From Candidatus Accumulibacter contiguus (lineage in GTDB: Bacteria > Pseudomonadota > Gammaproteobacteria > Burkholderiales > Rhodocyclaceae), in NCBI RefSeq assembly GCF_012940005.1, contig NZ_SPMX01000020.1, positions 1-55,641 on the forward strand: 55,641 bases of DNA. The letters are read 5' to 3'. A program made the position numbers and the translations under genes. Each line of letters opens with the position of its first letter. Position 1 is the first letter of the stretch. The notes under the pieces are model-generated. The model worked only from the letters and a program-made list of their open reading frames with translations, ran no database searches and was not told where the DNA came from. Of this stretch, positions 1 to 55,641 are shown piece after piece.

Positions 1-2
1 AA

Positions 3-425
3 AACAGGGTTCACCGGAAACGGTATCAGGAGGCTTGGCAGCGAGCATTAGAGGCCTGGAAAGCAGACCCGTTCCATTCGGGATTCTCCGAGAGTGAGTT
101 GCAGCGCTGGCTAGAATGGGGGGAATGGATGGTGCGACAGTTCCATCGCAGCTCCTCCGCCGTCGAAGGGCGCAATGGCCGCTTGTCCCAGTTGTATCAT
201 AACGGGCGAGGTCTGACGAAATGCCGCCTGGCTGCGCTAACGGTTATCCACAACTATGGGGTGAGACGTAGTGACGGCACTATCGCAGCCGAACGTCTGT
301 TTAGCACCTCTTTCCCTGATCTTTTCGATTGGCTGCTCAACCAGATGGGGGAACTTCCCTTACCGAGGAAGTCCCGCCACCGGGTTGTGCATAACCCATT
401 GAAGTTAGAGATTGTCCCGGCTTAA
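3..425 (+). CDS. DUF6399-type transposase-like protein, C-terminal part (cut by window edge)
   Basis: The reading frame is open to the left edge of the window and ends with TAA at 423-425, leaving about 140 residues of a longer protein. The visible part contains the segments FHRSSSAVEGRNG and HNGRGL followed by RLAALTVIHNYG and AAERLF. I recognise these from memory as typical of the DUF6399 family, which resembles the C-terminal region of transposases. No terminal inverted repeat or target duplication can be judged because the 5' end lies outside. A TTG at 99 could start a shorter product, but the family-like sequence continues upstream of it (KRYQEAWQRALEAW), so this is a fragment of a larger gene. 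Family assignment is moderately sure; activity is unknown. Confidence 0.6.
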   Translation, partial: NRVHRKRYQEAWQRALEAWKADPFHSGFSESELQRWLEWGEWMVRQFHRSSSAVEGRNGRLSQLYHNGRGLTKCRLAALTVIHNYGVRRSDGTIAAERLFSTSFPDLFDWLLNQMGELPLPRKSRHRVVHNPLKLEIVPA

Positions 426-634
426 GTGGGAAGCCCGATATTGGGTGTTGGTTGTTGGTTGTTGTTTCCTCCGAATCATGGTGCTAGGTTAGCTGCAATC
501 TTCAGAGGCGGTCAACTGTTACTTGCCGATTTTTTGCCGCGCGGAATTGTTTTCATAAATCATGATCTGGTTCGATCCGGGCAGGTGGGTGAGCGGCCCC
601 ATGACGACGAGAAGCGGTATGCCGAGGACTCGCA

Positions 635-1147
635 ATGACCCTTGCCGATAGCCAACATCTGATGACCATGCTTGCCGAGTTGGACATCGTCACCACGACC
701 GTCGAGCATCCGCCACTGCGCACGCTTGAAGATAGCAAACGCCTGCGCGGAAACCTTGCGGGAGGGCACGCCAAGAGCCTGTTCCTGAGGGACAAGAAGG
801 CCGGGTACTGGTTATTGGTGGCGCTGGAACAGACCCGTGTCGATCTACGGGTCGCGGCGTGCCTGTTGCAGGCGCCGCGCTTCTCGTTTGCCAGCGAGGA
901 GGAATTGGGGCAAATCCTCGGCGTCGTTCCGGGGGCCGTCTCGCCTTTCGCCGCGATCAACGACGTGCATGGTCGCGTCTGCGTGGTCCTTGAGCAGCAG
1001 CTGCTGGACAGCGATGTCCTCAACTGCCACCCGCTCCGAAATGACCGCACCACCGCGATCGCCACGCACGATCTGCTGAGATTTCTCGAGCAGATCCGAC
1101 ACCCGCCACGCATCATCGCTCTGCCTCAGGTGGTGGCGAGCACCTAG
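635..1147 (+). CDS. YbaK/ProX-type aminoacyl-tRNA deacylase (ProXp-ala-like)
   Basis: A protein of 170 residues with the fold signature of the YbaK/ProRS-associated editing domain family, in which ProXp-ala members hydrolyse Ala-tRNA(Pro) in the cytoplasm. Recognisable elements are KSLFLRDKKAGYWLL around residues 47-61 with the conserved lysine, GVVPGAVSPFA around residues 95-105 and the C-terminal NCHPLRNDRTTAI block. The length fits a free-standing editing factor, not the inserted domain of ProRS. The ATG at 635 is preceded by a weak GAGG about 8 bases upstream; an in-frame ATG nine codons later is an alternative. The gene converges with the phosphatase gene on the other strand, 73 bases apart. 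Other YbaK-family specificities (Cys-tRNA, Thr-tRNA) cannot be excluded. Confidence 0.8.
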   Translation: MTLADSQHLMTMLAELDIVTTTVEHPPLRTLEDSKRLRGNLAGGHAKSLFLRDKKAGYWLLVALEQTRVDLRVAACLLQAPRFSFASEEELGQILGVVPGAVSPFAAINDVHGRVCVVLEQQLLDSDVLNCHPLRNDRTTAIATHDLLRFLEQIRHPPRIIALPQVVAST

Positions 1148-1220
1148 CCAGAGTGGTCTGGCGTACTTTCCGTTCGCGCATCCGGCCCGCTCGCCTGCGG
1201 CATCGCTGGCGCGCGGCGCC

Positions 1221-3203
1221 CTACTCAGCAGAGGGAAGCCCGGTGCCGGAAGGGCCATGCCAGCGTAGCGCCAGCAGGGTAATGTCATCGCTTTGCGGAT
1301 GCGTACCGACGAAAGCGCGGACTGCGAACATCACGCTGTCGATGATCGTGCGTGCAGAACAGGCAGGCGGGATCGCGGCCAGGCTGTCGCCCAGACGTGT
1401 CGCGTTGAACAGCTCGTGCTCGCCGTTCATCGCTTCGGTGACGCCGTCGGTGTAGATCACCAGTCCTTCGCCAGGCTGCAACTGGATGAGGTCATTGCGG
1501 TAAACGGATTCGGCAACGAAGCCCAGAACCAGCCCCCCCTTCTTCTTTTCGATGATTGCCGCGCCGCCGTCGCGCCGCAGCAGGAAAGGCAGCTCGTGGC
1601 CGCCGTCGCTACAGCTGATTTCCCCGGTTCGCAGGTCGAGAATGCCGGCGAAGACAGTGACGAACATGCCTTCGGGATTGCTCTCGCAGAGGCTGTGGTT
1701 GACCCGTTCCATGATGCTGCCGACCGATGCGGAGTCGCGCTTCGCCTCGACAGCGAACAGCGTCTTGGTCACTGCCATGAACAGCGCGGCGGCCACCCCC
1801 TTGTCGGACACGTCACCGATCAGAAAGAATAGCCGATGCTCGTCGAGCGGAAAGAAATCGAACAGATCGCCACCTACCGCTTTGGCCGGTTCGAGCACAG
1901 CGTGCAGGTCGAAGCGGGCGCCAGGCGCCGGTAACCCGAAACTGCGCGGCAGCATGCCCATCTGGATGGCGCGGGCCGCAGACATCTCGCCTTCGATCCG
2001 CTCCTTGGCGGCAGTCGTTGCCTTGAGGTCCGCGATATGAGTTTTGAGCGTAGTGACCATCGAGTACAGGGCGTTCCCCAGGTATCCGACTTCATCCTTG
2101 CGGTTCTCCGACACCTTGAGCAGCTCCGCATGCATCTCCTGATCCGGGTCGAAGTGGTGCGCAACCAGGCGATGGGTCTGTACGGTCAGGCGCGCCAGCG
2201 GTCGGACGATGCGGTTGAGAAAAGGCAGGGCCAGAGCCATTCCCAGCAACAGCATGACCACGGTCACCCCGCCACCGATGGTCAGGAGCAAATACAGCTC
2301 CGCTTCCATGTTGACCGGCAGGCGCATCAGCGCTGCCCCGTTTGGCAAGCCATCCGCGCCAAAGGTTGGCGCGGCAACGTACAAGAGCGCGTGCCGGAAC
2401 AACGCCTTGTTTTCGAAATAGGAAGCGGGTGTGCTGGTATTGAGCACCGTCTCGATGAAGGCACGCTGTCCATCGCCCAGCGCGGCAGTCCCGTCGATGC
2501 CTGTGACCGAACTGACGGCCAATGCTTCGAGATTTTCATTGAATATCCAGATGGCGTCGATCAGTGCCCCCGAGAGAACGCTGTCTACCATCCTCTTCAG
2601 GCCGACGTTCTGGATGATGCTGTTGGCAAGGTTTGGCCGATGGGCGATCAGAGTCATGCCGCCGCTCCGATCCGGCATCGTCACTGCGCCGTAGTACAAT
2701 TCGCGGTGGTCAATCGTGCGGTACTTCAGGTCGGTGGATAGGCTGTATTGCTGCCCTTGCAGTAGCGGCTTGAATTCCGGTTGCAGAGTCAGCCCCGAGT
2801 CAAGGGCAATGGACGCGTCGAGGTCGTCGAGCGACCAGAAGAGCGGCTTACCGCTGGCATCGGTCACCCATACCTCCGGAATCCCGTTGCGGACGGCGAT
2901 GGTTCGCAGAGCCCGATTGATCTCCAGCGCAGAGGTCTTCTTCTGCTGTGCCAGGTGGGTCAGCTGTGCAACGATATCCGCCTGGGTGAGCACGTTCTTG
3001 TCAATGATCTGCTCCAGGGCCGTTGGCACTTGCTGGATGAAAGTGACGGACTGGGCGAGGGTCTGGGCGATCAGGATGCCGTCGCGTTCGGTTCGTTCCA
3101 GAACGGAGAGCCAGGAGACATAGGCGAACACCACGCCGACGCTCGGCAGGCCAATGGCGATGAGGGTGCTGACAAAGAGGAATAGCCGGCGGCGCAGCGT
3201 CAT
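1221..3203 (-). CDS. Membrane PP2C/SpoIIE-type serine phosphatase with periplasmic sensor and HAMP (SiaA/RsbU-like)
   Basis: 660 residues. A transmembrane helix at about 8-30 and another at about 304-330 enclose a 270-residue periplasmic region of cache-like type. A HAMP segment follows (RIVRPLARLTVQTHRLV, 331-347), then a linker rich in charged residues and a PP2C/SpoIIE catalytic domain from about 410. Metal-binding motifs GGDLFD (444-449) and GDVSDKG (463-469) are intact. Such phosphatases dephosphorylate STAS-type anti-sigma antagonists; length and domain order match SiaA of the Pseudomonas SiaABCD pathway. No partner kinase or STAS gene is adjacent. It is the last gene of a five-gene minus-strand cluster and starts 10 bases after the binding-protein gene, so periplasmic amino acids or their binding protein may be its signal. 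That link is inference. Confidence 0.9.
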   Translation of the reverse strand: MTLRRRLFLFVSTLIAIGLPSVGVVFAYVSWLSVLERTERDGILIAQTLAQSVTFIQQVPTALEQIIDKNVLTQADIVAQLTHLAQQKKTSALEINRALRTIAVRNGIPEVWVTDASGKPLFWSLDDLDASIALDSGLTLQPEFKPLLQGQQYSLSTDLKYRTIDHRELYYGAVTMPDRSGGMTLIAHRPNLANSIIQNVGLKRMVDSVLSGALIDAIWIFNENLEALAVSSVTGIDGTAALGDGQRAFIETVLNTSTPASYFENKALFRHALLYVAAPTFGADGLPNGAALMRLPVNMEAELYLLLTIGGGVTVVMLLLGMALALPFLNRIVRPLARLTVQTHRLVAHHFDPDQEMHAELLKVSENRKDEVGYLGNALYSMVTTLKTHIADLKATTAAKERIEGEMSAARAIQMGMLPRSFGLPAPGARFDLHAVLEPAKAVGGDLFDFFPLDEHRLFFLIGDVSDKGVAAALFMAVTKTLFAVEAKRDSASVGSIMERVNHSLCESNPEGMFVTVFAGILDLRTGEISCSDGGHELPFLLRRDGGAAIIEKKKGGLVLGFVAESVYRNDLIQLQPGEGLVIYTDGVTEAMNGEHELFNATRLGDSLAAIPPACSARTIIDSVMFAVRAFVGTHPQSDDITLLALRWHGPSGTGLPSAE

Positions 3204-3213
3204 CGTGACGACC

Positions 3214-4128
3214 CTACTTCAGCCAGATGATCGAGGCGGACAGCTTCTGGGCGATGGTATAGTCAAGCGGGAAATAGACGATCCCGCGTGGTCCGAACCA
3301 TTTGTCGTAGATCTCGAAATAACCCCCCCGGTACTGGTCGATGCCGTCCAGGAGGTCGGCCAGTACCTCATTCACGAAGGCGCGCCATTTCGAGTCGTCG
3401 AGAGGCAGGCTGCAGGCCATCGATTCGTAGGACAGCGCCTCGGTGCGCGGCAGCAAGGTGACCTTGCTCTTGAGCGGACTCTTCTCGACCAGAGCACGGA
3501 GCACGATGCCGACGTTGGACAATCCGTCGAGTTCTCCCGTGGCGAACATCCTGAAGCCGGTAGCCATGTCGGGTACTTCGACCACAATCGCATCCGGCAC
3601 GTGCTGTTTGAGAATGGCTGCGGTCGTCGTGCCGGCGGCGACGCCGATACGTTTGCCGCGCAGATCGTCGAAGCCCTTGGCGGTTTTGCGCAGGACCATG
3701 ACACGGGTGCCGTTGCCGAAGAACGGAATCGAGAAATCGACCAATTTCTGGCGCTCCCAGGTGGGCGTAGTGATGCCGCACTCGATGTCGATGGCGTGGC
3801 TGGCGACCAATGCCAGGCGGTCGCTGGCCTTGGTGATCTGCAGCCGGGTCTCGATTTCGCGACCGAATTTTTCCGAGAGCTTCTTGCGAATCTGTTCGAT
3901 CAGGTCAACCGAGAAACCGGCCAGCCTTTCTTCCTTTTCTCCCGCCTGCTGCAACCGGTAAGCGAACGGCATGGCATCTGCACGGGTTCCCGCGTTGAGG
4001 ATGCCGGTGTTCCTGATGCGGTCGAGAGCCGACTCGGCGCATGCCGATCCCTGCAGAGCGAACGCCAGCAGCGCGGCTACAGTCATGCCCGGCAGGCAGT
4101 GGCGAAGGATTGCGATGGTCTGTATCAA
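3214..4128 (-). CDS. Periplasmic amino-acid-type solute-binding protein
   Basis: 304 residues, beginning with a hydrophobic signal segment (MTVAALLAFALQGSACA, cleavage probably near residue 31). The mature part is a family 3 extracellular solute-binding protein of the GltI/AatJ type: LDRIRNTGILNAGTRADAMPFAY at the start of lobe 1, then DIECGITTPTWERQKLVDFS, DLRGKRIGVAAGTT and GELDGLSNVG. The family binds glutamate, aspartate or similar polar amino acids for ABC import. The gene lies between a permease gene (25 bases upstream) and the membrane phosphatase gene (10 bases downstream), which suggests one transcript. No ABC ATPase is encoded nearby. The ligand cannot be determined from sequence alone. 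Confidence 0.88.
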   Translation of the reverse strand: MIQTIAILRHCLPGMTVAALLAFALQGSACAESALDRIRNTGILNAGTRADAMPFAYRLQQAGEKEERLAGFSVDLIEQIRKKLSEKFGREIETRLQITKASDRLALVASHAIDIECGITTPTWERQKLVDFSIPFFGNGTRVMVLRKTAKGFDDLRGKRIGVAAGTTTAAILKQHVPDAIVVEVPDMATGFRMFATGELDGLSNVGIVLRALVEKSPLKSKVTLLPRTEALSYESMACSLPLDDSKWRAFVNEVLADLLDGIDQYRGGYFEIYDKWFGPRGIVYFPLDYTIAQKLSASIIWLK

Positions 4129-4153
4129 TGGTTTCCCCTAAGTCGCCGACCGC

Positions 4154-4795
4154 TTACGGCGCTGGCACGCCGACACGGGCCAGCAAGCGTTTTCTTGCGC
4201 AACCCATTGCCCAGTTGAGTGGAAAGCAAAAGACCAGGAAGTAGCAGATGGCGTAAGTATAAACCCAAAGCATCGTTTCATCGCCGACCGCGGCGATGAC
4301 GATATTGCAGCGTGAAACGATTTCTCCGACGCCGATCACCGAAGCAGTGCTCGATGCCATGACGATGATCAGCAGGTAAGTGGTCCAGCTCGGAATGAAC
4401 AGCAATGCCGCCGCATGATTCCGACGCTTCCTGTGCTGCAGGGCAACGAACAGGTTGTCCGAGACGAACCCGATGACTGCCACGGAGAGCGCCAGCGATG
4501 CCTTGAGCCAGACTGGAAAGGCGTAGATCTGCCCGGTCAATTCGAACTCGGTCGGAATCAGGAATGCCAGGTAGAAGAGGAAGACAAAAGTGGGGATGTT
4601 GCGTGTCAGTTCGGTGACGACGAGGCTCGCGTGCGCCAGCGGCGTGCGCCCGGATAGGCGCAGCCATGCCAGGGCCGCACCGAAGATCGTACCGATGACC
4701 ATCGCCACCAGCGAGACCACGATGTTCCAGGCGAAGCCGCCGGCCAAAAACGGTGTCCATGTCAGCAACAGGGCAGCGATTTCAGTGCTGGCCAA
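4154..4795 (-). CDS. Amino-acid ABC transporter permease (HisMQ/GltJK family)
   Basis: 213 residues with about five predicted membrane helices. The start resembles polar amino-acid permeases (FAWNIVVSLVAMVIGTIFGAALAWLRLSG). The central loop, which contacts the ATPase in this family, carries LVVTELTRNIPTFVFLFYLAF, equivalent to the family pattern E-x-x-R-x-x-P. The gene overlaps the true end of the preceding fused binding-protein/permease gene by about 14 bases, indicating translational coupling. It probably forms a heterodimeric membrane channel with that permease domain. The C-terminal region is typical (ICYFLVFCFPLNWAM). The ATPase subunit expected for a working importer is missing from this cluster. 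Confidence 0.88.
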   Translation of the reverse strand: MASTEIAALLLTWTPFLAGGFAWNIVVSLVAMVIGTIFGAALAWLRLSGRTPLAHASLVVTELTRNIPTFVFLFYLAFLIPTEFELTGQIYAFPVWLKASLALSVAVIGFVSDNLFVALQHRKRRNHAAALLFIPSWTTYLLIIVMASSTASVIGVGEIVSRCNIVIAAVGDETMLWVYTYAICYFLVFCFPLNWAMGCARKRLLARVGVPAP

Positions 4796-6387
4796 GATTC
4801 GGAATCCTCTGTTCCAGATAGTTGAAGATCTGGACGACAGTGGTCACCAACAGGAAGTAGGTGATCATCAGCACATTCATCATCACCTCGGGATTGCCTT
4901 GTTCGGCAACGATGGCGGTGGCGGCCGAAACCAGTTCCGGTACGGCGATGACGCTCGCCATACCGGTCGCTTTCACGACGTTCACCAGCGAAGCGACTAC
5001 CGCTGCGTAGGCCAGGCGTAGCGCCTGCGGCAGCTCCCGCCAGCCGAGCCGGAAGCCTGGTTTCTGCTCCCTGAGTACGGAGACTGCTTCGAGCAGGGCG
5101 GACACGATGGCGCAGCCGGTATAGGTCGAAAGACAGACGATGACGATCGAAGCGCCGTCGAAAGTCCAGCCGAAACGACTGACGATGATGTGGCCGACGC
5201 CGAAAAAAAACCAGGTAGATCAGCAACAGCGGCGGTGTCATTCGGCCAAGAGCAGCCGACAGCCGCACACCAGCGCGCATGCCAGGGAGGCCAGACTCTG
5301 CCGCCAAAGCACCGAGGCAGCCCACGATCAGGCTGCCGGATATGCACGCGGCCATCAGTTGCAGCGTGATCCAGAGGCCTTGCAGGAATAATGTGCGATC
5401 GTAGGCATCGTGGATGATGGTCACGTTGAGCCCCGTCTGTTCCTTGAGCAGCAGGCCCAGATGCTCGATGCCGCCAACCTCATCAGATCTCAGGAGCAAC
5501 TTGTGACGGCACGCTGCTGGCCACTGGCCATTGTCGAGCCGTGTACAGAGGAGGCCTCCGTCGGGATTGCGCCTGCTCCAGAGGTCGCGCATCTCCAGCA
5601 GATAATGGCTCGGCTTGATTCCCCAGCGCTTTTCCATTTCGATCAGCCAGCCGCTACGGTGCCAGTCGGCGACCATTCCGGAGATCATCTGCTCGAGTCG
5701 GGATCCTTGCTCTTTGGCGGACAGGGCGATGGCCCATGGCGAGATCATCATCGAAGGCAACGGCGTCTGGTAGTTCGCCGATTCCGGGTCGGCCAGCAGA
5801 CCGGCGATGCTGGTATCATCGTACAGCCAGGCGACGCAGCGTCCATCTCGCAGCGCCAGGCGGGCGTCGCGCGTGCCGTTGAAGATCTGCAGATCGAGAA
5901 GGAAGCGTTGGGCCATCGGTCGATTGAAGTAAGCGCCCTGGGTGGCACATACTTTTTTGCCACGCAGGTCCATCCAGCTCGACAGCCGGGGGGTGGGCGG
6001 CGCGACCACCGTTGCGCCGCTGGCGTAATAACCGGGTTCGACCAGGGTGGCAATCTGTCTGCGCTGCGGGCTGTCGCCCAGTGTGGCGATGACCACGTCA
6101 ACAGCGCCTTCCTCGAGCCGCTGCAGGCGGTTGGTCGAAGTGACGGCCAGCAGTTGCAAGCTGACGCCCAGGCGGCGGGCAAGTTCAGCAGCAAGATCGG
6201 GCTCGAAGCCGACCAGGCGGCCGTGGGTGTCCCGCATACCGAACGGTGGATAATCGGATTTGACACCGACGATCAAGGTCCCGCGCTTCTGGATCAGATC
6301 GAGCCGGTCGGCCTGCGCTTCCCGGCCAACCAGGATGGCGATCAGCACCAGCAAGCAGACGGCACGAAATCCCGAGCGGCTGTCCAT
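4782..6387 (-). CDS. Fused solute-binding protein and ABC permease, interrupted by a +1 frameshift in an A8 run
   Basis: The N-terminal 280 residues are a family 3 solute-binding domain with a signal peptide (VCLLVLIAILVGREAQA) and the motif RGTLIVGVKSDYPPFG. The C-terminal part is a HisMQ-type permease (LWITLQLMAACISGSLIVGC). At 5203-5210 the plus strand has eight A. In this frame the protein turns into arginine-rich nonsense (FFRRRPHHRQ) and runs to 4762. Removing one base restores FFGVGHIIVSRFGWTF and joins to EAVSVLREQKPGFRLGW and the normal permease end NLGQH at 4782, giving about 534 residues. So the intended gene is one fusion protein of binding domain plus permease. Either a sequencing indel, a real mutation, or slippage at T8 in the message explains the break. 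The start is 8 bases after the methyltransferase stop. Confidence 0.82.
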
Positions 6388-6395
6388 CGCCTGCC

Positions 6396-7241
6396 TTATG
6401 CCGGCTGGCTGAAGTCGGATGGCTGAGGCAAATCCTCGCCCTGCTTCGACTCGCTGACCGCCTCGGCCACCGCGAGAAAACCGTAAGCATGGCGCAGCGG
6501 CAGGATCCTTGCCAGGAAGCGGTCGATCGCGCGCAGCAGGCGCGACCTGACGATGCCGCTCTCCGGCAGAATACTCTCGGCAGTCAGGCGAATCAGGCGG
6601 AATCCCTGTTGTTCGAGTTCCTGCTCGAACTCCTGGAGAGAGTACAGGTGGTAGTACATCTTTACCGCGCGGTCATGCGCAGTTCGTTCGTACAGTATGT
6701 CGCCGGCCTCGAGATGTCCCTGCTCTACCAGACTTTGCGAAGACGCCTGTTGCCTGGAAAATCGGCGCGCGGCGTTCGGCACCGTGACGACGATCCGTCC
6801 TCCCGGTCGGAGCAGGGAGTGGATGGTCGTGAGCGTCGCCCGACGCAGTGAGCGGGGATAGATGTGACCGAGTACGCCAAACACCATGATCGCCAGGTCG
6901 AACTTCTCGCTCCGGCCAATGCTGTCGGCCACCACCGTTGGATCGCCAAGCAAGGGACACAAGCGGCCCGATGCGACGTGTTCGAAACATCGGGAAGTCA
7001 ACTCGTCAATCGCTTCTCTGCTGATGTCGCAGGCGACGATCGTCGCGTCGGTGCGCGCAAGCAGGGTTTCGGCATAGCGGCCATTGCCGCAGCCGACGTC
7101 GAGAACCCGCTTACCCAGTGCGTCGATCTCGCCGATAATGATGGCCAGGCTCGAAGGGTTCGGCCGCGGGTAGCGCCGGTCATACAGCCGGCTGGCAAAA
7201 TACTGGTCGTAGTTCTCCGCGACCGAGATTGGCGGAATCAT
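6396..7241 (-). CDS. Class I SAM-dependent methyltransferase
   Basis: 281 residues with a Rossmann methyltransferase core. Motif I is VLDVGCGNGRYAE (about residues 46-58), the acidic end of beta-2 is ACDIS, and motif IV is FDLAIMVFGVLGHI. LLRPGGRIVVTVPN forms the following strand and loop. The C-terminal third (YHLYSLQEFEQELEQQGFRL) resembles methyltransferase 11/25 family members that act on small molecules. No substrate can be assigned. It is the first gene of a minus-strand cluster with ABC-type permease, binding-protein and phosphatase genes, with only 8 bases to the next one. AAGGT sits about 4 to 8 bases before the ATG. Confidence 0.85.
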   Translation of the reverse strand: MIPPISVAENYDQYFASRLYDRRYPRPNPSSLAIIIGEIDALGKRVLDVGCGNGRYAETLLARTDATIVACDISREAIDELTSRCFEHVASGRLCPLLGDPTVVADSIGRSEKFDLAIMVFGVLGHIYPRSLRRATLTTIHSLLRPGGRIVVTVPNAARRFSRQQASSQSLVEQGHLEAGDILYERTAHDRAVKMYYHLYSLQEFEQELEQQGFRLIRLTAESILPESGIVRSRLLRAIDRFLARILPLRHAYGFLAVAEAVSESKQGEDLPQPSDFSQPA

Positions 7242-7348
7242 TCATTACCTTCGCTGAGACCATCGACGCGGCGAGCCGTCCTGTTGCCAGAGCCGTCCCG
7301 GCCGCCGCCGATGAGAAAGTGCGCGAGCCTGGGGGTACCAGCACAGGC

Positions 7349-7993
7349 TCAGTCCCCTTTCTCGATTTCGGTCAGGAAAGTGGTGATGAACTGGTCGGTA
7401 ATCCCCGGATGTTTGCCGGTGATCAGGTTGCCATCGATGACCAGGTCGACGGTGCCTTCTGGACCATAGATCACTTCCGCGCCAGCGTTTTCGACGTCAC
7501 AAACGATGTTGTGGGCGCAAGTGACCTGGCGGCCCTGCAGCAGCGCGCGGTCGGCGCACAGCAGCCACAAGCTGTGGCAGATCGTGCCGATCTTCAGATG
7601 GCTGGCGGCAAGCGCCCGGCGGATGAAGACCACCGCCGGGGCCTGATTCGGTTCCCCCTTGCGGGGAGTGACCTGGTAACGCAGGCGGTCGCTGGCGTAG
7701 GCTCCGATGATGATGATGCCCTTGTAATCCGACGGGTCCGCGGCCGCGATCTCGGTTTCCACCAGCACGTGTTCTTCCACCCAGCCGGCATCGGGATTGG
7801 AACCGAAAGTGAGGGCAGGATTGCCCCACAAGTGGGAGAGATAGACCACCTGATAGCCGTGCTTCGGGAACAACTCGTTGAAAAGGCGAAACTCGGTCAT
7901 GTCGAAGTGTTCTTCGACCAGAACACCGATCTTGCCTTTGCGCGGTTCACCAATGATGCCGCGCAGTGGTATGGGGGGGGAGGTTTCGGTCAT
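7349..7993 (-). CDS. DJ-1/PfpI family protein
   Basis: 214 residues of the DJ-1/ThiJ/PfpI superfamily (class I glutamine amidotransferase-like fold). The usual early acidic residue lies in VLVEEHFDMTEFRLF (about 25-39), and the nucleophile elbow is IGTICHSLWLL around 135-145, with the cysteine followed by His-Ser. The segment ITGKHPGITDQFITTFL close to the C-terminus matches the end of PfpI-like proteins. Members act as chaperones, glyoxalases, deglycases or hydratases; the sequence does not decide between these. AAGGA stands 10 bases before the ATG. It is a single minus-strand gene between the methyltransferase cluster and tRNA-Leu. Confidence 0.85.
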   Translation of the reverse strand: MTETSPPIPLRGIIGEPRKGKIGVLVEEHFDMTEFRLFNELFPKHGYQVVYLSHLWGNPALTFGSNPDAGWVEEHVLVETEIAAADPSDYKGIIIIGAYASDRLRYQVTPRKGEPNQAPAVVFIRRALAASHLKIGTICHSLWLLCADRALLQGRQVTCAHNIVCDVENAGAEVIYGPEGTVDLVIDGNLITGKHPGITDQFITTFLTEIEKGD

Positions 7994-8253
7994 GGCGCGA
8001 TTCCTTTCGTAGGGAGGAGTTCAGTCATGGATTAACACAGGAGGTGGCATCATACACCCGAGGCATCTCGGCATCTTCTTTGGCAGCACGGTACGTTCAA
8101 TCACTTTATCAGGACATTCTCTCGTCTGGTATCATGCAGGCAAGCCGAAGCCATGTAAGTTGTGCATATTTTGTACAACTGCGCAGGAAGATGGTGCAGC
8201 CTGCGGGCCTCTGCTGAAGTAAAAAACGGTAGTAACCGATTGAAAAAGCTTGC

Positions 8254-8340
8254 GCCCGGATGGTGGAATAGGTAGACACAAGGGACTTAAAATCCCTCGG
8301 CCTTGCGGCTGTGCCGGTTCGACCCCGGCTCCGGGTACCA
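8254..8340 (+). tRNA. tRNA-Leu(UAA)
   Basis: 87 nucleotides including an encoded CCA. Acceptor GCCCGGA pairs with TCCGGGT (first pair G-U). The anticodon stem AGGGA/TCCCT holds the loop CTTAAAA with anticodon TAA. A long variable arm (CGGCCTTGCGGCTG) marks a class II tRNA, and the T loop is GTTCGACCC. It reads UUA, and by wobble UUG, codons. Confidence 0.97.
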
Positions 8341-8379
8341 CCCCTGTCTTCCACTGCGTGCTTCCTGCCCTGCTTCCCG

Positions 8380-8832
8380 ATGATCATTTTTGACCTTGCC
8401 TGCCAGCACAACCATCGATTCGAAGGCTGGTTTCAGTCGCGCGAGGATTTCGACAGCCAACTCGCCAGGGGCTTGATCGCTTGTCCGCACTGCGCTTCGC
8501 CGGAGATTCGCCGGGTGCCCTCGGCGGTACATTTGACGCTACCGGCAGCCGCCGCGACGGTTTCGGCGCAGCCGCCGCTGCCAACATCCACCGCGGCGAT
8601 CGACATGCGTGCCGGCGCGCTCGCCGCTTTCCGGCAATTGAGCGAAATGCTGCTCGCCAGTTGCGAGGATGTCGGCGCCGACTTTGCCGATGAAGCGAGA
8701 CGAATTCACTATGTCGAGGCGCCGGCGCGCTCGATTCGCGGCGAAGCCAGCGCCGAGGAGGTCGAGGCGCTGCTGGAAGAGGGGATCGAGGTGTTCCGCC
8801 TGGCCCGTCTGAAGCCGGGGGATTTTCACTGA
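8380..8832 (+). CDS. DUF1178 family protein
   Basis: 150 residues. The start MIIFDLACQHNHRFEGWF, the pair CPHC at about 37-40 with preceding C8/H10, and the C-terminal segment RIHYVEAPARSIRGEAS followed by EEVEALLEEGIEV are hallmarks of DUF1178. This is a small cytoplasmic zinc-ribbon-like protein common in alpha- and betaproteobacteria, of unknown function. The frame is open further upstream (a GTG at 8311), but that would lie inside tRNA-Leu, so the ATG at 8380, which matches the family start, is chosen. The gene is 40 bases downstream of the tRNA and may share its transcript. frmA follows after 18 bases. Confidence 0.9.
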   Translation: MIIFDLACQHNHRFEGWFQSREDFDSQLARGLIACPHCASPEIRRVPSAVHLTLPAAAATVSAQPPLPTSTAAIDMRAGALAAFRQLSEMLLASCEDVGADFADEARRIHYVEAPARSIRGEASAEEVEALLEEGIEVFRLARLKPGDFH

Positions 8833-9963
<1,131 letters not shown>

Positions 9964-9982
9964 GACGACCGGAGCTTCGCGA

Positions 9983-10822
9983 GTGCTTGAAGAGATCGCA
10001 GCCAATCGCTGTTTCGGTGGCTGGCACCGGCGTTACCGCCATCGTTCGCAGGTGCTGCGCTGCGAGATGGTGTTTGCCGTCTATCTGCCGCCACAGGTGA
10101 CCAGCGGCAGCGTGCCGGCGTTGTACTGGCTTTCGGGGCTGACCTGCAGCGATGAGAACTTCATGCAGAAAGCCGGCGCAATGCGCGCCGCCGCCGAACT
10201 CGGGATCGCCCTGATCGCACCCGATACCAGTCCGCGTGGCCCCGGGGTACCGGGCGATCCGGACGGCGCCTGGGATTTCGGTCACGGCGCCGGTTTCTAC
10301 TTGAATGCCACGCAGGCGCCTTGGGCGGAACACTACCGGATGCACGACTACGTCGTCCACGAATTGCCGGAGCTGGTCGAGGCGAATCTGCCGGTCAACG
10401 CGTGCCGCGGCATCAGTGGCCATTCGATGGGCGGCCACGGCGCGCTGGTCTGCGCGCTGCGCAACCCCGGCCGTTACCGCTCGCTGTCCGCATTCGCGCC
10501 GATCAGCCACGCGCTCGCCAGCCCCTGGGGGCAGAAGGCGTTTGCACGCTATCTTGGCGAAGATCGTGTGGCATGGCGAGCCTGGGATGTCTGCGAACTG
10601 ATCGCCGGGGCAGAGGAACGCCTGCCTCTGCTGGTCGATCAGGGCGAAGCCGACGTATTTTTCAGCACGCAGTTGCAACCCGAGAAGCTGCGCCAGGCCT
10701 GTGTCGCCGCCGGCCATCCCTTGCGCCTGCGCCTGCATCCGGGCTACGACCACAGCTACTACTTCATCGCCAGTTTCATCGACGATCACCTGCATCATCA
10801 CGCGGCGGCGCTTATCGGCTGA
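9983..10822 (+). CDS. fghA: S-formylglutathione hydrolase
   Basis: 279 residues of the esterase D alpha/beta-hydrolase family. It hydrolyses S-formylglutathione to formate and glutathione. The nucleophile elbow is GHSMGGHGA with Ser148; the oxyanion region reads LYWLSGLTCSDENFMQKAGA, and the late catalytic residues lie in LVDQGEADVFF and GYDHSYYFIASFIDDH. The start is a GTG at 9983 preceded by GGAG; the homologous region begins within a few residues of it. It follows frmA with a 19-base gap and completes the formaldehyde-to-formate route. Confidence 0.96.
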   Translation: MLEEIAANRCFGGWHRRYRHRSQVLRCEMVFAVYLPPQVTSGSVPALYWLSGLTCSDENFMQKAGAMRAAAELGIALIAPDTSPRGPGVPGDPDGAWDFGHGAGFYLNATQAPWAEHYRMHDYVVHELPELVEANLPVNACRGISGHSMGGHGALVCALRNPGRYRSLSAFAPISHALASPWGQKAFARYLGEDRVAWRAWDVCELIAGAEERLPLLVDQGEADVFFSTQLQPEKLRQACVAAGHPLRLRLHPGYDHSYYFIASFIDDHLHHHAAALIG

Positions 10823-10885
10823 AGCGATCGCTGCCTCTTCAGTAGCCGAGCCGCCGCGGCAACCAGGTTGCGAGTTCGGGAATCA

Positions 10886-11968
10886 TCAGCGTCGTACTGC
10901 GCCGGCCGTTCCGGTCCAGACACGCAGGATGCGGTAGGGCGGCGTTCCCTGATCGCATGCGCCGGTAAAGGCCTGAGTCTTGTGCAACTGGTTGACTGAA
11001 ATATAGAGCCAGCTTTCTGCGCCAAACTGTACGCTGTCCGGCCAGTTCAGCAGGGGATTGCGAACCAGCGGCTGCAGCTCTCCGCGGGAATTGAGCCAAT
11101 CGATGCCATTCTCGTTGAGATTGGTAAAGAAGTGGTTACCTGCCGCATCGGTGGTGGCGCCATCGGAAAGCGGCTTGCGTCCAATCATTCGAATGGCGGC
11201 AGCGACATCGGCATCACTTCCTTCCCGCAACAAGCGGGTGGGTACGGCATACCAGTGGGTTCCGGACATCGCGCCAAAGAACAGCGTTTCACCATCAGCC
11301 GACAGGCCAATCGGATTGACGCCGACTTTTGCCGGCTTTCCGTCGAACAGGGTCGGCTTGCCACCAACCCGCATTTCCACGCCATCTTCTGCCTGCAGGC
11401 TGGAATGCCCCTGGAAACGCCGAATCTGGCCATCGTCGATGCGCAGGGCCAGCAGGGCAGGATTGTTGATATCCGACAGATAGATCCAACCGCGCTCGGC
11501 ATCCACCACGAGATCCTGGATGAAACTGTCCTTTGGCGCTACCGTGCTCGGCAGATCGATGCGCTTAAGCAGTTTTCCTGTCGCGATGTCAAAGCCCCAC
11601 AGCCGGCTCTTGCCAATGTTCAGGCCCATATCGGTGATCCACAGGCGCCCCTTGCCGTCCTGGGTGATCCCCAAGGGTGCATCAATGCGGCTATCGCCGC
11701 GATTGGACGCATTACTTTGCAGTTCTGCCGATGGCCAGGGACGGAAGGAATCTGGCCCGGTGATCTCGATCAATTGCAGGCCGGAAGGGACACCCAGCGG
11801 GTGCACCGTGGCAAACACCCGTCCGTCGACTGTGGCGGAGACATTGCCAGGGCGAATGGGTAATTCGGCCACGGTTTCGAGGGTCCCCACGGCTGGTGCA
11901 GCGGCAAGAAGCTGGGCGCCCACCGTCAGTGCGGCAGCTATGATGTTGCGAAGTATCGGGAGTTTCAT
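10886..11968 (-). CDS. Secreted major royal jelly protein/yellow-family beta-propeller
   Basis: 360 residues with a signal peptide (NIIAAALTVGAQLLAAAPAVG). The mature protein has blades reminiscent of the MRJP/yellow family, often annotated as L-dopachrome tautomerase-related. Visible elements include PLGITQDGKGRLWITDMG, DLVVDAERGWIYLSDI, NPIGLSADGETLFFGAMSG and the closing RNPLLNWPDSVQFG with ISVNQLHK. Bacterial members are periplasmic or extracellular proteins without a settled function, so no reaction is assigned. It converges with fghA and is transcribed divergently from the CoA-transferase gene. SMP-30/gluconolactonase-like proteins are a more distant alternative. Confidence 0.83.
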   Translation of the reverse strand: MKLPILRNIIAAALTVGAQLLAAAPAVGTLETVAELPIRPGNVSATVDGRVFATVHPLGVPSGLQLIEITGPDSFRPWPSAELQSNASNRGDSRIDAPLGITQDGKGRLWITDMGLNIGKSRLWGFDIATGKLLKRIDLPSTVAPKDSFIQDLVVDAERGWIYLSDINNPALLALRIDDGQIRRFQGHSSLQAEDGVEMRVGGKPTLFDGKPAKVGVNPIGLSADGETLFFGAMSGTHWYAVPTRLLREGSDADVAAAIRMIGRKPLSDGATTDAAGNHFFTNLNENGIDWLNSRGELQPLVRNPLLNWPDSVQFGAESWLYISVNQLHKTQAFTGACDQGTPPYRILRVWTGTAGAVRR

Positions 11969-12193
11969 GAGTAAATCCTCTGGATTGAGCTGCCACCTGG
12001 CAGAATGTCAAGTTCGATCACTGCCGAACACGGCGTGTCAATCAATCAGTCAATAGATGTAAACTCGATCTGTCAAGCAGCCAGACCTGATCGGGTCGAG
12101 GGCGGCGCTGACCCAGCAGCTGCCGCCGCAATGATTCTTTGATCGCTCGGTCCGGCGGCCGGACATCGGGAACATCAGCGAGAGGAAACCAGC

Positions 12194-14146
12194 ATGCGCA
12201 GCAAGATCGTTACTGCCGACGAAGCCATCGCCCTGATTCGGGATGGCGATACCCTGGCCAGTACCGGGTTCGTCCAGACCGGCTTCGCCGAGGCGTTGCT
12301 GTCGGCGCTGGAGCGCCGCTTCCTCGACACCGGCAGCCCAAAGAACCTGACCTTGTTCGCCGCCGCCGGCCAGGGCGACGGCAAGGCCCTGGGACTCAAT
12401 CACCTGGGCCATGCAGGCTTGCTGCGCCGGGTAGTGGCGGGCCATTGGGGACGCATGCCGAAGGTGGGGCAACTGGCACTGGGCAACCGCATCCAGGCCT
12501 ATAACCTGCCCCAGGGCATCATCTGTCAGTTGTTCCGGGATCTGGCCGCCGGCAAACCCGGTTCGTTCTCCAAGGTCGGACTGCATACCTTCGTCGATCC
12601 GCGCTACGATGGCGGCCGGGTCAATGCCGCCACTACCAGGGACATCGTCAGTCTGGTCGAAGTCGCCGGCGAAGAGTGGCTGTTCTACAAGGTCGGCAGC
12701 GTCAATGTTGCCTTCGTGCGTGGCACCACCGCCGATACCTTCGGCAATATATCGATGGAGCGCGAAGCACTGACCCTCAACAACCTCGCCATGGCGATGG
12801 CAGCCAAGAACAGTAACGGCATCGTGATCGCCCAGGTCGAACGAATTGCCGAGCGTAGCGGGCTACCGCCGCGGCAAATCAAGATTCCAGGGATTCTGGT
12901 CGATTGCGTGGTCGTGGCTGAACCGGCCCAGCACATGCAGACCCTGGCGACCCAGTACAACGCCGCCTACGCCGGCGAGTTCCGGGTTCCCCAGGCCAGC
13001 CTGGTGTCGACACCGCTGACCGAGCGCAAGATCATCGCCCGTCGTGCCGCTTTCGAATTGCCGCCCAACGGCATCATCAATCTGGGGGTCGGCATGCCCG
13101 AAGGCGTGGCGACGGTCGCCAAGGAGGAGCGGATCTCGCACCTGCTGACGCTGACCGTGGAATCCGGCCTGATCGGCGGGATTCCATCGACCGGAGGTGA
13201 CTTCGGGACCGGGGTCAACATGGATGCGGTGATCGACGAGAATCAGCAGTTCGACTTCTACGATGGTGGCGGCCTCGACATGGCTTGTCTTGGCATGGCC
13301 GAGTGCGATGCTGCCGGCAACGTCAACGTCAGCCGCTTCGGCGGTCGCCTGACCGGCGCCGGCGGTTTCATCAACATCAGCCAGAATGCTCGCCTCGTGG
13401 TGTTCGTCGGCACCTTCACCGGCAATGGCCTGCGGGTCGAGGTCGATGACGGCAAGCTGCGGATCGTCGAGGAGGGCCGGCAGCGCAAGTTCCTCAAGCA
13501 GGTCGGGCAAATCACCTTCAATGGCCAGTATGCCTATGATCGCGACAAACCGGTCTATTACGTCACCGAACGCTGCGTATTCCGCCGGGTCCGGGGCGGG
13601 CTGGCGCTGATCGAGGTGGCGCCGGGCATCGACGTAGACCGGGACATCCTGCCGAACATGGACTTCGCGCCGATCGTCGGAGAATACGGCGAGATGGATG
13701 CCCGCATCTTCAACGCCAACCCGATGGGTCTGGAGGCTGAACTGCTCAACCTGTCGTTGCCGGAACGGGTCATTTACGATCCCGAGCGCAACATCCTGTT
13801 CCTCAACTTCGAGGGCATGCATGTCCGGGTGGTCGAGGACGTGCAGGCGATCTGGGACATTTGCGAGCTGCGCTGCCGGGCAGCCGGCAAGCGGGTCGGC
13901 GTGATCATCAATTACGACCGGTTTCGGATCAATCAGGACATGTACGACGCCTATGCCGAAATGGACCGCTACTTTCTCGCCAATTATTTCAGTCAGATCA
14001 CCCGCTACGCCACCAGTGCCTTCCTGCGCGCCAAGCTGGGCGAGGCCTTTTCCGCGCGCAGCATCGCTCCCCACGTCTTCGAGCGCCGAGAGGAGGCTCA
14101 GGCTTTCCTGGCCGGGCGTGGCGGTGACAGCAGCGGCCCGACCTGA
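12194..14146 (+). CDS. Acyl-CoA:acetate/3-ketoacid (propionate-type) CoA-transferase, alpha-beta fusion with C-terminal extension
   Basis: 650 residues. Family I CoA-transferase with both subunits in one chain: the N-terminal half begins IVTADEAIALIRDGDTL, and the second half carries the catalytic glutamate in TVESGLIGG (Glu323) after LGVGMPEGVA. The enzyme moves CoA between short-chain acids by a glutamyl-CoA intermediate; propionate, acetate or acetoacetate are plausible. The core family ends near residue 520. About 115 extra residues follow (from NANPMGLEAELLNLSLPERVI onward), ending in RREEAQAFLAGRGG. The ATG at 12194 follows GAGAGGAAACC. The gene stands alone between divergent and downstream neighbours. 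In an Accumulibacter-like organism it could feed propionyl- and acetyl-CoA into polyhydroxyalkanoate turnover; this is inference. Confidence 0.9.
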   Translation: MRSKIVTADEAIALIRDGDTLASTGFVQTGFAEALLSALERRFLDTGSPKNLTLFAAAGQGDGKALGLNHLGHAGLLRRVVAGHWGRMPKVGQLALGNRIQAYNLPQGIICQLFRDLAAGKPGSFSKVGLHTFVDPRYDGGRVNAATTRDIVSLVEVAGEEWLFYKVGSVNVAFVRGTTADTFGNISMEREALTLNNLAMAMAAKNSNGIVIAQVERIAERSGLPPRQIKIPGILVDCVVVAEPAQHMQTLATQYNAAYAGEFRVPQASLVSTPLTERKIIARRAAFELPPNGIINLGVGMPEGVATVAKEERISHLLTLTVESGLIGGIPSTGGDFGTGVNMDAVIDENQQFDFYDGGGLDMACLGMAECDAAGNVNVSRFGGRLTGAGGFINISQNARLVVFVGTFTGNGLRVEVDDGKLRIVEEGRQRKFLKQVGQITFNGQYAYDRDKPVYYVTERCVFRRVRGGLALIEVAPGIDVDRDILPNMDFAPIVGEYGEMDARIFNANPMGLEAELLNLSLPERVIYDPERNILFLNFEGMHVRVVEDVQAIWDICELRCRAAGKRVGVIINYDRFRINQDMYDAYAEMDRYFLANYFSQITRYATSAFLRAKLGEAFSARSIAPHVFERREEAQAFLAGRGGDSSGPT

Positions 14147-14309
14147 CCCCGATCATCGCCTTCAACCGCCTCGGCCGAGCAGCCCATCACCCTGCAGGCG
14201 TCAACAGCACTCGGAAAACCGATGAACCAGGGCCGTGCGCGTAGTAAGATGGCCGCTCAAAGGGGCAAGCCCTTGAGCCCGCAAACCTTCAACCCGTCAG
14301 GAAGTGACC

Positions 14310-15008
14310 ATGCTCAAGCTGTTCATTGGCAACAAAAACTACTCTTCGTGGTCGATGCGCACCGGGGTGCTCATCAAGCAGGCAGACATCGCCTGCGAAG
14401 AAGTCGTCGTGCGCTTCGACTCCTTCGCTGCCGGTTCAAACTTCAGGCAGATCATCGATGCCATCAGTCCCACGGGCAAGGTGCCGGTCCTGGTGGACAC
14501 GGACGTGGTCAACGGACTGGTAGTCTGGGATACCCTGGCGATTGCCGAGTACCTGGCCGAGAAGTTTCCGGAAAAGGCTTTGTGGCCGCGAGATGTGGCG
14601 GCACGGGCGCAGGCCCGCAGCGTGTGTGCCGAAATGCATTCCGGTTTTACAGGCTTGCGCTCCAACTGTCCCATGAACATCGAGGCATCACTCCGCGAAA
14701 CCGGTCAGCTCGTCTGGCGTGACCAGCCGGCCGTGCGTGCCGATGTGAAACGTATCGTTCGCATGTGGAGTGAGCTGCTGCGCGCGTCCGGCGGGCCGAT
14801 GCTATTTGGCGATTTCTCGATTGCCGATGCCTACTTCGCCCCGGTGGTGATGCGACTGAAAACCTATTTCTTGCCCGTGGCGCTGGACGTGGCTGCGTAC
14901 ATGGAGCGCGTGTGTGCCTTGCCGGGCGTGCAAGCGTGGGTCGATGGCGCCCTGGCCGAAAAAGACTTCCTCGATTTCGAAGAACCCTATCGCTTAAGCT
15001 CGTCATAG
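14310..15008 (+). CDS. Glutathione S-transferase family protein
   Basis: 232 residues. The thioredoxin-like N-terminal domain begins MLKLFIGNKNYSSWSMR, with Ser at the position where bacterial GSTs of this subgroup activate glutathione. SPTGKVPVLVD holds the cis-proline and is followed by VWDTLAIAEYLAEKFP. The C-terminal helical domain contains SIADAYFAPVVMRL. The ATG at 14310 is chosen because AGGAA ends 6 bases upstream; a GTG two codons earlier is less likely. The product could detoxify electrophiles or be a maleylacetoacetate-isomerase-like enzyme; no substrate is visible. Confidence 0.87.
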   Translation: MLKLFIGNKNYSSWSMRTGVLIKQADIACEEVVVRFDSFAAGSNFRQIIDAISPTGKVPVLVDTDVVNGLVVWDTLAIAEYLAEKFPEKALWPRDVAARAQARSVCAEMHSGFTGLRSNCPMNIEASLRETGQLVWRDQPAVRADVKRIVRMWSELLRASGGPMLFGDFSIADAYFAPVVMRLKTYFLPVALDVAAYMERVCALPGVQAWVDGALAEKDFLDFEEPYRLSSS

Positions 15009-15043
15009 CGAGCTACTTCTCCGGTCGGCACGCAGATGACGCG

Positions 15044-15640
15044 TCATCCTGGAAACAGCGGCCGCCGCTTCGCATGTTGAGGCTTGACTGCCTTTCCCTG
15101 CAATTGCGCGTATCCCAGGCCGCCAAGCAGCAGCACGATGATCGCCAGCGCGCTTGCCGGCGAGGATTCGCCGTCCTGACCGCTGCTCGGGATGACCTGG
15201 CGCAGCATGGCGATGTCGTTGGTATTGAGGATGCCGCCATATTCCGACTGCGAACTGTCGATGTTCCCCAGCCGCTGTGCCCACAGGTCGGCCTGGCCCA
15301 GTCCGAGATCGCTCTGCGTGGTGCGCGCGCTGTGGTAGCCGTTGGCGTCGGCGACCACCACCCGGGATCTGCTGTCGAAAAGCATACTCTGGGAGCCGGC
15401 GAGGCCAAGTGTGCTGACCTGCGTGCGGATCTGGTCGAGGTCGAGGGAATCGGCACTATCGCTCCCTGCCTGGATGCTGCCGGCCATGGCCTGAACCGGG
15501 CTGGGCAGGTAGAGCGTCAGGCCTTTGTCTACGCGCGCGCTGCCCGGCAGGAAATGGGCAGCGGCAACGCTATTGACTGCAAGGACTGCGGTTGCGACGA
15601 TCATCAGTACCTGGGGAAGAGATGGGAGAGCGAATTTCAT
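15044..15640 (-). CDS. Predicted secreted or membrane-anchored protein of unknown function, next to exosortase-associated genes
   Basis: 198 residues, not recognised. The N-terminus is a signal sequence (LPQVLMIVATAVLAVNSVAAAHFLPG). The middle is a soluble region with SLDLDQIRTQVSTLGLAGS, VVVADANGYHSARTTQSDLGLG and SEYGGILNTNDIAMLRQVIP. A second hydrophobic helix lies close to the C-terminus (ALAIIVLLLGGLGYAQL) before a basic tail KPQHAKRRPLFPG. The layout of signal, small domain, helix and basic tail resembles sorted surface proteins, but the canonical PEP motif is absent. The ATG at 15640 is chosen because AGGAG lies 7 bases upstream; the frame extends further but would overlap the next gene. 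It lies 125 bases after the PLP decarboxylase gene on the same strand. Confidence 0.65.
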   Translation of the reverse strand: MKFALPSLPQVLMIVATAVLAVNSVAAAHFLPGSARVDKGLTLYLPSPVQAMAGSIQAGSDSADSLDLDQIRTQVSTLGLAGSQSMLFDSRSRVVVADANGYHSARTTQSDLGLGQADLWAQRLGNIDSSQSEYGGILNTNDIAMLRQVIPSSGQDGESSPASALAIIVLLLGGLGYAQLQGKAVKPQHAKRRPLFPG

Positions 15641-15765
15641 GGGGGTTCTCCTGGATATCCTGATCAGGTAAACGTCGCCTGGATCTTTTTCTTGAGGGTC
15701 ACCCTGAAAATTTTTCTGAGAAGAAGCGCTTGGATCGTCCGATTGCTGAGCGCCTTCGCTGGCGC

Positions 15766-17004
15766 TCAGACCAGCAATTCGACACAGGCGGGATGTCCGA
15801 GAAAGGCCTGCGGGCTGGCCGTAAAACCATAAGCGCCGGATTGGAAGATCACGACCAGATCTCCGACCTGTGCCTCGGCCAGTTCCATTCGGTCCGCCAG
15901 CAAGTCGAGCGGCGTGCACAGCGGACCCACTACCGATACCGTTTCAAGTTCGGTTGGCGTCATCCGGTTGCCGATGGCGACCGGGTAGTTCTTGCGGATC
16001 ACCTGGCCGAAGTTGCCCGATGCGGAGAGATGGTGGTGCAGTCCGCCGTCGCAGACCAGAAAGGTGTGCGCGCGCGAGACCTTGCGATCGACGATGCGGG
16101 CGACGTAGATGCCGGCTTCCCCCACCAGATAACGCCCCAGTTCGATGAGCAGTTCGGCAGCGGGCAATTCGCGGCCGGCCCGTTCGACGATGCTGGCGAG
16201 ATGGGCACCGATTGGCGCCAGGTCGAGCGGCTGCTCGCCTGGGAAGTAGGGGATGCCAAAACCACCGCCGAGGTTGAGGAAACGGACGGTTGACGGCGCA
16301 GACTGTGCGAGGCGCAGCGCCAGTTCATAGCTTTTGCCCTGGGCTTCGACGATGGCTTCCGGTTTGAGATTCTGTGAGCCGGCAAAGAGGTGGAAGCCTT
16401 CAAAGGCCAGGCCGCTGCGGCCGACCTCGGCCAGGAGTTCGGGCACCTGCTCGGCGTCTACACCAAACGGCTTGGCACCGCCGCCCATCTTCATTCCCGA
16501 GCTTTTGAGTTCGAAGTCGGGATTCACGCGCACGGCAATGCGTGCCGTGTAACCGGTCGCGTCGCTGATTGCTGCCAGTTCCGCAACCTCGCGAAATGAT
16601 TCGATGTTGATCAGGATGCCGGCAGCGACCGCCTGCTGCAATTCGCTGCGTCGTTTGCCTGGGCCGGCAAAGCTGATGTCGCGCGGATTCACCCCGGCGT
16701 CGAGAGCGACCTGCAGTTCGCCAGCCGATGCCACGTCGATGCCATCGACCAGGCCGGCCATGTGGCAGACCAGCGCCGGCATCGGGTTGGCCTTCATCGC
16801 ATAGTGCAGTTTCAGGGTCGCCGGCAGCGCTGCCCGCAGTTCGCCGACGCGTTGCGTGAGCAAGTGCCGATCGTAAGCATAAAAAGGCGTTTGCCCGACA
16901 CGCGCGGCGAGTCGCGAAAGCGGCATGCCGCCGACGACGAGTTCGCCGTCCTGTACCGGCAACTGGCGCATCGGCGCATGCACCGGGGAGCTTCGTTTAT
17001 TCAC
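15766..17004 (-). CDS. PLP-dependent decarboxylase, exosortase A system-associated
   Basis: 412 residues of the fold III (alanine-racemase-like) PLP enzymes related to diaminopimelate and ornithine decarboxylases. The PLP lysine is in KLHYAMKANPMPALV (Lys71). GGGFGIPYF binds phosphate, and the cysteine in VVGPLCTPLDLLAD is the catalytic residue donated across the dimer. This subgroup is known from EPS/exosortase A loci, where it occurs together with an AMP-forming ligase. The GTG at 17004 overlaps the end of that ligase gene by 8 bases and has AGGTGG upstream; the longer open frame upstream is the ligase gene read in another frame. Its substrate in the EPS pathway is not known. Confidence 0.9.
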   Translation of the reverse strand: MNKRSSPVHAPMRQLPVQDGELVVGGMPLSRLAARVGQTPFYAYDRHLLTQRVGELRAALPATLKLHYAMKANPMPALVCHMAGLVDGIDVASAGELQVALDAGVNPRDISFAGPGKRRSELQQAVAAGILINIESFREVAELAAISDATGYTARIAVRVNPDFELKSSGMKMGGGAKPFGVDAEQVPELLAEVGRSGLAFEGFHLFAGSQNLKPEAIVEAQGKSYELALRLAQSAPSTVRFLNLGGGFGIPYFPGEQPLDLAPIGAHLASIVERAGRELPAAELLIELGRYLVGEAGIYVARIVDRKVSRAHTFLVCDGGLHHHLSASGNFGQVIRKNYPVAIGNRMTPTELETVSVVGPLCTPLDLLADRMELAEAQVGDLVVIFQSGAYGFTASPQAFLGHPACVELLV

Positions 17005-18604
17005 CTGCGGCCACCTCTGTCGCGAGAAATTCAATGGCCAGGGCCTTGCGGTCGATCTTGCCGTTGGGGTTGCGTGGCAGGGGGCCTGGCCGCACGACAA
17101 TGCCCGCCGGCACCATGTATGCGGGCATCCGGCTACGGCAGTCAGCGAGCAGGCTGGCGGTATCGAGACTGTCGCCCGCGGCCGGCGTGGCAATCACCTG
17201 GATGGCCTGCCCGAGCGTCGCGTGATCCACGCCGAAGGCAACGCACTCACCGACCAGGCGAGTGGCGTAGATCACCTCCTCGACCTCGGTGGGGCTGACC
17301 CGGTAGCCCGAGGTTTTCATCATTTCGTCGCGGCGACCGATGAAATAGAGGAAACCCTCCTCATCCTGGCGCACGGTGTCACCCGAAAACACGGCGATTT
17401 CGGGCAGCACCAGACCGGCATCGCGGCCCGGCATGTTCGCGGGCAGCGGTTTGTAGCGCTCGGCGGTCTTTTCATGGTCGTTCCAGTAACCCATGCCCAC
17501 CAGCGCACCGCGATGGACGAGTTCGCCTGGTTCGTTGGCCGCACAGGGCGAGCCATCTTCGCGCAAAACGAGTATTTCGGCGTTGGGGATGGCCTTGCCG
17601 ATCGAGTCCGGGCGTCGGTCCACCTCCTCCGGCGGCAGGTAGGTCGAACGGAAGGCTTCCGTCAGACCGTACATCAGATAGGGCTTGCTCTCCGGCAGGC
17701 GCGCGCGCAAGGCGGCCAGAGTCTCGCGCGGCATGCGCCCGCCGGTATTGGCGAAATAGCGCAGGTGTTTTCCGATGACCTCTGGCCAGGCGAGTTGCGA
17801 GAGCTGAATGTAGAGGGGAGGCACCGCCGTCAGCCCGGTCACGCTTTCGCGCGCCAGTGCCTTGAGCACGTCCTGGGGCAACAGGTAATTGAGCAGCACG
17901 ACGCGCGCACCGGCGTGGAATGCCGTAGTCAACTGGCTGAAGCCGGCATCGAAAGACAGCGGCAGGGCGGCCAGCAGTGTGTCTTCGGCGCTGTTTTCGA
18001 GATAGCTCGCGACGCTTAGGGCGCCGGCGACCATATTGCGGTGCGAAAGTACGACCCCTTTCGGTTTGCCGGTACTTCCCGAGGTGTAGAGGATGGCTGC
18101 CATATCGGTGTCGATGACGCGGTGGCCAGTTTGTGCGGCCGCCTGCAACAGATCGCCCCAGCCCAGGTAGGCGAGCGGAGCAGGGCCCGCAGGCAAGGGG
18201 TCGGCATTGACCAGGATGACGTGCCGCAGATCATGGCAGACGGGAAGAGCAGCAGACAGCAGCGACAGACGTTCGGGAGAGGTGACGAGCGCCCGCACAT
18301 TGCAGTCGCGCATGATGTAGGCCACCTGTTCGGCCTTGAGCAAGGGGTTCAGCGGCACGAAGACGCAGCCAGCGGCAGTGGTGCCAAAACTTGCAACGAC
18401 GGTTTCCAGCCGCTTCTCGAGGTAGATGGCCACCCGCTCGCCGCGTTGCAGGCCGAGGCCAACGAGACCGCTGACGAAACCGGCAATGGCCTGCTGGAGT
18501 TTTCCGTAGCTCATCGACTGTTTGCCGTAAGTCAGCGCGACAGCGTCCGTCTGACGATTGGCAGATCTCTGGATCAACTCATGGAGCAGGCTTGCATCAG
18601 TCAT
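16997..18604 (-). CDS. AMP-forming acyl-CoA ligase, exosortase A system-associated
   Basis: 535 residues of the ANL adenylate-forming superfamily. The ATP-binding loop is ILYTSGSTGKPKGVVLSH, the A5 region YLMYGLTEAFRSTYL, the hinge GRRDEMMKTSGYRVSP, and the acylating lysine lies in NPNGKIDRKAL near the C-terminus. The set fits the ligases paired with the PLP decarboxylase in exosortase A regions. In such loci a small acyl carrier protein gene usually accompanies them; none is visible here. MTDASLLHEL at 18604 is taken as start because it aligns with the beginning of the ANL domain; an ATG 15 codons upstream is possible. The two genes overlap and are certainly co-transcribed. Confidence 0.9.
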   Translation of the reverse strand: MTDASLLHELIQRSANRQTDAVALTYGKQSMSYGKLQQAIAGFVSGLVGLGLQRGERVAIYLEKRLETVVASFGTTAAGCVFVPLNPLLKAEQVAYIMRDCNVRALVTSPERLSLLSAALPVCHDLRHVILVNADPLPAGPAPLAYLGWGDLLQAAAQTGHRVIDTDMAAILYTSGSTGKPKGVVLSHRNMVAGALSVASYLENSAEDTLLAALPLSFDAGFSQLTTAFHAGARVVLLNYLLPQDVLKALARESVTGLTAVPPLYIQLSQLAWPEVIGKHLRYFANTGGRMPRETLAALRARLPESKPYLMYGLTEAFRSTYLPPEEVDRRPDSIGKAIPNAEILVLREDGSPCAANEPGELVHRGALVGMGYWNDHEKTAERYKPLPANMPGRDAGLVLPEIAVFSGDTVRQDEEGFLYFIGRRDEMMKTSGYRVSPTEVEEVIYATRLVGECVAFGVDHATLGQAIQVIATPAAGDSLDTASLLADCRSRMPAYMVPAGIVVRPGPLPRNPNGKIDRKALAIEFLATEVAAGE

Positions 18605-18772
18605 TTTTATGGCATGCCGGGTCAAATGGATGGAGGCGAATTCTAGCAAGTTCTGGTGGATTCGGGAGTTCCCATGCTGGCGTAAGCAGGAAGTAAGTAT
18701 TGGTCTTTATGATTAGATCGAAGTCATGATAAGTGACTCGACACTGGGAATTTTTTTGAGGAGGAGACAATA

Positions 18773-19086
18773 GTGAGCGAAGACGTCGTTGCACGGATTG
18801 AGGCCAATCCGAAGTATCACGAGCTGGTGCATAAGCGCAATTCATTCGGCTATATCCTGTCGGCCCTGATGATCATTGTCTACTACGGCTATATCCTGTT
18901 GATTGCTTTCAACAAGGAATGGCTGGCTGGCAAGCTGGGTGCCGGCATGGTCACGTCGATCGGGATCCGCTGGGGGTGGGGGTGATCATCTTCACGATCG
19001 TCGTCACCAACATCTATGTCCGTCGTGCCAACACCGAGTTCGACGATATGAATGCCGAGATCCTCAGGGAGGCCAACAAGAGATGA
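18773..19086 (+). CDS. DUF485 family inner-membrane protein, interrupted by a single-base frameshift
   Basis: DUF485 proteins (about 100 residues, two helices) are encoded directly before actP in many proteobacteria. Here the frame starts [19 protein letters not shown] with the first helix [16 protein letters not shown]. Near 18966-18968 one base, probably a C, is missing. The literal frame therefore ends after SIGIRWGWG at 18985. With the base restored the sequence continues [20 protein letters not shown] and [14 protein letters not shown], to TGA at 19084-19086. That gives 104 residues and an ATGA overlap with actP. The perfect family match across the break and intact coupling suggest a sequence error or a very recent mutation. 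GGAGGAG lies upstream of the start. Confidence 0.85.
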
Positions 19087-20810
19087 TCAGCCAATCCACA
19101 CGCAACATTCTCGGCCTGACCTTGGGCCTGCTTGCCAGCGGCGGCGTTCTGGCGGCTGGTGCCGACCTCGGCAATACCACCAAGCAGGCCACCAACTGGG
19201 TGGCGATTGCGATGTTCGTCGCCTTCGTCCTGGTTACCCTGGGGATCACCCGCTGGGCCGCGATGAAAACCAAGACGGCGGCCGACTTCTATACTGCCGG
19301 CGGCGGCATTACCGGCTTTCAGAACGGTCTGGCGATCGCCGGCGACTACATGTCCGCTGCGTCCTTCCTCGGCATCTCCGGTCTGGTCTTCGCCAACGGC
19401 TTTGACGGGCTGATCTTCTCGATCGGCTGGCTGGTCGGCTGGCCGGTGATCACCTTCCTGATGGCCGAGCGGCTGCGCAACCTGGGCAAGTTCACCTTTG
19501 CCGATGTGGCTTCCTATCGCTTCGCACAAACGCCGACGCGGACCTTTGCCGCGGTCGGCACGCTGGTCGTCGTGGCTTTCTACATGATCGCCCAGATGGT
19601 CGGTGCCGGTCAGCTGATCAAGGTGCTGTTCGGCCTCGAGTACATCTACGCGGTGATGATCGTCGGTGTGCTGATGATGTGTTATGTGCTCTTTGGTGGC
19701 ATGACTGCCACCACCTGGGTGCAGATCATCAAGGCCATCCTGCTGCTCTCCGGTGCCACCTTCATGGCGCTGGCCGTGCTCTGGCAGTTCAATTTCAACC
19801 CCGAGGCACTGTTTTCCAAGGCCGTCGAAATACACGCCAAGCACGATGCGATCATGTCTCCGGGGGTGCTGATCAAGGATCCGATCTCCGCAATTTCGGT
19901 CGGCATGGCGTTGATGTTCGGGACGGCGGGCCTGCCGCACATCCTGATGCGCTTCTTCACCGTTCCGAGTGCCAAGGAAGCACGCAAGTCGGTCGGTTGG
20001 GCGACCACCTGGATCGGTTACTTCTACATCCTGACCTTCATCATCGGTTTCGGCGCCATCGTCATGCTGACGCAGGATCCGGCACCCTACTACGTGCCGA
20101 AGATGGTCGATGGTGTGCAAGCCGTCGGAGCGGACGGCAAGCTGGTCTGGGATGGCTTGCGGGGCGGCGGCAACATGGCGGCCATCCACCTGTCGAACGC
20201 CGTCGGTGGCAATGTCTTCCTCGGCTTCATCTCGGCAGTGGCTTTCGCGACCATCCTGGCGGTGGTCTCCGGTCTGACGCTGTCGGGCGCCTCGGCGGTA
20301 TCGCACGACCTCTACGCGACGGTGTTCAAGAAGGGCAAGGCCGACTCGGCGCACGAACTGCGGGTTTCCAAGATGACCACGGTCTGCCTCGGTGTCGTTG
20401 CGGTCGGTCTCGGGATCGCGTTCGAGAAGGAAAATGTTGCCTATATGGTGATGCTGGCCTTCGTCATCGCGTGTTCGGCGAACTTCCCGATCCTCTTCAT
20501 GTCCGTGCTCTGGAAGGACTGCACGACCAAGGGCGCCGTGGCCGGTGGCATTGTCGGCCTGATCAGCTCGGTTGCCCTGACCATCATGTCGGCATCGGTG
20601 TGGGAAGCCGTCCTGAAGAATCCCAAAGGCAGCGCATGGTTCCCGTACTCTTCACCGGCCATCTTCTCGATGACCGCGGCGTTCGTGGTGATCTATGTGG
20701 TTTCCAAGCTGGACAATAGCAAGCAGGCTCAGCTTGAGCGTTCGCTTTATCCAGCGCAGAAGGTTCGTTCGGAGACCGGATTCGGCTCTTCCTCGGCCTC
20801 GGGTCACTAA
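19083..20810 (+). CDS. actP: Cation/acetate symporter
   Basis: 575 residues of the sodium/solute symporter family. An N-terminal cleavable-like hydrophobic segment ([19 protein letters not shown]) is followed by about 13 membrane helices. Typical stretches are [50 protein letters not shown] and [15 protein letters not shown]. It imports acetate, and probably glycolate or propionate, with a cation. The ATG at 19083 overlaps the DUF485 stop; the open frame further upstream is the frameshifted DUF485 gene. A strong hairpin terminator follows 25 bases after the stop. Acetate uptake fits an organism that stores volatile fatty acids. Confidence 0.95.
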
Positions 20811-20835
20811 GCACCAGTAGTCGCCTGTTCGGCAA

Positions 20836-20871
20836 ACGGCCCGGGAGTCATGCAACTCCCGGGCCGTTTTT
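20836..20871 (+). terminator. Rho-independent terminator after actP
   Basis: A perfect 12-base-pair stem (ACGGCCCGGGAG / CTCCCGGGCCGT) with an 8-base loop, followed by a T run. It ends the DUF485-actP transcript; the convergent gene at 20891 may use it too. Confidence 0.9.
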
Positions 20872-20890
20872 GCTTGTAGCACGGTTCGCT

Positions 20891-21415
20891 TCATTCCATA
20901 GCAGTTCTTCCGGAGGGCTTGGCGCGATAGGGTGCATTGGCCGGATAACCGGCGGCGTCGAGAAGTTCGTTCCAGGCGGCTGGGGCAAAGCCCCGCATGT
21001 TTTGCCGACCGACGCTAATACTGGGTAACAACGCTTCACCACCACCGAGTTGCCGGCCGAGTTCGGCGAGTTCTTCTTCGCTGTTGAGCACCTTCTCGGA
21101 GAACGGAACGCCGCGACCATTGAGCAGAGTGCGCGCCTGCTTGCAGGTGACGCAGCCGGCGCTGGTGTACAGGACGACCGGGAATTTTTCGCTTGCCTGG
21201 CGAACCGCATACGGTAACTGCTGTTCATCCACGCCGGTCGTGTTCGTATATTTCATGACCTGTCGGGCTCCCGGTGGCGGCGGCAGGTCGGAGATAATGG
21301 TGCCGCCACTTTTCGGGTCGATCCAGCGGTAGGTGGTCTGGGCGCTGACCGTACCGGTGATCAGCAGCAGGATGGCGGTGGCGCTGCCAAAGCGCCGTGC
21401 GGCCGTAGGGAGCAT
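20891..21415 (-). CDS. Secreted glutaredoxin-like protein with DUF4124 N-terminal domain
   Basis: 174 residues. A signal peptide (SATAILLLITGTVSA) precedes a DUF4124-like strand pattern (TTYRWIDPKSGGTIISDLPP). The second half is a glutaredoxin fold with the redox pair in LYTSAGCVTCKQARTLLNGRGV and the cis-proline region LLPSISVGRQNMRGF. It probably acts as a periplasmic thiol-disulfide protein. It is the last gene of the minus-strand series after prlC (22-base gap). Substrate unknown. Confidence 0.85.
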   Translation of the reverse strand: MLPTAARRFGSATAILLLITGTVSAQTTYRWIDPKSGGTIISDLPPPPGARQVMKYTNTTGVDEQQLPYAVRQASEKFPVVLYTSAGCVTCKQARTLLNGRGVPFSEKVLNSEEELAELGRQLGGGEALLPSISVGRQNMRGFAPAAWNELLDAAGYPANAPYRAKPSGRTAME

Positions 21416-21437
21416 GCTTGGTCTGGTCCTCGATGTC

Positions 21438-23531
21438 TTACGCCTTGATCATGCCACTGTGCAGCAGCAGGGCGTCGACCTGCGGCTCGCGGCCACGGAA
21501 GGCGCGGAAGTTGTCGATCGCCGAACGGCTGCCGCCGATCGACAGGATTTCGTTGAGGAAGCGCTGTCCTGTCGCCGGGTCAAAGGGGTTGCCGGTCTCT
21601 TCGAAAGCGCCGTAGCAATCAGCCGAGAGTACCTCGGCCCACTTGTAGCTGTAGTAGCCAGCGCCGTAACCGCCGGCGAAGATGTGCGCAAAGCTGTTCG
21701 GGAAACGATGCCATTCAGGTGGAACGAGGACCGCTACCTGGCGCCGTACCTCGGACAGCAGTTCGAGCACGCTGAGATCACCGGCGGGGTCGAATTCGCT
21801 GTGCAGCAACAGGTCGAACAGCGAAAACTCGACCTGCCGCAGGGTCTGCATGCCGCTCAGGAAGTTCTTCGCTGCCAGCATCTTGTCGAACAGGGTGCGC
21901 GGCAAGGGCTCGCCGGTGTCGATATGAGCGCTCATTTCCTGCAGCACGTTCCATTCCCAGCAATAGTTCTCCATGAACTGCGATGGTAATTCGACCGCAT
22001 CCCATTCGACGCCATGGATGCCGGCGACACCGATCTCGTCAACACGTGTCAGCAGGTGATGCAGGCCATGACCGGTCTCGTGGAAGAGGGTGATCACCTC
22101 GTCGTGCGTGAAGGTTGCCGGCCGCAGCCTTCCATCCTGGTCGCTGACTGGCCGGGAAAAGTTGCAGTTGAGATAGGCGACCGGTTTCTGTATATCGTCG
22201 CTGGTCAGCGTTGGCAACCGCTGTGGCAGTTTGCGACGGCTGATCGCCTCGTCCATCCAGGCGCCGCCGCGTTTGGTTTCGCGAGCGTAGAGGTCGAGGT
22301 AGAACTGACCGATCAGTTCGCCGGCAGGTGTCTCGATCCGGTAGAAGCGAACGTCAGCATGCCATAGCGGCGCGCGGTCGGGCTGGATACGAACGCCGAA
22401 CAGCTTTTCGATGACCGTGATCAGACCGACGAGAACCTTGTCCTCGGTAAAATACTGTTTCACTTCCTGTTCCGAGAAGGCATAACGTGCTTGCAGCAGC
22501 TTTTCGGAAACGTAGGCGACGTCCCAGGCTTCCATGCGATCGAGAGCGAGTTCGCTGCGGGCAAAGGCGCGCAGGTCGGCGATGTCCTGCTCGGCAAAAG
22601 GCCTGGCCTTGACCGCCAGATCGTGCAGGAAGTCGAGCACCTGGGGCACCGATGCGGCCATTTTCGGCACCAGCGAAACCTCGGCGTAGTTCTGGTAGCC
22701 GAGCAGTTGCGCTTGCTCGCGGCGGAGTTCGAGGATGCGTCGAATCAGTGGCGTGTTGTCGAGTTCGGCGGCACCGAATTCGGCGGCGCGTGTGGCGTAG
22801 GCGCGGTACATCACGGCGCGCAGACGGCGGCTGTCGGCGTACTGCATCACCGGCAGGTAGGAGGGCATGTGCAGGGTGAACTTCCAGCCACTCTTGCCGT
22901 CTCGTTCAGCAGCTTCGCGGGCAGCTTGTCGAGCATCCTCAGGCAGTCCGGCAAGTTCGCTCTCGTCGCTCAGCACTTCGGCAAATGCGTTGGTGGCGTC
23001 GAGAAGATTCTCCGAAAACTTTGCCGAGAGCTGTGCGAGTTCCTCGGCAATCGCCTGGAAGCGAGGCTTGTCCTCTGCGGGCAGCTCCGCACCGCTGAGG
23101 CGAAAATCGCGAATCTCGTGCTCGACGATTCGCTGCTGCGCCACCGACAGAAGTGCGTATTCGGGGCTTGCGGCGATCGCCTTGTACTTGTCGAACAGCT
23201 TGAGGTTCTGCCCCACCTCGGCGTAGAAACAGGAGACCTCGGGCAGCATGCCATTGTAGGCGTCCCGCCAGTCGGGAATGTCATTGACCGAGTGGACATG
23301 CGAGACCATTCCCCAGGCCCGTGACAGTTGTTCAAAACCATCGGCGAGCGGTGCCGCGAAATCAGCCCAGGTCGCAGCAAGGTCGTCGGCGGTCAGCCGC
23401 TCGATCAGTGCGCGGCCGCGTTCGAGCAGCGCACTGATCGCGGGTTGCACATCGGCCGGCGTCAGCACATCGAAGCGAGGCAGGCCGGAAAAATCGAGCA
23501 GCGGGTTGTCTTGCAGGGTGTGTTCAGTCAT
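21438..23531 (-). CDS. prlC: Oligopeptidase A (M3 family metallopeptidase)
   Basis: 697 residues, the usual length of oligopeptidase A. The zinc motif HETGH is at residues 484-488 in TLFHETGHGLHHLLTRVD, and the third ligand glutamate lies about 25 residues later (GVEWDAVELPSQF). The N-terminal helical half and the C-terminal GYGAGYYSYKWAEVL are typical. This cytoplasmic enzyme degrades peptides up to about 20 residues, including cleaved signal peptides. It sits between the DUF2189 gene (63 bases upstream) and the glutaredoxin-like gene. Confidence 0.95.
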   Translation of the reverse strand: MTEHTLQDNPLLDFSGLPRFDVLTPADVQPAISALLERGRALIERLTADDLAATWADFAAPLADGFEQLSRAWGMVSHVHSVNDIPDWRDAYNGMLPEVSCFYAEVGQNLKLFDKYKAIAASPEYALLSVAQQRIVEHEIRDFRLSGAELPAEDKPRFQAIAEELAQLSAKFSENLLDATNAFAEVLSDESELAGLPEDARQAAREAAERDGKSGWKFTLHMPSYLPVMQYADSRRLRAVMYRAYATRAAEFGAAELDNTPLIRRILELRREQAQLLGYQNYAEVSLVPKMAASVPQVLDFLHDLAVKARPFAEQDIADLRAFARSELALDRMEAWDVAYVSEKLLQARYAFSEQEVKQYFTEDKVLVGLITVIEKLFGVRIQPDRAPLWHADVRFYRIETPAGELIGQFYLDLYARETKRGGAWMDEAISRRKLPQRLPTLTSDDIQKPVAYLNCNFSRPVSDQDGRLRPATFTHDEVITLFHETGHGLHHLLTRVDEIGVAGIHGVEWDAVELPSQFMENYCWEWNVLQEMSAHIDTGEPLPRTLFDKMLAAKNFLSGMQTLRQVEFSLFDLLLHSEFDPAGDLSVLELLSEVRRQVAVLVPPEWHRFPNSFAHIFAGGYGAGYYSYKWAEVLSADCYGAFEETGNPFDPATGQRFLNEILSIGGSRSAIDNFRAFRGREPQVDALLLHSGMIKA

Positions 23532-23594
23532 CAGGGATTCCGTGGTTCCAGAAGGGGGCGAGCGCGGATTACGACGCGACGCTCGGCAGTTCCC

Positions 23595-24368
23595 CTATTC
23601 TACAAGGTCGCGATACGCGTGCCACGAAGCGTGGCCAAGCAGCGGCATGAGAACGATCAGTCCGAAGAACAGGGTGAGAAAACCGATCCCGGTCAGTATG
23701 ACCACAATTGCACCCCAGAGGATCATCAGCAGCAGATTGGCATCGACGGTGCGCAGACTGGTTCGGATGGCAATGCCGCAGGGTACCCGGCGATCGAGCA
23801 GCATCGGCACCGAGACGACGGTGATGGAAAAGACGAACAAGGCCAGCGCTCCGCCGATCATGATCCAGATCAGCAGCAGATCACGATGGTCGGTCGACAG
23901 GTGGATCTCTGCCAGCAGCTCGAGCAGGTCCGGTGTAATCATCGGTGCCAGCAAGGCGAACAGCCAGGTCGTGATGCGTTCCCAGGTCAGCCCGATCATT
24001 GCCAGAAGCAGGCCCATCATGGTGAGTTCCGGCGCGTTGCGCCGGCCACCGGCGAACGAACTGAAGAAAGTCGAAGTCTGGCCTGCCGCGCGGCGGCGGC
24101 TGATCTCGTACAGCCCTCCGGCAAGAAACGGGCCGACCAGAAAGAAGCCGGAAGTCGCGATGATGAACAGTTGTCCTTTGTGCCACGCAAAAATCGTGAT
24201 CACGTCGCCGGCAATCGCAAACAACAGACCATAGGCAAGGCTGGCGATCGGGTTGGCGCAGAGGTCAGCCCAGCCCGTCGCCAGCCAGGCGAAAGGTCGG
24301 TCGATGGAGGCGCTGCGGACTTTCGGCGGGATGTTGCTGCGATCAGGGGGGCTTGGCTCCAGAGGCAT
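23595..24368 (-). CDS. DUF2189 family integral membrane protein
   Basis: 257 residues with about six hydrophobic helices, among them SLAYGLLFAIAGDVITIFAW, FIIATSGFFLVGPFLAGGLY and LLLIWIMIGGALALFVFSI. The segment FSITVVSVPMLLDRRVPCG is a hallmark of DUF2189. Function unknown. The ATG at 24368 has AAGGAG upstream; the frame is open for 22 more codons, but these would run almost to the stop of purC and lack a binding site. It lies in the gapA-pyk-purC-prlC series. Confidence 0.85.
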   Translation of the reverse strand: MPLEPSPPDRSNIPPKVRSASIDRPFAWLATGWADLCANPIASLAYGLLFAIAGDVITIFAWHKGQLFIIATSGFFLVGPFLAGGLYEISRRRAAGQTSTFFSSFAGGRRNAPELTMMGLLLAMIGLTWERITTWLFALLAPMITPDLLELLAEIHLSTDHRDLLLIWIMIGGALALFVFSITVVSVPMLLDRRVPCGIAIRTSLRTVDANLLLMILWGAIVVILTGIGFLTLFFGLIVLMPLLGHASWHAYRDLVE

Positions 24369-24430
24369 GCGTTCTCCTTGCTGAGGTGGACGTAGACGGG
24401 CGTGTCGTGATGCTGATATCCGTGCGCCGG

Positions 24431-25369
24431 TCAATCGACAAACGCTTCGCCGGTCAGGCGCTCGCAGGCCTCGATATATTTTGCGCGGGTTGCGGCGAGC
24501 ACCGTTGGCGGTAATCGGGGGCCCGGCGCTCGCTTGTTCCAGTCCAGTGTCTCAAGATAGTCGCGGACGTACTGCTTGTCGTAGGACGGCGGGTTGCTGC
24601 CGTTGTGGTAGGCGTCGGCCGGCCAGAAGCGTGACGAGTCAGGAGTCAGTGCTTCATCGATCAGATGCAGCGTGCCGACAGCATCGACGCCGAATTCGAA
24701 TTTGGTATCGGCAATGATGATTCCGCGTGCCGCCGCGTGCTCGGCGGCGCTGCGATACAGCGCAATGGCCGCGTCGCGCGCCTGCGTGACGATTGCCTCG
24801 GCGCTCTGGCCGGTCGCAGCCAGCAGATCGGCGAGTGCCAGCGCACAGTCGGCCTGGGCGCGTTCGAAAGATACATTCTCGTCGTGATTGCCGATGGCCG
24901 CTTTGGTTGCCGGAGTAAAGATCGGCTGCGGCAGCCTGCTCGCGAGCCGCAGACCGGCCGCTAGTCGGATTCCGCAAACCCTGCCGCTGGCCTGGTAGTC
25001 CTGCCATCCCGATCCGCTCAGATAGCCGCGCACCACCGCTTCAATCGGCAGCGGTCGCAAGCGTTTCACGACCAGCGAACGGCCACGGACCTGCGCACGC
25101 TCGTCGGCATTCACCACCGTTTCAGGGTCGATGCCGGTCATCTGGTTGGGGATGATGCCGGCGAGTTTGGCGAACCAGAAACTGGCCAGCCGTGTCAGTA
25201 CCTTTCCCTTGTCGGGCACCGGGTCCGGCAGGATGACGTCGAAGGCCGAAAGGCGATCGCTGGTCACGATCAGCAGCTTCTCGGTGTCGATGGCGTAAAT
25301 GTCGCGCACTTTGCCGCGGCCGAGCAGCGGCAGGCTGGTGATCGTCGATTCAAAGAGGGCTTCGGTCAC
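24431..25369 (-). CDS. purC: Phosphoribosylaminoimidazole-succinocarboxamide synthase (SAICAR synthetase)
   Basis: 312 residues, the longer form common in betaproteobacteria. It joins CAIR and aspartate with ATP in purine synthesis. The ATP-binding start [12 protein letters not shown], then [40 protein letters not shown] and the late [18 protein letters not shown] are diagnostic. It follows pyk with a 26-base gap on the same strand. Confidence 0.97.
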
Positions 25370-25395
25370 GTGCTTGATCCGGTAGCAATTCGGGG

Positions 25396-26835
25396 TTAGA
25401 TCTTGTATGGCTGTGGATCGCCAACCCGGACGATCTTCAGCGTATTGGTGCCGCCGCTGGTTCCCATCGGATCGCCGGCGCTGAGCACGATCAGGTCTCC
25501 ATTTTCCACAATCCCCTCATTCATCAGCAATTGCTCGGCATCATAGAGCAGTTCTTCGCGAGTCGCTGGCCGCTGTTTCATGAACAAGGGAAATACCGCT
25601 CGGTAGAGACTCATCCGGGTCACTGCATCGGCTTGCGGGGTCAATGCATAGACCGGGACACCGCAGTTCAGGCGGCTCATCCACAGGGCCGTCGCGCCTG
25701 TCTCGGTGAGTGCGGCGATGGCCTTGACCTTGAGGTGGTGCGCCGTCCAGATGGCAGCCAGGGAAATGGTCTGATCGATACGCGTGAAGACCTGATTGAG
25801 GAACTCGTGGTCGAGAGTTACTGCGGCAGACTTTTCGGCTTCCAGGCAGATGCGCGCCATCGCCTCGACGGTTTCGACCGGATACCGGCCGGATGCGGTT
25901 TCGGCCGAAAGCATCACCGCGTCGGTACCGTCGAGTACCGCATTGGCGACGTCGGAGACTTCGGCACGCGTCGGCGCCGGCGAGGAAATCATCGATTCCA
26001 TCATCTGCGTTGCCGTGATGGCCAGCTTGTTCTTCTCGCGTGCCAGGCGAATCATGCGCTTCTGCAGTGCCGGAACGGCGGCATCTCCGACTTCGACAGC
26101 AAGATCCCCGCGCGCGACCATGATGCCGTCAGAGGCGGCGATGATCTCTTCGAGAGCGGCAACGGCCTCGACCCGTTCGATCTTGGCAATGGTCTGCGCC
26201 TGCCCACCCGCCGCGTGAATCAGTTGTTTGGCCATGTACATGTCGGCCGCACTCTTGGGAAAGGAGACGGCCAGGAAGTCGACTTCGATGCCTGCCGCTG
26301 TGCGGATGTCTTCCATGTCCTTGGCGGTCAGTGCAGGCGCCGAGAGACCGCCGCCCTGGCGGTTGATCCCCTTGTTGTCGGAAAGCTCGCCTCCGTGGCG
26401 GACGATGGTGAAGATCTCCGAACCGACGACGCGTTTCACGTCAAGGACGATGCGACCGTCGTCGAGCAGCAATACGCTTCCGGCAGAAACGTCACGGGTC
26501 AGAGCCTTGTAGTCGAGGCCAACGCGCTCGGCATTGCCCAGTTCGCAATTGGCGTCGAGGATGAAGCGTTCGCCGTTCTCGAGCCGGACCTTGCCGTCGG
26601 CGAATTTGCCGACGCGGATCTTGGGTCCCTGAAGATCGGCGAGAATCCCGACCGGGCGCCCGACATGGGCTGCCACCTCACGAACCATTTGTGCCCGCGC
26701 GATGTGATCCTCCGGTTTGCCATGGGAAAAGTTCAGGCGCACGACATCGACGCCAGCGCGGATCATACGTTCCAGTACTGTGGCATCAGATGAGGCCGGA
26801 CCGAGGGTGGCAACGATCTTGGTATCGCGTGACAT
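25396..26835 (-). CDS. pyk: Pyruvate kinase
   Basis: 479 residues. It transfers phosphate from phosphoenolpyruvate to ADP. The start [12 protein letters not shown], the segment [10 protein letters not shown], the catalytic lysine region [13 protein letters not shown] and [12 protein letters not shown] are all present, followed by the family signature with [11 protein letters not shown]. The C-terminal domain is complete. AAGGAAACCC lies before the ATG. The gene is 222 bases downstream of gapA on the same strand, with a hairpin in between that may limit readthrough. Confidence 0.97.
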
Positions 26836-27024
26836 GGGTTTCCTTTTTTCTTGTCACGGAGCGCACGGTCTTATTGCCCTGCGACGATTAGAGGGCTGCG
26901 GGGTCAATGGGCCCGAAACGGGACCGAAAGCACGGGAAGTATCCTTCAACGGAGGAAACTCCCTGCCCTGCTTCGCAGCAATGTGAGGGTACCGCACACT
27001 CTCACAGGAGAATCGGAGAGGCAA

Positions 27025-27048
27025 GAGGGGCGCCCGGAAGCGCCCCTC
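27025..27048 (-). terminator. GC-rich hairpin downstream of gapA
   Basis: A 9-base-pair perfect stem GAGGGGCGC / GCGCCCCTC with a 6-base loop, 9 bases after the gapA stop. The following T tract is short, so termination may be partial and part of the transcription may continue into pyk. Confidence 0.5.
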
Positions 27049-27057
27049 GATGGTCGT

Positions 27058-28417
<1,360 letters not shown>

Positions 28418-28617
28418 GATATTTCGCTGGCTCGGGACGGTGGGTTCAGTCGCATGGACAAATTATCCGCCAAAATGGCAGGCTTTGCCACTGTCCGTTA
28501 CGAAGCGTTGGCGGGCAGGGTGCGTACTGCTGGGCGGGCATCGGGCAGGGACTGGTTCAGTTCTTCGGCGGGCGTTCAATAGGAAAGCAAAAACTAACCA
28601 TAAATAGAAAAAAAGTT

Positions 28618-28630
28618 TAACTTTTAATAA
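28618..28630 (+). promoter_or_regulatory. Possible CbbR half-site pair before cbbM
   Basis: TAA-N7-TAA in an AT-rich stretch (28580-28632), 72 bases before the cbbM start, fits the loose CbbR (LysR-type) pattern TNA-N7-TNA. The pattern is short and AT-rich DNA produces it by chance, so this is only a candidate. No cbbR gene is adjacent. Confidence 0.25.
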
Positions 28631-28701
28631 TCAATTTGGCCGCCTACACTTGTCGCACATGATCCAACACGGTATTTACCCTCATCGATACGGAGACAAG
28701 C

Positions 28702-30081
28702 ATGGACCAATCGAATCGTTACGCCGACCTCAGCCTGAAGGAAGAAGACCTGATCAGGGGGGGCAAGCACATTCTGGTGGCGTACAAAATGAAGCCGAAA
28801 GCCGGCTATGGCTATCTTGAGTCGGCCGCTCACTTTGCCGCAGAATCTTCCACGGGTACGAATGTCGAGACCAGTACCACCGATGACTTCACCAAGGGCG
28901 TCGATGCCCTGGTCTATTCCATCGACGAAGCCACCGAAGACATGCGCATCGCCTATCCACTGGATCTGTTCGACCGCAACATGATCGACGGTCGCATGAT
29001 GATGGTATCGATTCTGACGCTGATCATCGGCAACAACCAGGGCATGGGCGACATCGAACACGGCAAGATCCATGACATCTTCGTTCCCGAGCGCGCCATT
29101 CAGCTCTTCGACGGCCCGGCCAAGGACATCTCGGATCTGTGGCGGATCCTCGGACGCCCGCTCAAGGATGGCGGCTACATCGCCGGCACGATCATCAAGC
29201 CCAAGTTGGGGCTGCGTCCGGAGCCGTTCGCCAAGGCCGCCTACCAGTTCTGGTTGGGCGGCGACTTCATCAAGAATGATGAGCCGCAGGGCAATCAGGT
29301 GTTCTGCCCGGCGAGGAAAGTGTACCCCCTGGTCTATGACGCCATGAAGCGTGCCATGGATGAAACCGGGCAGGCCAAGATTTTTTCCGCCAATATCACT
29401 GCCGATGACCATTACGAAATGCTCCATCGCGCCGACTTCATCCTGGAAACCTTCGGCCCCGATGCCGACAAAGTCGCCTTCCTGGTCGATGGTTTCGTGG
29501 GCGGTCCAGGCATGATCACCACCGCCCGCCGGCAGTACCCCAACCAATATCTGCACTATCACCGTGCCGGTCACGGCATGATCACCTCGCCATCCGCCAA
29601 GCGCGGCTACACGGCATTCGTGCTGGGCAAGATTGCGCGTCTGCAAGGGGCATCCGGCATCCATGTCGGTACCATGGGTTTCGGCAAGATGGAAGGCGAG
29701 AGCTCGGACAAGAACATCTGTTACATGCTGGAGCGTGACGAGTGTCAGGGCCCGGTCTATTACCAGAAGTGGTACGGCATGAAGCCGACCACCTCGATCA
29801 TCTCCGGCGGCATGAATGCATTGCGTTTGCCGGGATTTTTCGAGAATCTCGGCCACGGCAACGTCATCAACACCTCCGGTGGCGGTTCCTATGGCCATAT
29901 CGACAGTCCGGCGGCCGGTGCGCTTTCGCTGCGGCAGGCTTACGAGTGCTGGAAGGCTGGCGCCGATCCGATCGAGTGGGCGAGGGAGCACCATGAATTC
30001 GCACGCGCCTTCGAGTCCTTCCCGGGGGACGCCGACAAGCTCTATCCGGGTTGGCGCGAGAAGCTCGGCGTTCATCGCTGA
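28702..30081 (+). CDS. cbbM: Ribulose-bisphosphate carboxylase, form II
   Basis: 459 residues, the length of form II RuBisCO. Active-site residues sit at the numbering known from Rhodospirillum rubrum: Lys166 in [15 protein letters not shown], and the carbamylated Lys191 with Asp193 and Glu194 in [14 protein letters not shown]. Substrate loop [17 protein letters not shown] includes the mobile lysine, and [20 protein letters not shown] is typical. It fixes CO2 onto ribulose-1,5-bisphosphate. GGAGAC precedes the ATG. cbbQ and cbbO follow on the same strand, encoding its activase. No small subunit is present or needed. Phosphoribulokinase is not in the window. Confidence 0.98.
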
Positions 30082-30166
30082 GTCGGTGGTCTGTGGTCAG
30101 AAGGCGCGGGCCGATGCTGGGCTGTTGCCTGACACCGGTCGGATGAGTGCACATGAGGGATGGGAA

Positions 30167-30970
30167 ATGACCGACAAGGAGCAATTCAGGGTAATCGCCG
30201 AACCTTTCTACCAGCCGCAAGGAAACGAGGTAGCACTGTACGAAGCCGCTTACGCGGCGCGCCTGCCGGTGATGGTCAAGGGACCGACCGGCTGCGGCAA
30301 GTCCCGCTTCATCGAATACATGGCCTGGAAGCTTGGCAAGCCCCTGCTCACCGTCGCCTGCAACGAAGACATGACCGCTTCCGACCTGGTCGGGCGTTAC
30401 CTGCTCGAAGCCAACGGCACACGCTGGCTCGATGGGCCGCTGACCACCGCCGCGCGCATCGGGGCGATCTGTTACCTCGACGAAATTGTCGAGGCGCGTC
30501 AGGACACGACGGTGGTGATCCACCCCTTGACCGACCACCGGCGTACTCTGCCGCTAGACAAGAAGGGCGAGTTGATCCACGCGCATCCCGATTTTCAACT
30601 GGTCATCTCGTACAACCCTGGCTATCAGAGCCTGATGAAAGATCTCAAGCAGTCGACCAAGCAGCGTTTTACGGCTTTCGAGTTCGACTATCCCGATGCC
30701 GATCTGGAGACCGCCATCCTCTGCAGTGAAAGCGGCATCGATAGCCGCATTGCCGTGCAACTGGTGAACATCGGCGCCGCCGCCCGCCGGCTCAAAGGTC
30801 ATGGTCTCGATGAGGGGATCTCGACGCGTCTGCTGGTCTACGCTGCAACCCTGATCAAGGGTGGCGTCGCGCCCCGTGACGCCTGTCGAATGGCTCTCGT
30901 GCGGCCGATCACTGACGACGATGATATCCGCGATACCCTGGATCACGCGATCGACGCGACCTTTGCCTGA
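30167..30970 (+). CDS. cbbQ: RuBisCO activase AAA+ subunit
   Basis: 267 residues of the MoxR-type AAA+ family. Walker A GPTGCGKS lies at residues 39-46 and Walker B ICYLDEI with the acidic pair at 105-106. [16 protein letters not shown] is specific for CbbQ/NorQ. With CbbO it forms the complex that pulls inhibitory sugar phosphates off RuBisCO. The ATG at 30167 fits the start of known CbbQ proteins and has GAGGGA upstream; an ATG eight codons earlier is less likely. It lies 85 bases after cbbM and 5 bases before cbbO. Confidence 0.95.
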
Positions 30971-30975
30971 TCGCG

Positions 30976-33289
30976 ATGGAACGTAAAAGCATGCCAGCGG
31001 ACTCGAGCACAGACGAGCAGACGGGCGCCGCCTGGAGCGAACGCCTGCGCCTGTACCGCGAGCAACTCGACTGCCGCTTTCCGCAGGTCAATGAGGTCTT
31101 CGAGGGCTGTCTGGTCGAGGCGTTGCGCGTGCTCACCGCCGATGGTGTCGCTGCCTACCTCGACTACGCACGTTTTCTGAGCCGCATGGGGCGTGGCGTC
31201 GAACCGGTGCTGGCATTCCTCGAGAAGTGGCCAGCGATTGCCGCAATCCTCGGTGAAGACGCCTTGCCGCCGCTCACCCGGACCGTGCACAGGCTCTGGA
31301 AATCACCGAATGGCAAGGCCATCACCCCTTTCCTGCAGAGCCTGGCGGCGGTCGCCCGACGGCTGGGGGCACGCGAGCAGATGCAACATTACCTGGACCT
31401 GGCGCTGGACTTCATGGAGCGCACCACCGGTTCAATCCATGGTATCCACCAGACCTTCGCCAGCCCAGGGCTACCGGAGTTTTTCGCGCAGGCGCCACGG
31501 CTGCTCAATGCGCTGACCATCGCCGGACTGAGAAACTGGCTTGACTACGGCATCCGCAATTACCACAACCATCCCGAACGACAGCGTGCCTACTTCAGCC
31601 TGCAGTCGGCCGACAGCCGCGCCGTGCTGCAGCGCGAGCGGCACGGCACGCTCCTGCTCGACAACGAACGCCGGCTCGATCTCTACCTGCGTGCCCTGTG
31701 GCAAGACAGCGCGCAACTGGTCCCCTACGCCAGCGACATCGATCAGGCACTGCCGCCGCTTCCCTACTACGACCCGTCGGGAATCCGCCTGCCCGACGTC
31801 CTCGATGACGCCAGCGGTGTTTCCGGCATCGACCGCTACCGCGTCACACTGGCCCATATCGCAGCGCATCGGCGCTGGAGCCAGGCGATGTTTGCCGACA
31901 ACTTCAGCCCCATGCAGCGCATGGCGATCGAGTTCTTCGAAGACAGTCGCATCGAGACGCTGATCCTGCGCGCGTATCCCGGCCTGCGTCGCAGTTTCCT
32001 GGCGCTGCATCCGAAGCCGGTGGAAGGTGCCTGCAACCCGGAGACTCATTCCTGCCTTCGCCATCGTCTGGCGATGCTGTCACGCGCCGTGCTCGACCCC
32101 GAGCACGGCTACCAGGACGTGATCCTGCTGGAGTTCGTGCGGCGCTTCCAGGAAACGCTGCAGCAAGGCGATTCGAGCAGCGAAGAAATCGCCCAGCTCG
32201 CACTCTCCTACGTCGCACGCACCCGACGTCAGAGCGACCAACTGGCCAGTGTCTTTTTTTACCGATAGCGAGGTCGGCTATCGCGACGACAATCGCCATC
32301 TCTGGCGCTTCCACGAGTTGAGCGACGACGAGGAAATGTTCAACGAGCAGCGTTCAACGACCACCGCCGCCGAGGTCGAACGCCTGCCGCCGCGCCACTA
32401 CCCGGAGTGGGACTACCAGAGCCAGAGCTACCGGCCGGACTGGGTGAGCCTCTACGAATCGCTGCACCCGAGTGCTGACGCCCGTGACATCGATCGCCTG
32501 CTGGAAAAACACGCAGCGCTGGCTCGGCGCCTGAAGCGTCTGCTGGATCTGCTGAGACCACAGGAGCGAGTCCGCATCCGCTATCAGGAAGACGGCAGTG
32601 AACTCGATCTCGACATTGCCATTCGTTCGCTGATCGATTTCAAGGGCGGCGCCCATCCCGATCCGCGCATCAACATGAGCCACCGCAGCAGCGGCCGCAA
32701 TCTGGCGGTGCTGCTCCTGCTCGACCTCTCGAAGTCGCTGGCCGACCGGGTCAAGGTCGGCACCAACGGTGGCGAACAGAGCATTCTCGAACTGAGTCAG
32801 GAAGCTGTATCGCTGCTCGGCTGGTCGATCGAGCAGCTTGGCGACCCCTTCGCCATTGCCGGTTTCCACTCCGACACCCGTCACGACGTCCGCTACCTGC
32901 ACCTCAAGGGCTTCAGTGAAAGCTGGGGTGATACCGTCAAGAGCCGCCTCGCGGCGATGCAGGCCGGCTATTCGACACGCATGGGTGCGGCGATGCGTCA
33001 CGCCGCGCACTACCTCGGCGCACAAAAAACCGAGAAGAAATTGCTGCTGGTCCTGACCGACGGCCAGCCTGCCGACGTCGACGTCCATGATCCGCGCCTG
33101 CTGATCGAAGACGCCCGCAAATCGGTCGGTGAACTCGACCAGAAAGGCATCTTCACCTACTGCATCAGCCTCGACCGCAAGGCCGACGACTACGTCAGCG
33201 ACATCTTCGGGCGGAGGTTTTCGGTGATCGACCGCGTCGCTCGCTTGCCGGAGCGGCTGCCCGAACTGTTCATGGCGCTGACCCGGTAG
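30976..33289 (+). CDS. cbbO: RuBisCO activase VWA subunit, interrupted by a single-base frameshift in a T7 run
   Basis: The first part (430 residues, to 32268) starts MERKSMPADSS and ends QLASVFFYR. The second part, in another frame, continues FFTDSEVGYRDDNRHLW to 33289. The switch is at 32254-32260, seven T after GTC; six T restore one protein of about 770 residues, the known size of CbbO. The C-terminal von Willebrand A domain has the metal site DLSKS (about residues 583-587 of the restored protein) in LAVLLLLDLSKSLADRV, and LLLVLTDGQPADVDVHD. CbbO binds the RuBisCO large subunit through this domain and acts with CbbQ. Without correction the VWA domain would need separate initiation; an in-frame GTG at 32249 exists, but no binding site was seen. 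Confidence 0.88.
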
Positions 33290-33625
33290 CGGGGAATTTG
33301 CCTGCTGATCCCTTTGGTGCCGGGGGCCCGCGCCTGGTTTCACAACAGACCGGAAAAGATGCGCTTGTCCGTTCAAGGACTCGTCTGGTATCGTTCCAGG
33401 CTTCACCGCAAGGTGGAGAATCGTGCTGCCTGGCCCGTTCGGCCGCTGAAAGCCTGTCGCCACCCCAGCCCCTGCTGCGGGTTGAGCGACTTCTGCCCGC
33501 AATACAAACCTGTTGAATGTCGATACATTCGGGCACGGCGCTAGCATGGGCGCAAGCCCAGCGCAGATCGCTCTACCCCTTCAACCTTCCCAAGCATCGT
33601 AGATTCCCTGACGGATGACCCCCCT
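33290..33625 (+). other. Intergenic region between cbbO and gmd
   Basis: 336 bases without a credible gene; short open frames here have no family-like sequence. The gmd promoter must lie here, but I see no clear -35/-10 pair and no sigma54 or CbbR site. Confidence 0.5.
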
Positions 33626-34750
33626 ATGACCTCCCATCAAAAGGTTGCCCTGATTACCGGCGTGACCGGCCAGGACGGCGCTTACCTGGCTGAATCCCTG
33701 CTCCACAAGGGTTACGAAGTGCACGGCATCAAACGCCGTTCCTCGCTATTCAATACCGACCGCATCGATCACCTCTATCAAGATCCGCACGAGCCCGGGC
33801 GGCGCTTCATTCTCCACCACGGCGACCTCACCGACTCGACCAGTCTGATCCGCGTCATCCAGGAGGTGCAGCCCGATGAGATCTACAACCTGGCCGCGCA
33901 AAGCCACGTGGCCGTGAGCTTCGAAGAACCCGAGTACACCGCCAACGCAGACGGCATCGGTGCCCTGCGCATGCTCGAAGCGATCCGCATCCTCGGCCTG
34001 GAAAAGAAAAGCCGCTTCTACCAGGCCAGCACTTCGGAACTGTACGGACTGGTCCAGGAAATCCCGCAGAAGGAAACGACCCCCTTCTATCCGCGCAGCC
34101 CCTACGCCGTCGCCAAGCTCTACGCCTACTGGATCACCGTCAATTACCGCGAGGCCTACGGCATCTATGCCTGCAACGGTATCCTCTTCAACCACGAAAG
34201 CCCGGTTCGCGGCGAAACCTTCGTCACCCGCAAGATCACCCGCGCCATCGCCCGTATCGCCCTCGGTCTGCAGGACTGCCTCTATCTAGGCAACCTCAGT
34301 GCCCTGCGTGACTGGGGCCACGCTCGTGATTATGTCGAAATGCAGTGGTTGATGCTGCAGCAGGACCACCCCGAAGACTTCGTCATCGCTACCGGCGTGC
34401 AATACAGCGTCCGCCAGTTTGTCGAATTCGCCGCGCTGGAGTTGGGCATGCGCGTGCGTTTCGAAGGCGATGGCGTCGATGAAATCGGGATCGTGACCCG
34501 AGTCGAAGGCGACCAGGCCAAAGTGAAACCGGGTACGGTCATCGTCCGGGTAGACCCGCGCTATTTCCGCCCGACCGAAGTCGAGACCCTGCTGGGCAAC
34601 CCCAGCAAAGCCCGTGAAAAACTCGGCTGGACGCCGACCACCAGCCTGCACGAACTGGTCCAGGAAATGGTGCTGGCCGACTACAATTCCGCCAGGCGCG
34701 ACGCACTGGTCAAACTCGCAGGCTTCAAGACCTTCGACCACAACGAATGA
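33626..34750 (+). CDS. gmd: GDP-mannose 4,6-dehydratase
   Basis: 374 residues of the extended short-chain dehydrogenase family. The NADP-binding motif is [16 protein letters not shown], followed by [29 protein letters not shown] and the catalytic triad elements STSELYG and [15 protein letters not shown] are intact. The product GDP-4-keto-6-deoxymannose is the substrate of the enzyme encoded next (fcl), 7 bases downstream. GDP-L-fucose made by the pair is used in exopolysaccharide or lipopolysaccharide. The protein is complete and of usual length. Confidence 0.97.
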
Positions 34751-34757
34751 GCAGATC

Positions 34758-35840
34758 ATGACGCCAACCCGAATCTACGTCGCCGGCCACCGCGGCATGG
34801 TCGGCTCCGCCATCGTCCGCAGCCTGCAGCAGCGCGGCGGAGCGACTCTGATCACCCGCACGCACGCCGAACTGGACCTCACCCAGCAGGCCGCCGTGCG
34901 CGCCTTCTTCGAAGCGGAAAGACCCGAACAGGTGTATCTCGCCGCTGCAAAAGTCGGCGGCATTCACGCCAACCAGACCTACCCGGCCGAATTCATCTAC
35001 CAGAACCTGATGATCGAGGCTCACATCATCCATGAATCCTGGCGCGTCGGCGTGCAGAAACTCCTCTTTCTCGGCAGCAGTTGCATCTACCCCAAACTCG
35101 CCCCGCAGCCGATGCCGGAAGAGGCACTGCTCACCGGCACCCTGGAAGCGACCAACGAACCCTATGCCATCGCCAAGATCGCCGGCATCAAGCTCTGCGA
35201 AAGCTACAACCGCCAATACGGCACCGACTACCGCAGCGTCATGCCCACCAACCTCTACGGCCTCGGTGACCACTACGATCTGCAGAATAGCCACGTCATT
35301 CCGGCGATGATCCGCAAGCTGCACCTTGCCAAACTCGCCGCCGCCCGCAACTGGCCGGCGATCGAACAGGACGAAACCAGAAACGGTCCCATTCCCCAGG
35401 AACTCAAGCGCCAGTTGCACGACACATGCACCTTGCAACTGGAGCCTTGCCTCACCTTATGGGGCACCGGCACCCCGATGCGCGAATTTCTCTACGTCGA
35501 CGACATGGCCGAGGCCAGTGTGCAAGTGATGAACCTGGCGCCGGCCACCTACCAGGCCCACACCCGGCCGATGCTCTCGCACATCAACGTCGGCAGCGGC
35601 GAAGAACTCACCATCCGCCAACTGGCCGAAACTGTTGCCCATGTGATCGGCTACCCCGGCCGTATCGAATTTGACCCCAGCCAACCGGACGGCACGCCAA
35701 GAAAGCTGATGGATATCTCGCGCCTGCACGCCCTGGGCTGTCGAGCCAAGGTGAGCCTGACAGAAGGGCTGGCCAGGGCTTATACCGACTTCCAGACCAG
35801 AAAACCTGTGGTGGGGGGAAAGTTGATGGCCAATGCATAA
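34758..35840 (+). CDS. fcl: GDP-L-fucose synthase
   Basis: 360 residues. It epimerises and reduces GDP-4-keto-6-deoxymannose to GDP-L-fucose. The NADPH motif is [14 protein letters not shown]. The catalytic residues Ser107, Tyr136 and Lys140 ([18 protein letters not shown]) are at the same numbers as in E. coli. [13 protein letters not shown] follows. Most homologues have about 320 residues; the excess of about 40 lies near residues 195-235, between [13 protein letters not shown] and [14 protein letters not shown], a loop insertion. ATG 34758 is chosen over the longer open frame because it fits the family start. Confidence 0.95.
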
Positions 35841-35948
35841 ACGACCGCTGAACGGCGGAAAACAGGCCCTAAACTGGAGTAGAAAATTTCAGCCCCCGTC
35901 TCAAACCCAGTAGTGGCAAGGGTTTGCAAGGAGCGAAAAGGCCTCAAC

Positions 35949-35983
35949 AAGGGCCAGCCCCCTTGCCAGGGAACTGGCCCTTT
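35949..35983. terminator. Hairpin between convergent fcl and protease genes
   Basis: Outer stem AAGGGCCAG / CTGGCCCTT (9 base pairs) and an inner stem CCCT / AGGG with a TGCC loop. Only three T follow on the plus strand, so it is a possible bidirectional terminator and not a strong one. Confidence 0.45.
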
Positions 35984-36021
35984 GGCCATCAGAACGACTG
36001 TTTCGCTTTAGTCAGACCGAG

Positions 36022-39000
36022 TTACTGGGGCAAAAGCGGCGGGCAGTCCGTCCGCCCGTAATGCGCGCGGAAGGTGCGCAGGTCGGTACCGTCCACATCA
36101 CCATCCTGGTCGAAGTCAGCGGCGTCGTTGTACCGGACTTGACCCCTCCGCGAGCCGTAGGCCGCATTAAAGATGCCCAAATCCGTCGCGTCCACATCGC
36201 CATCACCGTCGAAGTCGCCCTTGCACGGTGGGACCGGCTGAATGATCAGGAAGGCGCTGCTCTGATCATCTTCGCTGACTACGCCATTGCCCGGGGTCGA
36301 ATCTGGATCGGGTTGATTCGCGGCCGCTACCTGAGCGATATTCTCAATCGATCCGGTGGCGGTCACCATAGCGGTGATCTGCAAGGTGGCGCTGCTGCCA
36401 TTGGTGATAGTCCCCAGTTGCCACAGACCGCTGCCTGAGTTGTAGCTCCCAGAGGAAGGCGTGGCAGAGACGAAGCTCAGGCTGGCGGGCAGCAGATCCA
36501 GGACTTGCACGCCGGTGGCGGCTTGAGGACCCGCGTTGCTCACCGTGATGGTGAAGCTGACGTTGCTGCCCAGGGTGGGAGTTGGGTTGTTCACCGTCAT
36601 GGCCAGACTGAGGTCAGCCCGGTCGATGGCGTTGGCCAGGTTGAGCCGCCCTCCGGTGACCGTGATCCCTGCCAGTGCCGGTATACGATCCGCGCTGCGC
36701 AGGATGCGATTGATGCGGTCCGGCATTGGCTCGTCATGAAGACCGGCCAGGAAGCCTACCGCGCCGGTTACATGAGGCGCGGCCATGGAGGTACCACTCA
36801 GGAAGGAATAGCCATTCGTGCCCTCGGGTACACCGATCCCGATGTCGTCCAGGTATACGCCGTCGGCAGTAACGGAAGAGTCAGTGTTCAAGACGAACAT
36901 CACCTGGAACGGGTTGGTGTAGAACGCCGGGTCGATCGGCGCGGTGTACAGCCGCCACTGGCCTTCGCTGCTGCCGGTGAGGCCGCCTACATAATAAATA
37001 CCTCCATAGTTGTACACCATCCAACCGTTCTGGCCGTTCTCCATGTTGTCGGAGAAGTAGGTCGTGGTGAAACTACCATCCGTTACGGCCACGTCGTCGA
37101 TGTAGTAACCGTCGTAGGTGATGCTGGAGTCCGTCACCAGATCGAAGGCAAACTTGGCGTCCGCGGTCCGGCAGGCATCGGGGACCGGTGCGGAAAACAG
37201 GGTCCAGTTAGCGACTAAGCCGTCCAGGTAACCAAGGTAGGTCCATACACCACTCCCATAACAGAATACGCGCAGTTCGTCAAAACCGCTTTCGATTTCG
37301 CCCCTCAGAGAGAAGGTCATCCAGGTATTCCCTGACGGCGCCACGGACAGATTCATCGTCGGGCTTTCCAGGGCGACGTAAGCGTTGTTGACATAGTTCC
37401 CATTGGGGCTGTCGGACCAGGCGTGGGTGGGGCTCTGGGACTGTTCCTCCGTCAGCGTCCACTGTGGTGATGATCCACCCATGACGTAATAGACATCCAG
37501 CCAGTCGGAGCCATATTCCAGGTCGTGTCGGGCATAGAAGCCCAGGGACAGCGGCCCCGACACGCCGCTCAGGTTAATCGGCGGACTGGTGAGCGCAACG
37601 GACTGGTTGTCGCTGTAGTTGCCGCCGGGGCTGTCGGACCAGGCGTGGGTCGGACTCTGGGACTGCTCCCCGGTGATGGACCACGGTGATGCCGCCGTCC
37701 AGCCACCGGATCCTGCTTCCATGCCGTCGAAGAAGGAGTCGCCCGGTCTGGGCCAATACTGAGTCCACCAGAAGGTGTTGAGGATCGAGTCCCCAGGCGC
37801 GCCCAGGTCCACCGAGTTCCGGCCGTAGTTGGAGAACCCGGCCAGCGCGTCATTGTGATTGGTGGCGGCCACGCTGATGATGTTGGGCAGGTCGTGGCTT
37901 GACGGGTAGTGGGGATCAATGTCGTTGTTTACAGCGTCGTTCCCCGCCGCCGCGACGAAAATGATCCCAGCATCGCCCAGAGCGCCAATGGCTGTCTTCT
38001 CGACCTCGTTATAGCAGCCAGTGCAGCCATAGGAAGCATTGACCGCCACCACGTTCACGCCGCGCTGCTTCATCATCAGGATGTATTGCAAGGCCTCCAA
38101 TTCAGCATCATCGTACAGATAACCGTCAGGCGAGAAGCCTTGGATCGCCATGATCTGGCCCGTCCAGTTGACTCCGGCTACTCCCTGGCCGTTGTTTCCC
38201 GCCGCCGCCATGATGCCGGCCACATGGGTGCCGTGGCCGTGGCCAACCGGGTAGGGGTCACTGTCGCCCATACCGGTATCGATGCCATGGATGTCGTCCA
38301 CATAGCCGTTGCCGTCGTCATCGATACCGTTGCCGGGTATCTCCCCCGGATTAACCCACATGTTGGCTTGCAGGTCCGGGTGGGTATAATCTACGCCGGT
38401 GTCCAGCACGGCCATGACGACACCGCTGGAGCCGGTGTGGTGAGCCCAGGCCTCGGTGGCGTCGATGTCTGCATCGACCACCCCGCCGGTTTGCCCGTAG
38501 TTGCACAGCGACCACTGACTACCATCGAAGTAGGGGTCATTCGGGGGGGTGCCCGGGCATCCCGCGGTGGGCCGCTTGCCATAGTTAAAGGAAGCCGCCT
38601 GCACGCGCGAATCGGCTTTCATCCGGGTCAGAAGCGCTGCAGTTGTCATCCCTTTGGGCCCCCGCGCCAGGGCGAAAACCTGGCCGGTCATGCTGGAAAG
38701 GCTGTCGAAGCTTTTGGCCAGGGTCAAGCCGTTGGTGCTCATCGCTTGGCTGGCCGTGGCTGCGTTAACCCCCTTCTTGAAGAGAAGCAGGATTTCGCCC
38801 TCCTTGTAATGAGCCTTGCGCGGCGCCGCCTGGCCCTTGGGGAGGAGAGAGGATTTTCCCGCCGCTGGAGCCCCCTTGGCAGAGGGCAGGATCGGTCCCG
38901 GGACGGTCAGGATACGCTCCCCTTGCGCGTTGGGCGCTACATCGATGCGTGGCAACACACTGCGCGTTGCCGGTATGGGTAGCGGCTTCTTGACGGGAAC

Positions 39001-39141
39001 CTGCGCCCGTTTCTGCAATGGAATGGCTCCGGCCGGTGGAGCGGCTTGCAGGCCAACGACCGGCAGCATACCCAGTACAGCCCCGACGGCCAAGGCGTTG
39101 CCGCAGGACTGCATGCGCTTGATACTCTTGATCCGCTTCAT
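36022..39141 (-). CDS. Secreted subtilase (S8) with inserted beta-sandwich repeats, DUF11 domain and C-terminal dockerin
   Basis: 1039 residues. Signal peptide to about 33, a Pro/Ala-rich linker, then an inhibitor-like prodomain (YKEGEILLLFKKGVN, 112-126). The S8 domain has Asp247 (AVLDTGVDYTHPDL), His303 (GHGHGTHVAGIMAA), Asn401 (VAAAGND) and Ser785 (SGTSMAAPHVTG). Between Asn and Ser about 330 residues are inserted (455-775), holding two similar copies around EEQSQSPTHAWSDSPNGNY and a third related sandwich. A DUF11-type domain follows (845-965). Residues 974-1030 form a dockerin: two calcium loops, DFDGDGDVDATD and DFDQDGDVDGTD, each followed by a helix ending in YG, flanked by Cys973 and Cys1033. 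The start overlaps the upstream cohesin-like gene by ATGA, so the two are coupled and probably bind each other. Confidence 0.92.
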   Translation of the reverse strand: MKRIKSIKRMQSCGNALAVGAVLGMLPVVGLQAAPPAGAIPLQKRAQVPVKKPLPIPATRSVLPRIDVAPNAQGERILTVPGPILPSAKGAPAAGKSSLLPKGQAAPRKAHYKEGEILLLFKKGVNAATASQAMSTNGLTLAKSFDSLSSMTGQVFALARGPKGMTTAALLTRMKADSRVQAASFNYGKRPTAGCPGTPPNDPYFDGSQWSLCNYGQTGGVVDADIDATEAWAHHTGSSGVVMAVLDTGVDYTHPDLQANMWVNPGEIPGNGIDDDGNGYVDDIHGIDTGMGDSDPYPVGHGHGTHVAGIMAAAGNNGQGVAGVNWTGQIMAIQGFSPDGYLYDDAELEALQYILMMKQRGVNVVAVNASYGCTGCYNEVEKTAIGALGDAGIIFVAAAGNDAVNNDIDPHYPSSHDLPNIISVAATNHNDALAGFSNYGRNSVDLGAPGDSILNTFWWTQYWPRPGDSFFDGMEAGSGGWTAASPWSITGEQSQSPTHAWSDSPGGNYSDNQSVALTSPPINLSGVSGPLSLGFYARHDLEYGSDWLDVYYVMGGSSPQWTLTEEQSQSPTHAWSDSPNGNYVNNAYVALESPTMNLSVAPSGNTWMTFSLRGEIESGFDELRVFCYGSGVWTYLGYLDGLVANWTLFSAPVPDACRTADAKFAFDLVTDSSITYDGYYIDDVAVTDGSFTTTYFSDNMENGQNGWMVYNYGGIYYVGGLTGSSEGQWRLYTAPIDPAFYTNPFQVMFVLNTDSSVTADGVYLDDIGIGVPEGTNGYSFLSGTSMAAPHVTGAVGFLAGLHDEPMPDRINRILRSADRIPALAGITVTGGRLNLANAIDRADLSLAMTVNNPTPTLGSNVSFTITVSNAGPQAATGVQVLDLLPASLSFVSATPSSGSYNSGSGLWQLGTITNGSSATLQITAMVTATGSIENIAQVAAANQPDPDSTPGNGVVSEDDQSSAFLIIQPVPPCKGDFDGDGDVDATDLGIFNAAYGSRRGQVRYNDAADFDQDGDVDGTDLRTFRAHYGRTDCPPLLPQ

Positions 39142-39761
39142 GATCTCTTCTCCTCATCGATCAGCTTCATTCTGCTCCTCGACGCCAGCAGCGCGACCAG
39201 ACCGGGCGCCAATAATGCGAGGGTGCCTGGGAGAGGTATCAAGTTGGGAGTGTTGACTTGGGCCAGGACGATACCGCTCGCGAGATCGTCATCCAGGACG
39301 GTGCCGTTCTCGAGAACAAAGTCGTCGAAGAACCCTCCACGGTCGCTGTCATAGAGCGACAGCGTGCTCATCCCATAGGCGCTACTCGTGAACTCCACGC
39401 TTGCGAGCAGAATGCGATCCCCTGCTAACGGTGGGAATGACACTTGTCCTCCCCCGGCTTCTACCTCCGGAGCCGTGCTGTTCACCCACCCTAACTCCCA
39501 GATCGACGCCACACTGGCGCTCGCTACCTGCAGGTGGGAAAGGTTATAAACCAGATCAAACCCCATGGAGATCAGACCGGGATTCGGGACGTTAGAGACG
39601 TAAAGATCCGCCCGAATGGTGTCATTCAGAGCGAGATTCCAGCTTGTCTCGTAGTTTCCGTCCTGGCCAAAGTCCAGATTGAAGACCAACTTTCCCGATG
39701 CCGGACCAGAGATGCCCAATAACAGGGCCGCTATCGGTGCGATCAGCTTTATTTTCTTCAT
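39138..39761 (-). CDS. Secreted cohesin-like domain protein with PEP-CTERM (VPLPA-type) sorting tail
   Basis: 207 residues. Signal peptide MKKIKLIAPIAALLLGISGP and on to about residue 23. Residues 24-170 look like a cohesin domain: LNDTIRADLYVSNVP, then SMGFDLVYNLSHLQVASASV, DRILLASVEFTSSAYGMSTL and LASGIVLAQVN. The C-terminus IPLPGTLALLAPGLVALLAS followed by RSR is a PEP-CTERM/VPLPA-like signal: proline motif, membrane helix and basic residues, here with a 12-residue tail. Such proteins are processed by exosortases and linked to the cell surface or matrix. GAGGGG lies 6 bases before the ATG at 39761; the upstream open frame is not used. The stop overlaps the start of the dockerin-bearing protease gene. 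The cohesin call is from pattern memory and needs a profile search. Confidence 0.78.
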   Translation of the reverse strand: MKKIKLIAPIAALLLGISGPASGKLVFNLDFGQDGNYETSWNLALNDTIRADLYVSNVPNPGLISMGFDLVYNLSHLQVASASVASIWELGWVNSTAPEVEAGGGQVSFPPLAGDRILLASVEFTSSAYGMSTLSLYDSDRGGFFDDFVLENGTVLDDDLASGIVLAQVNTPNLIPLPGTLALLAPGLVALLASRSRMKLIDEEKRS

Positions 39762-40768
39762 GTGCTTCCCCTCAAAAAGACCCCAACCCAAGGAACCAGA
39801 TGCCGCCGCCAGCGCCGTCGAACAGGATCGTTGGGCAATGGTGTCGGCTTCTCGGGGACTCTTGGAGCCGAGTTTGTAAAGGCAGTAACCTTCCGGTGGC
39901 CTTCTTCGCTCAACTCCATGGCGAAACAATCAGCATCGAAATCGGCCCGGTGCTCGCATCAGCCTCCAGCTTCAACAGACCAGTGTTTGCCATCTTCCCG
40001 CCCCCTATCTCGTTGCACGACGAATTGTCCGGAGCTTAAGATCGGTACGCCCCGAACGTATGCATGCAGCAAGTGATGACGATGCAAACAAGAAACGTGC
40101 CAGAAATAATATCATTGATTTAATGAATAAATACTTGCTATGGTGATACGCGGGATGGAATCTGTCTTTGCGTCTGGCGTGCAAAGTGGAAACTTTCTTT
40201 TCCGGGCAATCCAGAGCGAGTCATCTCCCGCAGCAGGGCTTGCCAAGATGTATTCGGCCGCGGCCGCTTGCATCAGACGAATGTCGCCTGAATCGGATTG
40301 TGGTACCACGCTCTGGCGGATCTTCCTCCAGCCAGCAGTAACTATTCGGTGGACCCGTAGTCCGTGGGCTGCCTGTCGGTGAATGTCAAGGTGGGTGGTG
40401 TTCCTCAAGTGGATATGCTAATCTATAACATATTGATTATAAAATACTATATTGGACTCATATCCACGTCTGGACCACTACCAAGACGCGCATCCTCAAG
40501 GGCTTCAAGGAAATGAATCAGGCACCCGTGGTGTTTCGTTGGAAGAAATTCGACAGGAAAGCTGCCTGATCTGTAGCCCATTTAATGGAACGAACTACTA
40601 GCGCATCACTTTGAATTTCACTCCGTGGGTGCTTGACTCCGGTCCACTCTCGCTTACAATCCCGGCAGGTTGTGCCGTATCAATGCTTCGCCTGACGAGT
40701 TCTTGCCAGATCATCGCCAGGGGAACAGCCGAAAATCACATTTTGTCGTCTACGTAATGAGGTGGGAA
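39762..40768. other. Long intergenic stretch with a gene fragment
   Basis: About 1 kb with no convincing complete gene. It holds the leader of the cohesin-protease operon, a sigma54-like promoter (40087-40102), an AT-rich zone around 40103-40140, and at 40429-40569 on the plus strand a 46-codon frame ending in VVFRWKKFDRKAA, which looks like the tail of a lost gene. I could not assign that tail to a family. Confidence 0.45.
40087..40102 (-). promoter_or_regulatory. Sigma54 (-24/-12) promoter candidate for the cohesin-protease operon
   Basis: On the minus strand TGGCACG-TTTC-TTGTT. The -24 element is perfect and the spacing to the -12 element is correct; only the C of TTGC is replaced by T. 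It lies about 325 bases upstream of the cohesin-like start. Many PEP-CTERM genes are known to depend on sigma54 and the PrsK/PrsR system, which makes the match meaningful. Confidence 0.5.
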
Positions 40769-40993
40769 ATGGACGCCCTTCTGCTCCTGTTGGGACGTGT
40801 CGCCGGCATCGGTGGCTTGCTGCTGTGCATCACCGCCGTGGTACTGCGTCTGGCAGGCAAGTACTACCTGGGCACGTTTCAACTTGCGACCCTCCTGCAG
40901 GGTGGCATGGCTGCAACCGTCCTGGGCTGTTTTTTCCTGCTGTTGGCGCTGACAGCGCAAGGGAAAGCCGGGCGGTCGTTCCCCCGCGAGTGA
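40769..40993 (+). CDS. Small membrane protein of unknown function
   Basis: 74 residues with two predicted helices: DALLLLLGRVAGIGGLLLCI and, after a short loop with LRLAGKYYLGTFQ, LLQGGMAATVLGCFFLLLA. The end is basic (GKAGRSFPRE). The ATG at 40769 has GAGGTGGG upstream; the frame is open further but without a plausible start. I do not recognise a named family. It stands alone between the intergenic stretch and an oxidoreductase relic. Confidence 0.6.
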   Translation: MDALLLLLGRVAGIGGLLLCITAVVLRLAGKYYLGTFQLATLLQGGMAATVLGCFFLLLALTAQGKAGRSFPRE

Positions 40994-41066
40994 GTTGCTG
41001 ACGATACTTTCACATTAACAGAGACGCCAGGCGTGGAAACGCGCGACCCAACTGAGGAGATTCTGC

Positions 41067-41311
41067 GGGGCGTGCGCCGGCAGCGATGACGATGCTGCGC
41101 GCGCTGATCCGCTCGGTCTCGCCGCTATGGCGGACCATCTCGACCTCCCAGGGTGAGACAATCTTCGCCGTGCCTTCGATGACCTCGACACCGAGTTCGG
41201 AGTGGCGTTCGCGCGAGTCGTGCGTTCGAAGCTCCGGATCACACGCTGCACACGCGCGATGACCTCGGCGAAGTCGAAGTCGAAGTCGGCACGCGCACTG
41301 CGAATGCCGAA
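41067..41311 (-). pseudogene. Fragment of a mercuric-reductase-like FAD/NAD(P) disulfide oxidoreductase
   Basis: On the minus strand, after a stop at 41312-41314, the frame reads ADFDFDFAEVIARVQRVIRS followed by FE. About 41220 it shifts by one base and continues HDSRERHSELGVEVIEGTAK, then IVSPWEVEMV and ISARSIVIAAGARP. This corresponds to the region between the FAD-binding start and the ATG-type motif of dihydrolipoamide dehydrogenase/MerA-like flavoproteins. Both ends are missing and the homology stops after GARP. It is a decayed internal fragment of about 80 codons. Confidence 0.7.
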
Positions 41312-41331
41312 TTACAGTCTGCGTCGGCTGG

Positions 41332-42030
41332 CTAGCGGGAAGCGGCAGGAAACAGCGTCGTCAGTAGAGCAGAGAGATCCTTGATCTCGCCATCCGGTGT
41401 TTCGGGAATCCGTTCCGGTGCCTGTCCGAAGCGGTTGCACCACAGGACCCGCAGGCCGGAGGCCTTGGCCGAATAGGCATCCCACGCGTTCGACGAGAGG
41501 AAGCAGATCGCTGCCGGGGCGAGTTGCAGGCGTTCGCAGGCCAGCGCGTAGACTGCCGGGTGTGGCTTGAAGACGCCCACTTCCTCCACTGACAATACGG
41601 CATCGAAGATGTTCTCCAGAGCGCTGTGGCGGACCACCGCGGCGAGCATCGCCGGCGTGCCGTTCGAGAGAATCGCCAGCTTCATTCCTGCCGCCTGCAG
41701 CCGGCGCAGCGTTTCGGGAACCTCGGGATAACATCCGAGATGTAGGTAAAGGTCCATTAGCCGTGCCCGCAGGTCGGGGTGGTCGATTCCGAGGGTGTTC
41801 AGGGCAAAATCGAGCGCATCGCCGGTGACCTGCCAGAAGTCCGCATGTCGGCCGGCGAGTCCGCGCAGCCAGGTGTATTGCAGTTGCTTCTGACGCCAGA
41901 GTTCCGAAAGGCTCTGCCAGTTGCCACCGAGTTCGTCGCTGGCCGCGAGCGCTGCACTGTTGAAATCGAAGAGCGTGCCGTAGGCGTCGAAAACACAGGC
42001 CTCGATGCCGTCGATGTGCTTGATGTTCAT
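41332..42030 (-). CDS. (S)-2-haloacid dehalogenase-type HAD hydrolase
   Basis: 232 residues. The nucleophile is Asp15 in CVFDAYGTLFDF. Motif II is LAILSNGTPAML, the lysine of motif III is in VGVFKPHPAVYALA, and motif IV appears as FLSSNAWDAYSAKASG. These match L-2-haloacid dehalogenases (type II, cytoplasmic), which hydrolyse short 2-halocarboxylates; many homologues have other substrates. ATG 42030 follows AAGGAAACAAGAACC; the upstream frame is not family-like. It lies 73 bases downstream of arsS on the same strand. Confidence 0.88.
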   Translation of the reverse strand: MNIKHIDGIEACVFDAYGTLFDFNSAALAASDELGGNWQSLSELWRQKQLQYTWLRGLAGRHADFWQVTGDALDFALNTLGIDHPDLRARLMDLYLHLGCYPEVPETLRRLQAAGMKLAILSNGTPAMLAAVVRHSALENIFDAVLSVEEVGVFKPHPAVYALACERLQLAPAAICFLSSNAWDAYSAKASGLRVLWCNRFGQAPERIPETPDGEIKDLSALLTTLFPAASR

Positions 42031-42103
42031 GGTTCTTGTTTCCTTTCGTGGTATCGACAAGGGCGGGCAACGGCGCCTGGCTGCAGCCGTCAGGCTGGTG
42101 CAA

Positions 42104-43102
42104 TCAGGCGCCGCAGGTCGGTGCCGCGGCCATCTCGTCACCGAGGGCGCCAGCGCAGCTTGATCCCTGTCCTGCGGTGCAGCCGTAGCAATGGTTGGCC
42201 ACCTGGATCGGATAGCCGTCGAGTACGGCCGCGTTCACCTCGGTGATGTGCAGGCGCGAGCGCCCGCTGCCAGCTATCGGCAAACCGAGTTGCTGGTTGA
42301 AGTCGCAGTCGTAAAGATAACCCTGCCAGTCGACAGAAAGCAGCTTGCGACACATCACTTGCTCGATGTTTGCGTCGTGGTGCGCGTTGCGCAATAGCTG
42401 CATGTAGCTGTTGAACTGGCCCTTCGAGACCAGCATCGATCCGAAGCGCTGGATCGGCATATTGGTCAGCGTGAACAATTGGCTGAAGACGATGCCGAAT
42501 TCGCGTCCGAGGTGCTCCCGATAGGCTAGGGCCAGTGATTCTTGCGGTGGCGGCAGCGTTGGCCCCTGCGGATTGAAGACCAGATTCAGGATCAGGCCGC
42601 TGTCCGGCACGCCATAGCCCAGCGCATTGAGGCGTCGCAAGCCCTGGATGCTGGCTTCGAAGGTGCCTTTGCCGCGCTGTCGATCGACGTTTTCCTCGAG
42701 ATAGCAGGGCAGCGAGGCGACCACCTCGACGCGATGCCTGGCAAGGAAGTCGGCCAGATCCGCATGACCGGCTTCCTCCAGGATCGTCAGGTTGCAGCGG
42801 TCAATCACCCGCAGGCCGCGTTCGCGGCCGGAGATGACCAGGCGGCGGAAATGCGGGTTCAACTCGGGCGCGCCGCCGGTCAGGTCCAGCGTCTTGACTT
42901 CGGGGCTGGCGGTGATGAAGGCGAGCAGCGCATCGATCGTTTCGGCGGTCATTTCCTCCTTGCGCTGCGGACCGGCATTGACATGGCAATGCAGACAGCT
43001 CTGATTGCAGCGATAGCCGAGATTGACCTGGAGCGTCTCCACCGAGCGCCGGGTCAAAGCCGGGAAAGTGGTGGTCGCGAGAAGCGGCAGGGTGGCGTGC
43101 AT
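42104..43102 (-). CDS. arsS: Arsenosugar biosynthesis-type radical SAM protein
   Basis: 332 residues. A radical SAM domain with CNQSCLHC (Cys32, Cys36, Cys39 bind the 4Fe-4S cluster) preceded by LQVNLGYR, then LDLTGGAPELNPHFR. The C-terminal half is DUF3641 with several cysteines (VMCRKLL, YDCDFNQQ, CYGCTAGQGSSCAG) that probably hold a further cluster. ArsS is thought to add the deoxyadenosyl group to dimethylarsenic in arsenosugar formation. No arsM or other arsenic gene is in the window. MHATLPLLATTTFPAL matches the usual start, with GGAG 10 bases upstream; ATGs at 43111 and 43132 are alternatives. Confidence 0.88.
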   Translation of the reverse strand: MHATLPLLATTTFPALTRRSVETLQVNLGYRCNQSCLHCHVNAGPQRKEEMTAETIDALLAFITASPEVKTLDLTGGAPELNPHFRRLVISGRERGLRVIDRCNLTILEEAGHADLADFLARHRVEVVASLPCYLEENVDRQRGKGTFEASIQGLRRLNALGYGVPDSGLILNLVFNPQGPTLPPPQESLALAYREHLGREFGIVFSQLFTLTNMPIQRFGSMLVSKGQFNSYMQLLRNAHHDANIEQVMCRKLLSVDWQGYLYDCDFNQQLGLPIAGSGRSRLHITEVNAAVLDGYPIQVANHCYGCTAGQGSSCAGALGDEMAAAPTCGA

Positions 43103-43770
43103 GACTTTCATTCTCCGATGGTTTGTCGACATTGGTCGGAAAGGCTCTGGGTTTCCTTACGCACGCATGTCGGCATCTGCGGGCAAACGGCCGGCGAATC
43201 CTGGCTAAGGAACGTTCAAAAAACAACCTGCGGAAATTCATTGCTGGACTGGAAAAACGGTGGGATTCCATTGATCAGCTTTCGCAAATTGTTTTTGAAA
43301 CGTTCCTAAGGCAGTCACGATACGATATTTCAGGCACTTCTGCAGCGCTGTGCCTGGCTGTCGCAGTGCGGGCTGGCTGGCGATGCCGAGCATGATTGCC
43401 GTGCTGAGCGGGTGATTCAGGGCTTGGCCGCAGCGCCACGGGTGTTTCGAGCTGTGAAATATTGCTGTAGAATCGTTCGCTTTCCGTGCGCGGAGGCGGT
43501 ATTTGCGCGCGGACATGGACGCGGAAGCGATGCGGGGGGGGCGTGCTGGATGGTGCGCAACTCGCGGATGTTGCGGATGGTTGGCGAATGCTCCTGAAAA
43601 CCCTTTGCATCGTGAAGTCTCCTGACTCCGGACGATTGCTCGAACAGCAAAGGATGATCTCTGGCGACTTCGCTCTGGCGGCCAGCACTGCATTATCTGC
43701 TGGCGCGGGTTTTTCCGACCGAGCCAGGTTCCGGTCACCTTTCAGCCTGAATCACAAGGATTCTTAATAA
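43103..43770. other. Divergent intergenic region arsS/tig
   Basis: 668 bases without a credible gene. It contains the palindromic element at 43208-43307 and, at 43468, a TAGAAT box that could be a -10 element for tig, although no good -35 was seen. The open frames crossing it are not family-like. Confidence 0.45.
43208..43307. repeat. Small palindromic element (MITE-like candidate)
   Basis: Imperfect inverted repeats of about 30 bases bound a 100-base unit. The left arm starts AGGAACGTTCAAAAAACAA, and the complement of the right arm reads AGGAACGTTTCAAAAACAA. The outer 9 bases are identical, and pairing continues through a TGCG core. No gene is inside. The flanks CTA/TAAG could be part of a target duplication. 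Only one copy was noticed in this window. Confidence 0.45.
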
Positions 43771-45102
43771 ATGAACGCTGCTATGAATGAGGTATCAGCC
43801 CCTGGTGCACCAGTGGTGAGCGCCCTTGAGCGCCGTCTTGACCTGTCGTTAAACATCGCCGACTTCGAAAAGGATGTTGACCAGCGTCTCAAACGCCTTA
43901 GCAAGAACATGAAGATGCCGGGTTTCCGGCCCGGCAAGGTGCCGGCAAGCATTGCCAGGCTGCAGTATGGCGAGCAGGCTCGCCATGATGCCTTGAGCGA
44001 GGCGCTGGGGCAACTGTTCAAAACGGCGGCGATGGCGCAGAATCTGCGCGTCGCGGGGACTCCGAAGATCGAGGCGAAGAGCAGCGAAAATCCTACGCAT
44101 CTCGAGTTCTCGGCAATCTTCGAAGTCTTTCCGGAGATTGTGCTGAATGATCTGGCGGGCGTGGAAATCGAACGCCCGATACTCGAAGAAGTCGGCTCAA
44201 CCGAGATCGACGGGACGATTGACATCCTGCGCAAGCAGCGTGTGCGTTACGAACTGGTCGATCGTGCTGCAGCAAAGGCGGATCGGGTGAGCATCGACTT
44301 CCTTGGCAAGCGGGATGGTCAGCCATTCGCCGGTGGCCAGGGCAAGGATTACCGTTTTGTGCTGGGCGCAGGGTCGATGCTGTCTGACTTCGAGAGCGCC
44401 GTCATCGGTATGTGTCCGGGCGAAGCCAAGACTTTCGACATGACCTTTCCGGCAGAGTATTTCTCCCAGGAACTGGCGGGCCAGTCGGTGACCTTCGACA
44501 TCTCCGTCAAGGAAGTGGGCGAACCGGTACTCCCGGAGGTTGATGCTGACTTCGCCAGAACCCTTGGCATCGAGGATGGCGATCTCGTCAAGATGCGCGC
44601 CGAGATCGAGGACAACCTCAAACGCGAGGTGAAGAAGCGTCTGCAAGCAAAGATTCGCGGTCAGGTGATGGATGCGCTGCTGCAGGCCAACCCCATCGAG
44701 GTGCCGAGGGAACTGATCCACCGAGAGATCGACCGCTTGATGCAGTCGACTCGCCAGGATATGGAGCAGCGCGGCCTGCAGACCAAGGATCTGCAGATAC
44801 AGCCCGAGTGGTTTGCCGATCAGGCCAGGCGACGAGTCAGCCTCGGCCTGATTCTTTCCGAGATCGTGAAACAGCACGGACTGGCGGCGCAGCCGCAGCA
44901 GGTGAAAGCGATGGTCGAGGAAGCTGCGCAAAGTTACGACCATCCGCAAGAGGTGATTCGTTGGCACTATGCCCAGCCGGATCGCCTCAGTGTTTTCGAG
45001 AGTGCGGCAATCGAGGCCAACGTGGTTGACTGGGTGCTGGCAAGGGTGAAGGTGGTCGACAAGCCGCTTGCTTTTGCTGAATTGATGGAGCAGAAATCCT
45101 GA
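43771..45102 (+). CDS. tig: Trigger factor
   Basis: 443 residues. Ribosome-bound chaperone and peptidyl-prolyl isomerase. The ribosome-binding loop is [11 protein letters not shown] near residues 49-59. The FKBP domain contains [18 protein letters not shown] and [18 protein letters not shown] long helical C-terminal domain follows. AAGGA lies 9 bases before the ATG; a second in-frame ATG four codons later could also be used. It heads the tig-clpP-clpX-lon series. Confidence 0.97.
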
Positions 45103-45148
45103 TCCGATGATCCTGAATACGCACGATTCTCCAAGTAGAGGAAGCGAA

Positions 45149-45781
45149 ATGGGCATTGACTTTGACTCAAGCAACTGGAATCCGCAAGCGCTGGGCCTGG
45201 TCCCGATGGTGATTGAGCAGAGCGGTCGTGGCGAACGGGCATATGACATCTACTCGCGACTGCTCAAGGAAAGGGTGATTTTCCTGGTTGGCCCGGTCAA
45301 TGACGTGACCGCGAATCTGGTGGTGGCGCAGCTTCTCTTTCTGGAAGCCGAGAATCCGGACAAGGATATCCATTTCTATATCAATTCGCCGGGTGGCGCG
45401 GTGTCGGCTGGCCTCTCTGTCTACGACACCATGCAGTTCATCAAGCCCGACGTGTCGACCCTGTGTATGGGGCAGGCCTGTTCGATGGGGGCTTTTCTGC
45501 TCGCGGCGGGTGCCCACGGCAAGCGTTTTGCCCTGCCCAATTCGCGCGTGATGATCCATCAGCCCATGGGGGGGTTTCAGGGGCAGGCGTCGGACATCGC
45601 GATTCACGCCAAGGAAATCCTTTCCCTGCGCGCCAAACTCAATGACCTGATGGCTCATCACACGGGCCAGGCGATTGAGAGAATTGAACGCGATACCGAT
45701 CGCGACAATTTCCTTTCAGCGCAGGAAGCGGCAGAATACGGTCTGATCGACAAGGTGCTGACCAATCGGGAAGCGATTTGA
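45149..45781 (+). CDS. clpP: ATP-dependent Clp protease proteolytic subunit
   Basis: 210 residues. Catalytic Ser112 in [12 protein letters not shown] and His137 in [15 protein letters not shown]. The segment [18 protein letters not shown] is typical. ATG 45149 is chosen because AGAGGAAG is 5 bases upstream and the protein then begins close to mature ClpP; a start at 45107 would add 14 residues. The short N-terminal extension is removed autocatalytically in homologues. It lies 46 bases after tig and 49 bases before clpX. Confidence 0.97.
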
Positions 45782-45830
45782 TTTCGCATCCGGGCAGCCT
45801 ACATAAGGCTTGAAAGTGAGGTAGGTCGAT

Positions 45831-47102
45831 ATGACGGAAAAGAAGAGTGGCACTGAAAAACTCCTGTACTGCTCGTTCTGCGGCAAGAGCCAGCATGAGG
45901 TGAAGAAACTCATTGCCGGGCCATCGGTATTCATCTGTGATGAATGCATCGAGCTTTGCAACGATATCGTTCGCGACGAAGTCACCGGCGAGCCGGGTGG
46001 CAAGGGTGCAGGCAGCGATCTGCCGACACCCAGGGAAATCTCGGCGCTCCTCGATCAGTATGTGATCGGCCAGGAGCCGGCCAAACGAATCCTGTCGGTG
46101 GCCGTTTATAACCACTACAAGAGGCTGCGTCACGTCGGCAAGAGCAGGGACGAGATTGAGCTCGCCAAGAGCAACATCCTGCTCATCGGTCCCACCGGAT
46201 CGGGCAAGACGCTGCTGGCGCAGACGCTGGCGCGCATGCTCGACGTGCCCTTCGTGATGGCTGATGCGACGACGCTTACCGAAGCCGGCTACGTTGGTGA
46301 GGATGTCGAGAACATCATTCAGAAGTTGCTTCAGAAGGCAGACTACGATACCGAGAAGGCACAGCGCGGTATTGTCTACATTGACGAAATCGACAAGATT
46401 TCACGCAAGTCCGATAATCCGTCGATTACCCGTGATGTCTCGGGCGAAGGCGTGCAACAGGCGCTGCTCAAGCTGATCGAGGGTACGGTGGCTTCTGTCC
46501 CGCCACAGGGTGGGCGGAAGCACCCGAATCAGGACTTCGTGCAGGTGGATACCACCAATATCCTGTTCGTCTGTGGCGGTGCCTTCGACGGTCTTGAAAA
46601 AGTCATTCGCAATCGCTCGGAACGTGGCGGTATCGGTTTTGGCGCCGAAGTGAAGAGCAAGGACAACAAGAAAGCGATCGGTGAGGTGCTGCGCAGCGTC
46701 GAACCCGAGGACCTGATCAAGTTCGGCCTGATCCCGGAACTGATCGGGCGCTTGCCAGTGCTTGCCACGCTAGAGGAGCTGTCGACGACGGCGCTGGTGC
46801 AAATCCTGGTCGAACCCAAGAATGCGCTGGTGAAGCAGTATCAGAAGCTGTTCGCGATGGAAGGGGTGGCGCTCGAAATCCGTCCTGCGGCGATGCTGGC
46901 CATTGCCAAGAAAGCACTGGAGCGCAAGACCGGGGCACGCGGCCTGCGTTCGATTCTCGAGTCGGTATTGCTGGACACCATGTACGAACTTCCCGGAATG
47001 GAGAATGTCTCAGAAGTGATTATCGACGAGAACGTGATCGTCGGCGACGCGCGGCCCATCCTGATCTATGCGGATCAACCGAAGGTGTCTGGCGGCAACT
47101 AA
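45831..47102 (+). CDS. clpX: ATP-dependent Clp protease ATP-binding subunit
   Basis: 423 residues. The N-terminal zinc-binding domain has CSFCGKSQ and [10 protein letters not shown]. Walker A is GPTGSGKT at residues 120-127, and Walker B is in [11 protein letters not shown]. The IGF-like loop for ClpP docking appears as [10 protein letters not shown], and the RKH region and C-terminal [10 protein letters not shown] are present. It unfolds substrates and feeds them to ClpP. Confidence 0.98.
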
Positions 47103-47125
47103 TGTGCTGGCCGCCCCCCGCGCGG

Positions 47126-47153
47126 CTTGAAATACAGGTTCTTGCCACCATCT
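47126..47153 (+). promoter_or_regulatory. Sigma32 (heat-shock) promoter for lon
   Basis: CTTGAAA, 13-base spacer, then CACCATCT. This agrees with the RpoH consensus (CTTGAAA / CCCCATNT) at all but one position. It lies 34 bases before the lon ATG, inside the clpX-lon gap, so lon can be induced separately from clpX by heat shock. Confidence 0.8.
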
Positions 47154-47187
47154 CGGGGCTTGAACTCTTACCTAAAGGGCACAATCG

Positions 47188-49602
47188 ATGTCTGCAACCC
47201 CCAAGCTGTCTGCCGAGCCAGTCGAACTACCACTGCTGCCTCTGCGCGATGTTGTGGTATTTCCGCATATGGTGATTCCACTGTTTGTCGGGCGCCCGAA
47301 GTCGATCAAGGCGCTCGAAGTGGCCATGGAGACCGGCAAGAGCATTCTCCTCGTGGCCCAGAAATCGGCGGTCAAGGACGATCCGGAAGCCGATGATCTA
47401 TATGGTGTTGGTTGTGTGGCCAATATCCTGCAAATGTTGAAGCTGCCGGACGGTACCGTGAAGGTACTGGTCGAAGGGGCACAACGCGCGCGTCTGGAGG
47501 CCATCGACGCGCGCGAGGAAATGTTTTTCGCGGGCGCTCGCCCGGTGCTTGCTGACGAGGGCCTCAATCATGAGGTCGAGGCCTTGCGCCGTGCAGTGAT
47601 CGCGCAATTCGATCAGTACGTCAAGCTCAACAAGAAAATCCCGCCGGAGATCCTGACCTCGATCGCGGGCATCGAGGATGCGGGGCGTCTTGCCGATACC
47701 ATTGCCGCACATTTGCCCCTGAAGCTCGAGCAGAAGCAGGAAGTTCTCGAAATGTTCGATATCCGCGGACGTATCGAGCGTCTGCTGGCACAACTCGAAT
47801 CCGAGATCGACATTCTGCAGGTCGAGAAACGCATCCGTGGTCGCGTCAAGCGCCAAATGGAGAAGAGTCAGCGCGAGTATTACCTCAACGAGCAGGTGAA
47901 AGCGATCCAGAAGGAACTCGGTGAAGGTGAAGAAGGCGCCGACATGGAGGAACTGGACAAGAAGATCAAGACTGCCGGAATGAGCAAGGAGGGACTTGCC
48001 AAGGCGCTCGCGGAATTCAGGAAACTCCGGTTGATGTCGCCGATGTCGGCAGAAGCGACGGTGGTACGTAATTTCATCGAGACGCTGATCGGTCTGCCGT
48101 GGCGCAAGCGGACACGCATCAGTAAGGATCTCGCAGCAGCCGGCAAGATCCTCGACACCGATCACTGGGGTCTGGAAAAGGTCAAGGAACGTATCATCGA
48201 GTATCTTGCCGTGCAACAGCGGGTCGAACGCCTGAAGGCGCCGATTCTCTGCCTGGTTGGTCCACCTGGTGTCGGCAAGACCTCGCTTGGACAGTCGATC
48301 GCACGTGCGACCGGCCGCAAATTCGTTCGCATGAGTCTCGGCGGCGTACGCGACGAGGCGGAAATCCGCGGTCATCGCCGGACCTATATTGGCTCGATGC
48401 CGGGCAAGATTCTGCAGAACATGAGCAAGATCGGTGTCAAGAATCCGCTTTTCCTGCTCGACGAAGTCGACAAGATGGGCCAGGACTTCCGGGGCGATCC
48501 AAGTTCGGCGCTGCTCGAAGTCCTTGATCCCGAGCAGAATTCGACTTTCGTCGATCACTATGTTGAAGTCGAGTACGATCTCTCGGAAGTGATGTTCGTT
48601 GCCACGGCCAATACGCTGAACATCCCGGCGCCTTTGCTCGATCGTATGGAAGTGATCCGGCTGTCCGGTTATACGGAAGACGAAAAGGTCAACATCGCCC
48701 AGCGCTATCTGGTGCCGAAACAGATGAAGAACAATGGCCTGAAGATCACCGAATTGACGGTGGCGGAAAGCGCACTGCGCGACATCGTTCGCTACTACAC
48801 GCGCGAGGCGGGCGTTCGATCGCTTGAACGCGACATTTCCAAGATCTGTCGCAAGGTGGTGAAGACGCTGCTGCTCAGAAAAAGCCAGGGGAAGGTTGCC
48901 GTCAGTGTGCGCAATCTCGACAAATTCCTGGGTGTGCGTCGTTTCAACTACGGTGTCGCCGAGCGCGAAAACCAGGTGGGCCAGGTGACGGGTCTGGCAT
49001 GGACCGAAGTCGGTGGCGAACTGCTGACCATCGAGTCGGTGGTCCTGCCGGGCAAGGGCAAGACCACCACTACCGGCAAGCTCGGCGAGGTCATGCAGGA
49101 GTCGGTCCAGGCGGCGCTGTCAGTGGTGCGCAAGCGCGCGCAGTCACTCGGTATTGATCATGATTTCTATCAGAAGAGCGATATTCATATCCACCTTCCG
49201 GAAGGAGCTATCCCGAAAGATGGGCCGTCAGCGGGTGTCGGGATTTGCACGGCGCTGGTTTCCGTCCTCACGGGCATCCCGGTCTGTTGCGATGTCGCGA
49301 TGACGGGCGAAATAACTCTGCGTGGCGAGGTCTTGCCGATTGGCGGACTCAAGGAGAAACTTCTGGCAGCCGTACGTGGCGGCCTGGCAAGGGTGTTGAT
49401 TCCGGAGGAAAACGTCAGGGATCTGGCCGAGATTCCAGACAACATCAAGAACAAACTGGAAATCATTCCGGTCAGGTGGATTGATCAGGTGCTCGAGCAT
49501 GCGCTTGAGCACAAACCCGAGCCTGTGTCGACCGAGGAGCTTGCCACCCCACCGGTTGTAGCGCCTGCTCCGGAGAGTGTTTCCACCGTCATCACGCATT
49601 GA
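47188..49602 (+). CDS. lon: ATP-dependent protease Lon
   Basis: 804 residues. N-terminal LAN domain (LPLLPLRDVVVFPHMVIPLF), coiled region, AAA+ domain with Walker A GPPGVGKT at 358-365 and LFLLDEVDKMG, and protease domain with catalytic Ser681 in PKDGPSAGVG and the lysine in PIGGLKEKLLAA. It degrades misfolded and regulatory proteins in the cytoplasm. The last 20 residues are Pro/Ala/Val-rich. Two tRNA genes and ppiD follow, a conserved neighbourhood. Confidence 0.98.
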   Translation: MSATPKLSAEPVELPLLPLRDVVVFPHMVIPLFVGRPKSIKALEVAMETGKSILLVAQKSAVKDDPEADDLYGVGCVANILQMLKLPDGTVKVLVEGAQRARLEAIDAREEMFFAGARPVLADEGLNHEVEALRRAVIAQFDQYVKLNKKIPPEILTSIAGIEDAGRLADTIAAHLPLKLEQKQEVLEMFDIRGRIERLLAQLESEIDILQVEKRIRGRVKRQMEKSQREYYLNEQVKAIQKELGEGEEGADMEELDKKIKTAGMSKEGLAKALAEFRKLRLMSPMSAEATVVRNFIETLIGLPWRKRTRISKDLAAAGKILDTDHWGLEKVKERIIEYLAVQQRVERLKAPILCLVGPPGVGKTSLGQSIARATGRKFVRMSLGGVRDEAEIRGHRRTYIGSMPGKILQNMSKIGVKNPLFLLDEVDKMGQDFRGDPSSALLEVLDPEQNSTFVDHYVEVEYDLSEVMFVATANTLNIPAPLLDRMEVIRLSGYTEDEKVNIAQRYLVPKQMKNNGLKITELTVAESALRDIVRYYTREAGVRSLERDISKICRKVVKTLLLRKSQGKVAVSVRNLDKFLGVRRFNYGVAERENQVGQVTGLAWTEVGGELLTIESVVLPGKGKTTTTGKLGEVMQESVQAALSVVRKRAQSLGIDHDFYQKSDIHIHLPEGAIPKDGPSAGVGICTALVSVLTGIPVCCDVAMTGEITLRGEVLPIGGLKEKLLAAVRGGLARVLIPEENVRDLAEIPDNIKNKLEIIPVRWIDQVLEHALEHKPEPVSTEELATPPVVAPAPESVSTVITH

Positions 49603-49737
49603 GCCGTGTCGGGCAGGTCGGGAAGCGCGCTTGCCGGCTTGTCTTGCGTACTTGATCCATCGCGAGATGCTGGTTTCGGTCTGGCCAAGTCGTGACGGAT
49701 ACGGTAGACTGAGAAACTCATGCTTTGGTCACACGAC

Positions 49738-49813
49738 GGGTGCTTAGCTCAGTTGGTAGAGCGCTAGCCTTACAAGCTGGATGTCGGCGGTTCGAGCCCG
49801 TCAGCACCCACCA
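49738..49813 (+). tRNA. tRNA-Val(UAC)
   Basis: 76 nucleotides with encoded CCA. Acceptor GGGTGCT / AGCACCC is perfect. Anticodon stem CTAGC/GCTGG encloses loop CTTACAA with anticodon TAC. T loop GTTCGAGCC. It lies 135 bases after lon. Confidence 0.97.
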
Positions 49814-49839
49814 GGGAGAGCGGTGTTGCAGAGCATTTG

Positions 49840-49916
49840 GGAGTGGTAGTTCAGTTGGTTAGAATACCGGCCTGTCACGCCGGGGGTCGCGGGTTCGAGC
49901 CCCGTCCACTCCGCCA
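49840..49916 (+). tRNA. tRNA-Asp(GUC)
   Basis: 77 nucleotides with encoded CCA. Acceptor GGAGTGG / CCACTCC is perfect. Anticodon stem CCGGC/GCCGG encloses CTGTCAC with anticodon GTC. It is 26 bases after tRNA-Val, so one transcript is likely. Confidence 0.97.
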
Positions 49917-49923
49917 CTGCCGA

Positions 49924-49949
49924 AAGGCGAACGCAAGTTCGCCTTTTTT
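49924..49949 (+). terminator. Rho-independent terminator after tRNA-Val/tRNA-Asp
   Basis: Stem AAGGCGAAC / GTTCGCCTT with GCAA loop followed by T6. It ends the tRNA transcript 7 bases after tRNA-Asp and shortly before ppiD. Confidence 0.9.
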
Positions 49950-49988
49950 CTTTTTCGCTTCAATCCAGTGAGTTAGCGAGCCACCCTC

Positions 49989-51901
49989 ATGTTCTTTGAC
50001 GCTGTTCGCAACAACAAGAGAGTTGTCCAGATATTCCTTGCCTTGATCACTTTGCCCTTTGCCTTCTGGGGCGTCGACTCCTACGTACGCAACACCGGGG
50101 CGGGTGCCGATCTGGCCAGTGTTGGTGACTCCAAGATTACCATGCCGCAGTTCGACCAGGCAGTTGGCGAGCTCAGCAGGACCGCATGCGGCAGGTGTTG
50201 GGTGCCAGTTTTCGTCCAGAGTTGATGAATACCCCGGCAGCAAAGCTTGCAGTTCTCAATTCGCTGGTGGATCAGCGCCTTTTGCTTCTCGAGACGGCAA
50301 AGGGACGGCTTGGTGCCGGTGATGAACTGCTTCGGGAAGTCATCAGCAAAATTCCTGCCTTGCAGGAAAACGGTCAATTTTCGATGTCCCGCTATCAGAC
50401 GGCGCTTGCCGCCCAAGGCATGTCGCAAGCGCAGTTCGAGGCACAGCTTCGACAGGATCTCACACTGCAGCAATTGGTCGGTGCACTGGGAGATTCCGGC
50501 ATTGCTAGCAGCACGGTGATCGACAAACTGCTGCGCATACAGGCCGAAGAGCGACAGATTGCCGAGTGGCGAATCGCTCCGGAGCAGTTTGCAGGTCAGG
50601 TGAACATTACTGCGCCGGACATCGAGAAATACTATGAACAGAACCTGAAGCGCTTTGAAGTGACGGAACAGGCCAAGGTCGAGTACCTGGTCCTGTCTCT
50701 GGAAGGATTGCTGGCGCAGCTCAAGCCCGGCGATGGCGAAGTGGCAGCCTGGTACGAGAGCCACAAGGATCGTTACCAACAGGCTGAAGAGAGGCGAGCA
50801 AGTCATATCCTGATCCTGACTGGCGGTGATGTGGACCAGGAAAAAGCCCGGGCCAGGGCAGAAGAGGTGCTGATGGAGGCCCAGAAGTCGCCGGCAAGAT
50901 TTGCCGAGCTGGCCAGACAATATTCACAGGACCCTGGATCTGCCGAAAAAGGGGGCGATCTTGGTTTTTTTGGCCGCGGTATGATGGTCAAGCCGTTTGA
51001 GGATACGGTGTTCAAACTGCGGGAGAATGAACTTTCCGGTCTGGTACAGTCCGAATTCGGTTTTCACATCATCAGGCTGACAGGGATCAAGCCGGGCAAG
51101 CAGCGTTTGCTTGCTGACGTGCGCCCGGAGATCGAAGATGAGCTGCGGCGGCAAACGGCTTCGCGACAGTTTGCTGAAGCCGCCGAGGCCTTCAGCAACA
51201 TGGTCTATGAGCAGCCGGACAGCCTGCAGCCGGCCGCGGAGAAATTCAAACTGAAAATCCAGCAATCCGGCTGGTTGCCGCGCAACCCATCCCCGGATTT
51301 ATTGACTGGCCTGGGCCAGCTCGGCAACCAGAAGGTTCTCGCCTCGGTTTTTTCGGAAGAATCGCTGAAAAACAAACGTAATACCGAAGTGGTCGAGATT
51401 GCTCCAAACACCCTCCTGGCGGCACGGGTGATTGAATACCGGCCAGCGACCACGAAGCCCCTGGCGACCGTCAAGACTGATATTGAAGCATTGCTCAAGG
51501 TTGAGAAAGAAGCGGCACTGGCCCGTGCAGCGGGCGAGTCCAAACTCCGCGAGTTGCAGCAGGGAGCGACGGAAGACAAGCTTGCCTGGGTGTCGGTGAG
51601 GAAAGTTTCCCGACAGGATGATCGCCAGCTACCGGCAGCGGCGCTGAAGGCAATTTTTCGAGCCGACGTCCATAAGCTGCCAGCCTACGTGGGTGCTGAT
51701 GTGGGCGATGGGAACTACATGCTTTACAAGATCATGACGGTCAGTCATCCGGCAAAGGTTGACGACAACCGGCGCAAGGCCTTGCAGCGCGAGTACAGCA
51801 CGATCCTTGGCCAAGAGGATTTCGCTGCCTACCTCGCCGGGTTGCGCCTGCGCTACAAGATTGATATCAACCAATCGGCGTTGGAGAGCAAGGAACGCTA
51901 A
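49989..51901 (+). CDS. ppiD: Periplasmic folding factor PpiD (SurA-N/parvulin), interrupted by a small frameshift
   Basis: The start MFFDAVRNNKRVVQIFLALI with one membrane helix and the DSKITMPQFDQAVGE segment lies in one frame. At about 50170-50176 the frame changes and the protein continues QQDRMRQVLGASFRPELMNT to 51901. Removing two bases (CT), or adding one, joins them into about 636 residues, the normal PpiD length. AVGEQQDRMRQ would align with the family without a gap, so two extra bases fit best. The parvulin domain has SHILILTGGDVDQEKARARA and GGDLGFFGRGMMVKPFEDTV. PpiD is anchored in the inner membrane and assists proteins leaving the translocon. The lon-tRNA-ppiD order is conserved. 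Confidence 0.9.
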
Positions 51902-51913
51902 TCGTCTCCACTT

Positions 51914-51947
51914 CAAAAGAAACCCCGCCGAAGCGGGGTTTCTTTTT
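51914..51947. terminator. Bidirectional terminator between ppiD and groEL
   Basis: Stem GAAACCCCGC / GCGGGGTTTC with CGAA loop, extended by A on one side and T5 on the other. It can end both the plus-strand ppiD and the minus-strand groESL transcript. Confidence 0.9.
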
Positions 51948-51971
51948 GAATGGGCATGGCTCCTGCGGACA

Positions 51972-53645
<1,674 letters not shown>

Positions 53646-53714
53646 TTAATGATTTGAATCGGAACAGGAAAGTGGTGTAGCAAAGGGTGGGCTCAACGCT
53701 GCCAGATTGCCAGG

Positions 53715-54005
53715 CTACGCTTCGATGACGCCCATGATGTCCTCTTCCCGCATGACCAGCAGTTCCTCTCCTTCGACCTTGACGGTCTGGCCGGCGTATT
53801 TGCCAAACAGAACCCGGTCGCCAACCTTCACCGCGAGGGCGCGGACGCTTCCGTCATCAAGAATCTTGCCATTGCCAACGGCGCGAATTTCACCTTGGTC
53901 AGGCTTTTCAGCGGCTGTATCCGGGATGACGATACCGGAGGCGGTCCTGCGCTCCTCTTCAAGACGTTTGACGATCACGCGATCATGCAACGGACGAATC
54001 TTCAT
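53715..54005 (-). CDS. groES: Co-chaperonin GroES
   Basis: 96 residues, [18 protein letters not shown] to EDIMGVIEA. The mobile loop [17 protein letters not shown] and [20 protein letters not shown] are typical. AAGGAG lies 7 bases before the ATG at 54005. The leader contains CIRCE and a sigma32-type promoter. Confidence 0.98.
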
Positions 54006-54091
54006 GCAGCTTCTCCTTGGGTTAAGCAAATTAAACAAACATCGACTATCAGATCCTGCAGTCATGGATACAAGACTCAGGAGTAAAAATA

Positions 54092-54118
54092 TTAGCACTC
54101 ACCGCTAACGAGTGCTAA
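54092..54118. promoter_or_regulatory. CIRCE operator (HrcA binding site)
   Basis: TTAGCACTC-N9-GAGTGCTAA, a perfect match to the CIRCE consensus, 87 bases upstream of groES. HrcA is expected to bind here and repress groESL until heat stress. Confidence 0.97.
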
Positions 54119-54119
54119 T

Positions 54120-54147
54120 AATAGGGGCAGGCAGCGGGAATTTCAAG
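54120..54147 (-). promoter_or_regulatory. Sigma32 promoter for groESL
   Basis: On the minus strand CTTGAAA, a 13-base spacer and CCCCTATT. The -35 is perfect and the -10 retains the CCCC block. Transcription would start within CIRCE, so HrcA binding blocks the start site. Confidence 0.75.
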
Positions 54148-54304
54148 GCCCTTGGGGTGATTGTCCGGAGAAGAATGGTCCCGCTTTCTTGCAATGGCAA
54201 GCGAGGCCCGGCAAACTCGCAGGACGATGCTGGCGGACTGTGGCAGACGGATGCCGTTTGGCGGCTTTTCCTGAATTGTTCAAATTTGCGAGGAGGATGG
54301 TGAA

Positions 54305-54910
54305 ATGGCTGATATCAAGGACGCGATTGGCGAAGTGGTGGACAAGTCCGGACAGGATTCCGACCGGCTCAACAAAGTCATTGCTTTGCTGGTGGCGATT
54401 CTGGCGACGCTGATGGCGCTGTTCAACGTCAAGGACGGGAACATCGTTCAGGCGATGGCGCAGGCGCAGGCGAGGAGCGTAAACGCTTGGGCTTATTTCC
54501 AGGCCAAGAGTACCAAACAGAGTCTCGCCGAGACCATGCTCGATCAGCTCACCTTCGAGCGCGAGCTTGAAAGCCCGTTGACGCAGGAGGCCGCAACCCT
54601 GCTCGACAAGAAAATTGCGTTCTACCGCGAGAAGGTGGCTCGGTACGAAAGCGAGAAGGAAGAAATCAAGAAGCAGGCGGAGGGCTACGAACAAGAATAC
54701 GATCGCTTGAATTATCACGACGATCAGTTCGACATTGCCGAAGCCGGGATCACCGTCGCGCTGGCAGTACTGGGTATCGCCGCTTTGACGCGCCGTAGAT
54801 GGTTGATCTGGTTTGCACTGGTGTTCGCGGGTGTAGGCCTGGCCTCAGGAATGGCGGGCTTTGTGGGCGGGAACTTCCATCTCGATTTCCTTGCCTCGAT
54901 GCTGAGCTGA
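54305..54910 (+). CDS. DUF4337 family membrane protein
   Basis: 201 residues. The N-terminal region has a helix LNKVIALLVAILATLMALFN followed by AQAQARSVNAWAYFQAKSTK, the hallmark of DUF4337. A coiled-coil stretch comes next (KIAFYREKVARYESEKEEIKK region), then two C-terminal helices (GITVALAVLGIAALT, LIWFALVFAGVGLASGMAGF). Function unknown. GAGGAGG lies before the ATG. It stands alone between groESL and the rRNA operon. Confidence 0.88.
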   Translation: MADIKDAIGEVVDKSGQDSDRLNKVIALLVAILATLMALFNVKDGNIVQAMAQAQARSVNAWAYFQAKSTKQSLAETMLDQLTFERELESPLTQEAATLLDKKIAFYREKVARYESEKEEIKKQAEGYEQEYDRLNYHDDQFDIAEAGITVALAVLGIAALTRRRWLIWFALVFAGVGLASGMAGFVGGNFHLDFLASMLS

Positions 54911-55033
54911 GACCCGGGATCGCCCAATGAACAACTGGCAGACCTCGTTGGTGCGCGGGTGATGCGCATTCATGCTGCCCCGTCAGCCTGCGAGTTGTGG
55001 CAGGTCATATCCCGAATTTTTCGATGGAGTGTG

Positions 55034-55062
55034 TTGACTGGCAGATGGACCGCTGATAGAAT
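55034..55062 (+). promoter_or_regulatory. Sigma70 promoter of the tRNA-fMet/rRNA unit
   Basis: TTGACT, 17-base spacer, TAGAAT. It is 110 bases before tRNA-fMet, and no other clear promoter was seen up to 16S. Confidence 0.75.
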
Positions 55063-55172
55063 GCTTCCTCTTCGCAGCACGGCAGTTTCGACTCGGTAGG
55101 AAGCACCAGCCGGCTCCTTCCTGCTAACTTGTGAAGAATTTATGGGGGCACTTAATTGAACACCCCAACGGT

Positions 55173-55249
55173 CGCGGGGTGGAGCAGTCTGGCAGCTCGT
55201 CGGGCTCATAACCCGAAGGTCACAGGTTCAAATCCTGTCCCCGCAACCA
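55173..55249 (+). tRNA. Initiator tRNA-fMet(CAU)
   Basis: 77 nucleotides with encoded CCA. The acceptor CGCGGGG / CCCCGCA leaves the first position as an unpaired C-A, and the anticodon stem ends in three G-C pairs (TCGGG / CCCGA) around CTCATAA. Both are initiator features. It lies in the leader of the 16S rRNA. Confidence 0.96.
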
Positions 55250-55260
55250 GCTCTTTAAAA
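55249..55260 (+). promoter_or_regulatory. boxA-like antitermination site in the rRNA leader
   Basis: AGCTCTTTAAAA, close to the bacterial rrn boxA (TGCTCTTTAACA), directly after tRNA-fMet. Nus factors would load here to prevent early termination in the rRNA operon. Confidence 0.6.
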
Positions 55261-55413
55261 AATTGGACAACCGATAGGTGTGGGTTCTTGATCTGGGAAG
55301 ATCTGCGCAAGCGGATGGATAAAGGATAAGAAGGACTCGCACAGATGGAAAAGCCATTGATTGGGAGGAATCCTGGTTGATGGAGTAGACGTCAAGCGAG
55401 AGTTTTAGGAATT

Positions 55414-55641
55414 GAACTGAAGAGTTTGATCCTGGCTCAGATTAAACGCTGGCGGCATGCCTTACACATGCAAGTCGAACGGCAGCACGGGGTGGTAACA
55501 CTCTGGTGGCGAGTGGCGGACGGGTGAGTAAAGCATCGGAACGTGCCCTGGAATGGGGGATAACGTAGCGAAAGTTACGCTAATACCGCATATTCTGTGA
55601 GCAGGAAAGCAGGGGATCGCAAGACCTTGCGTTCGAGGAGC
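55414..55641 (+). rRNA. rrs: 16S ribosomal RNA, 5' part (cut by window edge)
   Basis: About 228 bases of the 5' domain. AGAGTTTGATCCTGGCTCAG, the GCTGGCGGCATGCC stretch and the ACATGCAAGTCGAACGG block are present. CTAATACCGCATATTCTGTG with the following GCAAGACCTTGCG helix is typical of Rhodocyclaceae. The start is placed by alignment to the E. coli 5' end and could be off by a few bases. The gene continues beyond the window. Confidence 0.95.

Follow-up and report, generated by a model that had tools for sequence, protein, structure and literature searches.

Small cohesin-like proteins with exosortase-type sorting signals are encoded beside dockerin-bearing exoenzymes in Candidatus Accumulibacter contiguus and related bacteria

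In Candidatus Accumulibacter contiguus and its relatives, different exoenzymes share one receptor-plus-plug plan: as a gene arrangement, a dockerin gene directly adjoins 35 of 43 small cohesin genes that carry a C-terminal sorting signal, on the same strand and in either order. In the DNA that we analysed, a contig of 55,641 nucleotides (NZ_SPMX01000020.1, hereafter ‘the window’), the pair consists of a cohesin-like protein, P0001, and a secreted, dockerin-bearing S8 protease, P0002. The reading that we consider probable is that P0001 is a cohesin receptor, processed by an exosortase and dedicated to one cargo, and that it keeps a single dockerin-tagged exoenzyme at the cell surface or in the matrix; we infer the binding, its calcium dependence and the location.

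The overlapping genes and their products

Both genes are encoded on the reverse strand. The P0001 gene (207 aa; 39138..39761, stop included) starts with the ATG at 39761, preceded by GAGGGG, and its stop codon overlaps the start codon of the P0002 gene (1039 aa; 36022..39141, stop included) as ATGA at 39138..39141, with the TGA belonging to the first gene and the ATG to the second. An earlier note on this DNA had the coordinates, the strand and the four shared positions right. Signal peptides are seen in both proteins, that of P0001 covering approximately residues 1–23 (39693..39761, reverse strand; boundary judged by eye). Scanning positions 35700–40900 yielded four promoter-like sites where 1.8 were expected, none of them on the coding strand of the two genes, and three terminator-like sites (3.9 expected); the scan thus gave no usable promoter or terminator. 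The composition of the two genes shows no foreign signature; GC content is approximately 0.58–0.63, and 0.52 upstream.

The cohesin-like domain of P0001 spans residues 37–157 (39291..39653, reverse strand), the envelope of a match to co2, a profile that we built from 25 related PEP-CTERM cohesin domains with P0001 itself left out. Without its tail, the P0001 domain scores 30.4 bits against co2, as compared to 16.9 and 9.8 bits for the best and second-best of 2000 shuffled sequences (a score was reported for 1943). The Pfam cohesin profile PF00963 gives 14.9 bits (E 0.032; residues 102–149 of the extended 263-aa frame), below its curated cut-off of 24.1: membership in the cohesin family is supported by homology via the relatives, and the assignment is weaker than the earlier note implied. 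In a search of solved structures, the profile A1, built from 11 of the 25 co2 relatives, retrieves known cohesins (best E 4.3e-8): among the 21 chains at E ≤ 0.022, fifteen have scaffoldin, cohesin or cellulosome-anchoring names, four are NagJ and two are named ‘Endoglucanase’. With the P0001 sequence alone as query, the solved-structure search returned no match, and a single-sequence AlphaFold model of P0001, a candidate for the nine-stranded jelly-roll of the cohesin fold, has a mean pLDDT of 32.5. 

We also considered P0001 as a cellulosome scaffoldin and rejected this assignment. A cellulosome is built on a scaffoldin that carries multiple cohesins together with a cellulose-binding module, and its cargo is glycoside hydrolases; P0001 has a single, weak match to cohesin as its sole Pfam domain, and its cargo would be a protease.

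The C-terminal signal of P0001, IPLPGTLALLAPGLVALLASRSR, is a PLP variant. It occupies residues 176–201 (39159..39236, reverse strand) and comprises IPLPG, a hydrophobic stretch and RSR, followed by a short charged tail. Against a profile made from 32 relatives’ tails, it scores 29.8 bits, with shuffled sequences reaching at most 12.0; in scans with PF07589 and TIGR02595 the P0001 tail is unlisted even at E 10. The genome has 32 PEP-CTERM matches and two matches to the exosortase family PF09721 (C40, 251.4 bits; C102, 102.7 bits). What marks P0001 as a putative exosortase substrate, as the earlier note had proposed, is the likeness of its tail to those of relatives together with the genomic exosortase, and not a match to PF07589 or TIGR02595.

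P0002 is, as had been claimed, an S8 protease with a two-loop dockerin at its C-terminus. PF00082 (Peptidase_S8) matches with 137.9 bits across two stretches, the first covering residues 239–456 (37774..38427, reverse strand), and the motifs VLDTGVD, GHGTHVAG and SGTSMAAPH place the protein in this family; we take the motif residues to be D247, H303 and N401. The serine motif SGTS (S785) runs from 36798 downwards, beyond an insert that contains an InhA-MAM-like segment (residues 663–708; PF20773, 25.6 bits, below the cut-off of 26.9). Between protease and dockerin lies a DUF11 domain (residues 843–949; 36295..36615, reverse strand; PF01345, 117.9 bits). The type I-like dockerin (36052..36222, reverse strand) has two calcium-type loops, with the Pfam match at residues 974–1021 and the second helix extending to approximately residue 1030. 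It scores 27.0 bits against Dockerin_1 (PF00404; cut-off 22.9), and 32.2 bits in the genome search. Both the profile and the duplicated calcium loop-helix make it a type I dockerin: each loop has 12 residues, the two 21-residue loop-helix stretches are identical at 15 of 21 positions, and the DNA itself is repeated (36056–36117 and 36155–36216). Cysteines flank the domain, one at position 973 and one six residues before the last. Among solved dockerins the best phmmer match is 2y3n_B (E 6e-6). The 54.9 bits that the P0002 dockerin scores against our local dockerin profile, dk.hmm, are not independent evidence, since this dockerin is one of the 18 seeds, as are others from the pairs.

Recurrence of the arrangement

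The exact P0001–P0002 pair was not found in the 199 other relatives searched (E ≤ 0.001 for P0001, E ≤ 1e-30 for P0002). At these thresholds P0001 has matches in two of 200 genomes, its own included, and the non-self matches, to C96 of its own genome (residues 157–199) and to G023 (residues 113–197), cover the tail or the C-terminal half; P0002 is found in its own genome, with one partial S8 match in G142. A search of genome contigs gave no match for P0001. For P0002, the corresponding search yielded 16 loci, eight titled Shewanella and one Parashewanella.

It is the arrangement that recurs. Pfam alone misses divergent cohesins (those of G004, G021, G135 and others were found only with the profile A2) as well as many partner dockerins, and we therefore built local profiles. 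The 43 loci were picked by their cohesin alone, each with a C-terminal sorting signal and with two near-identical tandem copies in G032 both counted; ‘directly adjacent’ means a gap between frames of at most 141 bp. We scanned 32 partner proteins: 12 pass Pfam’s dockerin cut-off, and in the remaining 20 the call is based on the local profile and visible loops. As for the eight loci outside the 35, L140 is dockerin-free in the fetched stretch, L097 has no detectable dockerin in the adjoining frame, one gene intervenes in L133 and L187, the dockerin of L197 is weak, and three lie at contig ends. Left out of the 43 were seven small cohesin frames that lack a sorting signal (L142 has four of them, the others are in L146, L147 and L148), two proteins that by eye resemble parts of secretion systems (G165, L092; G005, L094), G125:C9 (L103), which has the signal and is missing from the A2 matches, G018:C4 (L198), with just 13.3 bits against co2, and the contig-end frames G009:C127, G001:C3 and G021:C57.

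The pairs are spread over several families of the class, and the partners have no kinship with one another: S8, reprolysin and collagenase proteases, amidases, an esterase, a lipase, a phosphatase, nucleases and RHS proteins. A second case of an S8-dockerin protein neighbouring a PEP-CTERM cohesin is found in G508 (L135). The earlier note had asked whether homologues of the two genes never occur together, and the outcome is the opposite; the search for the same gene pair in related genomes that it had suggested finds the arrangement and not the exact pair. Comparative genomics likewise supports a minimal docking pair with an exosortase-signal cohesin, the cargo of which is often something other than a protease. 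Distances among the cohesins correlate with those among the dockerins (r 0.58, 34 pairs, matched by none of 5000 permutations), which may reflect shared descent.

Could a weak beta-sandwich likeness and an EF-hand-like repeat have come to lie side by side by accident in one genome? The score of P0001 under the PF00963 cut-off and the lack of close relatives of the P0001–P0002 pair are what such an accident would leave, and yet P0001 scores far above 2000 shuffled sequences in the profile comparison and the arrangement is repeated at 34 other loci; because of this recurrence we regard chance as very improbable.

Matched controls bear on another explanation, namely that the two proteins are co-secreted and do not bind each other: the cohesin-like domain would bind matrix sugars, the dockerin-like repeat would be no more than a calcium-stabilised tail, and the genes would be neighbours since both products act there. 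Carbohydrate-binding modules are relatives of the cohesin fold, and cohesin–dockerin binding is here suggested by gene pairing. Dockerins also exist apart from any complete PEP-CTERM cohesin, among them three others in the same genome; one of these (C77) lies beside a PEP-CTERM gene without detectable cohesin, as co-secretion would allow. Co-secretion, however, predicts that many PEP-CTERM genes adjoin dockerins. Applying one dockerin profile and one threshold throughout, we found a dockerin in none of the 40 regions surrounding other PEP-CTERM matches, as against 35 of the 43 loci with a cohesin, and in none of 20 stretches around secretin-size cohesins. With PF00404, a match lies within 4 kb at 11 of 22 relatives’ loci versus one of the 150 PEP-CTERM matches listed, and within 5 kb of none of 39 secretin-size cohesin matches. 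Furthermore, cohesin and dockerin stay while the cargo domains change. We therefore consider unbound co-secretion quite unlikely.

A putative plug-and-socket system

In the dedicated-receptor reading, both proteins would be exported through their signal peptides and P0001 would fold as a cohesin. By analogy to the PEP-CTERM/EpsH model, an exosortase would recognise the P0001 tail and release or transfer the protein to the outer surface or the exopolysaccharide. The P0002 dockerin, shaped by two calcium ions, would plug into the P0001 cohesin, so that one protease would sit on one dedicated receptor, and the overlap of the genes would match the amounts of the two proteins.

A less lasting association is conceivable, although on the whole unlikely: the membrane-tailed cohesin could collect the dockerin-bearing exoenzyme in the periplasm, keeping it inactive or guiding its export, until the exosortase cut frees the complex or the enzyme, with no lasting display. 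We know of no export chaperone of this kind. The pairing data (35 of 43) fit such an escort too, and one receptor per cargo with ATGA coupling would suit it. According to a proposal in PMC1569441 (in excerpt), PEP-CTERM proteins lose their membrane anchor when processed, and such a cut is compatible with more than one final location of the protein; cohesin–dockerin pairs of cellulosomes, on the other hand, keep enzymes outside (PMC12484212, in excerpt).

Close likenesses to the dedicated receptor are found among the type I cohesin–dockerin pairs of cellulosomes, above all in Clostridium thermocellum, where a secreted S8 protease with a double dockerin prefers the cohesin of the cell-bound ScaD, its proposed cell-surface anchor (excerpted text of PMC12484212). 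The solved chains 8x39 and 8x3a (‘Serine protease’), matched by the P0002 dockerin, may be that very module. Unlike the organism studied here, C. thermocellum is Gram-positive and has multi-cohesin scaffoldins in addition to the double dockerin. Here, a single cohesin resides in a small exosortase-signal protein, is encoded beside its sole partner and, in contrast to the cellulosome, mostly goes with non-cellulolytic cargo. According to PMC5244752, citing a 2009 study, no function is known for cohesins and dockerins outside cellulosomes; the proteins treated there are likewise non-cellulosomal, and its excerpted text makes no mention of an exosortase-signal cohesin with a cargo gene. With the PEP-CTERM/EpsH sorting of PMC1569441 our system shares a C-terminus made up of Pro-x-Pro, a hydrophobic segment and basic residues, as well as a genomic exosortase; ‘cohesin’ and ‘dockerin’ occur zero times in the main text of that paper, whereas here the sorted protein is a putative receptor for a second exoprotein. 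In the literature searched, which includes few subscription papers, we found the pairing of an exosortase-signal cohesin with dockerin-bearing cargo to be undescribed, in agreement with the earlier note.

We lean towards a broader proposal, with somewhat less confidence than we place in the receptor role of P0001: exosortase-sorted cohesins may form a general enzyme-display system in the class, each small PEP-CTERM cohesin being the dedicated socket that fixes one dockerin-tagged exoenzyme, for example a protease, nuclease, esterase or phosphatase, to the surface or within the biofilm matrix. Most PEP-CTERM proteins have, to our knowledge, no known role. The recurrent pair joins this question to that of what cohesins and dockerins do outside cellulosomes, and makes both directly testable. 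If true, the proposal would add a one-socket, one-plug counterpart to the cellulosome and give a molecular role to a whole class of PEP-CTERM proteins; it would mean that secreted enzymes are held in the matrix in a modular fashion, and would provide dozens of natural plug–socket pairs as potential tools.

Domain make-up of the coupled pair

The gene for the small cohesin-like protein P0001 (39138-39761, minus strand, 207 aa) overlaps the gene for the dockerin-bearing protease P0002 (36022-39141, minus strand, 1039 aa), with ATGA common to both, confirming the coupled pair described in the earlier note. Pfam identifies P0002, a secreted protein, as an S8 protease. Its PF00082 match is split in two by an insert that includes an InhA-MAM-like piece; DUF11 comes next, and Dockerin_1 is C-terminal (secretion signals of both proteins were recognised by eye). 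The dockerin assignment holds against PF00404, with 27.0 bits at a cut-off of 22.9; its two loop-helix stretches are identical at 15 of 21 positions, and phmmer retrieves solved dockerins (best 2y3n_B, E 6e-6). Both loops carry Asp at what we take to be the expected calcium positions.

In P0001 a signal peptide precedes the cohesin-like domain, and the tail reads IPLPGTLALLAPGLVALLASRSR. The proposed cohesin stays below the PF00963 cut-off (14.9 versus 24.1 bits), P0001 alone as a query retrieved no solved structures, and AlphaFold gave no usable model from the single sequence. From relatives we gathered cohesin-matching PEP-CTERM proteins and aligned 11 of their domains. The resulting profile, A1, retrieves solved cohesins (best 1g1k, E 4.3e-8): its matches at E ≤ 0.022 are 21 chains, by name 15 scaffoldin, cohesin or cellulosome-anchoring proteins, four NagJ and two 'Endoglucanase', and the next match is an antibody at E 0.094. 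Since A1 retrieves solved cohesins, and since the P0001 domain minus its tail reaches 30.4 bits against a 25-domain profile built without P0001, as compared to 16.9 and 9.8 bits for the best two of 2000 shuffles (1943 gave a score), P0001 is, by sequence, a divergent relative of the PEP-CTERM cohesin family that lacks a PF00963 match above cut-off. Compared with a profile of tails from 32 relatives, that of P0001 reaches 29.8 bits (shuffles ≤12.0); it is absent from the PF07589 and TIGR02595 match lists.

Recurrence with varied cargo

P0001 was matched in two of the 200 genomes searched, one being its own, and P0002 at E ≤ 1e-30 found one partial S8 match besides that of its own genome; the exact pair, which the earlier note had proposed to seek in related genomes, was not found again in the genomes searched (200 with P0001). 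What did recur is the arrangement. Loci were sought by cohesin alone in 200 relatives (with PF00963 and A2, a local cohesin profile), in 369 genomes sampled across the class (A1) and in 398 across the phylum (A2), and stretches were fetched around small-frame cohesin matches, some of which were left out. In 43 loci, the window included, a small cohesin frame leads into a tail made of a motif with proline, a hydrophobic segment and basic residues. These tails were recognised by eye in printed segments (that of L196 under L095); most contain Pro-x-Pro, which L132, L145 and L213 lack, and the L090 and L091 frames continue past the tail. A dockerin frame lies directly adjacent on the same strand (stop-to-stop frames overlapping or at most 141 bp apart) in 35 of the 43, with either gene first. 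Of the signal-bearing loci new in the class sample this holds for 12 of 14, and of those new in the phylum sample for all seven.

The eight loci without an adjacent dockerin include L090, L091 and L196, where the contig ends. In L133 and L187 one gene, itself PEP-CTERM-like, intervenes; in L197 (the place of L096) the adjoining frame holds a weak dockerin (18.7-19.6 bits) that the settings of the 43-locus scan did not pick up. No dockerin was found in the adjoining frame of L097, nor in the 13.5 kb fetched for L140.

The dockerin-bearing partners fall into unrelated Pfam families. The scan covered 31 of the 35 adjacent partners and that of L133; Dockerin_1 was listed for 16 of these 32 (thresholds E 10, 0.1 or 0.001 by scan), 12 above cut-off, and the remaining dockerins rest on a local profile and visible two-loop motifs. 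Besides S8 proteases (the window; L135 in genome G508), the partners comprise a reprolysin-like metalloprotease (L087: dockerin 42.7 bits, cohesin of the pair 56.7, PEP-CTERM 29.1), an M9 collagenase (L212), amidases (L085; L086 by likeness), a GDSL lipase (L189), a glucuronyl esterase with CBM9 (L211), a glucose/sorbosone dehydrogenase (L134), a purple acid phosphatase (L193), endonuclease I and/or endonuclease/exonuclease/phosphatase with a lamin-tail domain (L144, L210, L213, L214, L215), RHS/PASTA (L131) and IgGFc-binding (L141) proteins, NHL and other propeller-like proteins, and PKD/Ig-repeat proteins.

Predictors of a dockerin neighbour

In the genome of P0001, the sole PF00963 match at E ≤ 0.001 is a secretin-like protein with a C-terminal cohesin (37.1 bits; contig C115, L001:1429-3291, minus strand), whose gene adjoins pseudopilin-like genes; A2, with P0001 among its seeds, matches only P0001 and this secretin there.

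Matched controls used profiles and E-values identical to those of the 43-locus scan. Dockerins were found in none of 40 stretches (≤10 kb) around the first 42 listed PEP-CTERM matches, and in none of 20 stretches from the 39 secretin-size cohesin matches of the PF00963 search; cohesins were found in 0/40 and 13/20, respectively. In a second comparison, by hand, a PF00404 match (E ≤ 0.01) lay within 4 kb in 11 of 22 signal-bearing loci among relatives and for one of 150 PEP-CTERM matches listed (G024:C32); within 5 kb there was none for the 39 cohesin matches, C115 included, whose frames of 646-970 aa resemble that secretin in length (classed by size). Given these counts, cohesin and PEP-CTERM tail jointly predict a dockerin neighbour, and neither does so alone. 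Furthermore, cohesin and dockerin distances correlate (r 0.58, 34 pairs), a value reached by 0/5000 permutations, overall and likewise within search sets; this fits either co-evolution or shared descent.

Further cohesin and dockerin genes and the proposed display

The genome has four Dockerin_1 matches, on C53 (the window), C77, C19 and C133. The C19 and C133 dockerin genes are near-identical (96.8% over 628 bases), and each has a remnant upstream: on C19 a PEP-CTERM cohesin remnant (L109:4331-4951, plus strand) with part of the domain's second half and the tail (31.2 bits, profile positions 128-198), on C133 a tail-like piece only (L106:6694-7113, plus strand), next to a transposase-like gene and, by eye, an AbrB-PIN toxin-antitoxin-like pair. 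Genome G004 holds complete pairs with related dockerin genes. The C77 dockerin protein (L003:1456-3105, minus strand) is, by eye, of the propeller-like type that has a PEP-CTERM cohesin as its partner in L089, L093 and L139; its neighbouring PEP-CTERM protein (L003:669-1400, minus strand) has no detectable cohesin. G024:C32 also has a dockerin match next to a PEP-CTERM match, and such neighbours may be a second type of docking partner.

Giant open frames of 2,129 to 14,708 aa (L198 = G018:C4, G016:C1, G009:C44 and others of that genus) carry both kinds of match, cohesin and dockerin, on a single polypeptide, suggesting docking within the protein or in a chain-like manner. In G151, the PEP-CTERM cohesin frames of L090 (5426-6373, plus strand) and L091 (3-956, minus strand) continue with no intervening stop codon into a second signal peptide and then a VWA-like start. 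It is here, in protein sequence that is nearly identical, that both contigs end.

No description of cohesins or dockerins joined with a PEP-CTERM signal was found in the literature searched, although a 2009 review of non-cellulosomal modules may hold an earlier mention. The only paper met there that has exosortase signals with either domain, on methanotrophic archaea, handles the two in separate sections and, in the sections concerned, only guesses at a cohesin/dockerin role in cell contact (PMC5244752). The nearest known case appears to be a C. thermocellum S8 protease whose double dockerin prefers a cell-bound scaffoldin (PMC12484212).

Recurrence supports the pair underlying the earlier docking interpretation; binding and display we infer. 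The observed basis is secretion signals (by eye), domain homology, gene coupling, recurrence with varied cargo, and exosortase genes, of which PF09721 finds two in the genome (C40, 251.4 bits; C102, 102.7 bits). PEP-CTERM matches at E ≤ 0.01 number 32 there. The chief rival holds that the cohesin escorts its partner, a role that ends with release. Under docking, the dockerin would bind the neighbouring cohesin with calcium and, after the PEP-CTERM/EpsH model of tail cleavage and outward sorting (PMC1569441), an exosortase would cut the tail and move the cohesin outward; through this binding to an exosortase-moved cohesin, the enzyme would be held at the cell surface or in the matrix.
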